Position numbers and translations under genes: made by a program | NCBI RefSeq assembly: GCF_010119935.1 | Contig: NZ_CP048209.1 | Coordinates: forward strand, 2,297,001-2,361,000 | Direction of reading: 5' to 3' | Length of the DNA stretch: 64,000 nt | DNA from: Paenibacillus lycopersici | GTDB taxonomy: Bacteria > Bacillota > Bacilli > Paenibacillales > Paenibacillaceae | The notes under the pieces: model-generated | The model's database searches: none | The model's input: the letters and a program-made list of their open reading frames with translations, nothing else | Told to the model about the DNA's origin: nothing | Shown here: one piece after another, positions 1 through 64,000 of the stretch | Layout: each line of letters starts with the position of its first letter | Position numbering within the stretch: the first letter of the stretch is position 1

Positions 1-704
1 TGGGGCATCAGATGCGCTGGGAATCCGTGCCGATGCAGATCAAGGCACAGATCGACCGGGGCGAGCTCGGCAAAATCTACACGGCCAAGACCGGCTGGTT
101 CCGCCGCAAAGGCATTCCCGGCTGGGGCACCTGGTTTACGCGCATGGATCAATCCGGCGGCGGCCCGCTGATCGATATCGGCGTGCATATGCTGGACCTG
201 GCGCTCTATCTGATGGGCAATCCGAAGCCGGTATCGGTGTTCGGTTCGACGTACGCGGAATTCGGGCCGAAGCGCAAGGGCATCGGCACATGGGGCAAGC
301 CGAACTGGGACGGCGTGTACGATGTCGAGGATCTGGCGACGGCGCTTATCAAAATGGAAGACGGCAGCACGCTGACGCTTGAAGTAAGCTGGGCCGTTCA
401 CATGGATACGGACAATACGCCGTTCGTGCATCTCATGGGCACGGAAGGCGGCGCGAGCTATCGCGGCGCGACCGGCAAGCTGCTGACGGAGAAATTCGAC
501 AAGCCGATGGAAATCGCGCTGTCCCGTCCGGAGAACGACGAGCACGAGCGCCTGCGCCTCAGCCGTCATTTCCTGGACTGCATCAAGACGGGCAAGCAGC
601 CGATCACGTCGGCGCTCACGGGCTTCACGAACAATCTGGTGCTCGATGCGATCTATGAATCGTCGCGCACCGGCAATGAAGTGAAATTGGATTGGAACCT
701 GTAG
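1..704 (+). CDS. Gfo/Idh/MocA-family oxidoreductase, C-terminal part (5' end outside window)
   Basis: The frame is open to the left edge, so the N-terminal NAD(P)-binding Rossmann domain lies outside the window. What remains (about 233 residues) is the C-terminal alpha/beta dimerisation and substrate domain. It contains the stretch GGGPLIDIGVHMLDLALYLMG, in which the D-x-G-x-H-x-x-D pattern supplies the family's catalytic His and Asp. These enzymes oxidise or reduce sugars, cyclitols or their derivatives with NAD(P)+. The substrate cannot be told from sequence. The sugar isomerase-like gene 72 bp downstream on the same strand suggests a shared carbohydrate or polyol pathway. Confidence 0.85.
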   Translation, partial: GHQMRWESVPMQIKAQIDRGELGKIYTAKTGWFRRKGIPGWGTWFTRMDQSGGGPLIDIGVHMLDLALYLMGNPKPVSVFGSTYAEFGPKRKGIGTWGKPNWDGVYDVEDLATALIKMEDGSTLTLEVSWAVHMDTDNTPFVHLMGTEGGASYRGATGKLLTEKFDKPMEIALSRPENDEHERLRLSRHFLDCIKTGKQPITSALTGFTNNLVLDAIYESSRTGNEVKLDWNL

Positions 705-735
705 ACCGGTACTCGCCAGCGTATTGAAGTAGATG

Positions 736-755
736 TATAGAAACAAGATTCTATA
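736..755. other. Perfect 7-bp inverted repeat in the gap before the isomerase gene
   Basis: TATAGAA (736-742) and TTCTATA (749-755) flank six bases and end just before the ribosome binding site of the next gene. It could be a small operator or an intercistronic hairpin. No regulator is implicated. Confidence 0.3.
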
Positions 756-776
756 TTCCATTGGAGGCGGATTCAT

Positions 777-1616
777 ATGTTGAGAGGACTTTCCCGCGCC
801 GGACTCGGCAGCATCGGCAGCGACGAGCGTTTCATCGCGCTTGCCGGCGAACACGGATTTCAAACGGTCGACATCGATGCCAAAGGCTTGATCGACCGCA
901 ACGGCCTCGAAGCCGCGCGCAAGCTGCTGGCCGACAATAACGTCACGATCGGCTCCATCGGCCTGTCGGTCGAGTGGCGCCAGTCGGAAGAGACGTTCCG
1001 CGCCGGACTGGCCAAGCTGGCGGAAGATGCCGCGGCCGCGGCCGCGCTCGGCTGCCGCAGCTGCTGCACGTACATTCTGCCGGCAACGGATTTCAAAGCG
1101 GCGCATTTCACGGTGATCGCCACGCGCAGACTGCGCACATGCGCGCAAATTCTCGGCGCTTACGGCATTCGCCTCGGCCTCGAATTCGTCGGCCCGCATC
1201 ACCTGCGCACGGCATGGGCGAACCCGTTCCTGTGGACGATGCACGAGACGCTGGACTGGATCGACGCGATCGGCGAGCCGAACGTCGGCCTGCTGTTCGA
1301 TTCGTACCACTGGTACACGAACGGCCATACGCTCGCTGACATCGAAGCCCTGACGCCGGATCAAATCGTGCATGTCCATATCAACGACGCGCCGGACCTT
1401 CCGGTGGAAGAGGTGCTCGACAACGGACGTCTCTATCCGGGCGAAGGCGTGATCGATCTGGGCGGCTTCCTGAAGGCGCTGAACGCGATCGGCTACAAAG
1501 GCTCCGTCACGCAGGAAATCCTGACGAAGGAAGCGCCCGCGGCTTCGTCGGAAGCGCTGCTGGAGCGCTCCAAAGCCGGCTTCGACAAAGTCTATCAGGC
1601 TGCCGGCCTGGCGTAA
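777..1616 (+). CDS. Sugar-phosphate isomerase/epimerase-like TIM-barrel protein
   Basis: A 279-residue protein of the xylose-isomerase-like TIM-barrel (AP endonuclease 2) family, which includes sugar and inosose isomerases, epimerases and dehydratases. Metal-site-type motifs are visible in order: EFVGPHH (about residues 137-143), the DSYHW segment (about 176-180), HVHINDAP (about 198-205) and a late QEIL glutamate. The ATG at 777 follows TTGGAGGCGG at 6-8 bp spacing. Length is normal for the family. It lies 72 bp behind an oxidoreductase fragment, a pairing often seen in inositol or rare-sugar catabolism. The exact substrate is unknown. Confidence 0.85.
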   Translation: MLRGLSRAGLGSIGSDERFIALAGEHGFQTVDIDAKGLIDRNGLEAARKLLADNNVTIGSIGLSVEWRQSEETFRAGLAKLAEDAAAAAALGCRSCCTYILPATDFKAAHFTVIATRRLRTCAQILGAYGIRLGLEFVGPHHLRTAWANPFLWTMHETLDWIDAIGEPNVGLLFDSYHWYTNGHTLADIEALTPDQIVHVHINDAPDLPVEEVLDNGRLYPGEGVIDLGGFLKALNAIGYKGSVTQEILTKEAPAASSEALLERSKAGFDKVYQAAGLA

Positions 1617-1649
1617 GGAATAATCATTGGCGCAAGCCGTTCTCGTATG

Positions 1650-1688
1650 TCCCGCATGGCGGCCGGAAGCCGTCCTGCGGGATTTTTT
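1650..1688 (+). terminator. Rho-independent terminator after the isomerase gene
   Basis: TCCCGCA (1650-1656) pairs with TGCGGGA (1676-1682), with an inner GGCGGC/GCCGTC stem, followed by six T residues (1683-1688). Confidence 0.85.
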
Positions 1689-1733
1689 GCGGGCAGCGGC
1701 CGGGACTAGTCTCGCATGCGCGTCAACGGCCGA

Positions 1734-1763
1734 TTCAATTATGGAGCTTAGGTATGCTACAAT
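1734..1763 (+). promoter_or_regulatory. Probable sigma-A promoter for the nitroreductase
   Basis: An extended -10 element, TGC-TACAAT (1755-1763), lies 18 bp after a weak -35 TTCAAT (1734-1739). It sits between the upstream terminator and the nitroreductase start. Confidence 0.5.
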
Positions 1764-1800
1764 GAATCTATTAACTACGACAGGAAATGGGAGAGAGCGC

Positions 1801-2376
1801 ATGAACGTGATCGAAGCGATTCGCACGAGACGGAGCATCGGCAAAGTGACGCAGGAGCCGATTGCCAAGGAAACGATCGAACAAATATTGGAAGCGGGTA
1901 CATGGGCGCCGAACCACCGGCTGACGGAGCCTTGGCAATTCTTCGTCATGAGCGGCGAAGGCCGCGCGAAGCTGGGCCGAGCGCTGGCGAATATCGCCGT
2001 GCATCAGGCGGGCGAAGGCGCGGACGCGGCGGTGATCGAGACGAAGACGGCGGACGCGCACGCCAAATCGCGCCGCGCGCCGGTCGTCACCGGCATTGCG
2101 GTCGCTCCTGTGGAACGGCGCGACGTCATCGAGCTTGAAGAATACGGCGCCGTCTTCGCGGCCATTCAGAACATGGCGCTGACCGTGCACGCGCTCGGCC
2201 TGGGCGCCGTATGGAGAACCGGCGAGCCTTGCTTCCATCCGCTGATGAATGAAGCGTTCGGCTTGCGTCCGCAGGACAAGATGCTCGGCTTCCTGTATAT
2301 CGGCGTGCCCGACATGACGCCTGCGCAGGGCAAGCGTTCCCCGGCGGCCGGCAAGACGACGTGGATCGAGGCCTAG
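1801..2376 (+). CDS. Nitroreductase-family flavoprotein
   Basis: A 191-residue FMN-dependent NAD(P)H oxidoreductase of the nitroreductase fold. It opens with the family signature VIEAIRTRRSIGKVTQEPI, where the RTRRS arginines bind the FMN phosphate. A conserved APNHRLTEPWQFFV follows at about residues 37-50, with the AAIQNMALTVHALGLGAVW helix and a C-terminal LGFLYIG. The frame is open further upstream (to 1627), but that part covers the terminator and promoter. The ATG at 1801 has GGGAGAGAG just before it. It is a single gene with its own promoter. The physiological substrate (nitro compound, quinone, enone) cannot be predicted. Confidence 0.9.
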   Translation: MNVIEAIRTRRSIGKVTQEPIAKETIEQILEAGTWAPNHRLTEPWQFFVMSGEGRAKLGRALANIAVHQAGEGADAAVIETKTADAHAKSRRAPVVTGIAVAPVERRDVIELEEYGAVFAAIQNMALTVHALGLGAVWRTGEPCFHPLMNEAFGLRPQDKMLGFLYIGVPDMTPAQGKRSPAAGKTTWIEA

Positions 2377-2410
2377 TCGATATGCAGCAGGTTAATGAAC
2401 GGATGCCCGA

Positions 2411-2522
2411 TCGATACTGAGCTTGGGAGATACAAAGCCCGGTTGATATGAAGCTTGATTGATATGAAGCTTGATTCATACGAAGCTTGATCGATACGAA
2501 GTCTGATCGGCATGAAGTCTGA
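2411..2522. repeat. Seven tandem copies of a degenerate 16-bp repeat
   Basis: Copies begin at 2411, 2427, 2443, 2459, 2475, 2491 and 2507. The two at 2443 and 2459 are identical (TTGATATGAAGCTTGA) and the others drift by 2-7 bases. The unit is not a multiple of three and no gene covers it. It fills the gap between the convergent nitroreductase and glycosidase genes. Confidence 0.85.
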
Positions 2523-2537
2523 CATGAAGACAATGCT

Positions 2538-2583
2538 AAACAAAGAGGCGAGTGACGTTCCGCAATCGGAACCCACTCGCCTC
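2538..2583 (-). terminator. Terminator of the glycosidase gene (minus strand)
   Basis: GAGGCGAGTG (2545-2554) pairs with CACTCGCCTC (2574-2583), with an inner GTTCC/GGAAC stem. On the minus strand it is followed by TTTGTTT. Confidence 0.8.
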
Positions 2584-2612
2584 TACGTTATTTACAACAA
2601 GCTCTGCAAGAT

Positions 2613-5600
2613 CTAGCGGACGTCTACCGTCACTTCGGTCGGACGGTACACGGCAAGCAGCTTGCCCTGCGCGTCCGCGGCGAACATCACGGTCCGCTCC
2701 TGCGGAAGCGTGAACGCGTATGCCGCGCCGGATTGCGGGTCGCGAACCTCGATCGCCGCATCGCAGCCGAATTCGGAGACGAAGATGTACAGCGAGCCGG
2801 ACGCGAACGACAGCTTCCGTCCATATACGCCGGGGAGCTCGCCGCCGTGCAGCCATTCCAGCTCGGTTTCGACGCCGGCCTGCGCCAGCGCCTGGCCGTA
2901 TACCGCTTGAAGCGGCTCGAGACGCTCGTTCAGCTCGATCGGCAGCGGGCAGTAGAGCAGGCGGCCGGCGCCGAGCTGCACGTCATGCAGCTTCGCAGGA
3001 CCGCCTTCGGCCGAAGCAGGCAGCCCTTTGCAGCTGTCCGCGATGCGGGTGCCGCCGAACGATACCGGCAGCAGCTTGCCGTTCAGCTCCAGCAGCTCCT
3101 CGCGGAGCAGGTTGCCGACGGCGCCGAAGCCGAGCGCGTTCGCTTGCGCCTGCACCGGGCGCCAGTATTCGTCGAGGCCGAGCGGGCCGGTGAAGAGCAG
3201 CGTGCCGCCGTGCGTTTCGACATGGGACGTCAACGCTTCGAGCGCCCGGGCGCTGAAATTGTGCGCGCTCGGCACGATGATCAGCTTCGGTTTCGTCGCC
3301 GCCAGCGATTCGAGCTGGTACTCGCCGAGGCCGAACGCATGAACGTTCATCGCGTACGACAGCGTGCGGATCGCGCGGGTCGTCGCCGCGTTCGCCAGCG
3401 AGCGGTTCGAGAAGTCGTTGGAGTACGGGTAGATGACGGCCACGTCCTCCAGCTTGCGGTCCGCGAACAGATCGCGGATCTCGCCCATGAAGGCGCCGAA
3501 GTCGTAGGAGACGTTCGCTTCCGGCTTCTCGGTGCCGTCCGCGCGCACGGCGCCGATATGCGATTCGTTGATATTGTGCATGTAGAAGTTGATGTTCCAG
3601 ATCCACTGCACCGCGCCGGCGCCGCCCGTCGAGAAGGCGTAGGCGTACTTGCGCTCCAGGATGTTGCGCAGCTCTTCCTCGGTGCGCTTGGCGCGGCCGT
3701 CCGGCGTCTCGACGTACATGATGCCGGTTTCCTGAATGAGGTTCGGCTTGTCCGGCGCTTTCGAGAAGACGCCGTCCCAGACGAGATCGTCCATCAGCCA
3801 CCAGGAGTGAACCGTCGTATAGTCGACCGCTTCCGCATAGAAGAACGGCGACGGACGCTGCGCGCCGAGCCCTTCGTCCTGGCCGACGGTCACGAGCTGC
3901 TTCGGCTGAATGGCGCGGATCGTTTCGACCAGCTGGGACGCCCAGCGGTTGTGCATGTCCATCGAGAACAGCGTGTAATCGAGCCAAGGACCGCCGCGCT
4001 TCTCGAGCACTTCGGTCGTACGGAAGGCGATGTCGTCCGGTTCCGGCAGCTTGACGGCCGCGAAGGACGGCAGCTCGGCCGGCGTCATGTTCCAGCGTTC
4101 CTGCAGCACCGTGATCGAGCCGTGGCGCGCCTCCAGCCATTCCAGGTAAGCCGCATGCTCGAACGAATCATGCGCGGAGCGCGGTCCGCCGCTGAACACC
4201 CGCTTCGGATCGAACATGGACGGCTCGTTGATGAGGTCCCAGTGCACATGCTTCGATTGCGCATGGCGCGATACGATGGCCGCGATGAACCGCTTCTGCG
4301 CTTCCACGCTGCGCGGGTCGAGGTAAGGATTGACGCCTTCCCACGCTTCCGGCGTGAAGGCGAAGAAGTTGAACGTCACTTCCATGTCGTGGCGCTTGGC
4401 CGTCAGGAAGAGCGCGTCGATCGCGCGAAGCACTTCCTCGTACGGGTGGCCGTCGACGAACATGATGTGGCGCCATGCCGTCCAGATCCCCGTCCGGATG
4501 GAATTGATGCCGGCTCGCTTCATTTGGGCGATGTCGCGGTCCCAGACGGCCGCGTTCGGCAGGAACAAGTATTTGCGCGCGACGTCGCTCGTCATGTACG
4601 TCATGCCGACGATCGGCAGCGGACGGCCGTTCTTGATGAAATAATCGCGGTCGCACGAGATCATCTCGCCGGATTCCAGCAGCGCGCGGTCCATGCCCCA
4701 GAACCCTTGGCGAAGCAATCGGCGTTCGCCGTCAGGCGAGACGGCTTCGCATTCCACCGTATAGAAGCCGGCTTCCATTTCGAGCGGAGCCGCGATGCGC
4801 CGAATGACCAGCTCGCGTCCGATCTCGAGCGTCGTTTCCGTGCGCCATACTTCGTTAAAGCCGCCGTTGTCGTAGTCGAACGAAGGGACCGATTGCCCGG
4901 CTTCGCTGTTAACCGCCTTCAGGACGCGAACGTTGAAGGTCCAGGCCGCCGTCCGCGAGCTGACGCGCTCCGTGCGCGTTTGCAGCAGCTGCTGGCCTTG
5001 CAGCATCAGGACCGGGCGCTCGCCAAGCTCGTAAGAGCCGTAGTTCGGCTTCAGCCACAGCTCGGTCACGCCGGAAGCGGCGAAATTCGCCCACTTCGCG
5101 AGCCCTTCCGCGCCGTTGCCCGACCAGAACCCGGCGCCGAGCTGCTGGTTCACGAAGATCATCCGGCTGCCCGCGAATTGGCCTTTGGTATGCTCGATCA
5201 GCACGACGGGCGCGGTCCGTTCGCGTTCCAGCCCGTCGCCGCTGATGCCTCTCAGGAGCGGGTAAATATGCGCGTCCATCGGGCCGGCGGAGCCGTTCTG
5301 CTGCCCGGGACAGTCGTCCGCGCGGGTCACGTGCAGGACGAGTCCGTACGTCGGCGCGATCGCGAAGAGCGATTCATAGCCCTCCATAAGCGCGATGTCG
5401 CGGTTGGCCGCCAACTTGGCTGCGCCTTCCGTACCGACAGGCAGCGCTTCGTGAATGTAGAGCTGCTGATGGTAAGCCGTCTGGTCAGGCTCCGCCTGCC
5501 AGCTGCCGGCCGCACCCGTCACCGGCGTCTTGAACGGCGCGCCGCCTGCCGCGACCAGCCCTTTGCCTGCGCCGGCATGGGCAAGAATCGCCGGCCAAGC

Positions 5601-5780
5601 GGATTTCGGGAAATACGGTCCGTGCAGGTGGACATAGACGCTCGCATCCTGCAGCGCCCCGGCAAGACCGGACGCATCGACGATCGTGAACGTTTCTTGC
5701 AGTCTTGCGATCGCAGCCGCGCTCGGCCGCTCGCCCGCATAAGGGAAATGCTCGTCATAGAATAGAATTCGGTTGCTCAC
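2613..5780 (-). CDS. Clan GH-A glycoside hydrolase (beta-galactosidase-like), 1055 aa
   Basis: A large cytoplasmic-looking enzyme with no signal peptide. The catalytic (beta/alpha)8 barrel runs roughly from residue 380 to 780. It has the acid/base motif LINEP (Glu519), the tryptophan-rich VHSWW (657-661) and the nucleophile segment LIQETG (Glu684), the two-glutamate arrangement of clan GH-A (GH42, GH2, GH35, GH5). Residues 1-250 look like an amidotransferase/ThuA-type alpha/beta domain. A second such domain follows the barrel (about 800-900, containing YPYSNDF and FTGPLGLDEYW), like the trimerisation domain of GH42 enzymes. It starts at a GTG preceded by GGAGAGG. It is divergent from a LacI-type regulator, the probable controller. 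The best guess is a beta-galactosidase or related exo-glycosidase; the substrate is uncertain. Confidence 0.8.
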   Translation of the reverse strand: MSNRILFYDEHFPYAGERPSAAAIARLQETFTIVDASGLAGALQDASVYVHLHGPYFPKSAWPAILAHAGAGKGLVAAGGAPFKTPVTGAAGSWQAEPDQTAYHQQLYIHEALPVGTEGAAKLAANRDIALMEGYESLFAIAPTYGLVLHVTRADDCPGQQNGSAGPMDAHIYPLLRGISGDGLERERTAPVVLIEHTKGQFAGSRMIFVNQQLGAGFWSGNGAEGLAKWANFAASGVTELWLKPNYGSYELGERPVLMLQGQQLLQTRTERVSSRTAAWTFNVRVLKAVNSEAGQSVPSFDYDNGGFNEVWRTETTLEIGRELVIRRIAAPLEMEAGFYTVECEAVSPDGERRLLRQGFWGMDRALLESGEMISCDRDYFIKNGRPLPIVGMTYMTSDVARKYLFLPNAAVWDRDIAQMKRAGINSIRTGIWTAWRHIMFVDGHPYEEVLRAIDALFLTAKRHDMEVTFNFFAFTPEAWEGVNPYLDPRSVEAQKRFIAAIVSRHAQSKHVHWDLINEPSMFDPKRVFSGGPRSAHDSFEHAAYLEWLEARHGSITVLQERWNMTPAELPSFAAVKLPEPDDIAFRTTEVLEKRGGPWLDYTLFSMDMHNRWASQLVETIRAIQPKQLVTVGQDEGLGAQRPSPFFYAEAVDYTTVHSWWLMDDLVWDGVFSKAPDKPNLIQETGIMYVETPDGRAKRTEEELRNILERKYAYAFSTGGAGAVQWIWNINFYMHNINESHIGAVRADGTEKPEANVSYDFGAFMGEIRDLFADRKLEDVAVIYPYSNDFSNRSLANAATTRAIRTLSYAMNVHAFGLGEYQLESLAATKPKLIIVPSAHNFSARALEALTSHVETHGGTLLFTGPLGLDEYWRPVQAQANALGFGAVGNLLREELLELNGKLLPVSFGGTRIADSCKGLPASAEGGPAKLHDVQLGAGRLLYCPLPIELNERLEPLQAVYGQALAQAGVETELEWLHGGELPGVYGRKLSFASGSLYIFVSEFGCDAAIEVRDPQSGAAYAFTLPQERTVMFAADAQGKLLAVYRPTEVTVDVR

Positions 5781-5859
5781 GTTCGTTCACTGCCTCTCCG
5801 TGTGTAAGTGATAGGATCGCCCACGATTTGCATGAAATTGTTAGGTTTGTTAGGTGTCA

Positions 5860-5868
5860 AACGCTTTA
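5860..5868. promoter_or_regulatory. Candidate LacI-family operator in the divergent intergenic region
   Basis: AAACGCTTT has the central CG and flanking A/T arms typical of LacI/CcpA-type operators. It lies between the divergent glycosidase and regulator genes. It is a single short match, so weak. Confidence 0.3.
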
Positions 5869-5950
5869 TCCGCGGCTACTTTAGAGCTAAAATAAAGAAA
5901 AGTCAACTGCTCGGCCTAACGTTTATTTTGGAGTAAAGGAGCGATGCGCA

Positions 5951-7222
5951 GTGGCGGGAAAACTATCGATGCAGCAGCTTGCCGACCGTCTGGGCGTATC
6001 CAAATATACCGTTTCGCAGGCGCTTGCCGGCAAGCCCGGCGTCAGCGAAGCGACCCGAAGAGAAGTAACGGCGCTGGCAGGCGCGCTCGGATACGCCGTC
6101 AAGCCGTCCGCCAGGACCGGGAAGCGGAAGCCCGCCCCGGAGCCGGCGCAGATCGAGGCGGCAGCGCAGCCCATGCAGGCATCGCCGCATCCGAAGCTTC
6201 CGGTGCAGCCGCAGCCGCCGGCGCAGCACGCGCCGTCGCACCCAAGCAAGCCGTCGCAGCCGCGAATTCAAGCGGGGCAGGGAAGCCCGCCCGCGGCTGC
6301 CGCCCCGCCGTCGCAGGTGCTGTTCATCGGGCTGGACGAGCGCCATAGCCAGGAATCGAGCTTCTGGCTGCGCGTGCGGGAAGGGCTTGAGGCCGGCTGC
6401 CGGCTGCAAGGGCTTCGGCCGTTCTTCTTCACCTACGGCCCCGGAGGCACGAATCCGCCGGAGCTCGAAGCGGGGGGCCTGCCGGAGGAGGCCGCCGACG
6501 CTGGACCGGCAGCGCGGGACGCCGCCGGCGCGCCGGCCGGGTTCATCGTCGCGGGCAATTGTCCGCTCGATATGCTGCTGCGCCTCAAGCGCCTGGGCTT
6601 GCCGATCGTGCTTGCGGATAACGAAGAACCGCTGATCGGCGCCGACGCGGTGCTGAACGCGAACGCCGAAGCCGGGCGGATGGCTTGCCGCCATCTGCTG
6701 TCGCAGGGCTGCCGCCGCATCGCGTTCATCGGGCGCGACAGCTTCGCCGTCAGCTTCCGCGAACGATGGTGGGGCTGCCGCCAGTCGCTGGACGATGTGA
6801 AGGAGCCCGGCGGCGCGCGTCACAGCGGCTCGGCGGGCATGCCGCCCGTGCAGCTGAAGAAGTGGACCGTGCCTTACGGCAGCACGGCCATGGCGGTCTG
6901 CCAGGCGGCGATGGAGCGCAAGCTGGACGCGGCGCTGGCGGAGGGGCTGCCGGACGGCTTCGTATGCGCGAACGACGATCTGGCCATTCATCTGCTGGAG
7001 GTGCTGCAGGGACGCGGGCTGGCCGATCACGCCCGCGTCGTCGGCATCGACAACACGGCCGCCGCGATGAGCGCGGCGGTACCGCTGACGACCGTCGATC
7101 TCGCCAAGGAAACGCTCGGCATTCGTGCCGTGGAGGCGTTCGCGCGCAAGCTGCGGCAGCCCGAGGCGCAGCCGGAGAAGATCATCCTTTCCGCGAGGCT
7201 TATCGTCAGGCATTCCGGTTAA
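5951..7222 (+). CDS. LacI-family transcriptional regulator with a long Pro/Gln-rich linker
   Basis: A 423-residue regulator. The N-terminal LacI helix-turn-helix (about residues 5-26, SMQQLADRLGVSKYTVSQAL) is followed by the usual hinge region. A roughly 65-residue Pro/Gln/Ala/Ser-rich stretch (about 53-118) then separates it from the periplasmic-binding-protein-like sensor domain (about 122-420), making the protein longer than the usual 330-350 residues. The GTG start at 5951 follows AAAGGAG by 9 bp. It is divergent from the GH-A glycosidase and probably controls it in response to a sugar. The sensor core is recognisable (FICANDDLAIHLLEVLQ-like segment, VVGIDNT). Confidence 0.85.
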   Translation: MAGKLSMQQLADRLGVSKYTVSQALAGKPGVSEATRREVTALAGALGYAVKPSARTGKRKPAPEPAQIEAAAQPMQASPHPKLPVQPQPPAQHAPSHPSKPSQPRIQAGQGSPPAAAAPPSQVLFIGLDERHSQESSFWLRVREGLEAGCRLQGLRPFFFTYGPGGTNPPELEAGGLPEEAADAGPAARDAAGAPAGFIVAGNCPLDMLLRLKRLGLPIVLADNEEPLIGADAVLNANAEAGRMACRHLLSQGCRRIAFIGRDSFAVSFRERWWGCRQSLDDVKEPGGARHSGSAGMPPVQLKKWTVPYGSTAMAVCQAAMERKLDAALAEGLPDGFVCANDDLAIHLLEVLQGRGLADHARVVGIDNTAAAMSAAVPLTTVDLAKETLGIRAVEAFARKLRQPEAQPEKIILSARLIVRHSG

Positions 7223-7231
7223 CGCGAATAA

Positions 7232-7246
7232 TTGTCCCCGGGACAA
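7232..7246. other. Short perfect inverted repeat after the LacI-type gene
   Basis: TTGTCCC and GGGACAA are separated by one base, 10 bp after the regulator stop. There is no T-run. A further ATTGTCCGCA occurs at about 7260. Function unknown. Confidence 0.3.
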
Positions 7247-7359
7247 CGCTCGTATCCGCAATTGTCCGCATATTGTACAGCAGATGCCTATTCCGGAACG
7301 AAGCGCGCCGCTCAAGGGCGGCGACGGCCGGTAAGCCTTGGCCGAGAGGAGTTTCCGTC

Positions 7360-7458
7360 ATGCAATGGGGATTAAAAACCGTTAGCGAGTTCGTCCTGCT
7401 GGCGCTCGTCCTGTTCGTTCTGCTCGTCGTGCTGCTGCTCGCGGCGATTCTGTTCTGA
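7360..7458 (+). CDS. 32-residue hydrophobic membrane peptide
   Basis: The ATG at 7360 has GAGAGGAG 9-16 bp upstream. The frame encodes 32 residues: a short amphipathic start (MQWGLKTVSEF) and then one uninterrupted Leu/Val/Ala segment to the C terminus, long enough for one membrane span. Firmicutes carry many tiny sporulation-associated membrane peptides (for example the YjcZ type). This one lacks the Gly/Tyr-rich head of that family, so no family is assigned. It precedes the spoVA genes but is separated from them by a hairpin and a promoter. The good ribosome binding site is the main support. Confidence 0.5.
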   Translation: MQWGLKTVSEFVLLALVLFVLLVVLLLAAILF

Positions 7459-7505
7459 CTTTAGCGATACGAAACACCAGCATGCCGTATAGCGCCCGCA
7501 GCGAC

Positions 7506-7530
7506 AGCGCCCGCCGAGATCGCGGGCGCT
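7506..7530 (+). terminator. GC-rich hairpin, possible terminator of the small peptide gene
   Basis: AGCGCCCGC (7506-7514) pairs perfectly with GCGGGCGCT (7522-7530) around a 7-base loop. There is no T-run, so termination is uncertain. Confidence 0.35.
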
Positions 7531-7575
7531 ATTCGCGCTGGCCGCCGCCTCCCGGCGAGGCATATGACAATCTTG

Positions 7576-7605
7576 GCATAAGCCGCTCTCGTTTGACACA
7601 TACTT
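7576..7605 (+). promoter_or_regulatory. Sigma-G-type promoter of the spoVA operon
   Basis: GCATA (7576-7580), an 18-bp spacer and CATACTT (7599-7605) match the forespore sigma-G consensus GHATR-N18-CATNHTA at all but the last base. The B. subtilis spoVA operon is known to be sigma-G dependent. Confidence 0.55.
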
Positions 7606-7674
7606 CATGCAAATAAACAAAAGGAGGGCGCAATCATCGCAACCAAGAGCGCAGGACAATCCAAATACAAGAAG

Positions 7675-8127
7675 ATGACCATGTCGCCTAAAGAATATCA
7701 GAATTATGCCAAGCAACGGGAACCGTCCAGGTCGATCCTCGCCAACTGCGTGCGGGCTTTTCTCATCGGCGGCCTGATCTGCATCGTCGGACAAGCGATT
7801 TCCGAAGTGTTCATTTACGGGTTCCATATGTCCCGGCAGGCGGCGGGCAATCCGACGGTCGCCGTGCTGATTCTCATCTCCGTCATCCTGACCTGTCTGG
7901 GGGTCTATGACAAAATCGCGCAGTGGGCGGGCGCCGGCACGGCCGTACCGGTAACCGGCTTCGCCAACTCCATGTGCTCCGCGGCGCTGGAGCACCGCGC
8001 CGAAGGCCTCGTCCTCGGCGTCGGCGCCAACATGTTCAAGCTGGCCGGATCGGTCATCGTCTTCGGCGTCGTGGCCGCGTTCTTCGTCGGCCTCGTCTAT
8101 TTGATTTTCGGAATCGAGGGACACTGA
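7675..8127 (+). CDS. spoVAC: Stage V sporulation protein AC
   Basis: An integral membrane subunit of the SpoVA channel, which moves Ca-dipicolinate into the forespore and out at germination. At least 150 residues are recognisable by PKEYQNYAKQREPSRSI, NCVRAFLIGGLICIVGQ and GAGTAVPVTGFANSMCS, with several membrane segments. The coordinates begin at the first ATG, but this start has no ribosome binding site. A strong GGAGGG (7623-7628) lies upstream, 7 bp before an in-frame ATC at 7636. The extra 13 codons (with basic residues KSAGQSKYKK) resemble the normal N terminus of SpoVAC proteins. The real start may therefore be ATC 7636. It is the first gene of spoVAC-AD-AE. Confidence 0.93.
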   Translation: MTMSPKEYQNYAKQREPSRSILANCVRAFLIGGLICIVGQAISEVFIYGFHMSRQAAGNPTVAVLILISVILTCLGVYDKIAQWAGAGTAVPVTGFANSMCSAALEHRAEGLVLGVGANMFKLAGSVIVFGVVAAFFVGLVYLIFGIEGH

Positions 8128-8129
8128 CC

Positions 8130-9146
8130 ATGCTGCGCGGAAAACAAACCTGGTGGTTCGATCAGCGCCCCGTCATCATCGGAGCGGCGACCGTCGTCGG
8201 CCCCGACGAGGGGGACGGTCCGCTCGCCGCCGACTTCGATCTCGTGCATCCGGAGCTGGACATGCAGCAGAAGAGCTGGGAGAAGGCGGAGCGGCTCCTG
8301 CTGGAGCAGGCGTCCGAGCTGGCGCTGGAGAAGGCGAAAGTCAACAAGCAGCAGCTGCAGTTCTACGTCGGCGGCGATCTCATGAACCAGATCATCAGCA
8401 ACAGCTTCGCGGCCAGGACGATCGGCGCGCCTTATCTCGGGGTGTTCGGCGCCTGCTCCACCTCCATGGAGTCGCTCGCGATCGCCTCGCTGATCGTCAA
8501 TTCCGGCAACGGACAATACGTGCTCGCAGGCACATGCAGCCATAACTGCACGGCGGAGAAGCAGTTCCGCTACCCGACGGAATACGGCTCGCAGAAGCCG
8601 CCGACCGCGCAGTACACCGTGACGGGCGCTGGCGCGGTCGTCGTGGCGCCGGACGGCGAAGGCCCGATCGTGGAATGCGCGACGCTCGGCAAGATCGTCG
8701 ATCTCGGCATTACGGATCCGTTCAACATGGGAGCGGCGATGGCGCCGGCGGCGGTGGACACGCTGACGACGCATTTCAACGATACCGGCAGGCAGCCGAA
8801 GGATTACGACCTCATCGTGACGGGCGACCTTGCCACGGTCGGTCACGGCATCGCCAAGGATTTGTTCGCGAGAGACGGCGTGCCGATGGAGGAGACGGTG
8901 TTCGGCGACTGCGGCCTCATGGTGTACGACGTGCAGAAGCAGAAGGTGCAAGCGGGCGGAAGCGGCTGCGGCTGTTCCGCGGTCGTCACCTACGGCCACC
9001 TGCTGAAACGGCTGCAGAAAGGCGAGCTGAAGCGGATTCTCGTCTGCGCGACGGGCGCGCTGCTGTCGCCGCTGTCGTACCAGCAGGGCGAATCGATCCC
9101 TTGCATCGCCCATGCCGTGGCGCTCGAAAGTCCGATGCACAATTAA
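8130..9146 (+). CDS. spoVAD: Stage V sporulation protein AD
   Basis: A 338-residue protein with a thiolase-like fold that binds dipicolinic acid at the forespore inner membrane as part of the SpoVA channel. Recognisable stretches are [24 protein letters not shown] at the start, [16 protein letters not shown] (thiolase-type Cys loop, about residues 108-123) and [21 protein letters not shown] near the end. The ATG at 8130 lies 2 bp after the spoVAC stop, indicating translational coupling. The frame extends further upstream inside spoVAC, but that part is not SpoVAD-like. Length is normal. Confidence 0.95.
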
Positions 9147-9169
9147 CGGCAGGAAAGGAGCAGAGCAGC

Positions 9170-9520
9170 ATGATATATTTGTGGGCTTTTATCGTGGGCG
9201 GCGCCATCTGCCTGATCGGGCAGCTGCTGTTCGACGTCGTCAAGCTGACGCCGGCGCATACGATGGCGGTGCTCGTCGTGGCGGGCGCGGTCGTGGACGG
9301 CGTCGGCTTGTACGATCCGCTGATCAAGTTCGCCGGCGCCGGCGCGACGGTGCCGATCACGAGCTTCGGCAACGCGCTCGTTCACGGGGCGATCACGGAG
9401 CTGCACCGCGACGGCTGGATCGGAGTGATTACCGGGATATTCGATATCACGAGCGCGGGCATATCCGCGGCGATCATTTTCTCCTTCCTGGCGGCGGTCG
9501 CCGTCAGACCGAAAGGGTAG
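9170..9520 (+). CDS. spoVAE: Stage V sporulation protein AE (SpoVAEb type)
   Basis: A 116-residue membrane protein with about four hydrophobic segments. It shows the SpoVAC/SpoVAE pattern [23 protein letters not shown] and [22 protein letters not shown]. The ATG at 9170 follows AGGAAAGGAG with good spacing, 23 bp after spoVAD. It completes the minimal spoVAC-AD-AE set needed for dipicolinate uptake during spore formation. spoVAA, spoVAB and spoVAF are not next to it. Confidence 0.95.
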
Positions 9521-9562
9521 CTTCATCTATAGGCAAGCAGGCAAGCGCGTAAGAGTGCGGCT

Positions 9563-9597
9563 TTGGAGGTTCCCTGTGGGAATCTCCAATTTTTTTT
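9563..9597 (+). terminator. Terminator of the spoVA operon
   Basis: A 12-bp stem (9563-9574 with 9578-9589) with a TGT loop is followed by eight T residues. Confidence 0.92.
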
Positions 9598-9692
9598 GGC
9601 GGAAGTGCGGCTATACGCAGGAATGGATTTTCTGTAAAATAGTAGGACTAGCGACTCTACAACTAGTTAGCCTTTTTCCGGGAGGAATGTTC

Positions 9693-10649
9693 ATGGAGAC
9701 TCGTACGGCCGAATACCGCTTAAGCAATGAAATTCGCCGCAATCTGGAAAGCTGCATCCTGGGAAAACGTTCCGAAATCGAACGGCTGTTGACGGCGCTG
9801 CTGGCCGGCGGCCATGTGCTTATTGAGGATGTCCCGGGAACGGGAAAGACGCAGCTCGTGAAGGCGCTTGCCCGCACGATCGGCGGCCAATTTCGGCGCA
9901 TCCAGTGCAATCCCGACCTGCTGCCTTCCGATATTACCGGCGTTGCCATCTATCATCCCAAACATGAGAGTTTCATATTCCGTCCGGGTCCCGTAATGGC
10001 GAACCTGGTTTTGGTCGACGAGATCAACCGCGCGACGACGAAGACGCAGTCCGCGCTGCTGGAGGCGATGGAAGAACGTCAAGTGACCGTCGACGGCGAC
10101 ACGTACGATTTGCCGGTGCCTTTCACGATGATCGCCACGCAGAACCCGATCGAGTTCGACGGCACGTATACGCTGCCGGAAGCGCAGCTGGACCGGTTCA
10201 TGATGAAAATCTCGCTCGGCTATCCCGATGCCGCGACCGAGCGTCAAATGATCGTTTCCCCGAACGCGACATCGCCTGCCGAGCTGCTCGAGCCCGTCGT
10301 CACCTCGGCCCAGGTCGCGCTGATGATGGAAGAAGTGAAGCGGGTGCATCTCGACAACGCCGTGGCGGAATACATCGTCCGCATTATCCGCGGCACGCGC
10401 GAGCATGCCGGCGTGCAGCTCGGCGCGAGTCCGCGGGCGGCGATCTCGCTGACGGCGGCCGTAAGGGCATGCGCGTACTTGCAGGAACGCGATTATGTCA
10501 TTCCCGACGACGTTAAGCAGCTGGCCTCCCCGGTACTCGCGCACCGGATTATCCTGCACACCGAATCCCGCATGAACGGCCTGAAGGCCGAAGAAGTCGT
10601 GCAAGCGGTCGTCCGCGACACGAGCGTACCCGTCCGAATGGAGCGTTAA
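9693..10649 (+). CDS. MoxR-family AAA+ ATPase
   Basis: A 318-residue AAA+ chaperone-like ATPase of the MoxR family. It has Walker A DVPGTGKT (residues 46-53), Walker B LVLVDE (105-110), the sensor-1 type ATQNP motif and LPEAQLDRF. MoxR proteins act with VWA/DUF58 partners in assembling or maturing other proteins. The ATG at 9693 has GGGAGGA 6-7 bp upstream; the ATG at 9687 abuts the site and is less likely. It is the first gene of a moxR-DUF58-transglutaminase operon, a widespread trio of unsettled function, thought to act at the cell envelope. Confidence 0.92.
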   Translation: METRTAEYRLSNEIRRNLESCILGKRSEIERLLTALLAGGHVLIEDVPGTGKTQLVKALARTIGGQFRRIQCNPDLLPSDITGVAIYHPKHESFIFRPGPVMANLVLVDEINRATTKTQSALLEAMEERQVTVDGDTYDLPVPFTMIATQNPIEFDGTYTLPEAQLDRFMMKISLGYPDAATERQMIVSPNATSPAELLEPVVTSAQVALMMEEVKRVHLDNAVAEYIVRIIRGTREHAGVQLGASPRAAISLTAAVRACAYLQERDYVIPDDVKQLASPVLAHRIILHTESRMNGLKAEEVVQAVVRDTSVPVRMER

Positions 10650-10654
10650 CGCGT

Positions 10655-11911
10655 ATGCTGACGGCGAAAGCGGCGTTATATCGGTGGCGGCTGATCGGCA
10701 TTATCTATCTATCTTCCTTGTTGTTCGTCCTGTTCCAGGGCGGCAAAACGTCGCTGATGCTCTTCTGCATCTTCAACGTGCTGCTCGTTTATTTGGTCTT
10801 CGGCCGATGGAGCGGCATTGCCCAAGTGTCCGGCGAACGGAAGCTGAAGAGCGGCGCCAATACGCTGTCGGAACAGGCGCTCGTCGCGGGCACGCGGCTC
10901 GAAGTGAACATCGACGTGCAGCTTCCCGGCTTCTGGCCGATTCCTTACGTGCTCGTCCGCGACCGGCTCGTCGCCCAGAACGGCACGGTCGTCCCGTTCG
11001 AGGCGTCGTTCGTGCCGAACTACCGCCGGGCGGGCTCGATCAACTATGTGACGCCGCCGCTGGAGCGCGGCATGTACCATTTTGAATCGACGGAATGCTC
11101 CACGCGCGATATCTTCGGCTTGTTCGAGCATAAGGGAACGTTCGAATCGTCGGTTCCGTTCAGCGTCTACCCCCGCACGGCGGCCATCCGCGAATGGCGG
11201 CAGATGCAGCGCGGCTTCAAGGGACCGTTCTCGACGTCCGTCGCGCGCACGTCCTCGAAAGAAACGACGCAGATCAACGGCGTCCGCGAGTATATTTACG
11301 GCGACCGGCTCTCCCGCATCCATTGGAACGCGACGGCGAAGACCGGGCAATGGAAGTCGAAGGAGTTCGAGCGCGAATCGCTGCCGCGCATCATCGTCAT
11401 GCTGGACCGGTTCCACGGCGCGTACGAGCACAAGAGCCAATTCGAGCTCGCGGTGTCGGCCGCGGCCTCGCTGCTCGAGTTCGGCTATCGGCGGTCGACG
11501 GCGGTCGGCCTGATCTCCGTCGGCGCGAAGCATGAAGGCTACGCCCCGAACGCCTCCGGCGATCAGCGCGAGCTGATGATGAAGCATCTCGTGCGCGTGC
11601 AGGCGGACGGCGACCAGCCGTTGTACCGCGCGCTGCGCCAATCCGGCGCGCTCGCGGGAGCGGGCTCGTTCGTCATCATCGTCAGCCCGCAGACCGGCGA
11701 AGAGACGATTCGCGCGATGGAATGGCTGAGCCGGACGGGCGTCGTGCCGGTGCTCGTGCATTTGAAGCGCGACGACGAAGGCCGCGGCAGCAAGGTCAGC
11801 GACATTCGTTCCGGCGAGTGGCTGCGCCTGCTCCGCCGCAGCGGCTTCACCGTCTACGCGATCGGCAAGCTGCAGGAGCTGCCGGAAGCGCTGGAAGGAG
11901 GCCGGGTATGA
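10655..11911 (+). CDS. DUF58 domain-containing membrane protein (MoxR partner)
   Basis: A 418-residue protein with two N-terminal hydrophobic helices (about residues 15-50), an extended beta-rich region, and the DUF58 signature VREYIYGDRLSRIHWNATAKTG (about 210-231), followed by a VWA-like domain. It starts 5 bp after the MoxR stop and its stop overlaps the next start (ATGA). The tight spacing supports co-translation with both neighbours. DUF58 proteins are the usual partners of MoxR ATPases; no biochemical reaction is known for this one. Confidence 0.9.
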   Translation: MLTAKAALYRWRLIGIIYLSSLLFVLFQGGKTSLMLFCIFNVLLVYLVFGRWSGIAQVSGERKLKSGANTLSEQALVAGTRLEVNIDVQLPGFWPIPYVLVRDRLVAQNGTVVPFEASFVPNYRRAGSINYVTPPLERGMYHFESTECSTRDIFGLFEHKGTFESSVPFSVYPRTAAIREWRQMQRGFKGPFSTSVARTSSKETTQINGVREYIYGDRLSRIHWNATAKTGQWKSKEFERESLPRIIVMLDRFHGAYEHKSQFELAVSAAASLLEFGYRRSTAVGLISVGAKHEGYAPNASGDQRELMMKHLVRVQADGDQPLYRALRQSGALAGAGSFVIIVSPQTGEETIRAMEWLSRTGVVPVLVHLKRDDEGRGSKVSDIRSGEWLRLLRRSGFTVYAIGKLQELPEALEGGRV

Positions 11912-14151
11912 CCGCCGTTCGACGCGTCTTCGCGCGCTGGCTGACCGTTGGCCTCTACCGCAAGATCAGCGCGGTCTTCGCCGCGCTGATGATATATCAA
12001 TGGATTCGCTGCTTGGGCGATTATTGGTGGATGGAGACGTTCGCGATCGTGAACGGCGTGCTGCTCGCGGCGGCCTTGGCGAATGTGCTCATTCCGAACA
12101 AATACTTGTCGATCGGCGCGCAGCTGGCCGCCCTCGTCTGGCTGAACGTCTCGTATGCCCATTTCGAATGGCAGCCTTTCGTCGGCACCCGCAGGCATTT
12201 GCTGAACTGGATGTATTGGATCGGCAACCAATTCGGCGAGCTGAATCCGTACCTGTGGATCAGCCTCGGCATATTGGCCGCGTTCCATATGATCGTGAGC
12301 CTGCGCCGCAAACGAGGCTACATGCTGTTAATCGTCGGGACGGCGATTCTCTCCCTCACGGTGGCCGATTCGATCTTTACGCCGATTTATTTGTGGGAAG
12401 AAATCGCCTGGATCGTGTTTATCGGCCTTGGCTGGCTGGTCGCCAGCCATTTCGCCGGATTCAAGAGCCGCCATCCCGACAATTGGGCGCAGCTGCTGGA
12501 ATATCCGCTCAGCCTGTTCGTTCCGATTCTGTTCATCCTTACGCTCGTGATGGCGGCAGGACTGTTCGTGCCGACCATCAGGCCGATGCTGACGGATCCG
12601 TACACGGCCTGGAAAGCATCGCGCGGCGAGACCGTTACGACCTTCGTCGGCGACAAGGCCGTCGTTATCGCCATCGCCAAGAACAACGCCGATACCCGCT
12701 CGGGCTACAGCCGGAACGACGGCGTGCTCGGCGGCGGGTTCACGTTCGACTATACGCCGGTCATGACGGTCGTCACGACGAAGAAGAGCTACTGGCGCGG
12801 CGAGACGCGGGCGTTCTACAACGGCACAGGCTGGCTGGAATCCGCCGACGAGAAGCAGGAGGAGCCGCTGAAGGGGATCGTGTCGGGACAGCCGCTTCAA
12901 GTGAACGGCGTGCCGTCATCCGCGGCGACGGAGACGATTACGCAGACGGTCACGATGGAACGGAAAGACAAGTTTCCCGTGCTGTTCGGCGCGGGGCCGA
13001 TCTCCGAGGTGACCTCGATCAACGAAAGCAAGGAATCGTTCCCGGCGCTCGGCTGGCTGCCCGATTCATGGGAGCTGCGGATGCCGAAATCGGCGTCGGT
13101 TCACTATCCGAAATCGTATATGATCGAATCCAAGGTGCCCGTGCTGGACGAGAATAAGCTGCGCGGCGGTTCGGCCGTCAAGCCCGCGGCGGAAGCCGTC
13201 AGTTCGGTCTACACCGAGCTGCCAGACAATCTTCCGGATCGCGTAAGCGCGCTCGCCAAGCAAATTACGCAGGACGCCGCGACGCCGTACGATAAAGTCG
13301 AGGCGCTGGTCAACTACTTGCAATTGCATTATCAATATACGAACACGCCCGACCTCGGGAAGAAGTCGAGCAAAGACTTCGTCGACGCGTTCCTGTTCGA
13401 AATCAAGGAAGGCTATTGCGATTATTTCTCGACGAGCTTGGCTGTCATGGCGCGCTCGCTCGGCATTCCGGCAAGATGGGTGAAAGGCTACTCCTCCGGC
13501 AGCTTGCCGGGCAACGAAGAGATGCAGCGGCGGCTGCAGGGCTATCCGAGCGCAAACTCGAACCCGGACGGAGCGGGCGCCTATACCGTCCGCAATGCGG
13601 ACGCCCATTCCTGGGTCGAAATCTATTTCAACGACTACGGATGGCTGCCGTTCGAAGCGACGCCGGGCTTCTCTTACCCGTACGCGCTGCCGAAGGACGA
13701 ACCGGCTCCGGTCACGGATGACGTCGTTGCGACGGATATCGCCGCGGTCGACGAGCCGGCCGAAGAAACCGGCGGCTTCGATGTGAAGCCCTGGATGTTC
13801 TGGACGGCCGCCGGCGCTTTGGCGCTGGCGCTCGCGTTCTACGCTTACCGCTCGTTCCCGGCGCTCGTTCGCCGTTACCGCGGCAGGTCGGACACCGTCA
13901 ATGCGCGGATCGTCGGCGAGACGAACCGGCTGATCAAGTATTGCCGCAAGAAAGGGATGGACGTGGAGCACAACGAAACGGTGCGGGAAACGATGGGCCG
14001 CTGGTCGACGCGGCTGACGTCGCTGCAGCCGCAATTCGCCGTCGTGCAGGACGCGTTCGAGAAAGCGATGTACAGCCGTCAGGCGATGACCCAGGAGGAA
14101 GCGGACCGGGCCAGCGCCATGATGAAGCAAATCCGCGAGCATATCGGTTGA
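11908..14151 (+). CDS. Membrane-anchored transglutaminase-like protein (TgpA type)
   Basis: A 747-residue protein. The N-terminal 220 residues hold about six membrane helices. An extracytoplasmic region follows with a transglutaminase-like core: the cysteine motif GYCDYFS (Cys504) and DAHSWVEIYF (His567), then GWLPFEATPGF. One more membrane helix (about 630-650) leads to a cytoplasmic DUF4129-like tail. The ATG at 11908 overlaps the preceding stop and has GGAAGGAGG. The family includes cysteine-protease or transglutaminase-like enzymes; the actual activity is unproven. It is the last gene of the MoxR operon. Confidence 0.88.
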   Translation: MTAVRRVFARWLTVGLYRKISAVFAALMIYQWIRCLGDYWWMETFAIVNGVLLAAALANVLIPNKYLSIGAQLAALVWLNVSYAHFEWQPFVGTRRHLLNWMYWIGNQFGELNPYLWISLGILAAFHMIVSLRRKRGYMLLIVGTAILSLTVADSIFTPIYLWEEIAWIVFIGLGWLVASHFAGFKSRHPDNWAQLLEYPLSLFVPILFILTLVMAAGLFVPTIRPMLTDPYTAWKASRGETVTTFVGDKAVVIAIAKNNADTRSGYSRNDGVLGGGFTFDYTPVMTVVTTKKSYWRGETRAFYNGTGWLESADEKQEEPLKGIVSGQPLQVNGVPSSAATETITQTVTMERKDKFPVLFGAGPISEVTSINESKESFPALGWLPDSWELRMPKSASVHYPKSYMIESKVPVLDENKLRGGSAVKPAAEAVSSVYTELPDNLPDRVSALAKQITQDAATPYDKVEALVNYLQLHYQYTNTPDLGKKSSKDFVDAFLFEIKEGYCDYFSTSLAVMARSLGIPARWVKGYSSGSLPGNEEMQRRLQGYPSANSNPDGAGAYTVRNADAHSWVEIYFNDYGWLPFEATPGFSYPYALPKDEPAPVTDDVVATDIAAVDEPAEETGGFDVKPWMFWTAAGALALALAFYAYRSFPALVRRYRGRSDTVNARIVGETNRLIKYCRKKGMDVEHNETVRETMGRWSTRLTSLQPQFAVVQDAFEKAMYSRQAMTQEEADRASAMMKQIREHIG

Positions 14152-14161
14152 CGCTTATTGG

Positions 14162-14200
14162 GCCGGCATCGGATGCGCAAGCAGCCGTGCCGGCTTCTTT
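14162..14200 (+). terminator. Probable terminator of the MoxR operon
   Basis: GCCGGCA (14162-14168) pairs with TGCCGGC (14188-14194) around a 19-base loop, followed by TTCTTT. Confidence 0.6.
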
Positions 14201-14228
14201 GCAACAAATTCACAAGTTATGGTATAGT
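14199..14228 (+). promoter_or_regulatory. Probable sigma-A promoter of the yqeG operon
   Basis: TTGCAA (14199-14204), an 18-bp spacer and TATAGT (14223-14228). It lies just upstream of the triplicated leader repeat. Confidence 0.55.
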
Positions 14229-14248
14229 TTGCGTGATAGCGATGACAG

Positions 14249-14443
14249 GGCTGGTCGTACTCATGCGCATAAATATGATTGCACCTAGGAGTACTGCTCG
14301 CCTATGCAACCGAGGCTGGTCGTACTCATGCGCATAAATATGATTGCACCTGGGAGTACTGCTCGCCTATGCAACCGAGGCTGGTCGTACTCATGTGCAT
14401 GATAATGATTGCACCTGGGAGTACTGCTCGCCTATGCAACCGA
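14249..14443 (+). repeat. Three tandem 65-bp direct repeats in the yqeG leader
   Basis: Copies at 14249-14313, 14314-14378 and 14379-14443 are nearly identical: one difference between the first two, and a few more in the third around ATGTGCATGATAATG. Each copy contains GTACTC and GAGTAC as an inverted pair about 22 bp apart, so each could form a hairpin in the transcript. The third copy ends at the yqeG ribosome binding site. The 65-bp unit is not a multiple of three, so it is not coding. Confidence 0.95.
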
Positions 14444-14456
14444 AGGAGTCGAAACT

Positions 14457-14984
14457 ATGTTTGAACGGCTGTTGCCGCAAATGCGCGTCAATACCATCTA
14501 TGATATCAATCTGCATGCCTTGAAAGAGCAGGGCATCATCGGCATTATAACCGATCTCGACAACACGCTTGTCGGCGCGAGGGAGCCGCTGGCGACGCCG
14601 GAGCTCGTGAAGTGGCTCGACGATGTTCGCGATCTCGGCTTCAAAGTCGTCATCGTGTCCAATAACCACGAGTCTCGCGTATCCAAATTCGCGAAACCGC
14701 TCGATATCCCGTTCGTTCATGCCGCGCGCAAACCGGCCAACAGGCCGTTCGTCCGGGCGTTGGATACGCTTGGCCTGCCCGCGGAGAAGGCGGCCGTCAT
14801 CGGCGACCAGATGATGACGGACGTGCTCGGCGGCAGGCGGATGGGCTTGTTCACGATCCTGGTCAAGCCCATCGCTCCGAAAGACGAAGGTATCATGACC
14901 CGTTTCAATCGGATGATCGAGAAGATCGCCCTGTCCCGGCTGCGTAAGAAAGGGCTATGGCCCGAGGAGGAACGGCATTCATGA
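14457..14984 (+). CDS. yqeG: YqeG family HAD-IIIA phosphatase
   Basis: A 175-residue HAD-superfamily protein with the nucleophile motif ITDLDNTLVG (about residues 33-42), VIVSNN (motif II), and the late VIGDQMMTDVLGG metal-binding segment. YqeG proteins are conserved in Firmicutes at the head of this operon. A mitochondrial-type relative dephosphorylates phosphatidylglycerophosphate; the bacterial role is not settled. The ATG at 14457 follows AAGGAG. The longer frame from 14409 lies in repeat DNA. The stop overlaps the yqeH start. Confidence 0.92.
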   Translation: MFERLLPQMRVNTIYDINLHALKEQGIIGIITDLDNTLVGAREPLATPELVKWLDDVRDLGFKVVIVSNNHESRVSKFAKPLDIPFVHAARKPANRPFVRALDTLGLPAEKAAVIGDQMMTDVLGGRRMGLFTILVKPIAPKDEGIMTRFNRMIEKIALSRLRKKGLWPEEERHS

Positions 14985-16105
14985 TCAATCGGCAAGAAGA
15001 AGACATTCGTTCGTGCGCGGGCTGCGGCGTCAAGCTGCAGACCGAAGCGACGGACAAGCTTGGCTACGTCCCGGCCGCGGCGCTGGAGAAGGAACTGCCC
15101 ATCTGCCAGCGCTGCTTCCGGATCAAGAACTATAACGAAGCGGCTTCGATCGCGCTCGACCAGGACGATTTCCTGCGGCTGCTGGGCGGCATTGCCGGCA
15201 CGAAGAGCCTCGTCGTCCACATCGTCGACCTGTTCGACTTCGAAGGCAGCCTGATCTCCGGGCTGCAGCGGTTCGTCGGGAACAACCCCGTGCTGCTCGT
15301 CGTCAACAAAATCGACCTGCTGCCGAAGGGCATCAATCCGAACCGGCTTCTGAACTGGGTGCAGAAGCAGACGAAGAAGGAAGGCTTGAAGGTCGTCGAC
15401 GTCGTGCTGTGCTCCGCGAAGCGTAACATCGGCTTCGAGCGCGTCATCGAATCGATCGGCCGTCATCGCGGCGACCGCGACGTCTACGTCGTCGGCGCGA
15501 CGAACGTCGGCAAGTCGACGCTCATCAACCGGCTGATCCGCGATTACAGCGACCTGGAGCGCGAGCTGACGACGTCCCGCTATCCGGGAACGACGCTGGA
15601 CGCGGTCCATATTCCGCTCGACGACGGCAAGGAAATCATCGATACGCCGGGGATCGTCTACAAGCATCGCCTGACGGAGATCGTGCCGCGCGACGTGCTC
15701 GGCGCGCTGCTGCCGGACAAGCCGATCAAGCAGCTCGTCTACCAGCTGAACGCCGGCCAGACGCTGTTCTTCGGCGCGCTGGCGCGGTTCGATTTCATCG
15801 ACGGCGATCGCCAGTCGTTCTCGATTTATATATCCAACGCGCTGCAGGTGCACCGGACGAAGCTGGAGCGGGCGGACGAACTGTTCGCGGAGCATAAGGG
15901 CGAGCTGCTGGCTCCGCCCTCGCGCGAGCAGCTGGAAGACATTCCGGCGTGGACGCGCCATCGGCTCAATATCCGCCGGGGAACGGACACGGATATTTTC
16001 ATATCGGGCCTCGGCTGGATCCACGTCAACGGCGCGAGCGGCGCGCTCATCGACATTCATGCGCCGAAAGGCATCCGGGTATTGACCCGCGACGCGTTGA
16101 TTTAA
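14981..16105 (+). CDS. yqeH: Ribosome biogenesis GTPase YqeH
   Basis: A 374-residue circularly permuted GTPase needed for 30S subunit assembly. It has an N-terminal zinc finger (CAGCG and CQRCF, about residues 10-50). The GTPase motifs come in permuted order: NKIDLL (G4) and SAK (G5) before GATNVGKST (G1, about 180), then YPGTT (G2) and DTPG (G3). The ATG at 14981 overlaps the yqeG stop and follows GAGGAGGAA. Length is typical. Confidence 0.96.
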   Translation: MINRQEEDIRSCAGCGVKLQTEATDKLGYVPAAALEKELPICQRCFRIKNYNEAASIALDQDDFLRLLGGIAGTKSLVVHIVDLFDFEGSLISGLQRFVGNNPVLLVVNKIDLLPKGINPNRLLNWVQKQTKKEGLKVVDVVLCSAKRNIGFERVIESIGRHRGDRDVYVVGATNVGKSTLINRLIRDYSDLERELTTSRYPGTTLDAVHIPLDDGKEIIDTPGIVYKHRLTEIVPRDVLGALLPDKPIKQLVYQLNAGQTLFFGALARFDFIDGDRQSFSIYISNALQVHRTKLERADELFAEHKGELLAPPSREQLEDIPAWTRHRLNIRRGTDTDIFISGLGWIHVNGASGALIDIHAPKGIRVLTRDALI

Positions 16106-16156
16106 ACTATAATTATCATCGACCGCCTCATCGCGTCATAGGGGGAGTGACAGAGC

Positions 16157-17020
16157 ATGGGCAACAACGTGGACAGCCATACGGTGCTCTATAGCGTCAT
16201 CGGCGACCCGATCCGGCATTCCAAGTCGCCGATCATGATGAACCGGGCCTTCCGGGAATGCGGCATCAACGGGATCTATACGGCATTTCATATTACGACC
16301 GACAAGCTGGGCGATTTCGTTGCCGGCGTGCGGGCGATGGGCATACGCGGCGTGAACGTCACGATACCGCATAAGCTTGACGTCATGCCGCTGCTCGACG
16401 AAATCCACGAAAGCGCGGCGGCCATCGGAGCGGTGAACACGATCGTCAACGACGGCGGCCGGCTGACCGGCTATAACACGGACGGCATCGGCTACGTCCG
16501 CTCGCTGAAGGAAGAAGCGCGGTCCGATCTGAACGGCGCGCGCGTGCTGATCGTCGGCGCCGGAGGCGCGACGCGCGGAATTCTGTACGCCCTTGCGCGC
16601 GAAGGCGTCGCCTCGGTGACGATTTCGAACCGGACCGTCGCGCGCGCGCAGGAGCTGGCGGACGCGTTCGCCGGCCAAGGCCCGGCTGTTCGCGCGATCG
16701 GCCAGGACGAGCTTCGCGATGCATGCGCGGAGAGCGACATCATCATCAACACGACGTCGCTCGGCATGTACCCGAACGTGGACGCCGCGCCGCTTGACAG
16801 CGCGTGGCTTCGCCCGGGCAGCATCGCCAGCGATCTGATCTACAACCCGCTGACGACGCGCTTCCTGGAAGAGGCGAAGGCTCGCGGCTGCCTCATTCAC
16901 GGCGGGCTCGGCATGTTTATTTATCAAGGCGCTTACGCCTTCGAATATTGGACGGGGCAGCCCGCTCCCGCCGCGGCTATGCGCGAGACGGTGCTGGCGG
17001 CGCTTCGGTCCCGAAGCTAA
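16157..17020 (+). CDS. aroE: Shikimate dehydrogenase
   Basis: A 287-residue enzyme that reduces 3-dehydroshikimate to shikimate with NADPH, the fourth step of the chorismate pathway. Substrate-domain motifs are VIGDPIRHSKSPIMMN (about 12-27) and VTIPHKLDV with the catalytic Lys; the NTDGIGY segment has the catalytic Asp. The NADP domain starts with GAGGATRGI. The ATG follows AGGGGGAGTG. It sits in the conserved yqeH-aroE-yhbY order. Confidence 0.96.
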   Translation: MGNNVDSHTVLYSVIGDPIRHSKSPIMMNRAFRECGINGIYTAFHITTDKLGDFVAGVRAMGIRGVNVTIPHKLDVMPLLDEIHESAAAIGAVNTIVNDGGRLTGYNTDGIGYVRSLKEEARSDLNGARVLIVGAGGATRGILYALAREGVASVTISNRTVARAQELADAFAGQGPAVRAIGQDELRDACAESDIIINTTSLGMYPNVDAAPLDSAWLRPGSIASDLIYNPLTTRFLEEAKARGCLIHGGLGMFIYQGAYAFEYWTGQPAPAAAMRETVLAALRSRS

Positions 17021-17046
17021 TTACCACGAGAGAAGGAACACGAACT

Positions 17047-17340
17047 ATGTTGACAGGCAAACAGAAACGCCATCTGCGCTCGCTCGCGCATCATTTGAAT
17101 CCGGTATTCCAGGTCGGCAAGGCCGGCATGAACGAGAATTTGATCCGCCACGTCGAAGAAGCGATCGAGGTGCGCGAACTGATCAAGGTGAACGTGCTCA
17201 ACAACAGCGTCGAGGATCCGAAGGAAGTCGGCGAGTGGATCGCGGCCGAATCCGGCTCCGAGCTCGTGCAGGTTATCGGCAAGACGATCGTGCTGTACAA
17301 GGAATCGAAGGATCACAAAACCATCGAGCTTCCTCGATAA
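17047..17340 (+). CDS. yhbY: Ribosome assembly RNA-binding protein YhbY (CRM domain)
   Basis: A 97-residue single CRM-domain protein that associates with pre-50S ribosomes. It opens with LTGKQKRHLRSLAHHLNPVFQVGKAG, where the GxxG RNA-binding loop is VGKAGM, and it contains LIKVNVLNN. The ATG at 17047 follows GAAGGAAC. It is co-directional with aroE (26-bp gap) and nadD. Confidence 0.95.
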   Translation: MLTGKQKRHLRSLAHHLNPVFQVGKAGMNENLIRHVEEAIEVRELIKVNVLNNSVEDPKEVGEWIAAESGSELVQVIGKTIVLYKESKDHKTIELPR

Positions 17341-17379
17341 GGAACTCGTCAGGCTGGAAGCGAAAGGAGCTGCGGGCAT

Positions 17380-17973
17380 TTGATTAAAGTTGGTTTTATG
17401 GGGGGCACGTTCGACCCGATTCATTACGGACATCTGCTGGCCGCCGAATCCGCGAGAGAAGCTTGCGGCCTGGACGAAGTGTGGTTCGTTCCCGCGGGTC
17501 ATCCGCCGCTGAAGGAGAACGGACCGGAAGCCGACGGCGAGTCGCGGCTGGAAATGGTCTATCGGGCGATCGACTTCCAGCCGCATTTCCGTGCGATGGA
17601 CCTGGAATTGGAGCGCGAAGGCACAAGCTATACGATCGATACGATCAAGGCGCTGCACGAGCTTTATCCCGGCCGGACGTTCAGCATCATTATCGGCACG
17701 GATCGCGTCAACGACCTGCCGCAGTGGCATGAAATCGAAGCGCTGGCGGGGATGGTGTCGTTCATCGGCGTTACGCGGGCCGGCGAGACGTTCCGGCCGG
17801 AGCAGCTTCCGAAGTATATTACCGACAAGCTGACGCTCGTCGACATGCCTCTGCTCGATATATCGTCCACGATAATCAAGGAGCGTATCGCCGCCGGCCG
17901 TTCCATCCGCTTCTTGCTGCCGGAGAAGGTGCATTCGTTCATAAGGAGGAACGGCCTTTATGAACCGGAATGA
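17380..17973 (+). CDS. nadD: Nicotinate-nucleotide adenylyltransferase
   Basis: A 197-residue enzyme that adenylates nicotinate mononucleotide to deamido-NAD. It has the nucleotidyltransferase motif GGTFDPIHYGHL (about 8-19) and the C-terminal DISSTIIKERI (ISSTxxR-like). The start is TTG at 17380 with GAAAGGAGCTG upstream. The 3' end overlaps yqeK by 14 bp. Confidence 0.96.
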   Translation: MIKVGFMGGTFDPIHYGHLLAAESAREACGLDEVWFVPAGHPPLKENGPEADGESRLEMVYRAIDFQPHFRAMDLELEREGTSYTIDTIKALHELYPGRTFSIIIGTDRVNDLPQWHEIEALAGMVSFIGVTRAGETFRPEQLPKYITDKLTLVDMPLLDISSTIIKERIAAGRSIRFLLPEKVHSFIRRNGLYEPE

Positions 17974-18535
17974 GATGATTGCGGCCGTGAAGGCGGAAAT
18001 GCCGGAACGGCGCTGGAAGCATACGCTGGGCGTGATGGAGACGTCGATCATGCTCGCGGAACGGTTCAACGGGGATCCGGAACGCGCCGAGACGGCGGCC
18101 ATCCTGCACGATGTGGCGAAATACTGGCCGACGGCGCGCATGGAAACGATCATCAGGGAACGGCAGCTGCCGGAAGAGCTGCTTCAGTACGATAAAGAAT
18201 TATGGCATGCCCCGGTGGGCGCGTTCGTCGCGGAGCATGATTACGGCATATGGGACCTCGAAATTCTGGACGCGATCCGTTATCATACGTCGGGCCGCGA
18301 AGGCATGACGCTGATGGACAAAATCGTCTGCCTGGCCGATTACATGGAGCAGGGCCGGGATTTTCCGGGCGTGCAGCGCATTCGGGAGCTGGCCGAGCAT
18401 AATCTGGATCAGGCGCTGGTCGCGGGCTTCGATTCGACGATCGGCTATTTGCTGCAGCAGGGCAAGCGGATCTTCCCGCTGACCATCGCTGCGCGGAATG
18501 ATTTGATTTCACATTTACGGGAGGCTGGGCAATGA
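17960..18535 (+). CDS. yqeK: YqeK family HD-domain hydrolase (Ap4A hydrolase type)
   Basis: A 191-residue metal-dependent HD phosphohydrolase. It has W-KHTLGVMETS, the ILHDVAKYW motif (His-Asp, about residues 48-56) and a later H-rich AFVAEHDYGI. YqeK homologues cleave diadenosine tetraphosphate symmetrically. The ATG overlaps nadD, with AAGGAGG inside the nadD 3' end, so the two are translationally coupled. The stop overlaps rsfS. Confidence 0.93.
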   Translation: MNRNEMIAAVKAEMPERRWKHTLGVMETSIMLAERFNGDPERAETAAILHDVAKYWPTARMETIIRERQLPEELLQYDKELWHAPVGAFVAEHDYGIWDLEILDAIRYHTSGREGMTLMDKIVCLADYMEQGRDFPGVQRIRELAEHNLDQALVAGFDSTIGYLLQQGKRIFPLTIAARNDLISHLREAGQ

Positions 18536-18879
18536 CCATTAGCTCGGAACAGCTGCTGCAGGCGGTAGTCGCCGCGGCGGAAGACAAGAAAGCGCAGAAC
18601 ATCGTCGCGCTTGATTTGAAGAACGTTTCACTCGTCGCCGACTATTTCGTGATCTGTCACGGGAATTCGGACGTTCAGGTACAAGCGATCACGACGGAGG
18701 TCCGCAAGCAGGCGGAAGCGCGCGGCGTACGCGTTCGCGGCATCGAAGGCGCGGACAGCGGCCGCTGGGTGCTCGTCGATATCGGCGATGTCGTCGTGCA
18801 CGTGTTCCACCGGGACGAGCGCGAATATTACAGCATCGAACGGCTTTGGTCCGACGCGAAGGTCGTGGAATTCGCATGA
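18532..18879 (+). CDS. rsfS: Ribosomal silencing factor RsfS
   Basis: A 115-residue protein that binds uL14 and blocks subunit joining in stationary phase. It shows the family segments ALDLKNVSLVADYFVICHGNSDVQVQAI and GRWVLVDIGDVVVHVFHRDEREYYSIERLW. The ATG overlaps the yqeK stop by 4 bp, and its own stop overlaps the next gene (ATGA). Confidence 0.96.
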   Translation: MTISSEQLLQAVVAAAEDKKAQNIVALDLKNVSLVADYFVICHGNSDVQVQAITTEVRKQAEARGVRVRGIEGADSGRWVLVDIGDVVVHVFHRDEREYYSIERLWSDAKVVEFA

Positions 18880-19829
18880 CGCTCACAGCCGGCACGACGA
18901 TGAAGCTGAAGCTCGCGCGGGAAGTTTCGCCGTACGGCTATTTCATGACGGACGGCGAGAACGAAGTGCTCATGCATTACACGGAGCTTGTCGGCCATCG
19001 CCCGCAAATCGGGCAATTCTATGACGTGTTTCTATTCTTCGACTCCGAGGATCGCATCGCCGCCACGATGAAGAAGCCGCTTATCCAGCTCGGGCAAGTG
19101 GCGCGCCTTGCCGTTGCGGACATTCACCCGCGCATCGGCGCGTTTCTGGAGATGGGGCTCGGCCGGCAGCTGCTGCTGCCGTTGTCGGAGCAGCCGGAGC
19201 TGAAGGAGCTGCGTCCGAAGCGCGGCGACGAGGTGCACGTCATCCTCGCGCACGACAAGATCGGCCGGCTGGTCGCGAAGGTTGCGTTCGAGGAAGAGCT
19301 GGCGGAGCTTGCGTTCCATGCGCCGACGTCCTGGCACAACACGTGGGTCGAGGGCTGGGTGACGAAGACGCTCAAGATCGGCTCGTTCGTCATGATCGAC
19401 GGCGGCGTGCTCGGCTTCGGCGCATTCGGCTTCATTCCCGCGGACGAGCGGACGCGGCTGCTTCGCCTCGGCGAGCGCGTGAAGGCGCGCGTGACGTTCG
19501 TGCGCGAGGACGGACGCGTCAATCTGTCGATGCACCAGCGCAAGGAGGTCGGCCGGCTCGAGGATTCCGACCGGCTGCTTGCGTTCCTGAAAGAACGGCC
19601 GAACGGGACGATGCCGTATTCGGACGAGACGCAGGCCGATATTATCAAGCAGCGGTTCGGCATCAGCAAGGGCGCGTTCAAGCGGGCGCTCGGCAAATTG
19701 ATGCGGGACGGGCTCGTGACGCAGGAAGGCAGCTCGACGAAGCTGACGGAGCAGGGCGCGGCGGCGAACGCAGCTGCGGCTTCGGCCTCCGAAGAATCGG
19801 CGGCATCGAAGCCCGGAGCAGCGGAGTAG
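18876..19829 (+). CDS. cvfB: CvfB-family S1 RNA-binding protein
   Basis: A 317-residue protein with repeated S1-like OB-fold domains and a C-terminal winged helix (FGISKGAFKRALGKLMRDGLV). The segments RPKRGDEVHVIL, GFGAFGFIPADERTRLLRLGERVKARVTFVREDGRVNLSM are typical of CvfB, an RNA-binding virulence regulator in S. aureus and YitL in B. subtilis. The tail (about 300-317) is Ala/Ser-rich. The start ATG overlaps the rsfS stop. Its place between rsfS and yqeM differs from B. subtilis, where those genes are adjacent. Confidence 0.9.
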   Translation: MTLTAGTTMKLKLAREVSPYGYFMTDGENEVLMHYTELVGHRPQIGQFYDVFLFFDSEDRIAATMKKPLIQLGQVARLAVADIHPRIGAFLEMGLGRQLLLPLSEQPELKELRPKRGDEVHVILAHDKIGRLVAKVAFEEELAELAFHAPTSWHNTWVEGWVTKTLKIGSFVMIDGGVLGFGAFGFIPADERTRLLRLGERVKARVTFVREDGRVNLSMHQRKEVGRLEDSDRLLAFLKERPNGTMPYSDETQADIIKQRFGISKGAFKRALGKLMRDGLVTQEGSSTKLTEQGAAANAAAASASEESAASKPGAAE

Positions 19830-19839
19830 GAGGCGGCCG

Positions 19840-20595
19840 ATGGAAGCCTATACGCAGTTTGCGACGGTATACGACCGTTTGATGGCCGACATGCCTTATC
19901 CGCAGTGGATCGCGTTCGCGGATGCGTGCTGGCAGCGGTACGGCAAGCCGAGAACCGTCGTCGATCTCGGCTGCGGCACTGGCAGCGTAGCCATTCCGCT
20001 TGCGCGCGCGGGCTATACGGTGTACGGCATCGACATCTCGTCGGACATGCTGACGATCGGCCGCAGCAAGCAGGATGCCGCCGGCGGCGGAGGGACGATC
20101 ACCTGGCTGGAGCAGGACATGGCGGAATGGGATATCGGCGCGCAGGCGGACAGCGTCATCTCGTTCTGCGACTGCATCAACTATTTGACCGAGGAAGACG
20201 ACGTGCTGGCCGCGTTTCAAGCGACGTACGCCGGCTTGAAGCCGGGCGGCGTCTTCCTGTTCGATGTCCATGCGCCGCGAACGCTGCAGTGCTATGCCGA
20301 GGAGCAGCCTTTCGTGCTGGACGAGCCTGGCATCGCGTACATCTGGACAAGCGAGCTGGACGAGGACCGGATGGAGATCGAGCATCATTTGACGATTTTC
20401 GCCGAGGAAGGCGGCGGTTCGGGCGGGACGTACGCACGGTTCGAGGAAGTGCATGTGCAGCGCGCCTACGACGCGGAATGGATCACGGAAGCGCTGCTCG
20501 CGGCGGGTTTCTCGAAAGTGGAGCCATTCGGGGATTTCAAGCTGGAAGCGCCGGATGACGACACGGAGCGGCTGTTTTTTGCCGCAGTGAAATGA
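19840..20595 (+). CDS. Class I SAM-dependent methyltransferase (YqeM position)
   Basis: A 251-residue Rossmann-fold methyltransferase with the SAM motif VVDLGCGTGSVAIPLA (about residues 37-52), the acidic end of beta-2 (GIDIS) and SFCDCINYL as motif IV. It follows TAGGAGGCGGCCG and is the last gene of the yqeG operon, the place of B. subtilis yqeM upstream of comER. The substrate is unknown. Confidence 0.9.
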   Translation: MEAYTQFATVYDRLMADMPYPQWIAFADACWQRYGKPRTVVDLGCGTGSVAIPLARAGYTVYGIDISSDMLTIGRSKQDAAGGGGTITWLEQDMAEWDIGAQADSVISFCDCINYLTEEDDVLAAFQATYAGLKPGGVFLFDVHAPRTLQCYAEEQPFVLDEPGIAYIWTSELDEDRMEIEHHLTIFAEEGGGSGGTYARFEEVHVQRAYDAEWITEALLAAGFSKVEPFGDFKLEAPDDDTERLFFAAVK

Positions 20596-20605
20596 CCTTT
20601 CTGAG

Positions 20606-20632
20606 CGCAGGCCAAGATTTGGCCTGCGTCTT
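20606..20632 (+). terminator. Terminator of the yqeG-yqeM operon
   Basis: A 10-bp stem (20606-20615 with 20619-20628) with a 3-base loop, followed by TCTT. Confidence 0.7.
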
Positions 20633-20639
20633 GCATGTA

Positions 20640-20830
20640 TAACGAACCGTGTACACGTTATTCGGACGAATTGTCTGCCTCTCGGCGTATAACGAACTTG
20701 AGGCGTCTTATGATGGCGAGAAAGACTCAGAAGATGGAACGTAAAGGCTAATTGCACGGGTACGATTCGTTAGCTCGCAGGAAGCGCCAAATATGAGCCG
20801 ATAGCGTGTGCTCGATTCGTTAGACCAGCG
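20640..20830. repeat. Intergenic repeat related to the 39.7-40.3 kb repeats
   Basis: This part of the 0.7-kb gap before leuS holds no gene. It carries TATAACGAACTTGAGGCGTC (from 20689) and two copies of GATTCGTTAG (near 20765 and 20813). These correspond in order and spacing to TAACGAACTTCAGCGTC and GATTCGTAAG in the 341-bp repeats at 39.7-40.3 kb, so they look like a diverged dispersed repeat. The remaining bases up to 20950 show nothing else. Confidence 0.5.
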
Positions 20831-20950
20831 CTGCTCGACAGCCCTTCCTGTCGATCAGGTCGATCCGGGCAGGCCTGAATCCGCGCTTGTGCGTCTGGCT
20901 GGAATTAAGCCCTGGGCCGAGCTGTCAAGCAAACCAGGGCGTTACATACC

Positions 20951-20979
20951 TTGACATGACACGACACGTTTCATATAAT
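20951..20979 (+). promoter_or_regulatory. Consensus sigma-A promoter of leuS
   Basis: Perfect TTGACA (20951-20956) and TATAAT (20974-20979) with a 17-bp spacer. Confidence 0.93.
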
Positions 20980-20985
20980 CGAATT

Positions 20986-21257
20986 ATCTGTAAGAAGAAC
21001 GGCGTTGAAGAGGAGCAGTAGCTTGGTAGCGTTAGGACCAGAGAGCCGGCGGGTGGTGAAAGCCGGACCGACGCGAAGCGAACTCGCCTTGGAGCCGCAT
21101 GCGATCGAATCGTCCGATTCGGGAAGCATGCCGTTTCGCCCGCGTTAAGGGTCTAGAGTGAACGGCGGTAAAGCATACCGTCCGTTAACTAGGGTGGTAC
21201 CACGGGAGCGTAATCCTCTCGTCCCTAGCGATTTCGCTGGGGGCGGGAGGTTTTTTA
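20986..21257 (+). promoter_or_regulatory. T-box leader (leucine) controlling leuS
   Basis: A tRNA-sensing riboswitch. The conserved T-box AGGGTGGTACCACG is at 21191-21204. It is followed by a 16-bp terminator hairpin (21215-21230 with 21235-21250) and six T residues. The Stem I region contains AGAGAGCCGG...CCGG and the GAACTC sequence (about 21078-21083), a good candidate specifier with CTC for leucine. Uncharged tRNA-Leu would pair with the T-box side and prevent termination. The transcript start is estimated from the promoter. Confidence 0.93.
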
Positions 21258-21314
21258 TTGCATGCGGCGGCGCGTGCGCGTACGCGCAGGCTAGAGAACA
21301 GGGAGGCAATCGTT

Positions 21315-23753
21315 ATGACACAGGAACGTCAGGATCAGCAGGGGTATAACCCGCTCGTTATCGAGCCGAAATGGCAGCAGCATTGGGATGCGAACAAAAC
21401 CTTCAAGACGACGGAGGACGCGGGCAAGCCGAAGTTCTACGCGCTCGACATGTTCCCGTATCCATCTGGAGCGGGGCTGCACGTCGGCCATCCGGAAGGC
21501 TATACGGCGACCGATATCGTCTCGCGGTACAAAAGAATGCGCGGCTACAACGTCCTTCATCCGATGGGCTGGGACGCGTTCGGCCTGCCGGCGGAGCAGC
21601 ACGCGCTCGATACGGGCGAGCATCCGCGCGACATCACGGTGAAGAACATCAACAACTTCCGCCGTCAGATCAAATCGCTCGGCTTCTCGTACGACTGGGA
21701 CCGCGAGTTCAGCACGACGGACCCGGATTATTACAAATGGACGCAGTGGATTTTCATCCAGCTGTTCAATAAAGGGCTTGCCTACGTAGCGGAAGTGCCG
21801 GTCAACTGGTGTCCGGCGCTCGGAACGGTGCTCGCGAACGAAGAGGTTATCAACGGCCTGAGCGAGCGCGGCAACCATCCGGTCATCCGCAAGCCGATGC
21901 GCCAATGGGTGCTCCGGATTACGGAATACGCCGAGCGTCTGCTCGAAGACCTGGAAGAGCTCGACTGGACGGAGAGCATCAAGGACATGCAGCGCAACTG
22001 GATCGGCAAGTCGAAGGGCGCGGAAGTGACGTTCGCGATCGACGGCCATGACGCTTCGCTCGTCGTCTTCACCACTCGTCCGGATACGCTGTTCGGCGCA
22101 TCCTATTGCGTGCTCGCGCCGGAGCATGAGCTCGTGGCGGCGATTACGACGCCTGAGCAGCAGGCCGCGGTGAAGGATTATCAAGAAACGGCCGCGCGCA
22201 AGAGCGATCTGGAGCGTACGGACCTGAACAAAGACAAATCCGGCGTGTTCACCGGCGCATACGCGATCAATCCGATCAACGGCGTTCGCGTGCCGGTCTG
22301 GATCGCGGATTACGTGCTTGCGGGCTACGGCACGGGCGCGATCATGGCCGTTCCGGGCCATGACGAGCGCGACTGGGAGTTCGCGAAGCAGTTCGATCTG
22401 CCGATCACGGAAGTGGTGCAGGGCGGCGACATAAGCCAGGCGGCTTTTGCCGGCGACGGCCCGCACGTCAACTCCGGCTTCATGAACGGGTTGAACAACG
22501 AAGAAGCCATTGCGAAAGCGATCGAATGGCTTGAAGCGGAAGGCAAAGGCCAAGGCAAAGTGACGTACCGTCTCCGCGACTGGCTGTTCAGCCGCCAGCG
22601 GTACTGGGGCGAGCCGATTCCGATCCTCCACCTGGAGGACGGCACGATGAAGCCGGTACCGGACGATCAACTGCCGCTGCTCTTGCCGGACGTCGATCAG
22701 ATCAAGCCGTCGGGCACGGGCGAATCGCCGCTTGCCAACGTGACGGAGTGGGTCGAGACGGTCGATCCGGAGACGGGCATGCGCGCGCGCCGCGAGACCA
22801 ACACGATGCCGCAATGGGCGGGCAGCTGCTGGTACTACCTGCGCTTCATCGATCCGCGCAACGACAAGGAGCTGTGCTCCAAGGAGAAGCAGAAGGAATG
22901 GCTGCCGGTCGATCTCTATATCGGCGGCGCCGAGCATGCGGTGCTTCACTTGCTCTACGCGCGGTTCTGGCACAAGGTGCTCTACGATATCGGCGTCGTC
23001 GATACGAAGGAGCCGTTCCACAAGCTGGTCAACCAAGGCATGATTCTCGGCACGAACAACGAGAAGATGAGCAAATCGCGCGGCAATGTCATCAACCCGG
23101 ACGACATCGTGAACGAGTACGGCGCGGACACGCTGCGTATGTACGAAATGTTCATGGGCCCGCTGGAAGCGACGAAGCCTTGGAACACGAACGGCGTCGA
23201 AGGCATGTACCGTTTCCTCGGCCGCGTATGGCGCCTGTTCGTCGGCGATAACGGCGAGCTGAGCGAGAAGATCGGCGGCGACGGCTCCGACGCGTTCAAG
23301 CGGACATGGCACCGCACCGTGAAGAAAGTGACGGACGACTACGAGAATCTGCGCTTCAACACGGCGATCAGCCAGCTGATGATCTTCGTCAACGACGCGT
23401 ACAAGGCGGACTCGCTGCCGCGCGAAGCGATGGCGCATTTCGTGCAAATGCTGTCGCCGCTGGCGCCGCATATCGCCGAGGAGCTGTGGCTGAAGCTCGG
23501 CCGCGCCGAAGCGTTGACGTACGCGGCATGGCCGACTTACGAAGAAGCGTGGACGGTCGACCAAGAGGTCGAAATCGTCGCGCAGGTGAACGGCAAAATC
23601 ATCGACCGTCTCTCGATCGCGGCCGATACGGACGAAGCCGAGATGGAACGGATCGCGAAAGCGTCGGATAAAGTGGCCGAAGCGATCGCGGGCAAGACCG
23701 TCCGCAAGCTGATCGTCGTCAAGGGCAAGCTCGTCAACATCGTCGTCGGTTAA
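21315..23753 (+). CDS. leuS: Leucyl-tRNA synthetase
   Basis: An 812-residue class I synthetase. It has the HIGH motif as HVGHP (residues 56-60), the CP1 editing domain with [19 protein letters not shown] and [12 protein letters not shown], and KMSKS (584-588). A C-terminal anticodon-binding and LeuRS tail domain completes it. The ATG at 21315 follows AGGGAGG. Expression is controlled by the preceding T-box. Length and domain order are normal for a bacterial LeuRS. Confidence 0.98.
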
Positions 23754-23785
23754 TCGGCGGCGGCGGGTGACCGATAGGCATAAAA

Positions 23786-23840
23786 AAGAGGTGAACGACC
23801 TTTTAACGCAAAGCATGCGTTAAGGGCCGTTCACCTCTTT
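23786..23840. terminator. Bidirectional terminator between leuS and comER
   Basis: AAGAGGTGAACG (23786-23797) pairs with CGTTCACCTCTT (23828-23839), and an inner CCTT-TTAACGC/GCGTTAAGG stem extends it. An A-run (23782-23787) gives the T-tract for minus-strand transcripts; TCTTT follows on the plus strand. The right arm covers the last codons of comER. Confidence 0.8.
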
Positions 23841-24659
23841 GCCGTACAAGGCGTCGGATACGCGCACCAGGTCTTCGTGGTACTTGGCGTGCGTCGCCCG
23901 GATGACGCGGTTGAACACCCCGTTCAGCTCCATGTTCAGCAGCGCCAGCGCCTGGGCGGTTATGCCGCCGGGCACGACGACCCGGGCTTGGAGTTCTTCG
24001 GGAGACATGCCGCCGCCGGTCAGCAGCTGGCCGGTGCCGAGCAGCATTTCGCTGGCGATCATCCGCGCTTGCTCGCGCGGGATGCCGGTCTCTTCGGCAG
24101 CCGCGTCGATGAACCGCTGCAGCAGGCAGGCCATGATGGCCGGACCGATGCTCGACAGGTCCGACACGATGCGCGTGTGCGCTTCGTCGATGATCAGCGG
24201 CTCGCTGATATAAGAGAGCAGTCCGTTCAGCCGGACGATATCGGCATCGGTCATGCGGCTGCCGTACATGCACAGCGTGGCGCCGCTGCACATGTAGTTG
24301 GTGATGCTCGGAATGACCTTAGCGATTTTGCAGGGAAGCGAATCTTCCAGCTGCTTCAGCAGGACGGGGCTCGTAATGGAAATGACGAGCTGGCTCGGCT
24401 GGACATAATCGCGAATGCCTTCCAGTACCGTCTTGTACTCATGCGGCTTGACGCAGATGAAAATCACGTCCTGATCGACGACGGCATCGCGGTTCAGCGG
24501 GACGGCCTGCAGGCCGGGGTGGCGGTCGGCTAAGCAGACGGCTTTGGAATACGTACGATTGCTGGCCGTGATTTGCGACGGTTTTAGCGCTCCCGAGCCG
24601 ATGAACGCATCGATTAGCAGGCTGCCCATGCTCCCTATACCGATAAACCCGACATTCAT
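23820..24659 (-). CDS. comER: ComER, pyrroline-5-carboxylate reductase-like late competence protein
   Basis: A 279-residue protein with an N-terminal NADP-binding motif GFIGIGSMGS and a P5C-reductase C-terminal domain (GPAIMACLLQRFIDAAAEETGIPREQA). In B. subtilis comER lies divergent to the comE operon and is not needed for transformation; it has been linked to sporulation. The start (24657-24659) has a strong GGGAGGGA upstream; the frame continues to 24737 without one. It is convergent with leuS and divergent from comEA. Confidence 0.92.
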   Translation of the reverse strand: MNVGFIGIGSMGSLLIDAFIGSGALKPSQITASNRTYSKAVCLADRHPGLQAVPLNRDAVVDQDVIFICVKPHEYKTVLEGIRDYVQPSQLVISITSPVLLKQLEDSLPCKIAKVIPSITNYMCSGATLCMYGSRMTDADIVRLNGLLSYISEPLIIDEAHTRIVSDLSSIGPAIMACLLQRFIDAAAEETGIPREQARMIASEMLLGTGQLLTGGGMSPEELQARVVVPGGITAQALALLNMELNGVFNRVIRATHAKYHEDLVRVSDALYGKEVNGP

Positions 24660-24854
24660 TGCAATCCCTCCCACGCGCCTCGTTGACGACGGCGCAGCTT
24701 CAACAGCATGATACGGATCGGCGCACGGCGAAAGCACTGCATCGCGCGCGCCGGAATCGCTGCCATGGTGCTCTTACTACACTATGCGGGCCGGCAAGGC
24801 CATGATGACCACTTTCTTGAAAAGATCGCATTACGACAGGAGGCGTTGTCCGGC

Positions 24855-25538
24855 ATGAAAAGAAGGATAAGAAGAAGCAGCTGGAGCGGATCGCGGCTGG
24901 GAGCCGGCGCATGCATACTCGTGTCGATACTGCTCATTGCCATCGCCATGATGCAGAACGGCGCGCAGGCGAAGCCCGGCTGGACGGCGATGAACGAGCA
25001 GGTGGACCGCGCCTTGGCGCCGTTGGAGCAGCGCGAGGCGAACGTGCCGAAGGAGACGGCCGGGGATAAGAAGAAGCAGCCGGCGGCAAGCGGGCAGGAG
25101 CGTGACGCGGAGAAGCGGACCGCGGGGAGTCAAGCCGCCGATAAGCAGGCCGATGCGAAACAAGCGCCAAACTTGAAGGCCGAAGATATGCAGGCTCCTG
25201 CGCAGCAGGAAGCGGCCGGCCAAGCCGAGGTCAAACAATCGGATTCGGCAAGCACGGCGACCGATGGGATGGCAGGCGATGGCGCGAAGCCCCGGCAGTT
25301 AGGCGCGGAGTCTCAGCAGGCCGGGGCGGCGTCGAATGAAGGCAAGATCGACGTCAATCACGCTTCGGCGGCGGAGCTGGACGCTCTCCCGGGCATCGGC
25401 GCGGCCAAGGCGGAAGCGATCGTGGCGGACCGCGAACGCAACGGCTTGTTCCGCAATCCCGACGATTTGCTTCGCGTCAAGGGCATTGGTCCTAAACTAC
25501 TAGATAAAATGAAGTCTTACATTGTTCTCCAGCCGTGA
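24855..25538 (+). CDS. comEA: ComEA-type helix-hairpin-helix DNA-binding protein
   Basis: A 227-residue membrane-anchored DNA receptor for transformation. One N-terminal membrane helix (about residues 17-35) is followed by a roughly 120-residue Ala/Gln/Lys/Asp-rich low-complexity region. A C-terminal HhH pair (about 165-227) follows, with IDVNHASAAELDALPGIGAAKAEAIV and LLRVKGIGPKLLDKM. The SLBB domain usual in B. subtilis ComEA is not visible. The ATG at 24855 has AGGAGG 11 bp upstream. It is followed not by comEB but by metY. Confidence 0.9.
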   Translation: MKRRIRRSSWSGSRLGAGACILVSILLIAIAMMQNGAQAKPGWTAMNEQVDRALAPLEQREANVPKETAGDKKKQPAASGQERDAEKRTAGSQAADKQADAKQAPNLKAEDMQAPAQQEAAGQAEVKQSDSASTATDGMAGDGAKPRQLGAESQQAGAASNEGKIDVNHASAAELDALPGIGAAKAEAIVADRERNGLFRNPDDLLRVKGIGPKLLDKMKSYIVLQP

Positions 25539-25550
25539 TTATGCGACAAT
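25522..25550 (+). promoter_or_regulatory. Possible promoter for metY
   Basis: TTGTTC (25522-25527), a 17-bp spacer and GACAAT (25545-25550) overlap the comEA 3' end. The 65-bp gap is too short for a SAM riboswitch. Confidence 0.3.
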
Positions 25551-25561
25551 GGTAGCGATAG

Positions 25562-26896
<1,335 letters not shown>

Positions 26897-26948
26897 TCAT
26901 ACGCAAGCCAACAGCAACCTTAATTGCAGGAAGGAAGACCGGCTAGAC

Positions 26949-27479
26949 ATGGCACCGGAAGCGCAAGACAGCTCGAGAAAAGACTGGGATACGTATTTCA
27001 TGGATATCGCGTATATGGTTTCGACCCGTTCGCGCTGCCCGCGCAGGCATGTGGGCACCGTGCTCGTGCAGGGGAAGAAGCTGCTCGGCACCGCCTATAA
27101 CGGAGCTCCGATGGGCGTCGCGGATTGCTCCGAGGACGGCTGCATGATCGTGGAAGAGCTGGAGATGCAGGTCGAGAACGGCGTGGAGCGCATGATCAAG
27201 AAGCAGCGCTGCATCCGCACGATTCACGCGGAGCAGAATTTGCTGCTGTTCACGGACCGGATCGACCGCGAGGGCTCGACGGTCTACGTGACCGACCAGC
27301 CTTGCTGGACATGCGCCAACATGCTCGCGAACAGCGGGGTGAAGGAAGTCGTGTACCATCGCGCGTATTTGAAGGACAGCGAGAAAGTCGTCTCGCTTAT
27401 GCATTTGAAGGGGATCGCCTTTCGTCATCTGTCCGCCTACGAGCCGCCGGCTCAGGCGGGCATGGACGTTATTTCGTAA
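26949..27479 (+). CDS. comEB: dCMP deaminase-family protein, ComEB
   Basis: A 176-residue zinc deaminase that converts dCMP to dUMP for thymidylate synthesis. Zinc ligands are in THAEQN-like TIHAEQN (about residue 94) and PCWTCANML (about 118-126). CPRRHVGTVLVQ is the family N-terminal motif. The ATG follows AGGAAGG. It is encoded in the comE locus, although ComEB is not needed for DNA uptake in B. subtilis. Confidence 0.94.
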   Translation: MAPEAQDSSRKDWDTYFMDIAYMVSTRSRCPRRHVGTVLVQGKKLLGTAYNGAPMGVADCSEDGCMIVEELEMQVENGVERMIKKQRCIRTIHAEQNLLLFTDRIDREGSTVYVTDQPCWTCANMLANSGVKEVVYHRAYLKDSEKVVSLMHLKGIAFRHLSAYEPPAQAGMDVIS

Positions 27480-27510
27480 ATGCCATAGGGAATCGCATCG
27501 CAAGAGGAAG

Positions 27511-27591
27511 AACCTCTGGCTGCACCCGTGAAGCTGCGCTTGGCCGTTATCGGCCGGGCGCAGCTTCACGGGAGCGGCCGGAGGTTTTTTT
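27511..27591 (+). terminator. Strong terminator/attenuator between comEB and comEC
   Basis: An outer AACCTC/GAGGTT stem and an inner perfect 15-bp stem (27525-27539 with 27558-27572) are followed by seven T residues. It lies between comEB and comEC, so comEC may be expressed separately. Confidence 0.92.
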
Positions 27592-27652
27592 GTTTATCGC
27601 GGCGGCGAACGTCTCGCCGATCGCTATAAGCGGGAGAGGAGGAGGGGAGAAA

Positions 27653-30382
27653 ATGACGCAGAGACCGCTCGTATGGTTTACGGTCTGCTGGGTGTTAGGC
27701 AGCAGCGCCGCAGCGTCCCTGTCGGGCCGCGGCGCCGCCTTGGCCGGCGCCGCGCTGCTTGCCGCGCTGGCGGCGCAGGTTCTGCTGCGCCGCTGCTCGT
27801 GGCCGCTCGCCGCCGCTTGCATGGCGGCGTTCGGTTTGGCCGCGGGGCATCGGGTATGGACCGATGCCCGGAACGTGACGGCGCTGCCGGAGCAATACGC
27901 GGCAGCGCTTGCGGCTTCGCCGGCGGACCGGGCGGCTTATGCGGCGGAGCTCGCCGGCAAGATCATGTCGCCGCCGGAAATCGACGGCGACCGGGTGCAG
28001 TTCCGCGTGGCGGGCGACAGCATCGCGCTCGGCGGGGAGGACGGCGCGCCAGCGGCGCCGGTGCAGCTCGGCGGCGAGCGGATGCTCGTGCAGGTGAAGC
28101 TGGCGCGGGAAGACGAGCTGGCGGCGGCCGCGGCATGGAAGCGCGGCCAGCGGGTCGTCGTCGCCGGCGAACTGACGGCGCCGTCGGCCGCCACGAACTT
28201 CGGCGGCTTCGACTACCGCGCGTACTTGCGCGGCCAGCGCATCCACTGGCTGCTCGGCGCGGGCGGCGCGGCCGCCGTCCGGGCAAGCGCCGGCCCGCGC
28301 TGGAGCGGCACCGCGCTGCTGCAGCATATGGATGCCTTGCGCGCCGCGCTCGGCAAGCGGATGGACGCCCTGTATCCCGGCGTCCAGGCCGGCTACATGA
28401 AAGGCCTCGTCCTCGGCATAACCGACGATCTCGATCCTGTCGTATACCGCCAGTTCTCGCAGCTGGGGCTTACGCATATTCTGGCGATTTCCGGCCTGCA
28501 TGTGGCCGTGTTCCTCTACGTGCTCGGCGGCCTGCTGCGGCTGCTGCGCATGACGCGCGAGCGCATGCTGCTCGTCATGATCGCGGCGGTGCCGTTCTAC
28601 GTGCTCCTCGCCGGCGCGTCGCCGTCGGTCGTCCGCTCCGGCATCATGGCCATGCTCGGCCTGGCGGCAGCGCGCCTGCACAAGCTGAAGGACGGCCTGC
28701 ATCTACTGGCCGCCGCCGCGCTGCTCATGCTGCTGTGGGAGCCGTATATGCTCGGCAACATCGGGTTTCAATTGTCGTTTCTCGTTACGGCCGGTTTGAT
28801 CCTCGGCTCGTCGCCGGTGCGCAAGCTGTTTCCCCGCGGCAGGCGATGGTGGTCCGCCGCTGCATTCGATCTGCTCTCGGTAACGGTCGTGGCGCAGGCG
28901 ATATCCATGCCGTTGACGATTTATTATTTTAACGGGGTGCATCTGCTGTCGATCGCCGCGAACCTGGTGCTCGTGCCGTTCATCAGCTTCATCGTCATGC
29001 CGCTCGGCGGCGCATCGCTGCTGCTTGACGCAATCTGGCAACCGGTCGGTGCGCTGACCGCGATCATAACGGCGCTCGGCAACGAGCTGACCTTCGGCTT
29101 CATCCTGAAGCTGAGCGGCTGGACCCGCTTCCGGATGATTTGGGCGACGCCGCCGCTGTGGTGGGTAGCGGCTTTCTATGCGGTGCTGGGCGTGCTGTTC
29201 CGGTCGCTGAGCAAGCTGCAGGCGGCGAGGGAGGATGCGGCTAGAGAGGCCATTCCGGACACGATTCCCTTGCGGCCGGCCTCCGAACCGGGAAACGCCG
29301 TCTGGTCGGCGCCGTTCATCGACGTATCGGCACTGTCTCCCGATTCGCGGATGAACCGGCGCGTCGTCCCGGCCGGTGCCGTTCTAGCGTTGGCGGGGCT
29401 GCTGCTCGGCGCGTATTTCCCTGACGCATTCGACCGGAACGGCTATGTCGATTTCATCGATGTCGGACAAGGCGATTCGATTTATATCCGAACGCCGGGC
29501 GGCAAGCATCTGCTCATCGACGGCGGAGGCGCGGTCGAATTCGGCGGCCGCGAGGCGTGGCGCCAGCGGAAGGACCCCTACGAGGTCGGCCGGAAAGCCG
29601 TCGTGCCGCTGCTGCAGCAGCGAGGCGTGCATCATCTCGATCTGCTGGTCCTCTCCCATCTCGACAGCGATCATATTAAAGGCTTGCTGGCCGTTATGGA
29701 AGCCATACCGGTACGGGCGATTCTGTGGAACGGCACCGTGAAGGACTCCGCGGACGCGGTAGCGCTGCTGCACTCGGCGGTAACGTCGGGCATTCCCCTG
29801 TATCGCGCCGAGAAGGGAATGAGCTGGCGCATCGACGGCGGCGCGGTTCAAGTGATCGGCACGCCGCCAAGCCTGCTGGCATCGCCGGGTTTGCTTGAGC
29901 CGCCGGCCGGGGCTGAAGAGGCGGCGATGCCGGCCGTATCCGAGGTCGACGATCAGAACGGCGAGAGCGTTCCGCTGCTGATCAAGCTGAACGGCCGGCA
30001 ATTCCTGTTCACGGGCGATGCCGATGCGAGAGAAGAGCGCAGCCTGCTGACGCAGCTTGAGCGAAGCTCCGGGCAATCGGCGGATACGCCGCCGCCGGGA
30101 GCCGTGGCAGCGCCGGTATCCCCGCCCATCGACGTGATGAAGCTGTCCCATCACGGAAGCAAAACGTCAACGACGGACGAGTGGCTGGCATACTGGCAGC
30201 CGCAGCTGGCGGTCATTTCCGTCGGCCGCAACAACGTATACGGGCATCCGCATCCGACCGTGATCGAACGAATAACGAACGCGGGGATCCCGGCTGCGCG
30301 GACGGATCTTAACGGCGAAGTACAGTTTCGGATCGCGCCGGACGGAGAACTGCGCATGCGCGAAGGGCTTGCGGTCCGCTAG
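27653..30382 (+). CDS. comEC: ComEC, DNA uptake channel protein with metallo-beta-lactamase domain
   Basis: A 909-residue polytopic protein that forms the inner-membrane channel for single-stranded DNA in transformation. It has an N-terminal DUF4131/OB region, the competence-domain core (YMKGLVLGITDDLD, LTHILAISGLHVAVFLYVLGGLLR) with about ten membrane helices, and a C-terminal metallo-beta-lactamase-like nuclease domain (SHLDSDH, His669-x-Asp671-x-Asp673-His674). The ATG at 27653 follows GAGGAGGGG. Confidence 0.95.
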   Translation: MTQRPLVWFTVCWVLGSSAAASLSGRGAALAGAALLAALAAQVLLRRCSWPLAAACMAAFGLAAGHRVWTDARNVTALPEQYAAALAASPADRAAYAAELAGKIMSPPEIDGDRVQFRVAGDSIALGGEDGAPAAPVQLGGERMLVQVKLAREDELAAAAAWKRGQRVVVAGELTAPSAATNFGGFDYRAYLRGQRIHWLLGAGGAAAVRASAGPRWSGTALLQHMDALRAALGKRMDALYPGVQAGYMKGLVLGITDDLDPVVYRQFSQLGLTHILAISGLHVAVFLYVLGGLLRLLRMTRERMLLVMIAAVPFYVLLAGASPSVVRSGIMAMLGLAAARLHKLKDGLHLLAAAALLMLLWEPYMLGNIGFQLSFLVTAGLILGSSPVRKLFPRGRRWWSAAAFDLLSVTVVAQAISMPLTIYYFNGVHLLSIAANLVLVPFISFIVMPLGGASLLLDAIWQPVGALTAIITALGNELTFGFILKLSGWTRFRMIWATPPLWWVAAFYAVLGVLFRSLSKLQAAREDAAREAIPDTIPLRPASEPGNAVWSAPFIDVSALSPDSRMNRRVVPAGAVLALAGLLLGAYFPDAFDRNGYVDFIDVGQGDSIYIRTPGGKHLLIDGGGAVEFGGREAWRQRKDPYEVGRKAVVPLLQQRGVHHLDLLVLSHLDSDHIKGLLAVMEAIPVRAILWNGTVKDSADAVALLHSAVTSGIPLYRAEKGMSWRIDGGAVQVIGTPPSLLASPGLLEPPAGAEEAAMPAVSEVDDQNGESVPLLIKLNGRQFLFTGDADAREERSLLTQLERSSGQSADTPPPGAVAAPVSPPIDVMKLSHHGSKTSTTDEWLAYWQPQLAVISVGRNNVYGHPHPTVIERITNAGIPAARTDLNGEVQFRIAPDGELRMREGLAVR

Positions 30383-30397
30383 CCGCCGCATTTTTGA

Positions 30398-30433
30398 AGT
30401 CGGGAAAGTCCATTCGGACCTCCCGGCTTTTTT
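30398..30433 (+). terminator. Terminator after comEC
   Basis: An imperfect 12-bp stem (30398-30411 with 30416-30428) with an ATTC loop and six T residues. Confidence 0.88.
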
Positions 30434-30537
30434 GCCATGCCAAAATCATTTTGCCATTCATGGATAATGCTAGTCGATCAGGAAAACAATAAGCCAAGCG
30501 ATTTCCTTCAACATCAAGTGAAGAGAGGCGAGCAAGG

Positions 30538-31320
30538 ATGGCAAACCCTAAAGACCCGCAGCAGCCCCGCGACGAATCGCGCAGGCAGTTTCTGAAGTAC
30601 TCGGGCACCGCGATCGGCGGCGTCGTTGTCGGCGGCGTGATCGGCGGCCTGATCGGCGCAAACGCGAAGTCGACCAAGAAGGAAGAAGCTCCGGCGCAGC
30701 CCGATACCGGCAAGCCGGCCCAGTCGGCCAACCGGGATTACAATCAGGCGCTCATGTTTTTCAACCAGGACCAGTTCCTGACCGCGGAAGCGGCGGCGGA
30801 GCGGATTTATCCGAAGGACGATTCCGGTCCAGGCGCGAAGGAGCTCGGCGTCGCCTTCTTCATCGACCATCAGATGGCGAGCGCTTACGGGATGAACGCG
30901 CGCGAGTACATGAGCCCGCCTTTCTATAAATCGGAGACGACGCAGGGCTATCAGCTGTCGTTCAAACGCCGGGAGTTGATCGCGCTCGGACTGGACGCGG
31001 TGAACCAGTACAGCACCGAGAAGCATCAGAAGGCGTTCCCGGATTTGACGCCGGAGGAGCAGGATCAGGTGCTCGGCGACTTCGAGAAGGACGTCGTCCA
31101 GATCAAAGGCGTGCCGGCATCGACGTTTTTCTCGTTCTTCCTGAACCTGACGATCGAGGGGGTCTACGCGGACCCGCTCTACGGCGGCAACAAGAACATG
31201 GACGGCTGGCGGATGCGCAATTACCCCGGCAACCAGATGAGCTACACCGACAATATCGAGAAAGAAGATTTTGTGAAAATGGAACCGTTAAGCCTGAGCG
31301 ATCATCTCGAAATCGGCTAA
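30538..31320 (+). CDS. Gluconate 2-dehydrogenase subunit 3-like protein with Tat signal
   Basis: A 260-residue small (gamma) subunit of the membrane-bound FAD dehydrogenases (gluconate, glucose, sorbitol type). The N terminus has a twin-arginine motif SRRQFLK (residues 14-20) and a Gly/Val/Ile-rich hydrophobic stretch. The rest carries the subunit-3 segments FFIDHQMASAYG and FFSFFLNLTIEGVYADPLYGGNKNMDGW. Such subunits carry the Tat signal and bring the signal-less GMC subunit out by hitchhiking. It starts the redox operon; GMC, tatC, tatA and a CuA lipoprotein follow directly. RBS GAGAGGCGAG. Confidence 0.9.
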   Translation: MANPKDPQQPRDESRRQFLKYSGTAIGGVVVGGVIGGLIGANAKSTKKEEAPAQPDTGKPAQSANRDYNQALMFFNQDQFLTAEAAAERIYPKDDSGPGAKELGVAFFIDHQMASAYGMNAREYMSPPFYKSETTQGYQLSFKRRELIALGLDAVNQYSTEKHQKAFPDLTPEEQDQVLGDFEKDVVQIKGVPASTFFSFFLNLTIEGVYADPLYGGNKNMDGWRMRNYPGNQMSYTDNIEKEDFVKMEPLSLSDHLEIG

Positions 31321-31341
31321 AGGCAAAGGAGAGAGCAGAGC

Positions 31342-33063
31342 ATGGCAACGAAACTTCCCAAAGTGCCGATCGTTATCGTCGGCATGGGCTGGGTAGGCGG
31401 CATTATCGCCGCGGAGCTGACGAAGGCCGGCCATTCCGTCGTCGGCCTGGAGCGTGGCAAGAGCCGGAACACGCAGGATTATTACCACGTGCACGACGAA
31501 CTGCGGTATGCATCCCGCTACGAATTGATGCAGGACTTGTCGAAGGAAACAGTGACGTTCCGTAATACGTCCAAGCAGCGGGCGCTGCCGATGCGCAGCT
31601 ACGGCTCGTTCCTCCTGGGGGACGGGCTCGGCGGCGCGGGCGTGCACTGGAACGGGCAATATTACCGCTTCCTGCCGTATGATTTCGAAATTCGCAGCAA
31701 GACGATCGAGCGCTACGGCGCCAACAAAATCCCCGACGGCATGACGATCCGCGACTGGGGCATTACCTATGACCAGCTGGAGCCGTATTACGTCAAATTC
31801 GAGCAAATGGCCGGCATCGGCGGCGAGCCGACGACGCCGGCGAACGTCGGCGCGATGTCCAAAGCGTTCCCGGTCGGCCCGATGAAGAAGACGCCGGCCA
31901 TGAAGCTGTTCGAGGACTCGGCCAAGAAGCTCGGCTACCATCCGTACATCATTCCGTCGGCCAACTTGACCGAAGTGTACAAGAACCCCGACGGCATCGA
32001 GCGGGCGCCGTGCCAATACTGCGGCTACTGCGAGCGGTTCGGCTGCGAGTACGGGGCGAAGTCCGATCCCGTCGTGACCGTGCTGCCGGTCGCCCAGCAA
32101 TCGGGCAAGCTGGATTTGCGCACCCATTCGAACGTCACGGAAATCCTGCATGACGGGAAACGGGCTACGGGCGTGCGCTACATCAACACGCCGACGGGCG
32201 AAGAATACATCCAGCCCGCGGATGTCGTCATCCTGTCCAGCTACCTGTTCTCGAACGTCAGGCTGCTGCTGCTCTCCAAGCTTGGCACGCCGTACGATCC
32301 GAACACCGATACGGGATCGGTCGGACGCAACTATGCCTACCAAGTGAACGGCGCCAGCACCAACGTCGTGTACGAGGACCGCGAATTCAATATGGCGATG
32401 GGCGCCGGCGCGCTCGGCAGCAGCTTTGACGATTTCAACGGCGACAATTTCGATCATGCCGACCTGAAATTCCTTCACGGCGCGAACATCCGGTTCACGC
32501 AGACGGGGCTCCGGCCGATCCAATTCCAGCCGGCGCCGGCGGGCACGCCGAAATGGGGCGCCGAGTTCAAGAAGCAGACGCTCCATTATGCGAACCGGAC
32601 GCTGACGGTCGCCGCGCAAGGCTCCAGCATGCCATGGCGCCATCACTACCTGGATTTGGATCCGGAATACAAGGACGCGCTCGGACTGCCGCTTATTCGG
32701 CTGACGTTCGATTTCGAGGATCAGGATCGCGAGCTGGTCAAGTACATCGCCGCTCGGACGAAGGAAATCGCCGACGGCATGGGCGGCACGAAGACGGAAA
32801 TGCACGATTCAATCAAGCAGTACAATATCGTGCCGTACCAATCGACCCATAACACGGGCGGTACGATCATGGGCAGCGATCCGAAGACGTCCGTCGTGAA
32901 TAACTATTTGCAAATGTGGGACGCGGAGAACGTCTTCATCTGCGGCGCCTCCACCTTCTCGCACAATAGCGGCTTCAACCCGACCGCGACGGTCGGCGCG
33001 ATGGCATATCGGGCAGCGGACGGCATTGCCAAGTATCTCGCGAAGCCTGGACCGCTCGCATGA
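31342..33063 (+). CDS. GMC-family FAD dehydrogenase, catalytic subunit
   Basis: A 573-residue flavoprotein. The FAD-binding Rossmann motif GMGWVGG is at residues 14-20, and the C-terminal GMC_oxred_C region has THNTGGTIMG and STFSHNSGFNPTATVGAM with the catalytic His and the FAD contact. Cys224, Cys227, Cys230 and Cys235 form a tight cluster (CQYCGYCERFGC); alpha subunits of bacterial FAD glucose/gluconate dehydrogenases hold a 3Fe-4S cluster there. There is no signal peptide of its own. It is likely co-exported with the Tat-signal subunit encoded 21 bp upstream. The substrate (sugar, sugar acid or alcohol) is unknown. Its stop overlaps tatC. Confidence 0.92.
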   Translation: MATKLPKVPIVIVGMGWVGGIIAAELTKAGHSVVGLERGKSRNTQDYYHVHDELRYASRYELMQDLSKETVTFRNTSKQRALPMRSYGSFLLGDGLGGAGVHWNGQYYRFLPYDFEIRSKTIERYGANKIPDGMTIRDWGITYDQLEPYYVKFEQMAGIGGEPTTPANVGAMSKAFPVGPMKKTPAMKLFEDSAKKLGYHPYIIPSANLTEVYKNPDGIERAPCQYCGYCERFGCEYGAKSDPVVTVLPVAQQSGKLDLRTHSNVTEILHDGKRATGVRYINTPTGEEYIQPADVVILSSYLFSNVRLLLLSKLGTPYDPNTDTGSVGRNYAYQVNGASTNVVYEDREFNMAMGAGALGSSFDDFNGDNFDHADLKFLHGANIRFTQTGLRPIQFQPAPAGTPKWGAEFKKQTLHYANRTLTVAAQGSSMPWRHHYLDLDPEYKDALGLPLIRLTFDFEDQDRELVKYIAARTKEIADGMGGTKTEMHDSIKQYNIVPYQSTHNTGGTIMGSDPKTSVVNNYLQMWDAENVFICGASTFSHNSGFNPTATVGAMAYRAADGIAKYLAKPGPLA

Positions 33064-33824
33064 GCGGCGGGGAGGGCGGCAAGCTTTCCCTCGACCGCGA
33101 CTTGATCGCGCATTTGACCGAGCTGCGCAAGCGGCTGATCTTCGCGTCTATCTGGTTCGTCCTCTCGCTAGCCGCAGGTCTCTACGTCTCGCCGCGCATG
33201 CTGCATTTCGTGAAGACGCATCTCGGCTCCGTGCGCGTGGAATGGAGCGTGTTCGCGCTGTCGGACGGCATTGCCGTCTACATGAAATGCGCGCTGATGA
33301 TCGGCTTGCTGCTGTCGCTCCCGGTGTTCATGTACCAGATCTGGGCGTTCGCAAGGCCCGGCATGACGGAAGCGGAAGCGAGAAGCACGCTCTTCTACGT
33401 GCCGCTGTCGTTCGTGCTGTTCTTGGCGGGCGTGCTGTTCGGCTATACCGTGGCGCTGCCGATGATGATCTCGTTCATGATCAAGCTCAACCATTCGATC
33501 GGCGCGCATGAGGTTTACGGCATTCAGCATTACGTGTCGTTCCTCGTGAGCTTCCTGCTGCCGATGGGGTTGGCGTTCGAAATGCCGCTCGTCATGCTGC
33601 TGCTGGCGCGCGTCGGGCTGCTGTCGCCGGGCAATCTGAAGCAGGCGCGCAAATTCGCGTACGTCGGACTCGCCGTTCTGGGCTCGCTGATCTCGCCGCC
33701 GGATTTCGTCTCGCATCTGTCGGTTACCGTTCCGCTCATTCTGCTGTTCGAGATCAGCGCATGGATCAGCATGCGATACATGAGAAGAAAGTCGAAGCCA
33801 TCCCTGGAACCGGCGCTTCCTTGA
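33060..33824 (+). CDS. tatC: Sec-independent protein translocase TatC
   Basis: A 254-residue protein with six membrane helices that recognises twin-arginine signals. It has the N-terminal HLTELRKRLIF motif, LPVFMYQIWAFARPGMTEAEAR and FLISPP-like LGSLISPPDFVS. It overlaps the GMC gene by 4 bp, so it is translationally linked to its likely cargo, as expected for a dedicated TatC. Confidence 0.96.
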   Translation: MSGGEGGKLSLDRDLIAHLTELRKRLIFASIWFVLSLAAGLYVSPRMLHFVKTHLGSVRVEWSVFALSDGIAVYMKCALMIGLLLSLPVFMYQIWAFARPGMTEAEARSTLFYVPLSFVLFLAGVLFGYTVALPMMISFMIKLNHSIGAHEVYGIQHYVSFLVSFLLPMGLAFEMPLVMLLLARVGLLSPGNLKQARKFAYVGLAVLGSLISPPDFVSHLSVTVPLILLFEISAWISMRYMRRKSKPSLEPALP

Positions 33825-33867
33825 CGGAAACGCCGATTCCGCCATCTTATCCGAAGGAGGAGACCGT

Positions 33868-34068
33868 ATGTTCAACAATGTCGGCATTTCCGGCTTGATC
33901 ATTATATTGGCCATCGCGCTGATCGTATTCGGGCCGGCGAAGCTGCCGCAGCTCGGCCGCGCGTTCGGAGACACGCTGCGTGAATTCCGCAACTCGACGA
34001 AGGGCATCATAATCGACGATGCGATCGAAGAGAAGCAGCCCGTCAAGGAATTGGAAGAAGTCAAATAA
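33868..34068 (+). CDS. tatA: Twin-arginine translocase TatA
   Basis: A 66-residue protein with one N-terminal membrane helix (about residues 6-22) and the TatA hinge FGPAKLPQLGRAFGDTLREFR, with an amphipathic helix after it. RBS AAGGAGGAG. With tatC it makes a minimal Gram-positive TatAC translocase, 43 bp downstream of tatC. Confidence 0.95.
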   Translation: MFNNVGISGLIIILAIALIVFGPAKLPQLGRAFGDTLREFRNSTKGIIIDDAIEEKQPVKELEEVK

Positions 34069-34080
34069 GGAGTGTTCACC

Positions 34081-34515
34081 ATGAACAATCGGCTACGCAA
34101 AGGCCTGCTGACGGCCGTTCTGTGCTGCGCTGCCGCGCTTGCGCTAAGCGGCTGCGGCGGCAACAACAACGCGAACAAGAACAATACGGGTACGAACAAC
34201 GGCAATACAGGTACGAACAACAGCGCCAACACCGGCGCAAGCTCCGGCGGCGAACAGACGATTACGGTCAAGGCGAGCAATTTCAAGTTCGATCAGCCCG
34301 AAATCCATGTGAAGCAAGGCGACAAAGTGACGATCAAGCTGCAGAACGACCAAGGCATGCACGGTTTCGCGATCGACGATTACAACGTGGACATCAAGGA
34401 AAGCGGCGGAACCGCCAGCTTTACGGCGGATAAGGCGGGCGAGCACCCGTTCCACTGCTCGATCGTGTGCGGAGCGGGCCATGCGAACATGGTCGGCAAA
34501 CTGATCGTCGACTGA
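34081..34515 (+). CDS. CuA-type cupredoxin lipoprotein
   Basis: A 144-residue lipoprotein. The signal peptide ends in the lipobox LSGC (Cys25), followed by an Asn/Thr/Gly-rich linker (about 26-53) and one cupredoxin domain. The copper ligands form the CuA pattern: His94, then Cys126-x3-Cys130-x3-His134-x2-Met137 (CSIVCGAGHANM), as in cytochrome c oxidase subunit II and N2O reductase. There are no transmembrane helices other than the signal. The preferred ATG at 34081 is 8 bp after AAGGAG; GTG 34072 is possible. It would be an extracellular electron acceptor for the exported dehydrogenase; the role is inferred. Confidence 0.85.
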   Translation: MNNRLRKGLLTAVLCCAAALALSGCGGNNNANKNNTGTNNGNTGTNNSANTGASSGGEQTITVKASNFKFDQPEIHVKQGDKVTIKLQNDQGMHGFAIDDYNVDIKESGGTASFTADKAGEHPFHCSIVCGAGHANMVGKLIVD

Positions 34516-34559
34516 TCGTCGGCAGACCTGCAGCCAAGAAGGAACAGCTTGTAGCGAAT

Positions 34560-34690
34560 GGCCCTTAACTAAAGGCCCTTAACTAAAGGCCCTTAACTAA
34601 AGGCCCTTAGCGAAAGGCCCTTAACGAATGGCCCCACACCGAAAGGTCCTTAACGAATGGGCTCATCAACGAATGGGCTCATCAACGAAT
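34560..34690. repeat. Tandem array of nine degenerate 14-16-bp repeats
   Basis: Three identical copies of GGCCCTTAACTAAA begin at 34560. They are followed by variants at 34602, 34616, 34630 and 34645 and two identical 16-bp copies (GGGCTCATCAACGAAT) at 34659 and 34675. No coding sense; it lies in the gap after the CuA lipoprotein gene. Confidence 0.9.
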
Positions 34691-34724
34691 GTTTGCTCTT
34701 TCACTCGCATGCACACTTAGGAAT

Positions 34725-34769
34725 AAGCCCTGTTTCCGCGGCGTTCGACCGCTCCGGGAACAGGGCTTT
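34725..34769 (+). terminator. Terminator of the Tat/GMC/CuA operon
   Basis: AAGCCCTGTTTCC (34725-34737) pairs with GGGAACAGGGCTT (34756-34768), with an inner CGG/CCG stem. A short T-run follows. Confidence 0.7.
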
Positions 34770-34858
34770 GTCGCGTATGCGGGGGGTCTGGCGCCGGGTT
34801 TGACAGAATGCCCTTCCGATGGTAATGTTTGATGCAATTAGGAGAGGAGTCGTTGCTC

Positions 34859-35818
34859 ATGAGAACGATCGTTTCCGTCGAGGCATTCCGGCCGGAACAA
34901 ATCGCGGCGCTTCGGACGGCGCTGCCGGAATTGGCTTTCATCGACGCATCGGCGCTCGATACGGAGACAGCCAGGGCGCATTTGAAAACCGCCGAAGTCA
35001 TTATCGGCTGGAACCGCGACGTGAAGAAGACGCTGTTCGAGGCGGACATCGCCCTGAAATGGCTGCAGACGATCAATGCCGGCGTCGATTCGATCCCGCT
35101 CGAGCGCCTTTCGGCACAAGGCGCTGTCTTGACGAACGCGTCGGGCGTGCATCCATATCAAATATCCGAATCGGTGTTTGCCATGCTGCTGTCGCTGACG
35201 CGCGGCGTGCATCGCGCCATTCGCAATCAGTCGGCGGGGAAATGGCAGCCTTCGCCCATGCTCGGAGAAGCTCACGGGCGCACGATCGCCATCGTCGGCG
35301 CCGGCGCGATCGGCGGCGAGATCGCCGTCCTTGCGAAAGCGTTCCGCATGCGCGTGCTCGGCATTCGCAGATCCGGCGCGGACGCCGAGAACGTGGATGA
35401 AATGGCGGGGTTGGATAAACTGAACGAAATTCTGGCGCGGAGCGATTATGTCGTCAATTGCCTGCCGCTGACAAGCGAAACGAGGCTGTTGTTCGGCAAA
35501 GCCCAATTCGAAGCGATGAAACCGACCGCGTTCTACATCAACATCGGCCGGGGAGCCACGACGGATACGGCTGCGCTGATCGGCGCTTTGCGGAGCGGCG
35601 GCATTGCCGGCGCCGGCTTGGACGTGTTCGAGCAGGAGCCGCTGCCGGAGAACCATCCGCTCTGGGAGCTGGACAACGTCGTGCTGACGCCGCATGAAGC
35701 AGGCAATACGGAGCATTACATGGATCGCGCCATGGAGATCGTGCTCGATAATCTGGCGCACTATCGCGCGCACGGCGTACCGGGCCGCAATCTGGTCGAC
35801 CTGAACGCGCAGTATTGA
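34859..35818 (+). CDS. D-isomer-specific 2-hydroxyacid dehydrogenase family protein
   Basis: A 319-residue NAD(P)-dependent oxidoreductase. It has the NAD motif GAGAIGGEIA (about residues 145-154), then the catalytic Arg in NIGRGATTD, the Glu in FEQEPLPENHPLW and the His in LTPHEAGNTEHY. The family reduces 2-ketoacids or oxidises D-2-hydroxyacids (glyoxylate, hydroxypyruvate, phosphoglycerate types). The precise substrate is unclear. The ATG at 34859 follows AGGAGAGGAG. Monocistronic between two terminators. Confidence 0.9.
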   Translation: MRTIVSVEAFRPEQIAALRTALPELAFIDASALDTETARAHLKTAEVIIGWNRDVKKTLFEADIALKWLQTINAGVDSIPLERLSAQGAVLTNASGVHPYQISESVFAMLLSLTRGVHRAIRNQSAGKWQPSPMLGEAHGRTIAIVGAGAIGGEIAVLAKAFRMRVLGIRRSGADAENVDEMAGLDKLNEILARSDYVVNCLPLTSETRLLFGKAQFEAMKPTAFYINIGRGATTDTAALIGALRSGGIAGAGLDVFEQEPLPENHPLWELDNVVLTPHEAGNTEHYMDRAMEIVLDNLAHYRAHGVPGRNLVDLNAQY

Positions 35819-35846
35819 CGTCGCCTTGGCGGCACGAGACGAATGA

Positions 35847-35894
35847 GGACCGCGCCCCTGCTGGTAAATCCTTGGCAGGGTGTACGGTCTTTTT
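35847..35894 (+). terminator. Terminator after the hydroxyacid dehydrogenase gene
   Basis: GACCG (35848-35852) pairs with CGGTC (35885-35889), with an inner CCTGC/GCAGG stem, then five T residues. Confidence 0.75.
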
Positions 35895-36013
35895 ATTTTC
35901 TGCTATCCTTTTTAAATGGAGCGCTAATTCTATAACCCATTATTGAACGCACGCATTTATCATTTATAGAACGCGAACATCTAAAATTTTTATAAAAAAA
36001 GTTCATATGCCGT

Positions 36014-36039
36014 GCAACTTTCGAGACGCGTTATCCGTC
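36014..36039 (+). promoter_or_regulatory. Candidate ECF-sigma autoregulatory promoter
   Basis: GCAACTTT (36014-36021, AAC core) and CGTC (36036-36039) are 17 bp apart between AAC and CGT, as in ECF -35/-10 elements. Both are inside an inverted repeat: TGCAACTT (36013-36020) with AAGTTGCA (36044-36051), and an inner AGACG/CGTCT. Confidence 0.5.
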
Positions 36040-36067
36040 TGTTAAGTTGCAAGAGGGGGGGACCACC

Positions 36068-36619
36068 GTGGTGGTAGAGCCAGGCCTGATCAAAGCCGCG
36101 CAATCCGGCGATGGCGAAGCTCTTATTGCTCTTTTGCGCCAAATTGAGAATCATGTGTACCGCACCGCATACTATATCGTCAACAACGAGCAGGATGCGA
36201 TGGATGCCGCTCAGGAGGCCCTGATTCGCATTTATACCAAAATCGGCACGTACGAGGAGAAGGCGCAGTTCAAAACCTGGGTTCAGCGGATCGTCACGAA
36301 TATCTGCATCGACAAGTTCAGGCGGAACAAGCCGACCGTGTCCATCGACGAGCATGAGATGGTTTTTCAGGACCGCCATTCCGTCGAAGAGGATGTGATG
36401 TCGTCCTATACGGCGCAGGATATCCGCCAAGCGATCGACAAGCTTCCCGAACATCATCGGGCCGTCGTCGTACTCAGGTACTTGCAGGACTTCTCGTACA
36501 ATGAAATCGCGGATTCGCTCGATTTGCCGCTCAATACGGTGAAATCATACTTATTCCGGGCAAGACAGCAGCTGCAAACCTACCTGCACGACTACCAGAG
36601 AGGAGGTGTCCGAGGATGA
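36068..36619 (+). CDS. ECF-type sigma-70 factor
   Basis: A 183-residue alternative sigma factor of the SigW/SigM size class. Region 2 contains NNEQDAMDAAQEALIRIYTKIGTYEEKAQFKTWVQRIVTNICIDKFRR, and region 4 has LPEHHRAVVVLRYLQDFSYNEIADSLDLPLNTVKSYLFRARQQL (about 125-170). The GTG at 36068 is 7 bp after GAGGGGGG; GTG 36071 is an alternative. The stop overlaps the next gene, its anti-sigma factor. A matching ECF promoter upstream suggests autoregulation. Confidence 0.92.
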   Translation: MVVEPGLIKAAQSGDGEALIALLRQIENHVYRTAYYIVNNEQDAMDAAQEALIRIYTKIGTYEEKAQFKTWVQRIVTNICIDKFRRNKPTVSIDEHEMVFQDRHSVEEDVMSSYTAQDIRQAIDKLPEHHRAVVVLRYLQDFSYNEIADSLDLPLNTVKSYLFRARQQLQTYLHDYQRGGVRG

Positions 36620-37854
36620 ATTGTCAAGAGGTGATGGACTATATGCAACGGCAGCTTGACGGCGACCTGGATGAACGGGAAACCGAAATCTTGATGAATC
36701 ATACGCGGCATTGCTCCGACTGCGCAGCCATGTTCGAGCGGCTGAAGCTGCTTTCTGCGGGTCTTGAAAATTTGCCTAAAGTCGTGCCAAGCTACAGCCT
36801 GGTCGATGCGATATTACCCAAGCTGGCCGAGCTTCAACCATCCGCTCCCGAACCGTCGTCGCCGCTGCCGAATATCGTGATCGGCGGGGTTGAACCGGCG
36901 GCTCCGCGGCGGCCGAAGAAGACCGCGGGCGGCTGGCGGCGCTGGCTTCCGATGACGGCAGGCGGCGGCGTCGTGGCAGCCGGCGTGCTGCTCGGCATGT
37001 TCTACTTGAGCAATCAAGGCGCGCATACGGTGCGGGACAGCGGCAATAGCACCGCCAGCATGACGGCGGATGCCAGCAGCAACGCGGCGAACGACAGCGC
37101 TTCGACTTCGATCATGTCGAACAGCGGCTCTACGGAATCGACGGGCACGGCTCCCGCCAGCTCGGACGATAAAGCCTACAGCGATGTCACGACGAAGAGC
37201 GCGGCGAACGGTTCGGCGAAGAGCGATCAGCTGGCGAAAGGCTTGGCTTCCGTCGATCCGAACGGCGAGCCGATGCCGCCGATTACGGGCAGCGAGCAGG
37301 ACCAGGCGGATGTCGCTCCCGAGGCGTTCTCCCCGAATCAATCGCTCGTCGTCAATCAGGGGAACGATGCGGCCGCTAAGAACGGCGGAGCCCAAGGGGA
37401 CAGCGGCAAGGCATCGGACAGCGCGGACGACGGCGCAGCTTCGAACAGCGCGAACCCGCCGGCGTCGGATGCGAATTCTTCCGGCGGCGCCAACGCCGGT
37501 TCTGCTGCCGGTAAGCCTGCCGACAGCGGCGGCGGAAACCAGCCGAACGGGCTTAGCGCCGCGAACGACAACAGGAAAGATTTCGCGAGCGCGAGCGCGA
37601 ACGCGGTCATGGCGTCGCCGATTTCGCCGAATAAGGCCTACCAAGCGTTCATCGTCGACGATGCGGTCAGCATCTATACGGTCAGCGACAGCCTGCCTGT
37701 TTTCCTTGGAGAGAAGCGAAGCGGCATATCCGACCTGAAATGGTCGGAAGACAGCAAGCAGCTGACCTATACCGCGGTACAGGCCGACGGCTCCAAAGTG
37801 ACGTATGTCGTCGATCCGCAAGCCGGGACGGAACATACGCAATCTAGCAAATAA
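36616..37854 (+). CDS. Membrane anti-sigma factor with zinc-finger (ZAS) domain
   Basis: A 412-residue protein. The cytoplasmic N terminus is a ZAS zinc finger: Cys3, then His29-x3-Cys33-x2-Cys36. One membrane helix lies at about 110-133. The outside part begins with a roughly 190-residue Ala/Ser/Asn/Gly-rich low-complexity region and ends in a short beta-propeller-blade-like segment (DAVSIYTV...GISDLKWSEDSKQLTYTAV). It overlaps the sigma gene by 4 bp, the normal arrangement of a sigma and its membrane inhibitor. The long outside part is a likely envelope-stress sensor; the signal is unknown. Confidence 0.88.
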   Translation: MNCQEVMDYMQRQLDGDLDERETEILMNHTRHCSDCAAMFERLKLLSAGLENLPKVVPSYSLVDAILPKLAELQPSAPEPSSPLPNIVIGGVEPAAPRRPKKTAGGWRRWLPMTAGGGVVAAGVLLGMFYLSNQGAHTVRDSGNSTASMTADASSNAANDSASTSIMSNSGSTESTGTAPASSDDKAYSDVTTKSAANGSAKSDQLAKGLASVDPNGEPMPPITGSEQDQADVAPEAFSPNQSLVVNQGNDAAAKNGGAQGDSGKASDSADDGAASNSANPPASDANSSGGANAGSAAGKPADSGGGNQPNGLSAANDNRKDFASASANAVMASPISPNKAYQAFIVDDAVSIYTVSDSLPVFLGEKRSGISDLKWSEDSKQLTYTAVQADGSKVTYVVDPQAGTEHTQSSK

Positions 37855-38007
37855 TGAAGCTGCCCATGCACACATGACGTGATGTTCGCGTATGGTGTAG
37901 GGAAGAGAAGTCATGGGACGATCGAGCGGGGCTTGTCGTCGTATGACCATTCGCAGCCGGTACCATGGGCCGCTGCTTGCGAATGTTTATATAGATGTTC
38001 GGGGACG

Positions 38008-38038
38008 AAGGGATGGGCGTTTGCTGCCGCATCCCTTT
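38008..38038 (+). terminator. Probable terminator of the sigma/anti-sigma operon
   Basis: AAGGGATG (38008-38015) pairs with CATCCCTT (38030-38037), followed by TTGTTGCGTTTT. The gap 37855-38169 also has an 8-bp inverted repeat at 37948-37955/37978-37985. No gene is visible there. Confidence 0.55.
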
Positions 38039-38169
38039 GTTGCGTTTTCGGCGGAATGGCGCTATCGTTAGAATGACTGTTTAACGTATGCTTTTGGAAG
38101 CGAGTTTTGCTGATCTTGCCGGAGTGCCGGCTGCAAGTTCGCTCGCATAATATATAGGGGGACGAGCGG

Positions 38170-39192
38170 ATGGAACTGAAGGATGCCGCGAAGGAATGGA
38201 AAGCGGGGACGTTTCGCCCCGTCTACGTGCTGTACGGGAAAGACCGGTACCGGATGCGGCAGTTCGTCGAAGCGCTGACGGACAAGCTGCTGCCGGAGGA
38301 TGAACGGGAGCTCGGCATCGTGAAGTACGACACGTCGGAGACGCCGGTCGAGGAGGCGGTCGCCGAGGCCGATACGATGCCGTTCTTCGCATCGCGCAAG
38401 CTCGTGCTCATTCGGGACGTGTCCGTGCTTGCCGCGGCGCAGGGCAAGGAGGGCAAGCTGGAGCATAGCACCGAAACGCTGATCGCCTACTTGAAGCAGC
38501 CTTGCGAGAGCAGTGTCGTCGTGTTTCAAGTGATGGCGGAGAAGCTCGATGAACGACGCAAAGTCGTGAAGCTGCTGAAGGAGCAGAACGCGCTGCTCGC
38601 GTTCCAGGAGCTGCAGGAGCAGGAGCTGCGAGAGTGGACGGTCAAGCGGGCGGAAGAGCAAGCCAGATCCATGAGCCGCGAGGCCGCGCAGCTCTTGCTT
38701 GCCCGGACGGGCTCGAACATGCAGCAGCTTGCGCACGAGGTGGACAAGCTATGTCTGCATGCGGGCAGCGGCGGGCAGATTACCGCCGAGGATGTCGAAA
38801 TGCTGATCGCGTCGACCGTGGAGGAAGACGTATTCGCGCTGATCGACGCGATGGCTTCGCTGAACGTGGAGAAGGCGCTGCGGCTGTACGCGGAGCTGCT
38901 GCTGCGCCGGGAGGAGCCGATCAAGATCGCCGCGCTCATCGCCCGGCAGTTCCGGATCATGCTGCAGGTGAAAGAGCTTGAGCAGCATAACTATTCGCCG
39001 CAGCAGATGGCCGGCCAATTGGGGCTTCATCCGTACGCCGTGAAATTAGCCGCGGAGAAGGCAAGGCGGTTCACGCCCCAAACGCTCGGACGGCATCTGA
39101 GCAAGCTGGCGGAGCTGGATTACGGCATGAAGACGGGCCGCGTGGACAAGACGCTGGGGCTGGAGCTGTTTCTGCTGTCGCTGGCGGCGTAG
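38170..39192 (+). CDS. holA: DNA polymerase III delta subunit
   Basis: A 340-residue clamp-loader subunit that opens the beta sliding clamp. It has the N-terminal RPVYVLYGKDRYRMRQFVEAL (degenerate P-loop region) and the AAA+-type helical collar domain. The C-terminal segment FTPQTLGRHLSKLAELDYGMKTGRVDKTLGLELFLLSL is typical of HolA. The ATG follows AGGGGGAC. It is conserved next to comEC and rpsT in Firmicutes; here the Tat and sigma genes lie in between. Confidence 0.94.
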   Translation: MELKDAAKEWKAGTFRPVYVLYGKDRYRMRQFVEALTDKLLPEDERELGIVKYDTSETPVEEAVAEADTMPFFASRKLVLIRDVSVLAAAQGKEGKLEHSTETLIAYLKQPCESSVVVFQVMAEKLDERRKVVKLLKEQNALLAFQELQEQELREWTVKRAEEQARSMSREAAQLLLARTGSNMQQLAHEVDKLCLHAGSGGQITAEDVEMLIASTVEEDVFALIDAMASLNVEKALRLYAELLLRREEPIKIAALIARQFRIMLQVKELEQHNYSPQQMAGQLGLHPYAVKLAAEKARRFTPQTLGRHLSKLAELDYGMKTGRVDKTLGLELFLLSLAA

Positions 39193-39339
39193 GCGCCGCT
39201 GCCGGTGCGCTCCGCGCCGCAGGCCGTGCCCCTTGCGGCGCCGCAAGGAGCGCGAACCCTTCGCGGCGCAGCGTGCCCATTGCGGCACGGCCTAGCGGCT
39301 GCCGAGGAGCTGCTGTAGAGCGAAGCCCGAAGCCGAGGC

Positions 39340-39676
39340 ATGCGAGGCCGTGTGCGGAAGCTGCCATGCGGGGCGATGCCCTCTACGACCGTGGACCGGG
39401 GGCTGCCGAGCAGCGGAGTCGAAGTATGCGAGGCCGTGTGCGGAAGCTGCTGTGCGGGCAATGCCCCCGCGACCGGGGACCGAGGGCTGTCGAGCAGCGA
39501 AGCCGAAGTATGCGAGGCCGTGTGCGGAAGCTGCCATGCGGGCAATGCCCCCGCGACCGGGGACCGGGGGCTGCCGAGCAGCGAAGCCGAAGTATGCGAG
39601 GCCGTGTGCGGAAGCTGCCATGCGGGCCATCCCCCCGCGACCGGGGACCGGGGGCTGCCGAGCAGCGAAGCCTCGG
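39340..39676. repeat. Four tandem copies of an 84-86-bp repeat after holA
   Basis: Copies start at 39340 (86 bp), 39426 (84 bp), 39510 (84 bp) and 39594. All share ATGCGAGGCCGTGTGCGGAA and GCTGCCGAGCAGCGAAG. Because 84 is a multiple of three, frames on both strands stay open and give repeated peptides with no known domain. The first half of the region (39193-39339) has diverged fragments of the same GC-rich text. Confidence 0.93.
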
Positions 39677-40395
39677 CCCTCGATTCGATTCCACGCCTGC
39701 GATATCGTCGCTAATGAATCGAGGCGGCGCTATTCGCTCCCATTGCCTTACTTCTGTGGTGTAACGAACTTCAGCGTCGTTAGTTGGCCGTTTCGAGCGG
39801 CCTACAAGCCATTTTCACCGAGATAAGGCGTCTCTGATTCGTAAGCGAGCTGCAGGCGTTCAAATGCCCACGTTTAAGGTGTGTACGATTCGTAAGAGCG
39901 AGCAGAGCGGGCACTCCCAAGGCGGGGCATACGGCGTATTGGGCGCATACGGCACATACGCAGCGGACAATGCCCCCGCGACCGGGGACCGAGGGCTGCC
40001 GAGCAGCGAAGCCTCGGTCCTCGATTCGATTCCACGCCTGCGATATCGTCGCTAATGAATCGAGGCGGCGCTATTCGCTCCCATTGCCTTACTTCTGCGC
40101 TGAAACGAACTTCAGCGTCGTTAGTTGACCGTTTCGAGCGGCCTACAAGCCATTTTCACCGAGATAAGGCGTCTCTGATTCGTAAGCGAGCTGCAGGCGT
40201 TCAAATGACCCGTTTAAGGCGTGTACGATTCGTAAGAACGAGCAGAGCGGGCACTCCCAAGGCGGCGCATACGGCGTATAGGGCGCATACGGCACATACG
40301 CAGCGGACAATGCCACCCGCGACCGAGGACCGGGGGCTGCCGAGCAGCGAAGCCTTGGTCATCGATTCCACGCTTACGATAGCGCCGCACAAGGT
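39633..40395. repeat. 341-bp direct tandem repeat, two full copies and a partial third
   Basis: Copy A is 39633-39973, copy B 39974-40314 and a partial copy C begins at 40315. The same landmarks recur exactly 341 bp apart, with few differences. The head of each copy is the core of the 84-bp repeat. The rest holds TAACGAACTTCAGCGTCGTT-type sequence, GATTCGTAAG and CATACGGC blocks. No gene is supported in 39193-40424. Confidence 0.93.
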
Positions 40396-40424
40396 GGTGC
40401 ATCGCAGAAAACCGCAGAAAACAT

Positions 40425-40465
40425 AAAAAGTCCTGCTCCTTCGCCAAGGCGAAAGGCAGGACTTT
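40425..40465 (-). terminator. Terminator of rpsT (minus strand)
   Basis: AAAGTCCTGC (40427-40436) pairs with GCAGGACTTT (40456-40465), with an inner TTCGCC/GGCGAA stem. The A-run at 40425-40429 gives the T-tract. Confidence 0.9.
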
Positions 40466-40477
40466 CATTTCGTTTGA

Positions 40478-40750
40478 TTAGGCTTGTGCGCTCAGTGCGT
40501 TCAGCTTCTTAGCCAGACGCGACTTTTTGCGAGCAGCTGCATTTTTATGGATCAGGCCTTTAGTAACAGCTTTGTCCAGCTTCTTCGTTGCAGTGATCAG
40601 AGCAGCTTTAGCGGCTTCGACATCAGTAGCAACAACAGCTTGGTCAGCAGCTTTAACGGCCGTGCGGAGCGCGGATTTCTGAGAAGCGTTCAAAGCGCGG
40701 CGTTTCTCGATTGTTTTCACGCGTTTTACTGCGGATTTAATGTTTGGCAT
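40478..40750 (-). CDS. rpsT: 30S ribosomal protein S20
   Basis: A 90-residue basic protein that binds 16S rRNA in the 30S body. It shows [32 protein letters not shown] and [21 protein letters not shown]. The start (40748-40750) has a near-perfect AGGAGGTG. In the leader, AAAGGG/CCCTTT (40770-40785) could form a small hairpin close to the ribosome binding site. Divergent from gpr, as in other Firmicutes, but now separated by an insertion sequence. Confidence 0.98.
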
Positions 40751-40806
40751 TGCATTCACCTCCTGTAAGAAAGGGAAAACCCTTTGTAACAAACACAACT
40801 TGACAT

Positions 40807-40835
40807 AGTTTATCATGGGCAAGGACAAAATGCAA
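40807..40835 (-). promoter_or_regulatory. Probable rpsT promoter (minus strand)
   Basis: On the minus strand TTGCAT (40830-40835) and TAAACT (40807-40812) are 17 bp apart. The -35 ends at the first base of the target duplication of the insertion sequence. Confidence 0.55.
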
Positions 40836-40854
40836 TAGCATCCGGCGCTTCGAT
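40835..40854. repeat. Left copy of the 20-bp target-site duplication
   Basis: Identical to 42299-42318, directly flanking the insertion sequence. Confidence 0.85.
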
Positions 40855-42298
40855 GTTGTTCGTCTGTGATAATGTCACCCTGTAACTGTTCTGAGATAAT
40901 GTCACTATGAGACAGGAGACCATGACATTGACGAACACAGAGCTGAAGAAGGTATTGGTTGTGGAGAAAGTGTTGGATGGACACATGACGAATGAGGAAG
41001 GAGCTGCCCTGCTGGGGCTTTCGGTTAGACAGGTTCAACGTCTGAAAAAACGTTATCAAGTCGGAAACGCTGGGGGGATCGCTCACGGCAATCGCGGACG
41101 TAAGCCCGTTCATGCCTTGTCCGCGGAAATCAAGGATCGAGTCGCGGAACTTTACACACAAAAGTATCAAGGCAGCAACAGCTGTCACTTTGCCGAACTG
41201 CTTGCTGAGCATGAGGGGATTGAACTAAGCGGCGTCAGCACACGTCGCATTCTCCTCACCAAGGGTTTGAAATCGGCGAAACAGCGTAGACGTTCGAAGG
41301 TGCACCAGCCCCGTAAACGTCGCTCCCAAGTCGGTATGCTTTGGCAGATCGACGCAACTCCGTATGCTTGGCTCGAGGATCGTGCCCCTGTCTTTGCCCT
41401 TCACGCCGCCATCGACGACGCTACCGGCATCGTGACAGGCGCCGTATTCATGCCCACTGAATGCCGCGAAGGGTATTCGCTTGTGATGATGCAGGGAATC
41501 AAGAAACAAGGCATCCCACTCGGACTCTACAGCGATCGCCACACCATCTTCCGTTCGCCGAACGAGAAACTTACCTTGGAGCAGCAGCTTGCTGGCATGA
41601 CCAAGCCCCTCTCGCACTTTGGCAAGGCTATGCATGAATTGGGCATCGAACACATCAAGGCCGTCACGCCGCAAGCCAAGGGCCGCATTGAGCGCCTCTG
41701 GGTGACGCTGCAGGACCGCCTCGTCATTGAGCTGCGATTGCTCGGTGTATCGACCATCGAGGAGGCCAATAAGGCACTCCCCAAGCTTATCGCCAAGCAC
41801 AACAAGCAGTTTGCCGTAGCCCCCGTATCTGCCGACTCCGCTTACCGCAAGCTTGGCAAGGACGTACGCTTAGAGCATGTATTCACGACACGTGAACATC
41901 GTAAGCTGGGTACGGGCCGAACGCTTTCGTACGGCGGGAGGATTTACACCTTCGCCAAGGCGGTACCGGGACACTGGGATGCCAAATCCGTTGTCGAGGT
42001 CCGAGAGACACTTAGCGGGGCCTTGCTGATCTGGCACAACGGAGAGGCCTTAATGCTGAAGGAGACCACGAAAGCGGTCCGACAGGCGGAGAAGAAGCCC
42101 AATAAAAAAGCGGGTATTGCGCAGCCACGCAAACCCGCCGCTGACCATCCTTGGAAAAGGACGTATCAGGTACACCAAAAACAGATTCAGAATACCACAA
42201 TGCAAGGCCGAAACCAAGCCACCTGACGGTGGCTTTAAACTCAACGGGGGTGACATTTTCACAGAACAGTTAGGGTGACATTCTCTCAGACAATTGAC
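40855..42298 (+). mobile_element. Complete insertion sequence, ISNCY family (IS1202-like), 1444 bp
   Basis: The element carries one full-length transposase. Its ends are imperfect inverted repeats of about 50 bp: 40855-40905 and 42250-42298. Both contain AATGTCACCCT and AACTGTTCTG, and AATGTCAC recurs at the inner edge. A 20-bp direct repeat flanks it exactly. IS1202-group elements are known to make unusually long target duplications of this order. All parts look intact, so the insertion is probably recent. Confidence 0.9.
40907..42226 (+). CDS. ISNCY-family DDE transposase
   Basis: A 439-residue transposase. An N-terminal helix-turn-helix ([26 protein letters not shown], about 25-52) and a second DNA-binding part precede the rve/integrase catalytic core. 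The core has Asp149 (QIDATPYAW), Asp210 (LYSDRHT) and Glu262 ([11 protein letters not shown]), a complete DDE triad. The start may be ATG 40907 or ATG 40922 (AGGAG three bases upstream). The codon use is less GC-rich than in neighbours, consistent with acquisition by transfer. Confidence 0.92.
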
Positions 42299-42318
42299 AT
42301 AGCATCCGGCGCTTCGAT
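42299..42318. repeat. Right copy of the 20-bp target-site duplication
   Basis: Identical to 40835-40854; marks the right boundary of the insertion sequence. Confidence 0.85.
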
Positions 42319-42354
42319 TCCGCTTATATTCTGCGTTCGTCTCCGCCAAGCATC

Positions 42355-42384
42355 GCATAATTCGCGTTCGGCTTCCGCAAACTA
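42355..42384 (+). promoter_or_regulatory. Sigma-G/F-type promoter of gpr
   Basis: GCATA (42355-42359), an 18-bp spacer and CAAACTA (42378-42384) match GHATR-N18-CATNHTA with one mismatch. gpr is a known forespore gene. The -35 starts 37 bp after the right target duplication. Confidence 0.5.
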
Positions 42385-42419
42385 ATGTCATTCGAAGATG
42401 GAAGGAGCGCCCTTATTCT

Positions 42420-43424
42420 ATGAGTGACCTGGATCTGCAGCGGTTTAACGTCGGCATCGACCTGGCGCTGGAAGCGAAGGAACTGGCGGAATCCGGCGGA
42501 AACGGCCCGGTGCCCGGGGTATTGTCCGAGGTGACGGACGACGACGGCATCAAGATAACCCGTCTGGATATTACGACCGAAGAAGGCTCGCGCATTATGG
42601 GGAAAATGATCGGCCATTACGTCACGTTCGAGGTGCCGGAGCTGCGCAAGCAGGATACCGGCCTGCAGGATCGCGTCGCCACGAAGCTCGCGCAGGAATT
42701 CGCCGGCTTCCTGGAGCGGATCGGCGTCGGCAAAGCCGCCAACGTACTGATCGTCGGCCTTGGCAACTGGAACGTCACGCCGGACGCGCTCGGCCCGATC
42801 GTGGTCGAGAACACGCTCGTGACGCGGCATTTCTTCGAGCTGATGCCGAATGAAGTGGCGCCGGGCTACCGGAACGTCAGCGCGATCGCGCCCGGCGTGC
42901 TCGGCATTACCGGCATCGAGTCGAGCGATATCGTGCAGGGGATCGTCGACCGATCCAAGCCGGATCTCATTATCGCCATCGACGCGCTTGCATCGAAAGC
43001 GCTGGAACGGGTGAACACGACGATCCAGATCGCCGATACCGGCATCCATCCCGGTTCCGGCATCGGCAACAAGCGGCGCGGGCTGACGAAGGACATTCTC
43101 GGCGTGCCCGTCGTCGCGATCGGCGTGCCGACGGTGCTGTACGCGTCCACGATCGTCAGCAACAGCATCGACCTGCTGCGGGAGCATCTGATGCGGCATG
43201 CGGGGCAGGCCGACGGGTTCATGGGGCTGCTGGATTCCATTGACGAGAACGAGCGTCTGCAGCTCGTCCGCGAGGCGCTCGGGCCGCTTGGCCACGACCT
43301 GCTCGTGACGCCGAAGGAAATCGACCAGTTCATCGAGGACATCGCCAACATCGTCGCCAGCGGGCTGAACGCCGCGCTTCACGAAGCGGTCGACAAGACC
43401 AACGTCGCCGCTTATACGCACTGA
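42420..43424 (+). CDS. gpr: GPR germination protease
   Basis: A 334-residue aspartic-like endopeptidase (family A25) that degrades small acid-soluble spore proteins at germination. It is made as a zymogen; residues 1-15 (up to NVGIDLALEA) correspond to the propeptide region. Conserved parts include LIVGLGNWNVTPDALGPIVVENTLVTRH, PGVLGITGIESSDIVQGIV and DTGIHPGSGIGNKRRGLT. The ATG at 42420 follows GGAAGGAGCG. Confidence 0.96.
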   Translation: MSDLDLQRFNVGIDLALEAKELAESGGNGPVPGVLSEVTDDDGIKITRLDITTEEGSRIMGKMIGHYVTFEVPELRKQDTGLQDRVATKLAQEFAGFLERIGVGKAANVLIVGLGNWNVTPDALGPIVVENTLVTRHFFELMPNEVAPGYRNVSAIAPGVLGITGIESSDIVQGIVDRSKPDLIIAIDALASKALERVNTTIQIADTGIHPGSGIGNKRRGLTKDILGVPVVAIGVPTVLYASTIVSNSIDLLREHLMRHAGQADGFMGLLDSIDENERLQLVREALGPLGHDLLVTPKEIDQFIEDIANIVASGLNAALHEAVDKTNVAAYTH

Positions 43425-43480
43425 TCCTGCCGCGCAGCTCGGCCGGCAGATCGGCAGCCGGCGGTTCGCCGGCCTGCGCA

Positions 43481-43512
43481 AGTCCCCGCCTCTTATGGGC
43501 GGGGGCTTTTTT
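43481..43512 (+). terminator. Terminator after gpr
   Basis: A 10-bp stem (43481-43490 with 43498-43507) and six T residues. Confidence 0.92.
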
Positions 43513-43701
43513 GTCATGTCCGCTCCCGTCAAGATAACGGACCGCGAATCTATAAATCTCTTATCTCGCATCTGTCAGCGAGGCAGGCATTCTAGCGTTC
43601 TATTAAACTTTCGGTTCTAGCAAACGGCTTGTCTTCATATGATGGAATCAAGCCTGGTTCAGGCAAGCAAATCAATCGAGGAACTGGGAGGAACAACGCG
43701 A

Positions 43702-45075
43702 ATGAAACGAATCATAATGACGCTCAACCTCGGCAAAAGCAGCCTGCGGCTCAGGCGGCTGCTCGTTGCCGGACGCACCTTCGCCCTGCTGTCATTAGGA
43801 TCGATGGTCCTTGTTCTTGTCGTCGGCATCGGCATGATCGTGCAGCAGAAAGCCTCAACGTCGCCGGTGTCTTCCATGAAAGGCTTCGCGGCCTCTGTCG
43901 GAAACGGATTGTTTGCGGACATGCTCGCCATGGAAATGCCGGGAACGGCCAAGCCCGACGAGCCATCGTCGATTTCCGGCCATCGAATCGGCAGTTTCCT
44001 CGTTCGTCTGTTGACGGACATTAACCCTGACGATCCCAAAAGTCTGCTGGCCAGCCAGTATCCGGGACTGGACAGCGATAAAGCGACGCTGCTGCAAGGC
44101 GGAACGGGCGAAGGCGCCGCGGTCGAGCCCGAGGATCATGAATCGATTCCGGACAACGGCGGCAACGATGCGGATACGACGGACGGCTTGTCCGACGCCG
44201 ACCGCCCCGATCACGATCCCGGCGACACGGGAAGCGCCGATACGGGAAGCGTTGACAGCGGAAACGATGGCCAATCGTCCGGCGGAAAGTTCGGCGATGC
44301 GCCTGGCAATACATCCGGCGATACACCCGGAGAAGCTTCCGGCGGCAAGCCCGGCGACACGGCAGGGACGGACAGCGGCAGCGGCAAGCCCGTGCCCGCC
44401 GATCCGGCGAAGCCGACGACGGGAGGGAAGAACGTCGTCTTCATCTACCATTCCCACGCCCGCGAATCGTGGTACCCGGAAGTCAGCAACAAGAAGCTAC
44501 CGGAATCCCCGACGACGAATATTACGTTGCTCGGCAAGCGTCTGGCCGAGGACTTGGGGAAGGTCGGCATCGGCGCGCTCCATTCGGGGACGGATTATCC
44601 GACGGCGATTAAAAACTACAATTGGAACCTATCCTATAAATATTCCAAGCAATCGGTTCTGGCGGCGCTCTCGACGAATAAAGAGCTGAAATTCTTCTTC
44701 GACATCCATCGCGACTCGAAGCGCCGCAAGGATACCACGGTCACGATCGACGGCAAGGATTACGCGCAGGTGTTTCTGATCATCGGGCACGCGAACCCGA
44801 ACTGGGAGAAGAACGAGGCGTTCGCGAGCTCGATCAACGACAAGCTGAACAGCCAATATCCCGGCTTGTCGCACGGCATATGGGCCAAGACGACGGCAAG
44901 CGGCAACGGCGAATACAATCAGTCGATCGCGCCGGACAGCGTGCTGATCGAGGTCGGCGGCGTCGACAACACGCTGGCGGAATCGTACCGGACGATCGAC
45001 GTGCTGGCGAAGGTCATTTCGGATCTGTACTGGCAGGACGAGAAGGTATCGGCTCCGCAAACGAAGACGAAATAA
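43702..45075 (+). CDS. spoIIP: Stage II sporulation protein P
   Basis: A 457-residue membrane-anchored amidase/endopeptidase that, with SpoIID and SpoIIM, thins septal peptidoglycan during engulfment. An N-terminal membrane helix (about 25-50) precedes a Gly/Asp/Ser-rich linker (about 130-235). The catalytic domain follows, with FIYHSHARESWYPE (zinc His), FFDIHRDS and VLIEVGGVDNT (Glu). The ATG at 43702 follows GGGAGGA; the frame is open to 43639. A CATATGAT at 43636 could be part of a sigma-E promoter, but no matching -35 was found. Confidence 0.95.
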   Translation: MKRIIMTLNLGKSSLRLRRLLVAGRTFALLSLGSMVLVLVVGIGMIVQQKASTSPVSSMKGFAASVGNGLFADMLAMEMPGTAKPDEPSSISGHRIGSFLVRLLTDINPDDPKSLLASQYPGLDSDKATLLQGGTGEGAAVEPEDHESIPDNGGNDADTTDGLSDADRPDHDPGDTGSADTGSVDSGNDGQSSGGKFGDAPGNTSGDTPGEASGGKPGDTAGTDSGSGKPVPADPAKPTTGGKNVVFIYHSHARESWYPEVSNKKLPESPTTNITLLGKRLAEDLGKVGIGALHSGTDYPTAIKNYNWNLSYKYSKQSVLAALSTNKELKFFFDIHRDSKRRKDTTVTIDGKDYAQVFLIIGHANPNWEKNEAFASSINDKLNSQYPGLSHGIWAKTTASGNGEYNQSIAPDSVLIEVGGVDNTLAESYRTIDVLAKVISDLYWQDEKVSAPQTKTK

Positions 45076-45116
45076 TCGTTTGCGGCCGGATGGGATACTA
45101 AAGGGGGAAACGGATT

Positions 45117-45578
45117 ATGCGTCGTCATACGTTGAAAACGGCATTCGTCGGGGGAGCGGTCGCTCTGATCGTCCTGTTCGGCATCGATATCGCAACGAGC
45201 GGCATTGAACGGATCTACGGTCCGGTCGACGGCGGCGCGTCAGCGAACCAATCGGCGGCTGCGGCGGGCAGCGAAGAGGGATGGGAGAAGAGCGCATCCG
45301 GCGCCGTTGGCGCTGAGCGGCTGCCCGAGGACGAAGTCGCTCCGCTGCGGCAGATGACGGTCGCCGACGCGCAGCATGGGCGCACCGAAGAGGAAATTCG
45401 GCGCGAATACGAGCGGATGCTGCAGGAAGAGCTCGCGAAGCGGCTTCCGGGGCTGCCGGATACGCGGAGCGAATCGACGGTGAACGAGGTTGCCGACGGC
45501 ACGGCCGGCGTGCTGCAGTCGATCTCGTCGAAGGGGATCCGCATGGTCGTTTCCTTTTTTGAGAAGGTAACGGATTGA
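45117..45578 (+). CDS. yqxA: YqxA family protein
   Basis: A 153-residue protein with one N-terminal membrane helix (about 8-26), an Ala/Ser/Gly-rich linker and an amphipathic helix (EEEIRREYERMLQEELAKRL). It ends in GIRMVVSFFEKVTD, the YqxA/DUF3679 pattern. The spoIIP-yqxA-lepA order is that of B. subtilis. The function is unknown; the position implies sporulation. RBS AAAGGGGG. Confidence 0.8.
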   Translation: MRRHTLKTAFVGGAVALIVLFGIDIATSGIERIYGPVDGGASANQSAAAAGSEEGWEKSASGAVGAERLPEDEVAPLRQMTVADAQHGRTEEEIRREYERMLQEELAKRLPGLPDTRSESTVNEVADGTAGVLQSISSKGIRMVVSFFEKVTD

Positions 45579-45603
45579 TGGCCTTTGCCCAAGCTGGTAT
45601 AAT
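45575..45603 (+). promoter_or_regulatory. Sigma-A promoter of lepA
   Basis: TTGATG (45575-45580), a 17-bp spacer and TATAAT (45598-45603) with an extended TGG before it. It overlaps the yqxA stop. Confidence 0.75.
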
Positions 45604-45643
45604 ACAATGATGATTAGCATTTAGGTACCTCTGGGGGTTAAGC

Positions 45644-47461
45644 ATGGCGGACGTACGCGAAAGACAAAAACGAATTAGAAACTTCTCCATCATTGCCCAT
45701 ATCGATCATGGGAAATCGACGCTGGCCGACCGGATTCTCGAATTTACCGGCGCGCTGTCGTCCCGCGAAATGCAGGAGCAAGTGCTTGACCAAATGGACT
45801 TGGAACGCGAACGCGGCATTACGATAAAGCTGCAGGCCGTTCGTCTCGGCTACAAAGCCGACGACGGCGAGGAATATATTCTCAATCTGATCGATACGCC
45901 GGGACACGTCGACTTTACGTACGAGGTCTCCCGCAGCCTCGCAGCCTGCGAAGGCGCGCTGCTCGTGGTCGATGCGGCTCAGGGCATCGAGGCCCAGACG
46001 CTGGCGAACGTGTACCTGGCGCTCGACAACAATCTCGAAATCATTCCGGTGCTGAACAAGATCGACCTGCCGAGCGCAGAGCCGGAACGCGTCAAGCAGG
46101 AGATCGAGGACGTCATCGGCCTTGACGCCAGCGACGCGGTGCATGCTTCCGCGAAAGCCGGCATCGGCATCAAGGAAATTCTGGAGCAGGTCGTGACGAA
46201 GGTTCCGGCGCCGACCGGCGATCCGGACGAGCCGCTCAAAGCGCTCATTTTCGACTCGCACTATGATCCGTACAAAGGCGTTATCGTCTACGTGCGCGTC
46301 ATCGACGGCAGCATCAAGGCAGGCAAGAAAATCCGCTTCATGGCGACGGGCGCGGAGTTCGAAGTCATCGAGGTCGGAGCGTTCATGCCGCGCATGGGCA
46401 TCGTCGGCGAACTGTCCGTCGGCGATGTCGGCTTCGTCGTCGCGGGCATCAAGAACGTGAAGGACACCCGCGTCGGGGATACGATCACGGACGTGAAGAA
46501 GCCGGCGCTCGAAGCGCTCCCGGGTTACCGCAAAATCAACCCGATGGTGTTCTGCGGCCTGTATCCGATCGAAACGCAGGATTACAACGATTTGCGCGAC
46601 GCGCTGGAGAAGCTGGAGCTGAACGACGCTTCGCTTCGCTACGAAGCGGAATCGTCGACGGCGCTCGGCTTCGGCTACCGCTGCGGCTTCCTCGGCCTGC
46701 TCCATATGGAGATTATCCAGGAGCGGATCGAGCGCGAATTCAACATTCCGCTGATCACGACGGCGCCGAGCGTTATATACCGCGTCACGCAGACGAACGG
46801 CGAAGTGCTCGAGATCGACAATCCGTCCAATTACCCGGAAGTCGGCAAGATCGAATACGTCGAAGAACCGTATGTCAAAGCGGCCATCATCGTGCCGAAC
46901 GATTTCGTCGGCGCGATCATGGAGCTGTGCCAGGGCAAGCGCGGCGAGTTCGTGAACATGGAGTATCTGGACACGAACCGCGTCACGCTGACGTACGACA
47001 TGCCGCTGTCGGAGATCGTGTACGACTTCTTCGATCAGTTGAAATCCAGCACGAAAGGCTATGCTTCCTTCGACTACGAGCTCTCGGGCTACCGTCAATC
47101 GAAGCTGGTCAAGATGGACATCATGCTCAACAACGAGCAGGTCGACGCCTTGTCCGTCATCGTGCACCGCGACCGCGCCTACAATCGCGGCCGGATCATT
47201 TGCGAGAAGCTCAAGGAGCTCATTCCGCGTCAAATGTTCGAGGTGCCCATCCAGGCGTCGATCGGCAATAAAGTCATCGCGCGCGAAACGGTCAAAGCGA
47301 TGCGCAAGAACGTCCTTGCCAAGTGTTACGGCGGCGACATCAGCCGGAAACGGAAGCTGCTGGACAAGCAGAAGGAAGGCAAGAAGCGCATGAAGCAGGT
47401 CGGCAGCGTCGAGGTGCCGCAGGAAGCGTTCATGGCGGTGCTCAAGATAGACGAGGACTAA
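45644..47461 (+). CDS. lepA: Elongation factor 4 (LepA)
   Basis: A 605-residue ribosome-binding GTPase that can back-translocate stalled ribosomes. It has G1 [10 protein letters not shown] (residues 16-25), RGIT (G2), DTPGH (G3), NKID (G4) and SAK (G5). The EF-G-like domains and the LepA-specific C-terminal domain ([38 protein letters not shown]) follow. Start ATG 45644 has CTGGGGG. Length is typical. Confidence 0.98.
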
Positions 47462-47469
47462 GAGCCTCC

Positions 47470-47582
47470 AGATCGGTAAGGGATTCCGCTCGCTGTTGTA
47501 CCCGGATTTCATGAACAATTTTCAAAGGTTGAAATCCGGTTACAAAGGCGACCACTTCGTTGCTTCATCTCCTTACCGATCT
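47470..47582. other. Large nested inverted repeat after lepA
   Basis: The outer arms are AGATCGGTAAGG (47470-47481) and CCTTACCGATCT (47571-47582), perfect. The inner arms, 47496-47511 and 47530-47545, pair over 16 bp with one G-U. No T-run follows directly. Unusually large for a terminator, so it may be a remnant of a small repeat element or a structured RNA end. Confidence 0.7.
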
Positions 47583-47609
47583 TCCGGCTTGTCCTCTATT
47601 ATCTTTTTT

Positions 47610-47637
47610 AAGGGAGCAGACTCGCTTCCTTTTTTTA
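47610..47637 (+). terminator. Terminator downstream of lepA
   Basis: AAGGGAGC (47610-47617) pairs with GCTTCCTT (47624-47631), one G-U, then a T-run. Confidence 0.7.
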
Positions 47638-47714
47638 TTTATGGAAGCTTGTAGGACGAAGTCGCAAGCCCCAAGCCTAACGGCAACTGAATGCAAGACC
47701 TTGGAGGAATGCAT

Positions 47715-48869
47715 ATGCTTACCCACGCGCCTCGCGCGCTTTATATTCATATCCCGTTCTGCACGCATAAGTGCCATTATTGCGATTTCACTTCGTATGT
47801 GTTGCGGGGGCAGCCTGTCGATGCGTATCTCGACGCATTGGAGCGGGAGATGGTCATGACCGCGAAGGCGCTGCCGCCGGAAGAGATCCGGACCGTGTTC
47901 GTCGGCGGCGGGACGCCGACGGTGCTGACGCCGCCGCAGATGGAACGGTTTCTCGCTTCGGTGAAGCGGCATTTCCCGATTCATCCGGATGCGGAGTTTA
48001 CGATGGAAGCGAATCCGGGAACGACGGATTCGGAGAAGCTGCAGGCGATGCGCGAGGGCGGCGTCAACCGGATCAGCTTCGGCGTGCAGTCGTTCGACAA
48101 CGGCCTGCTGGAACGCATCGGGCGCATCCATAACGTGGACGACGTGTACCGCAGCATCGAGAACGCGCGAACGGCGGGCGTTCATAATCTGTCTATCGAC
48201 TTGATGTTCGGCTTGCCTGGCCAGACGGTCGAGCAGCTGTCGGACAGCGTAGCCAAGGCGCTTGCGCTGGAGCTTCCTCATTATTCCCTGTACGGCTTGA
48301 AGGTGGAAGAGAACACGCTGTTCCACGCGTTGTACGAACGCAACGAGCTGCCGCTGCCGCCCGAAGAGGACGAGCTGGCGATGTACATGCTGCTGATCGA
48401 CAAGCTGACGGCGGCCGGCTATGACCATTATGAAATCAGCAATTTCGCCAAGCCGGGCTTCGAGAGCCGGCACAATATTACGTATTGGCGCAACGAGCCG
48501 TATTACGGCTTGGGCGCAGGAGCGCACGGCTACGCGCGCGGGGAACGGCATGTCAATATCAAAGGCATACAGCCGTACCTGGATGCCGCGGCGACGCGCC
48601 TCCCGCGTCTCGAGACGAACGGCGTATCGGACGAAGAAGCGATGGAAGATTTCATGATGGTCGGTCTTCGCATGCTGACAGGGGTAAGGAACGGCGATTT
48701 CGCGCTGCAATTCCCGGGACGGACGCTCGAGGGCTGCTTCGGCGAGCCGCTCGAGAAGCTGCTGCGGCAGGGACTGATCGAAGCCGTGGAAGGCCGCGGC
48801 GGCGGGTACCGGCTTTCGAAGCGGGGCATCCCGCTAGGCAACGAAGTGTTCGGCGCGTTTCTCGGCTGA
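47715..48869 (+). CDS. hemW: Radical SAM heme chaperone HemW
   Basis: A 384-residue radical-SAM protein of the HemN/HemW family. It has the 4Fe-4S motif CTHKCHYC (residues 16-23) and the segments FVGGGTPTVL, NPGTTDSEKL and INRISFGVQSF. The C-terminal part (AMEDFMMVGLRML) is HemW-like. HemW hands heme to respiratory enzymes rather than making it. The ATG at 47715 is 7 bp after GGAGG; the ATG at 47709 is too close. The lepA-hemW-hrcA order is conserved. Confidence 0.94.
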   Translation: MLTHAPRALYIHIPFCTHKCHYCDFTSYVLRGQPVDAYLDALEREMVMTAKALPPEEIRTVFVGGGTPTVLTPPQMERFLASVKRHFPIHPDAEFTMEANPGTTDSEKLQAMREGGVNRISFGVQSFDNGLLERIGRIHNVDDVYRSIENARTAGVHNLSIDLMFGLPGQTVEQLSDSVAKALALELPHYSLYGLKVEENTLFHALYERNELPLPPEEDELAMYMLLIDKLTAAGYDHYEISNFAKPGFESRHNITYWRNEPYYGLGAGAHGYARGERHVNIKGIQPYLDAAATRLPRLETNGVSDEEAMEDFMMVGLRMLTGVRNGDFALQFPGRTLEGCFGEPLEKLLRQGLIEAVEGRGGGYRLSKRGIPLGNEVFGAFLG

Positions 48870-48982
48870 TTTTCCGCTTGATTTTTGACAATTTGTTCTT
48901 GTGTAGAAATGCACTGTGTTGTATATTTATTCGTATTGAATCAAGCTACATGACGTAATGCTTAAGGATGGAGGCGCAAGCG

Positions 48983-49450
48983 ATGGAAGCGGTAGCGGTA
49001 TGCAGAAGAGCGACCGAAGACGATATCGAAATATTGGCGGATTTAATTGCCGGTTACGCTGAGAAAGGAATCATGCTGCCGCGATCGCGCGAAACGCTGA
49101 AGCGCCAGATCGATACGTTCGTCGTGGCCGAGGTGGGCGATGACGTCGTGGGCTGCGGCTCGTTGACCCGGCTCGGGGCCGATCTGGTGGAAATCCGTTC
49201 GCTCGGCATTTCGGAGGGCTACAAAGGAATGGGCATCGGCAGCAAGCTGGTGGACCAGTTGATCATAGAAGCGAAGGAACAGCACATCCCGAAGATCATG
49301 GCGCTGACCTACGAGGTTCATTTCTTCGAGAAGAACGGCTTTACGGTCGTGAACAAAGAGATTTTCCCCGAGAAAGTGTGGACCGACTGCGTGAATTGCC
49401 CGAAGCAGCATGCCTGCGACGAGATCGCGGTGCTTAAGATGCTCAACTGA
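48983..49450 (+). CDS. GNAT N-acetyltransferase (ArgA-like short form)
   Basis: A 155-residue acetyl-CoA-dependent acetyltransferase. The acetyl-CoA loop is GYKGMGIGSKLVDQL (about residues 76-90), followed by ALTYEVHFFEKNGFTVVNKE and a C-terminal cysteine-containing CVNCPKQHACDE. The arrangement is like the short ArgA-type acetyltransferases; the substrate is unproven. The ATG at 48983 is 8 bp after GGAGG; ATG 48968 precedes it in frame. Confidence 0.85.
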   Translation: MEAVAVCRRATEDDIEILADLIAGYAEKGIMLPRSRETLKRQIDTFVVAEVGDDVVGCGSLTRLGADLVEIRSLGISEGYKGMGIGSKLVDQLIIEAKEQHIPKIMALTYEVHFFEKNGFTVVNKEIFPEKVWTDCVNCPKQHACDEIAVLKMLN

Positions 49451-49464
49451 TTCCAAGCTCGAAT

Positions 49465-49500
49465 CGCCAGTTCCAAATCAATTGGACCTGGCGTTTTTTT
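49465..49500 (+). terminator. Terminator after the acetyltransferase gene
   Basis: CGCCAG (49465-49470) pairs with CTGGCG (49488-49493), with an inner TCCAA/TTGGA stem, then seven T residues. Confidence 0.92.
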
Positions 49501-49551
49501 GTGAGCGCACGCTTCAAAATCCTGCAAAATACACTGTTAAACGGGAAAATA

Positions 49552-49560
49552 TGCTAAAAT
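49552..49560 (+). promoter_or_regulatory. Extended -10 promoter element of the TM2 gene
   Basis: TGC-TAAAAT, with no good -35 upstream. Located 54 bp before the start codon. Confidence 0.4.
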
Positions 49561-49613
49561 ATAGGCAGGTTATATGATTCTTTTATCCTACCTACATAAG
49601 GAGTGCGTTATTT

Positions 49614-50012
49614 GTGACTCAGACAGCCTTTGTTTCGAACGATCCTGCCATAAAAACGAAATATTGCAAACATTGCGCGGCAACGATCCATGCCGATGCC
49701 GTGATATGCACGATGTGCGGACTTCAGGTAGAAGAATTGAAAAGCGCGCAACCGAATATCGTGATTAATAATTCGAACGTGAATACGAATACGAACACGA
49801 ACGTAGCGGGCGTGTATGGAGCGGGGAAACAAAAAAACAAATGGGTCGCGCTGGCGCTCTGTTTTTTTCTGGGGGTATTGGGCGCTCATCGGTTTTACGA
49901 AGGGAAGGTAGGAACGGGGATTCTTTATTTTTTCACATGGGGGATTTTCGGGATCGGCGCGCTAATCGATTTTTTCATTTTACTCTTTAAACCGAATCCC
50001 TATTACGTCTAA
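49614..50012 (+). CDS. Zinc-ribbon and TM2 domain protein
   Basis: A 132-residue protein. Residues 18-38 are a zinc ribbon ([19 protein letters not shown], two CxxC pairs), followed by an Asn/Thr-rich linker (about 50-65, NTNTNTN). A TM2 domain comes last, with two membrane helices and the conserved [38 protein letters not shown]. The GTG at 49614 follows AAGGAG. TM2 proteins occur widely; the function is unknown. It lies before hrcA but is transcribed separately. Confidence 0.88.
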
Positions 50013-50073
50013 AATCGTTAAGCGGGCGATGGACGATTTTATTGAAATAGTCGTTGCAAAATGCCGAACCGAC

Positions 50074-50103
50074 TTGACAATGGTTAAGCCGGTTTGGTAT
50101 TTT
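50074..50103 (+). promoter_or_regulatory. Sigma-A promoter of the hrcA-grpE-dnaK operon
   Basis: TTGACA (50074-50079), an 18-bp spacer and TATTTT (50098-50103) with extended TGG. The same region has an imperfect AACCG/CGGTT hairpin that could also end upstream transcription. Confidence 0.6.
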
Positions 50104-50114
50104 TGTATTAATGA

Positions 50115-50141
50115 TTAGCACTCAACGCTATCGAGTGCTAA
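50115..50141 (+). promoter_or_regulatory. CIRCE operator (HrcA binding site)
   Basis: Perfect TTAGCACTC-N9-GAGTGCTAA at the expected transcription start, the binding site for the HrcA repressor. It shows that the operon is a class I heat-shock operon controlled by its own first gene. Confidence 0.98.
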
Positions 50142-50210
50142 CGACGGTGAATGAGACGATAACGGAGCCGCCCGAGGGCGATCCGATTTTGCGATTATGG
50201 AGGGACTGCG

Positions 50211-51236
50211 ATGTTAACCGACCGGCAGCGAATGATTTTGAATGTCATCATCGACGATTATATCCGTTCGGCGGAGCCTATCGGTTCACGCAGCATTTCG
50301 AAGCGCAGCGACGTCAGCTTCAGCCCGGCGACGATCCGCAACGAAATGGCCGATCTGGAGGAGCTTGGCTTCCTGGAACAGCCGCACACTTCCGCAGGCC
50401 GCATCCCTTCGATCAAAGGCTATCGTTATTACGTCGATCATCTCGTCAAGCTAAGCCAAGTCAATGAACAGGAAATGCAGCTGGTGCGCTCTTTCGTGAC
50501 CGAGAAAATGAACCAGATGGAGCAAATTATCCAGCATGCGGCGATGATTCTGTCGAATATGACGAATTACACGAGCATCGTGCTCGGACCGGAGACGTTC
50601 ACGACGTCGCTGAAACATTTTCAACTGGTGCCGCTGACGCAGGACACGGCCGTGGCGATCATCGTCACCAACACCGGCCATGTCGAGAACCGGACCATCT
50701 CCCTCCCGGAAGACATGAACATGGAGGAGATGCAGCAGGCGGTTACGATCTTGAACGCCAAGCTCGTCGGCGTCCCGCTTGTCCGCCTGAAATCGAAATT
50801 GCATTCGGAAGTCGGCCAGGAGCTGGGCCGCTACGCAGACCAGTTCGAACGGCTGCTCGGCATTCTGGATCAAACGCTGGAGAGCGAGAACGACCACCGC
50901 GTCTTCATGAGCGGGACGACGAACATGCTCACCCAGCCGGAATTCAAGGATGTCGACAAGGTGAAGACGCTGCTGGATCTGTTGGAAGAAACGCCTACGA
51001 TCATGCAGATGTTCAATGCGCTTCCAAGCGGTATTCAAGTACGCATCGGAACAGAAAATACGCATGAAGCGATCAACAATTGCAGTCTCATTACGGCGAC
51101 CTACTCCATCGAGGGCAAGTCGCTCGGCACGATCGGCATACTTGGACCGACAAGAATGGATTACGGCAAAGTCATCAGCCTGTTGAACATCTTCTCCCGA
51201 GACATGGCGAAGCTGCTCAGCCGCTGGTACAAGTGA
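50211..51236 (+). CDS. hrcA: Heat-inducible transcription repressor HrcA
   Basis: A 341-residue repressor of class I heat-shock genes, kept active by GroEL. It has a winged-helix N terminus (MLTDRQRMILNVIIDDYIRSAEPIGSRSISKRSDVSFSPATIRNEMADLEELGFL) and a GAF-like body with IQVRIGTENTHEAINNCSLI and TMRMDYGKV-type LGPTRMDYGKVISLL. The CIRCE element is 70 bp upstream. Confidence 0.97.
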   Translation: MLTDRQRMILNVIIDDYIRSAEPIGSRSISKRSDVSFSPATIRNEMADLEELGFLEQPHTSAGRIPSIKGYRYYVDHLVKLSQVNEQEMQLVRSFVTEKMNQMEQIIQHAAMILSNMTNYTSIVLGPETFTTSLKHFQLVPLTQDTAVAIIVTNTGHVENRTISLPEDMNMEEMQQAVTILNAKLVGVPLVRLKSKLHSEVGQELGRYADQFERLLGILDQTLESENDHRVFMSGTTNMLTQPEFKDVDKVKTLLDLLEETPTIMQMFNALPSGIQVRIGTENTHEAINNCSLITATYSIEGKSLGTIGILGPTRMDYGKVISLLNIFSRDMAKLLSRWYK

Positions 51237-51319
51237 TCGAGAATGTCCGGCAGCGAACATTCGCCCTTGGAACTGCGCGAACCAATCAGAAGGATTATTT
51301 TCAGGAGGTGTCGATACGC

Positions 51320-51877
51320 GTGTCTGTGAATGAACAGCATACAGAAGAAGAACATAAGCAAGAGACGGACCAGGCAACGAACGAGGAACAGGAAACGGTC
51401 AACGAAGTTGAAGCGGAGGGCGCCGAAGACGGCCGAATTGCCGAGCTGACGCGTCTGGCGGACGAGAATCAGCAGCGGTACTTGCGCGCGCAAGCCGATT
51501 TCGATAATTTCCGCCGCCGTACGGCGAAGGAGCGCGAGGAGCTCGCGCAGTACGCATCGATGAAATTGATCGGGCAGCTGCTGCCGGTCATCGACAACTT
51601 CGGCCGCGCGATCGAAGCCGCGAAAACGGGCGGCGACGTGGAGTCGTTCTCCAAAGGCGTGGACATGATTTTCCGCCAAGTGGAAGGCGTGCTCGAGGCG
51701 GAGGGCCTGAAGACGATGGAAACCGTCGGACAGCCGTTCAATCCCGAATTCCACCAAGCGATCATGCAGGTGGAATCCGATGAATTCGAGGAAGGCATCG
51801 TCGTCGAAGAAGTTCAGAAAGGCTACATGCTGAAAGATAAAGTGCTGCGTCCCGCAATGGTGAAAGTGAGCGGGTAA
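51320..51877 (+). CDS. grpE: Nucleotide exchange factor GrpE
   Basis: A 185-residue co-chaperone that releases ADP from DnaK. A Glu-rich N-terminal tail (1-45) precedes the long dimer helix (DENQQRYLRAQADFDNFRRRTAKEREEL). The beta-wing has the signature PFNPEFHQAIMQVES and VVEEVQKGYMLKDKVLRPAMVKVS. The GTG at 51320 is the best start after CAGGAGGTG. Confidence 0.96.
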   Translation: MSVNEQHTEEEHKQETDQATNEEQETVNEVEAEGAEDGRIAELTRLADENQQRYLRAQADFDNFRRRTAKEREELAQYASMKLIGQLLPVIDNFGRAIEAAKTGGDVESFSKGVDMIFRQVEGVLEAEGLKTMETVGQPFNPEFHQAIMQVESDEFEEGIVVEEVQKGYMLKDKVLRPAMVKVSG

Positions 51878-51911
51878 TGCCCAGATTCCTATATTTTCCA
51901 TATCCACTTAA

Positions 51912-53765
<1,854 letters not shown>

Positions 53766-53800
53766 GCCGCTGCGATAAGCATGCGATTCGTTTAGCGTAA

Positions 53801-53843
53801 ACGGTGCGCCGTCCGTGCAATTGTGGACGGCGCAGCCGTTTTT
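53801..53843 (+). terminator. Terminator between dnaK and dnaJ
   Basis: GCGCCGTCC (53806-53814) pairs with GGACGGCGC (53825-53833), extended by ACGG/CCGT, then TTTTT. Readthrough may be needed for dnaJ expression from the CIRCE promoter. Confidence 0.75.
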
Positions 53844-53903
53844 CGTCTGTTTGGCGCAGTCGGAGAGAGAAAGCAGCGTAAATAGGAGACGGGGTGACGG
53901 ATT

Positions 53904-55034
53904 TTGGCTAATAAGCGGGATTATTACGAAGTGCTCGGCGTTGGGAAAGGCGCGAACGAGGACGAGATCAAGAAGGCGTACCGGAAGCTGGCTCGCCAAT
54001 ACCATCCGGACGTGAACAAGGAAGCGGACGCGGAAACCAAGTTCAAGGAAGTCAAGGAAGCGTACGACGTCCTCAGCGATGACGGCAAGCGCGCGCAGTA
54101 CGACCAATACGGGCATGTCGACCCGAACCAAGGGTTTGGCGGCGGAGGCGGCGCCGATTTCAACGGGGGCTTCGGCGATATCTTCGACATGTTCTTCGGC
54201 GGCGGAGGCCGGCGCGATCCGAACGCGCCGCAGCGCGGCAACGATTTGCAGTACACGATGACGATCGAATTCAAGGAAGCCGTGTTCGGCAAAGAAACCG
54301 AAATTACGATTCCGCGCACCGAGAACTGCGATACATGCGCGGGCTCGGGCGCCAAGCCCGGCACGAAGCCTGAGACCTGCGGCGTCTGCCGCGGCACCGG
54401 CCAGCAGGAAGTCGTGCAGAACACGCCGTTCGGCCGCATGGTCAATCGCCGCGCATGCTCGAATTGCGGCGGCTCCGGTAAAGTCATCAAAGAGAAGTGC
54501 ACGACCTGCCACGGCGCGGGCAAAGTGAAGAAGAACCGCAAGATCAACGTGAAAATCCCGGCGGGCGTCGACGAAGGCGCGCAAATCCGCTTGACCGGCG
54601 AAGGCGAGAGCGGCACGCGCGGCGGTCCTTCCGGCGACTTGTATATCGTCATCCGCGTGAAGCCGCATGACTTCTTCGAGCGGGAGAACGACGACATCTA
54701 CTGCGAAGTGCCGCTGACGTTCGCGCAGGCGGCGCTCGGCGACGAGATCGAAATCCCGACGCTGAACGAGAAAGTGAAGCTGAAGATTCCCGCGGGCACG
54801 CAGACGGGCACGTACTTCCGGCTGAAGGGCAAAGGGGTGCCGCGGCTGCGCGGCTACGGCCAAGGCGACCAGCACGTGAAAGTAACGGTCGTCACGCCGA
54901 CGAGCTTGAGCGAAGAGCAGAAGGAGCTGTTCCGGCAGCTCGCGACCGGAGGCGCCGGCGGCTCCGGCGAAACGCCGCAGGAGCACCACGAGACGATTTT
55001 CGAGCGGATGAAGAAAGCGTTCCGGGGGGATTAA
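53904..55034 (+). CDS. dnaJ: Chaperone protein DnaJ (Hsp40)
   Basis: A 376-residue type I Hsp40. The J domain has the HPD motif (YHPDVNKE, about residue 33); a Gly/Phe-rich region ([16 protein letters not shown]) follows. Four CxxCxGxG zinc-binding repeats ([32 protein letters not shown], about 146-215) come next, then the C-terminal domains. The start is TTG at 53904. Confidence 0.97.
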
Positions 55035-55165
55035 AGGTTTTCGTGAGAAAACCCGCATCGGAAGCATATGCTTAGGTATCGCCGCGGCTTCCGGGCATAA
55101 GATCGCGGTCGTTGGCCGATGCTAACCTTCGTGTTAGTTCATTTCAGACACGAAGGAGAATGACC

Positions 55166-55342
55166 ATGAGCGAAAACCTGGAAAAGCAAAACTTCGGCAA
55201 CCTGCCGATCGGTAAAAACGAAGACGTGGAGTTTTCGGCGGAGCAGGCGGACGAAGCCGACCGCATCGCGATGAAGCGCGCCCAGGAAGCGGACGCGAGA
55301 GCGCAGGCGAACGCTACGCAGCAAGCGCAGCGGCTCTTGTAG
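55166..55342 (+). CDS. YfhD-like small protein
   Basis: A 58-residue hydrophilic protein. NLPIGKNEDVEFSAEQADEADRIAMKRAQEADARA fits the YfhD family (DVEFS, then alternating A/D/E residues), which is linked to spores. The ATG at 55166 is 7 bp after GAAGGAG; ATG 55160 is too close. Its role is unknown. Confidence 0.6.
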   Translation: MSENLEKQNFGNLPIGKNEDVEFSAEQADEADRIAMKRAQEADARAQANATQQAQRLL

Positions 55343-55352
55343 GACGGTTCCC

Positions 55353-55550
55353 GTGGCCACGCTCCATGCGACGTTTCAGGACGGCGCTCGCGCCCGGGAA
55401 GCGCAGCGCAAGCTGCAGTTCCTGCGGATCGAGCAGATCGATCAAGGCGCCGACGGCGCCTCGCTGACGGCCGACGTCGGCGACGAACTGATGGACCGTG
55501 CGCTGCACGTCATCAGACAGACCGGCGGCACCGCCGATAATGATGAATAA
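55353..55550 (+). CDS. Conserved-looking small protein of unknown function
   Basis: A 65-residue protein beginning with GTG at 55353. It has a predicted beta-alpha-beta pattern (ATLHATFQDGARAREAQRKLQFLRIEQIDQG, then SLTADVGDELMDRALHVIRQTGG), not unlike a small ferredoxin-like domain. Its start is 11 bp after the YfhD-like stop, with a weak AGGACG. The two probably share a transcript ending at 55604. Confidence 0.55.
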   Translation: MATLHATFQDGARAREAQRKLQFLRIEQIDQGADGASLTADVGDELMDRALHVIRQTGGTADNDE

Positions 55551-55568
55551 CGACAGCGGTTGAAGACG

Positions 55569-55609
55569 AATGCCATTCCCCGCGCAGGCCGCGGAGGGTG
55601 GCATTTTTT
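55569..55609 (+). terminator. Terminator after the two small genes
   Basis: AATGCCA (55569-55575) pairs with TGGCATT (55599-55605), with an inner CCGCG/CGCGG stem, then six T residues. Confidence 0.9.
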
Positions 55610-55692
55610 GCCGTGCAGGCTTGTGAAAGCGATCTCTATTATGGCAGAATAAGAAGGCTTGGGCAGTCAATGAGGATGGGAGAGGATCGATC

Positions 55693-56022
55693 GTGCCGGT
55701 TATCAGGCAGCATGAACCGCAGAACGCTCCGCCATGGAGCGAGATCAGCCATTACGGCGTCAATCGGTTGAAGGCGGGAGATACGGTGGAGCTGCATTAT
55801 CACAGCTGCAACGAATACTGGATCATCGTAAGCGGCAGGGGAACGTGCACGACGGAAGGCGATACGTACGAGATCGGAGCGGGCGACATGGTGCTGACCA
55901 AGGCGGGCGACGAGCATTCGCTGCTCGTGACGGAGGACATGGTCGCCGTCTACTGCTACGGCATCATGCCGGAAGGCGGTCTTCACGGACATTTGCATCG
56001 AGAGAGAGGGATCGGGGAATGA
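55693..56022 (+). CDS. Cupin-domain protein
   Basis: A 109-residue single cupin barrel. Metal ligands are visible in cupin motif 1 (GDTVELHYHSCNEYWIIVSGRG; two His and a Glu) and motif 2 (GDMVLTKAGDEHSLL). Such proteins are sugar isomerases/epimerases or small sensors. The GTG start follows GGGAGAGGAT; the stop overlaps the next start, so it acts with the Gfo/Idh enzyme downstream. Confidence 0.85.
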   Translation: MPVIRQHEPQNAPPWSEISHYGVNRLKAGDTVELHYHSCNEYWIIVSGRGTCTTEGDTYEIGAGDMVLTKAGDEHSLLVTEDMVAVYCYGIMPEGGLHGHLHRERGIGE

Positions 56023-57044
56023 CATTGCGTATGATTCAAGTCGGATTGGGCATGCACGGCTTCGGCGTCGCCAAGGCGTTCGTCGCGCAGTCGCCGGATT
56101 TCAAGTTCGCGGGCGTCGCGGAGATCAACCCGGATCGGTTGAACGCGTGCGCGGAAGAGCTCGGGGTTGCGGCAGCGAACCGGTATACGGATTATAACGA
56201 GGCGTTCCGCTCCTGCGAAGCCGACGCGGTCTTCGTGACGGCGGCATCGCCGTATCACTATGCGATCTGCAAGGCGGCGCTGGAGCAAGGCCTGCATGTC
56301 CTGGTCGAGAAGCCGTTCGTCGTCGACATGGCGGAAGCATGCGAGCTGGTCGATCTGGCCGAACGGCAGGGGCGCGTGCTGATGGTCAGCCAGAACTACA
56401 GGTACATCAACGCGGTGAGGTCGCTCAAGGCGGCGATCGCGGAGGCCGGGAAGCCGATGTTCGCCGACGTTCAATTCTGTTACGACCATTTCGGCAAAGA
56501 CTATCAGCAGACGATGCCGAATTTCATGCTGCTTGAAATGGCGGTGCATCATATCGACATGGTTCGCTTCTTGTTCGATGCCAATATCCGAAACGTTTCG
56601 GGTCATACGTGGAACGTCGAGGGCAGCATGTACAGCGGTCACCCGAACGTGCAGGCGCGCATGGAGCTCGAGAACGGCATGCCGGTCTTCTACCTGGGCA
56701 GCCTCGTATCGAAAGGGCTGGCGACGCCTTGGGAGGGCGAGTGGCGGATTCAGTGCGAGCACGGCTCCGTTCACCTGGCCGATCTGGGTCAGGGCTACGG
56801 CGTCTATGTCGTCGATGCGGAGCAGAACAGACGCTTCGTACCGTACCACGAAGGTCCGCTGCCGAGCGGCAAGGAGAGCATTCACGGCGTGCTGGCGGAG
56901 TTTGCCGCCAGCATCGCCGGCGGGAAAGCGCCGTCGACCTCCGGCAGGGACAATCTGCAGACGCTGGCGACGCTGTTCGCCATCGGCGATTCGTCGAGCA
57001 AGGGCGCCGTTGTTGCGCCGGCAAGCTACATCGCGACGAGATAA
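56019..57044 (+). CDS. Gfo/Idh/MocA-family oxidoreductase
   Basis: A 341-residue NAD(P)-dependent oxidoreductase with the Rossmann motif IQVGLGMHGFGVAKAF (about residues 5-20), EKPFVVD (about 98-104) and the catalytic LEMAVHHIDMVRFL region (about 175-188). It overlaps the cupin gene stop by 4 bp, so the pair is co-translated, likely on the same sugar or polyol. A later ATG at 56031 is possible. The substrate is unknown. Confidence 0.9.
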   Translation: MTLRMIQVGLGMHGFGVAKAFVAQSPDFKFAGVAEINPDRLNACAEELGVAAANRYTDYNEAFRSCEADAVFVTAASPYHYAICKAALEQGLHVLVEKPFVVDMAEACELVDLAERQGRVLMVSQNYRYINAVRSLKAAIAEAGKPMFADVQFCYDHFGKDYQQTMPNFMLLEMAVHHIDMVRFLFDANIRNVSGHTWNVEGSMYSGHPNVQARMELENGMPVFYLGSLVSKGLATPWEGEWRIQCEHGSVHLADLGQGYGVYVVDAEQNRRFVPYHEGPLPSGKESIHGVLAEFAASIAGGKAPSTSGRDNLQTLATLFAIGDSSSKGAVVAPASYIATR

Positions 57045-57095
57045 GGCCGAGACGAATAGGCAGGAGAGGCAGCCGCGCCTGCCGTCCAACGCCGC

Positions 57096-57126
57096 AGCCC
57101 GTTTCCGCGAGGAAACGGGCTTGTTT
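57096..57126 (+). terminator. Terminator after the cupin/Gfo-Idh operon
   Basis: AGCCCGTTTCC (57096-57106) pairs perfectly with GGAAACGGGCT (57111-57121) around a GCGA loop, followed by TGTTT. Confidence 0.82.
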
Positions 57127-57242
57127 GCGCATGGCGGGCATGCGACGGGATTTTGTGCGGATCGGGCTTCTAGTGTAGAATAGACGTCATAGGTTTATGC
57201 ATGCATACATGATCAACGTTGAATAACAGGGGGACACCGCAA

Positions 57243-58226
57243 GTGAAATGGCATGAAATCACGATCAAGACGACGGAAGAAGCAATCGAGATGATCTCGA
57301 ACTTCCTGCATGAGATGGACGCGGACGGCGTATCCATCGAAGAATCGGGGACGTTGAACAAGCCGCGCGACACGTCGCTCGGACAATGGTACGAGCATCC
57401 GCTGAACGATATCCCGGAAGGACAAGCCGTGATCAAAGGCTATTTCTCCGAGTTGGACGCCGACGTCGATGCCCTGCTCGCGGAATTGCCGGGCCGCATC
57501 GACGAGCTGCGGGAATTCGATATCGACCCGGGCGAGTATACGATTACGACGGGGCTTGTCGACGAAGAGGATTGGGCGAACGAGTGGAAGCAGTACTTCA
57601 AGCCGATCCGCGTCTCGGAGCGCCTGACGATCAAGCCGACCTGGGAAGATTACGAGCCGGCGCCGGGCGAGCGCATCATCGAACTCGATCCGGGCATGGC
57701 ATTCGGCACGGGCACGCACCCGACGACCGCGCTTTGCCTGCGCACGCTGGATTCGGTCGTTAAAGGCGGCGAGGAAGTCATCGACGTCGGCACGGGATCC
57801 GGCATTCTGGCCATCGGCGCCATGCTGCTCGGCGCGAGCCGCGTGCTGGCGCTCGATCTCGACCCGATCGCGGTCAGCTCGGCTACGGAGAACAGCCGGT
57901 TGAACAACCTGCAGGACGATATCCAAGTGCACTTGAGCGATCTGCTCGGCGTGTTGAATAACGGCGAAGAGGGCTGCGGCGGAACGGAGCTGAACGTGAC
58001 GGTTCCGGTCGACCTCGTGATCGCGAATATTTTGGCGGAAATCATACTGCTGTTCATCGACGACGTCTATGCGGCTTTGAAGCCGGGCGGTACATACATC
58101 GCTTCCGGCATCTTCAAGAACAAGGAAGATGCGGTGGCGGAAGGGCTGGAAGCGGCGGGCTTCGCGATCGTCGACCGTCAGCGCGACCAGGATTGGATCG
58201 CATTCGTGGCGAAGAAGCCGGAATAG
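57243..58226 (+). CDS. prmA: Ribosomal protein L11 methyltransferase
   Basis: A 327-residue SAM-dependent enzyme that trimethylates ribosomal protein L11. It has an N-terminal L11-binding domain (MKWHEITIKTTEEAIEMISNFLHEM), PGMAFGTGTHPTTALCLRTL, and the SAM motif VIDVGTGSGILAIGA (about 180-194). The IANILAEIILLF motif IV follows. The GTG start at 57243 has AGGGGGACA. It is found near dnaJ and rsmE in Firmicutes. Confidence 0.95.
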   Translation: MKWHEITIKTTEEAIEMISNFLHEMDADGVSIEESGTLNKPRDTSLGQWYEHPLNDIPEGQAVIKGYFSELDADVDALLAELPGRIDELREFDIDPGEYTITTGLVDEEDWANEWKQYFKPIRVSERLTIKPTWEDYEPAPGERIIELDPGMAFGTGTHPTTALCLRTLDSVVKGGEEVIDVGTGSGILAIGAMLLGASRVLALDLDPIAVSSATENSRLNNLQDDIQVHLSDLLGVLNNGEEGCGGTELNVTVPVDLVIANILAEIILLFIDDVYAALKPGGTYIASGIFKNKEDAVAEGLEAAGFAIVDRQRDQDWIAFVAKKPE

Positions 58227-58286
58227 GCAGCTTCGCGAAACCGCGCGCCGGCAAGCGGCGCGCCAGAACCTTTAGGAGGCTACGGC

Positions 58287-58985
58287 TTGAACTTTTTATG
58301 GTATCCGATCCAAGACCTTCCCTTCGTGTTCCTCGTGCTGATGATCGCGTTCACGGTGCACGAGTTCGCCCATGCGTACAGCGCTTATAAATTCGGCGAC
58401 CGGACGGCTTACGATGCGGGCAGGGTAACGCTTAACCCTCGCGTGCATCTCGACATGTGGGGAACGATTCTGCTGCTCGTCGCCGGCTTCGGCTGGGCGA
58501 GGCCGGTTCCCGTCAACCGCGGGCGTTTCAAATACCCGCGGCTGATGGGCATCGTCGTATCGGCGGTCGGCCCGCTCAGCAATTTGCTGATCGCGGTGCT
58601 CGGCATCATTGCGGTGTATATCATTAACGAGGCGGGCTTTTTAGAAGCGGCTTCTACCGGCGTGCGGCAAGCCATCGGCCATTTTACCCATTATCTCATT
58701 ACGATTAATTTCCTGCTGTTCTTCTTCAATTTGATACCGATCCCGCCGCTTGACGGCTACCGGATCATTCAGGATCTCGTGCCGCTCAGAGTCCGGGAGC
58801 AGATGGATCAATACGCGCAGTGGGGCATCTACGTCTTCCTGCTGATCGTGTTCGTTCCTTCGCTGCGCGCCGAGACGCTCGATCCGCTGTTCTCGAACGC
58901 GAACGATATATTCCGATACGTCTGCATGAAGTGCGAGCTCGTGTTCGATCCCGTGAACTGGCCGCTGCTGTGGAGAGATTTCTGA
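58287..58985 (+). CDS. Site-2 protease family (M50) membrane metalloprotease
   Basis: A 232-residue intramembrane protease-like protein with five or so membrane helices. The zinc site has HEFAH (His25-x3-His29) and the NLIPIPPLDGYRI motif (about 146-158, Asp). The catalytic residues of S2P are present. The start is TTG at 58287 after TAGGAGG. The substrate is unknown. It lies between prmA and rsmE. Confidence 0.88.
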   Translation: MNFLWYPIQDLPFVFLVLMIAFTVHEFAHAYSAYKFGDRTAYDAGRVTLNPRVHLDMWGTILLLVAGFGWARPVPVNRGRFKYPRLMGIVVSAVGPLSNLLIAVLGIIAVYIINEAGFLEAASTGVRQAIGHFTHYLITINFLLFFFNLIPIPPLDGYRIIQDLVPLRVREQMDQYAQWGIYVFLLIVFVPSLRAETLDPLFSNANDIFRYVCMKCELVFDPVNWPLLWRDF

Positions 58986-59042
58986 GCGGCTGCCGTCCGC
59001 GGCCGATCAGCGCTTCGATCCGTCCCGGGGCAGGCTGGTAAT

Positions 59043-59074
59043 TTTTCGCTCCGGGTAGCGAAGCGGAGCGAAAA
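59043..59074. other. Perfect hairpin before rsmE
   Basis: TTTTCGCTCCG (59043-59053) pairs with CGGAGCGAAAA (59064-59074). Flanking A/T stretches could act as a bidirectional terminator. Confidence 0.5.
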
Positions 59075-59172
59075 CGGGTATGATGGAGATTGGAGTTTTT
59101 TTTGCGCGGGCGCCGTTCGGCGGGGCCTGCGACTCGTAAAGCAAGGTATTCGACAGGAGAGGTTCTGCCAGC

Positions 59173-59943
59173 ATGCAGCGATATTTTGTAACCCCGGAGC
59201 AGATCGACGGAAGCCGCATCGTGCTTGCCGGCGACGATGCTCATCATATAACGCGCGTCATGCGCATGGAAGAAGACGACGTCATCATCGTCAGCGACGG
59301 CGTCTCCCGCGTGGCGGAAGCGTCGATCAAGTCGCTCTCCCCCGGCAAGGTGGAAGCGGAAGCCGCGGCCTGGCTCCCGATCGAAGGCGAGCCGCTCTGG
59401 TCGGTGACGGTTGCGCAAAGCCTGCCGAAGGGCGACAAGATGGAACTGGTCATACAGAAGGGGACCGAGATCGGGGCGGCGGCCTTCATGCCGTTCGAAT
59501 CCGAGCGGATGATCGTGCAGTACGACGGGAAGAAGGAAGCGAAGCGTCTGGAGCGATGGGGCAAAATCGCCAAAGAGGCCGCGGAGCAGGCGCATCGGAG
59601 CCGCATTCCGGCCATCGGCGCGGTCGCCTCGTGGAAAGAGCTGGTCGCGCGGATCCCTTCCTATGATTTGGCGCTGTTTTGCTATGAGAAGGAAGGCGGA
59701 GGACGGGGTCTGAGAGAGGCCGTGTCCGCTCGCCGGCAAAGCGGCGAATGGGGCGGCGAGGAGCGGAACATTCTGCTCGTCGTCGGTCCCGAAGGCGGCT
59801 TCACCGAGCGCGAAGCCGCGGAAGCAGAAGAGGCCGGCGCGGTCGTCGTCGGCCTGGGCAAGCGAATCTTGCGCACGGAAACCGCTGCGATGGTCGGACT
59901 CGCCTGCCTCATGTATGAATCAGGAGAAATGGGAGGCGTTTAA
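59173..59943 (+). CDS. rsmE: 16S rRNA m3U1498 methyltransferase
   Basis: A 256-residue SPOUT methyltransferase that methylates U1498 in 16S rRNA. It has an N-terminal PUA-like domain (MQRYFVTPEQIDGSRIVLAGDDAHHITRVMR) and the SPOUT knot VVGPEGGFTEREAAEAEEAGAVVVGLGKRILRTETAAMVGL. The ATG follows CGACAGGAG. It is adjacent to mtaB, as usual. Confidence 0.96.
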   Translation: MQRYFVTPEQIDGSRIVLAGDDAHHITRVMRMEEDDVIIVSDGVSRVAEASIKSLSPGKVEAEAAAWLPIEGEPLWSVTVAQSLPKGDKMELVIQKGTEIGAAAFMPFESERMIVQYDGKKEAKRLERWGKIAKEAAEQAHRSRIPAIGAVASWKELVARIPSYDLALFCYEKEGGGRGLREAVSARRQSGEWGGEERNILLVVGPEGGFTEREAAEAEEAGAVVVGLGKRILRTETAAMVGLACLMYESGEMGGV

Positions 59944-59947
59944 CGAC

Positions 59948-61357
59948 ATGCCGTCGGTTGCTTTTTACACATTAGGATGCAAGGTGAACTTCTACGATAC
60001 GGAAGCGGTCTGGCAGCTGTTCAAGAACGAAGGCTACGAGCAGGTTGACTTCGAGACGACGACTGCGGACGTATATTTGATCAATACATGCACGGTAACG
60101 AACACGGGAGACAAGAAGAGCAGGCAGATCATCCGCCGCGCGATTCGCCGCAACCCGGACGCCATCATCGCCGTCACCGGCTGCTACGCGCAGACGTCGC
60201 CGGCCGAGATCATGGCGATCGAGGGCGTCGATCTCGTCATCGGCACGCAGGACCGCGACAAGCTGATGGGCTATATCAATGACCTGCGGAACGAGCGCAA
60301 GCCCGTGAACGCCGTCCGCAACATCATGAAGACGCGCGAGTTCGAAGAGCTCGACGTGCCGGATTTCGCGGAGCGCACGCGCGCGTTCCTCAAGATTCAG
60401 GAAGGCTGCAACAATTTCTGCACCTTCTGCATCATTCCTTGGTCGCGCGGGCTCTCCCGCAGCCGCGATCCGCGAAGCGTGCTCGACCAGGCGCGCCAGC
60501 TCGTGGCGGCGGGTTACAAAGAAATCGTGCTGACGGGTATTCATACCGGCGGTTACGGTGACGATATGGAGAACTACCGTTTATCCGATCTGCTGTGGGA
60601 TCTGGATGCCATCGAAGGACTGGAGCGCATTCGAATCAGCTCGATCGAGGCAAGCCAAATCGACGACAAGATGATCGAGGTGCTGAACCGTTCGACGAAA
60701 ATGTGCCGTCATCTGCACATTCCGCTGCAGGCGGGCGACAACGACGTCTTGAAGCGGATGCGCCGCAAATATACGGTAGAGCAGTTCGCGGACAAAATCC
60801 GGCTGCTGCACGAAGCGATGCCGGGCGTCGCGATCACGACGGACGTCATCGTCGGCTTCCCCGGCGAGACCGAAGAGATGTACAGGAACGGCTTCGACTT
60901 CATGGAGAAGCTCGGCTTCGCGGAAATGCACGTCTTCCCTTACTCCAAGCGGACGGGAACGCCTGCCGCGCGGATGGACGATCAGATCGACGAGGAAACG
61001 AAGAACGAACGCGTGCATCAATTGATCGACCTGTCCGAACGGATGCAGCTGCAGTACGCCGAGAAGTACGTGGGCGAGGTGCTGGACGTCATCCCTGAGC
61101 GCGAGCACAAGGGGGCGCCGGGAGAAGGACGGATCATGGGCTACTCCGACAACTACATCCAGGTGGTGTTCGAGGGCTCGGAGTCGCTCACCGGCCAGCT
61201 GTGCCGCGTGAAAATCACGCAAGCGGGCGTCAATGAATGCTTCGGCCAGCTCGTGCGCGTGCTGGACGAGAAGACGCCGGCGGCAGAGCGCTCGGCAAGC
61301 GCCGCGCGCGCCGAAGACGCCAAACGCAAGCCGCTGCCGGCAGCGATGCAGGCGTAA
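59948..61357 (+). CDS. mtaB: tRNA t6A37 methylthiotransferase MtaB
   Basis: A 469-residue radical-SAM enzyme that adds a methylthio group to t6A37 of tRNAs decoding ANN codons. The N-terminal UPF0004 domain has Cys ligands in TLGCKVN, NTCTVT and VTGCYAQ. The radical-SAM cluster is CNNFCTFC (about residues 153-160), and a TRAM-like C-terminal domain follows. The ATG at 59948 with GGGAGG is preferred over ATG 59915 inside rsmE. The C-terminal 30 residues are Ala/Lys-rich. Confidence 0.95.
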   Translation: MPSVAFYTLGCKVNFYDTEAVWQLFKNEGYEQVDFETTTADVYLINTCTVTNTGDKKSRQIIRRAIRRNPDAIIAVTGCYAQTSPAEIMAIEGVDLVIGTQDRDKLMGYINDLRNERKPVNAVRNIMKTREFEELDVPDFAERTRAFLKIQEGCNNFCTFCIIPWSRGLSRSRDPRSVLDQARQLVAAGYKEIVLTGIHTGGYGDDMENYRLSDLLWDLDAIEGLERIRISSIEASQIDDKMIEVLNRSTKMCRHLHIPLQAGDNDVLKRMRRKYTVEQFADKIRLLHEAMPGVAITTDVIVGFPGETEEMYRNGFDFMEKLGFAEMHVFPYSKRTGTPAARMDDQIDEETKNERVHQLIDLSERMQLQYAEKYVGEVLDVIPEREHKGAPGEGRIMGYSDNYIQVVFEGSESLTGQLCRVKITQAGVNECFGQLVRVLDEKTPAAERSASAARAEDAKRKPLPAAMQA

Positions 61358-61375
61358 GGAAATAGCGAACCGCTG

Positions 61376-61420
61376 CAAGGATTCCGAGGCCGCTTGAACG
61401 CAGGCGGCGCGGAATCCTTG
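61376..61420 (+). other. Long hairpin between mtaB and the Nudix gene
   Basis: CAAGGATTCCG (61376-61386) pairs with CGGAATCCTTG (61410-61420), with an inner GCCGC/GCGGC stem. No T-run, so a weak or atypical terminator. Confidence 0.4.
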
Positions 61421-61468
61421 CTCTACATAACTGAGCCAATGACGTCCATGGCAAAGGGGAGACGCATG

Positions 61469-61906
61469 ATGAAAGAAATTTCCGCAGGCGGCGTCGTTTT
61501 TCGCCGGGTGAACGGCGAACTGCAAGTTCAATTGATTCAAGACCGGTACGGCAAAATTTCGCTGCCTAAAGGAAAGATGGAGCCGGGCGAGACGGTGGAA
61601 CAGACGGCGCTCCGCGAAATCGTGGAAGAGACCGGCATTCAGGGCGCGATCGTCGCCCCGATCGATCAGATCAAATACCGGTACAACCATGAGTCCAAAG
61701 GGCCGGTCGATAAAGAGGTCCATTATTATCTGGTCGAAGCCGTCGGCGGCAAGCTGCAGGCGCAGGTGGAGGAAATCCGCGGCGTGGAATGGTTCGAGCC
61801 GGGGGAAGCGTGGAGAAGGCAGAAGCAGTCGGGCTACAGCAACAACGACCGGATTTTGGGCGGCGCGCTGCGGCTGCTCGGGTTGGACATCGCAGGCGAG
61901 CCTTGA
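61469..61906 (+). CDS. Nudix hydrolase
   Basis: A 145-residue Nudix-fold pyrophosphohydrolase. The Nudix box is complete: G-x5-E-x7-REIVEETGI (about residues 34-56). The preceding DRYGKISLPKGKMEPGE resembles diadenosine polyphosphate hydrolases and Orf17-type enzymes. The ATG at 61469 with GGGGAG is preferred; ATG 61466 is adjacent. Confidence 0.9.
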   Translation: MKEISAGGVVFRRVNGELQVQLIQDRYGKISLPKGKMEPGETVEQTALREIVEETGIQGAIVAPIDQIKYRYNHESKGPVDKEVHYYLVEAVGGKLQAQVEEIRGVEWFEPGEAWRRQKQSGYSNNDRILGGALRLLGLDIAGEP

Positions 61907-61995
61907 TGCGCGAACGTTGCGCTGTCAGTCGGGTACGCCCGCCTAATCGGATGCGTCTGCCAAGCCGGATGGTACGCCGGTCGGATACGCATGAC

Positions 61996-62023
61996 AATCG
62001 GCCTCCCGGACGGGCGGCCGATT
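61996..62023 (+). terminator. Possible terminator after the Nudix gene
   Basis: AATCGGCC (61996-62003) pairs with GGCCGATT (62016-62023); no long T-run. The gap 61907-62057 also holds loose GGTACGCC/GGATACGC repeats. Confidence 0.4.
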
Positions 62024-62057
62024 TCGTTGCGCGCAGTGGCGAATGCTCGCGAGTCGG

Positions 62058-63056
62058 TTAGTCGGCACGCAGCTTCCGCAGGCGCGGATGATAACAGACC
62101 GGCAGCGCCAATAGCGAGCAGATGACGTTGAACAGCGTCTGCGCGTGCGCGATTTGCCCGGCCGGAGAGGCCGTCAGCCAAGCGGCCGCCGCGCCGAGCG
62201 CCGGGGTGAACGGCATGAACAGGGCGGCGCCGCCGACGTTGAGCAGCACATGCGACCAGGCGACGAACCGGCCGGAGCGGGTGCCGCCGACCGCGGCGAT
62301 GACGGCGGTGACGCATGTGCCGACGTTCGCGCCGAGCACGATGGCGATGCCGACTTCGACCGGCATGGCGCCGGATTCCGCGAGCCCCATGACGATGCCG
62401 ATGACGGCCGCGCTGCTGTGAACGACGGCCGTCAGCACGATGCCGGCGGCCAGTCCCCAGAAGACGCTGTCGTCGGCGCGCTCTAGGTAGGCATGGAAGA
62501 ACGGCATCGACCGGACCGTGTCCGCGATCGATTGCATCATGCCGATGCCGACGAGCAGCAGGGCGAAGCCGGCAGTCACGACGGAGACCGTCCGCAGCGG
62601 GGCAAGCAGCCGGCTGTCTTGGATCGTGAAGGAATCGCGGCTCCGGCCGCTGCGGCGGCCGAGACCCATTTCGCCGAAGAGCGCCGTCAGCAGCCAGAGC
62701 GCGCAGGCGCAGCCAAGCAAGGGCAGGCCGTAGCGGTTCAAGTTCAGCCCGATGAGCTCCGTCGTCAGGCAGGTGCCGATATTGGTGCCGAGCACGATGC
62801 CGAGCGTCCGCGGAAACGTGAGCAGGCCGGCGTTCACCATTCCGATCGACATGACCGTAACGGCTGTGCTGCTCTGCAGGACGGCCGTTGCTGCGGTTCC
62901 GACCGCAAGGCCGTGCAGCGGCGTGGCCGTGAATTTCTCCAGGATGCGGTGGAGGCTGCGGCCGACGGTGCGCTGCAGCGCATGCTCCATCGTGCGCATG
63001 CCGGATAGGAAGAGCGTGAAGCCGCCTAGCAGCGGCAAAGCAATGGCGAACAGCAT
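62058..63056 (-). CDS. Na/Pi cotransporter-like membrane protein
   Basis: A 332-residue integral membrane protein with the two inverted repeats of the Na/Pi cotransporter (NptA/YjbB) family. Their QSSTAV (VLQSSTAVTVMSIGMV) and HSSAAV (VVHSSAAVIGIVMGL) helices line the transport path, and LGTNIGTC and LGANVGTC occur after each. It lacks the C-terminal PhoU-like domain of some relatives. The start at 63056 has AAAGGAG upstream on the minus strand. Convergent with the Nudix gene and divergent from the methyltransferase. Confidence 0.9.
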   Translation of the reverse strand: MLFAIALPLLGGFTLFLSGMRTMEHALQRTVGRSLHRILEKFTATPLHGLAVGTAATAVLQSSTAVTVMSIGMVNAGLLTFPRTLGIVLGTNIGTCLTTELIGLNLNRYGLPLLGCACALWLLTALFGEMGLGRRSGRSRDSFTIQDSRLLAPLRTVSVVTAGFALLLVGIGMMQSIADTVRSMPFFHAYLERADDSVFWGLAAGIVLTAVVHSSAAVIGIVMGLAESGAMPVEVGIAIVLGANVGTCVTAVIAAVGGTRSGRFVAWSHVLLNVGGAALFMPFTPALGAAAAWLTASPAGQIAHAQTLFNVICSLLALPVCYHPRLRKLRAD

Positions 63057-63242
63057 AAGGACAAGGTCTCCTTTACATACGGGAATACGGAAGCGGGAAA
63101 CGCGGGAATACCGCAACGCGGCTGGACGGGATTAAGGCTGTGCTTGCAGGTGCGGGAATTCGGTTATACAGGTATCGATACATATGCGGCCGCCAGGACA
63201 GGCATGACAAGCATTTTGGCGGCATGAAGGGCGGAGTTAGGA

Positions 63243-64000
63243 ATGGAACGCGCAAGAGCGGTATTGAAGAAGGAACGGAAGAAACGGACGGAGTCCGGCC
63301 ATCCGTGGATTTTCGCCGGCGAAATCGAGCGGATGGAAGGCCAAGCGGTTCCGGGCGGGCTGATCGACGTCGTCAATCATCAAGGGCGGTATTTGGCGAC
63401 CGGCTATTGGAATCCGGCGTCGCAGATTACGATTCGCGTCGTGTCCCATAAGCCCGTAGAGGCGATGGACGAAGCGTTCTTCGCCGAGCGGCTGCGGCTG
63501 TGCAAGAGTCACCGCGCCCGTTTCGTGAACGGCAAGGATTGCCGGCTCGTGTACGGGGAAGCGGATTTTCTGCCGGGACTCATCGTCGACCGGTTCGGCG
63601 AAGTGCTCGTCGTGCAGCTGCTGACGCTCGGCATGGAAGTCCACCGCGAGGCGCTCGTGGCGGCGCTCGCCGCGGTGTTCGAGCCGAAGGGCATCTACGA
63701 GCGGAGCGACGTATCGGTGCGCGCGCTGGAAGGGCTGGAGGAGCAGACGGGCGTGCTGTACGGCGAATGCCCGCGCATCGTGGAAATCGTGGAGAACGGC
63801 CTGAGGCTGGAGGTCGACATCGTCGAAGGCCAGAAGACCGGCTATTTCTTCGACCAGCGCGAGAACCGCGCCTCGATCGCCCCGCTCATGACCGGCTGGG
63901 GAGCGCGCAGCGGCATCCGGCTCGTCGAGCTTCAGGACGGCGACAACGCGGCGGAAGCCGACGATACCGGGGCGATCGCCGATATGAAGGAGCCGGCGCG
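63243..64000 (+). CDS. RlmI-like class I rRNA methyltransferase, N-terminal part (3' end outside window)
   Basis: The frame is open from ATG 63243 to the end of the window (at least 252 residues). It begins with a PUA-like domain (SGHPWIFAGEIERMEG, then GYWNPASQITIRVVS), and the LIVDRFGEVLVVQLLTLGME middle part. The motif EGQKTGYFFDQRENRA (about 196-211) is typical of RlmI-type 23S rRNA m5C methyltransferases. After it, about 40 residues rich in Gly, Ala and Asp appear where the SAM motif is usually found. The gene continues past the window. Confidence 0.85.
   Translation, partial: MERARAVLKKERKKRTESGHPWIFAGEIERMEGQAVPGGLIDVVNHQGRYLATGYWNPASQITIRVVSHKPVEAMDEAFFAERLRLCKSHRARFVNGKDCRLVYGEADFLPGLIVDRFGEVLVVQLLTLGMEVHREALVAALAAVFEPKGIYERSDVSVRALEGLEEQTGVLYGECPRIVEIVENGLRLEVDIVEGQKTGYFFDQRENRASIAPLMTGWGARSGIRLVELQDGDNAAEADDTGAIADMKEPA

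What the first reader, a model, noticed from the sequence alone, without database searches (positions are those of the whole stretch)
30538..34515. Compact Tat-export redox operon: GMC dehydrogenase, dedicated TatAC and a CuA lipoprotein
Five tightly spaced genes encode a Tat-signal small subunit (SRRQFLK at residues 14-20), a signal-less GMC flavoprotein with a Cys224/227/230/235 cluster, TatC (overlapping the GMC gene), TatA and a lipoprotein with a full CuA ligand set (His94, Cys126, Cys130, His134, Met137). Known FAD gluconate/glucose dehydrogenases use a cytochrome c subunit as electron acceptor; none is encoded here, so the CuA lipoprotein may replace it. The layout suggests a self-contained export and electron-transfer unit that feeds the respiratory chain at the outer face of the membrane. 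The electron-transfer part is inference.
Basis: partly seen in the sequence, partly recalled or inferred. Interest (0 to 1): 0.75.

Follow-up and report, generated by a model that had tools for sequence, protein, structure and literature searches.

The report
Exported dehydrogenase with copper-for-heme partner
A soil bacterium carries a compact gene set for a sugar-type oxidising enzyme, its own export channel and a copper protein that sits where relatives carry a heme protein, which suggests that copper and heme electron carriers have been swapped in this pathway.

Summary
The five genes are real and correctly placed: a Tat-signal Gluconate_2-dh3 subunit (gamma), a GMC flavoprotein (alpha), TatC, TatA and a lipoprotein with five CuA side-chain ligands. 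In 148 distinct related loci gamma sits directly upstream of alpha every time; Tat genes lie within 5 kb in 135. In a sample of 37 linked TatCs, 35 form one fully supported clade that excludes all 22 unlinked ones, so a dedicated Tat lineage is well supported. Relatives often carry a small one-heme cytochrome c lipoprotein beside the pair (80 of 148); the CuA lipoprotein occurs in 18, always directly after tatA; none has both; 50 have neither. In five loci the cytochrome sits in that same slot. Alpha keeps the three Fe-S cysteines of glucose/fructose dehydrogenases plus a fourth, invariant in 147 of 147. Most likely this is a gamma-alpha FAD/Fe-S dehydrogenase whose cytochrome acceptor was replaced by a stand-alone CuA lipoprotein. 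Against: one relative without the other four genes keeps the CuA gene, many loci lack a linked acceptor, CuA-bearing relatives have a small cytochrome c elsewhere, and electron transfer and substrate are untested.

The parts
30538..31320 (+). gamma: Tat-signal Gluconate_2-dh3 (hitchhiker) subunit, 260 aa
   Evidence: PF13618 E 2.5e-31; Tat signal model TIGR01409 above its cut-off; R15, R16 and F18 invariant in 33 aligned copies
30577..30597 (+). Tat motif SRRQFLK, residues 14-20 of gamma
   Evidence: RRxF[LIV] near the N-terminus in 119 of 130 gamma ORFs that the script could place
31342..33063 (+). alpha: GMC FAD dehydrogenase, 573 aa, without own signal
   Evidence: PF05199; fructose dehydrogenase large subunit E 3e-34, FAD glucose dehydrogenase E 4e-20; His503, Asn542 and Asn546 invariant in 147 of 147, His102 in 146
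32011..32046 (+). cysteine cluster C224-x2-C227-x2-C230-x4-C235, probable Fe-S site
   Evidence: all four invariant in 147 of 147; C224, C230 and C235 align with fructose dehydrogenase cysteines, C227 does not
33060..33824 (+). TatC, overlaps alpha by 4 bases
   Evidence: PF00902 E 4.9e-55; TIGR00945 above cut-off; clade of alpha-linked TatCs
33868..34068 (+). TatA
   Evidence: PF02416; TatA/E subfamily models above cut-off, TatB model below its cut-off
34081..34515 (+). CuA lipoprotein, 144 aa: lipobox Cys25, Asn/Gly-rich linker, cupredoxin domain
   Evidence: PF13473 E 3.9e-8; CuA domains in PDB; alignment
34360..34491 (+). CuA ligand stretch from His94 to Met137 (His94, Cys126, Cys130, His134, Met137)
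   Evidence: predicted cupredoxin domain with block pLDDT above 90 from residue 61 on

Best explanation
This is a gamma-alpha FAD dehydrogenase of the glucose/fructose/gluconate dehydrogenase type. Alpha binds FAD and an Fe-S cluster, folds in the cytosol, pairs with gamma and is carried out by gamma's Tat signal through a Tat translocase that is inherited with the operon. On the outer face alpha oxidises a sugar, sugar acid or polyol (substrate unknown). Electrons pass FAD -> Fe-S cluster -> CuA lipoprotein, which takes the place of the monoheme cytochrome c lipoprotein of relatives, and on to the respiratory chain, probably the caa3-type oxidase. Shown here: gene content, the gamma-alpha pair, the Tat lineage, ligand conservation, the never-both pattern. 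Inferred: joint transcription, export, loading of Fe-S and CuA, the electron route and the final acceptor.
For: gamma directly upstream of alpha in 148 of 148 distinct loci; Tat genes within 5 kb in 135. Linked TatCs: 35 of 37 sampled in one 100/100 clade without any of 22 unlinked TatCs. TatC copies 2.72 per genome in 25 genomes with alpha, 1.32 in 34 without. Linked acceptor: cytochrome c lipoprotein 80, CuA 18, neither 50, both 0. CuA always directly after tatA (18 of 18), and in five loci the cytochrome holds that slot. CuA state recurs on the alpha tree: 5 changes, at least 2 forced by starred branches. Fe-S cysteines invariant. In the Burkholderia enzyme the cluster hands electrons to one heme of the beta subunit (PMC9727119, passages), so one small carrier can suffice. 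Host has a COX1 gene directly behind a subunit II with CuA and heme motifs.
Against: G002 lacks this alpha gene but keeps the CuA gene at the same chromosomal place. 50 of 148 loci and 39 of 40 outside the order have no linked acceptor. CuA lipoprotein-like genes occur in 58 of 59 genomes, with or without alpha. The six other CuA-bearing genomes of that set each have a small cytochrome c elsewhere. The never-both pattern is not significant once kinship is counted (2 to 5 independent pairs). No electron transfer, copper or Fe-S content was measured.
Confidence: 0.58

Rival explanations
1. The CuA lipoprotein is a general carrier or copper-handling helper of the terminal oxidases that happens to be encoded with the dehydrogenase; the enzyme itself feeds whatever cytochrome or oxidase is at hand.
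For: CuA lipoprotein-like genes in 58 of 59 genomes regardless of alpha; G002 keeps the gene without the other four; two unlinked ones lie just upstream of an oxidase-type CuA subunit II gene (L259, L262).
Against: Same slot behind tatA in 18 of 18 and once more outside the order (L291); never together with the cytochrome c gene.
Confidence: 0.22
2. The gamma-alpha enzyme hands electrons to menaquinone or straight to the oxidase; cytochrome c and CuA lipoproteins are optional extras.
For: 50 of 148 loci, and 39 of 40 from other orders, have no linked acceptor, including close Cohnella relatives.
Against: A small redox lipoprotein is linked in 98 of 148; the known relatives use a heme partner (PMC6719666, PMC9727119, passages). 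Unlinked genes could serve the loci without one: 55 of 59 genomes have some match to the cytochrome query, though for some it is only a larger complex subunit.
Confidence: 0.17
3. The CuA gene is an accidental neighbour of the operon.
For: Present in only 18 of 148 distinct loci; absent in the acceptor-less, mostly Cohnella, loci that lie among the 13 Paenibacillus CuA loci on the tree.
Against: 12 bases behind tatA in the window; kept in 13 Paenibacillus loci although the window's flanking genes are shared by only part of them; same slot again in other lineages.
Confidence: 0.03

Closest known systems
FAD-dependent dehydrogenase complexes gamma-alpha-beta (Burkholderia cepacia FAD glucose dehydrogenase, Gluconobacter fructose dehydrogenase)
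   Same: GMC alpha with FAD and a surface Fe-S cysteine cluster; Tat hitchhiker gamma of the Gluconate_2-dh3 kind; gamma gene just before alpha
   Different: No multi-heme beta subunit; a CuA lipoprotein instead; a fourth cluster cysteine; no gamma cysteine for the alpha-gamma disulfide; own TatC and TatA in the operon
CuA domains of heme-copper oxidases and N2O reductase
   Same: His, 2 Cys, His, Met ligand set and cupredoxin fold
   Different: Stand-alone lipoprotein without oxidase or reductase part, encoded with a dehydrogenase
Monoheme cytochrome c lipoproteins of Bacillota as carriers (B. azotoformans, PMC3475470, passages)
   Same: Small lipid-anchored one-electron carrier on the outer face; in relatives encoded beside this very enzyme
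   Different: Copper in place of heme
TatA-TatC pairs encoded with one substrate in Gram-positives (B. subtilis TatAdCd with PhoD; recalled, not from a call)
   Same: TatA and TatC next to their likely substrate; more TatCs elsewhere in the genome
   Different: The likely substrate is a gamma-alpha pair; the linked TatC is a clade of its own in Paenibacillales

Membership tests
FAD dehydrogenase complex gamma-alpha-beta | GMC alpha related to the known catalytic subunits | tested here: met
   E 3e-34 to fructose dehydrogenase, 4e-20 to glucose dehydrogenase
FAD dehydrogenase complex gamma-alpha-beta | Three cysteine ligands of the surface Fe-S cluster in alpha | tested here: met
   C224, C230 and C235 aligned and invariant; presence of a cluster itself not testable
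FAD dehydrogenase complex gamma-alpha-beta | Tat hitchhiker gamma subunit | tested here: met
   PF13618 and Tat signal; fold comparison inconclusive
FAD dehydrogenase complex gamma-alpha-beta | Multi-heme cytochrome c beta subunit in the operon | tested here: not met
   No ORF with CXXCH near the operon in the window; relatives have one CXXCH at most in the linked lipoprotein
FAD dehydrogenase complex gamma-alpha-beta | Alpha-gamma disulfide (seen in Burkholderia, not thought essential) | tested here: not met
   gamma has no Cys; role from PMC6719666 passages
CuA cupredoxins | His, Cys-x3-Cys, His, Met ligand set | tested here: met
CuA cupredoxins | CuA-type fold | tested here: met
   Foldseek hits to N2O reductase and oxidase CuA domains at E about 1e-9
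CuA cupredoxins | Binuclear copper bound | not testable with these tools
   needs spectra
CuA cupredoxins | Part of a terminal oxidase or reductase | tested here: not met
   Separate 144-aa lipoprotein; no oxidase subunit I among the genes read around it
Dedicated TatAC translocase | Linked TatC inherited with the enzyme, apart from other TatCs | tested here: met
   35 of 37 sampled linked TatCs in one clade, no unlinked one inside; two exceptions L139, L143
Dedicated TatAC translocase | Exports this substrate and not others | not testable with these tools
   needs tatC deletions

The most novel reading that the evidence does not exclude
A stand-alone CuA lipoprotein is the direct, exchangeable electron acceptor of an exported flavo-Fe-S dehydrogenase, so that CuA, known to me only as the entry site of terminal oxidases and reductases, works at the oxidising end of the chain and has replaced cytochrome c there more than once; the dehydrogenase may also carry a four-cysteine [4Fe-4S] cluster in place of the 3Fe-4S cluster of its relatives.
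Probability: 0.5. Interest if true: 0.75.

Novelty: new variant of a known kind. Interest (0 to 1): 0.6.

Why it matters
If true, it shows that a binuclear copper site can stand in for heme c as the partner of an exported dehydrogenase, and it makes the exchange of electron carriers in Gram-positive respiration testable with natural gene sets that differ in one part. It also gives a clear case of a Tat translocase inherited with one enzyme, and a natural gamma-alpha enzyme possibly wired to copper, of use for glucose-type biosensors.

Tried and rejected
Accidental neighbourhood of the CuA gene: judged unlikely because it recurs in the same slot. A cytochrome c gene overlooked nearby: none found by motif and tblastn scans. 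Weak hits of the cytochrome query on the CuA gene itself came from the shared signal peptide and Asn/Gly linker and were dropped by asking for the CXXCH stretch. Substrate from neighbours: a D-2-hydroxyacid dehydrogenase-like gene follows the operon, but the link is not constant, so no substrate is claimed. Gamma fold comparison: weak model (mean pLDDT 66) and no match at E 0.001. A first TatC tree had rows in wrong frames and was replaced. A kinship-aware test of never-both had too few independent pairs. Literature: searches found 0, 0, 1, 0 and 0 papers; others found 2, 10, 7, 19 (15 listed) and 4; nothing in the titles and abstract starts listed describes this system. The library holds only open-licence papers, and only passages of four papers were seen. 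This is not proof that nothing is in print.
Full report
WHAT IS THERE. The window lies at bases 2297001-2361000 of a single-contig genome of 6.74 Mb. Its nearest named relatives by the alpha protein are Paenibacillus sacheonensis and P. glycinis, both 93%. Families: PF13618, PF05199, PF00902, PF02416 and Cupredoxin_1. No NCBIfam model names alpha above its cut-off, so its substrate is open.

THE ENZYME. The closest solved relatives of alpha are the large subunit of fructose dehydrogenase (E 3e-34) and the catalytic subunit of FAD glucose dehydrogenase (E 4e-20). In the Burkholderia enzyme a 3Fe-4S cluster is held by Cys212, Cys218 and Cys222, while Cys213 forms a disulfide with Cys152 of gamma (PMC6719666, passages). 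In the alignment printed the window's Cys224, Cys230 and Cys235 stand on three fructose dehydrogenase cysteines, and Cys227 faces an Asn. All four are invariant in 147 of 147 alpha proteins; one of the 148 was shorter than the 450-residue limit and left out. Gamma has no Cys. So Cys227 is not a disulfide partner of gamma and may be a fourth cluster ligand; that is inference.

THE EXPORT PART. Gamma carries a consensus Tat motif. In one search, 25 of 59 relatives have alpha at 63% identity or more. TatC copies average 2.72 in these 25 and 1.32 in the other 34 (counts typed into; Mann-Whitney p 1e-7, kinship not corrected for). The TatC tree (a first version had rows in wrong frames) holds 37 TatCs from the operon's neighbourhood, my choice out of 125 such loci, and 22 from elsewhere in twelve genomes. 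Of the 37, 35 form one clade with support 100/100 that holds no unlinked TatC, whether the tat genes point with or against alpha. The two exceptions (L139, L143) are tat genes about 1.8 kb upstream on the opposite strand. So a Tat lineage travels with this enzyme.

THE ACCEPTOR. The other 24 rows were not scored (relatives of scored lineages, fragments, and one tandem copy inside a fetched stretch). To these I added the best 80 of 325 named loci. The 190 loci give 148 distinct alpha proteins. Gamma is directly upstream in 148 of 148; TatC or TatA lies within 5 kb in 135, TatC in 125. Within 5 kb, 80 have a small lipoprotein with one CXXCH motif, 18 have the CuA lipoprotein, none has both and 50 have neither. 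Eight of the 148 have less than 5 kb of DNA on one side, four of them scored 'neither'. CuA is always downstream of tatA on the same strand (18 of 18; 16 behind tatC-tatA, 2 behind tatA alone). The cytochrome is upstream on the opposite strand in 31, downstream of opposing tat genes in 26, and downstream on the same strand with tat genes of the same strand, the CuA slot, in 5. On the alpha tree the CuA state needs 5 changes, of which 2 are forced by starred branches. Thirteen CuA loci of Paenibacillus lie in one supported group of 20 together with seven acceptor-less, mostly Cohnella, loci. On a tree of 44 CuA-motif proteins, 18 linked and 26 not (the motif was a selection rule; two of the 26 are oxidase subunits), the linked ones are not one group (3 changes forced), so the gene was recruited or lost more than once. 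A Fisher test on never-both gives p 2e-7, but kinship leaves only 2 to 5 independent pairs, too few for a test: suggestive only. A further sample outside the window's order, 40 of the 79 rows, gave gamma in 40 of 40, Tat genes in 19, one more CuA in the usual slot (L291) and no credible cytochrome c.

THE HOST. In the window's own genome PF13442 has 2 matches, one of them listed, and PF00034 has 3. The three listed are a subunit II with CuA and heme motifs (347 aa) directly before a COX1 gene, a QcrC-like protein and a protein with two CXXCH motifs of MauG type (the last two names by reading). No small stand-alone cytochrome c of these two families was seen. Against making much of this, the six other CuA-bearing genomes of the 59 each have a small cytochrome c away from the operon. 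In B. azotoformans monoheme cytochrome c lipoproteins are carriers on the outer face (PMC3475470, passages), and in the Burkholderia enzyme one heme of beta is the only acceptor from the catalytic subunit (PMC9727119, passages). One small carrier is therefore enough, and a CuA protein could fill the place. Two unlinked CuA lipoprotein genes lie just upstream of an oxidase-type CuA subunit II gene (L259, L262), in line with a carrier that can reach an oxidase, but also with the rival that CuA lipoproteins serve oxidases generally.

WHAT SPEAKS AGAINST. G002 has no alpha gene of this type (its one match is the distant kind at 1e-38) and has one TatC, yet it keeps the CuA gene (73%) between the window's own flanking genes, without the other four. 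So the CuA protein can be kept alone, or the loss is recent. Many loci have no linked acceptor. Nothing here shows electron transfer.

VERDICT. I file it as a new variant of the FAD dehydrogenase complexes: it works like them, but the defining multi-heme subunit was looked for and is absent, so it is not a member of the gamma-alpha-beta kind.

Noticed in passing
Window genome G000:C1:2726534-2728666 (L155:4535-6667): A 710-aa paralogue fuses the Gluconate_2-dh3 part to the GMC part, keeps the C-x2-C-x2-C-x4-C cluster and shows no Tat signal by reading; such single-frame fusions appear in 17 of 59 relatives.
   Followed up: partly
L057-L068 and others, upstream of gamma on the opposite strand (for example L066:11732-12424): A 230-270 aa lipoprotein, YhcN-like by recall, lies beside the operon in many loci that have no CuA gene.
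   Followed up: partly
L259:2454-4417 and L262:3235-4387: An unlinked CuA lipoprotein gene lies just upstream of an oxidase-type CuA subunit II gene.
   Followed up: partly
L148 (G002:C1:5949500-5969400): Same flanking genes as the window, but gamma, alpha, tatC and tatA are missing; the CuA gene remains, next to a 470-aa hydrolase-like ORF.
   Followed up: yes
Window 34555-34691: Short tandem repeats (units of 14, 16 and 28 bases) directly behind the operon.
   Followed up: no
L313-L320 (genomes outside the order): Up to three alpha copies per genome at about 50% identity, none of these eight loci with Tat genes within 5 kb.
   Followed up: no
L008/L051 (G031): The gamma gene reads in two frames, so it is either broken or a sequencing error.
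   Followed up: no
Window 34859-35818: A D-2-hydroxyacid dehydrogenase-like gene (by reading) follows the operon; part-length matches lie near the operon in several CuA loci with other flanks. It could reduce a keto product, but the link is not constant.
   Followed up: partly
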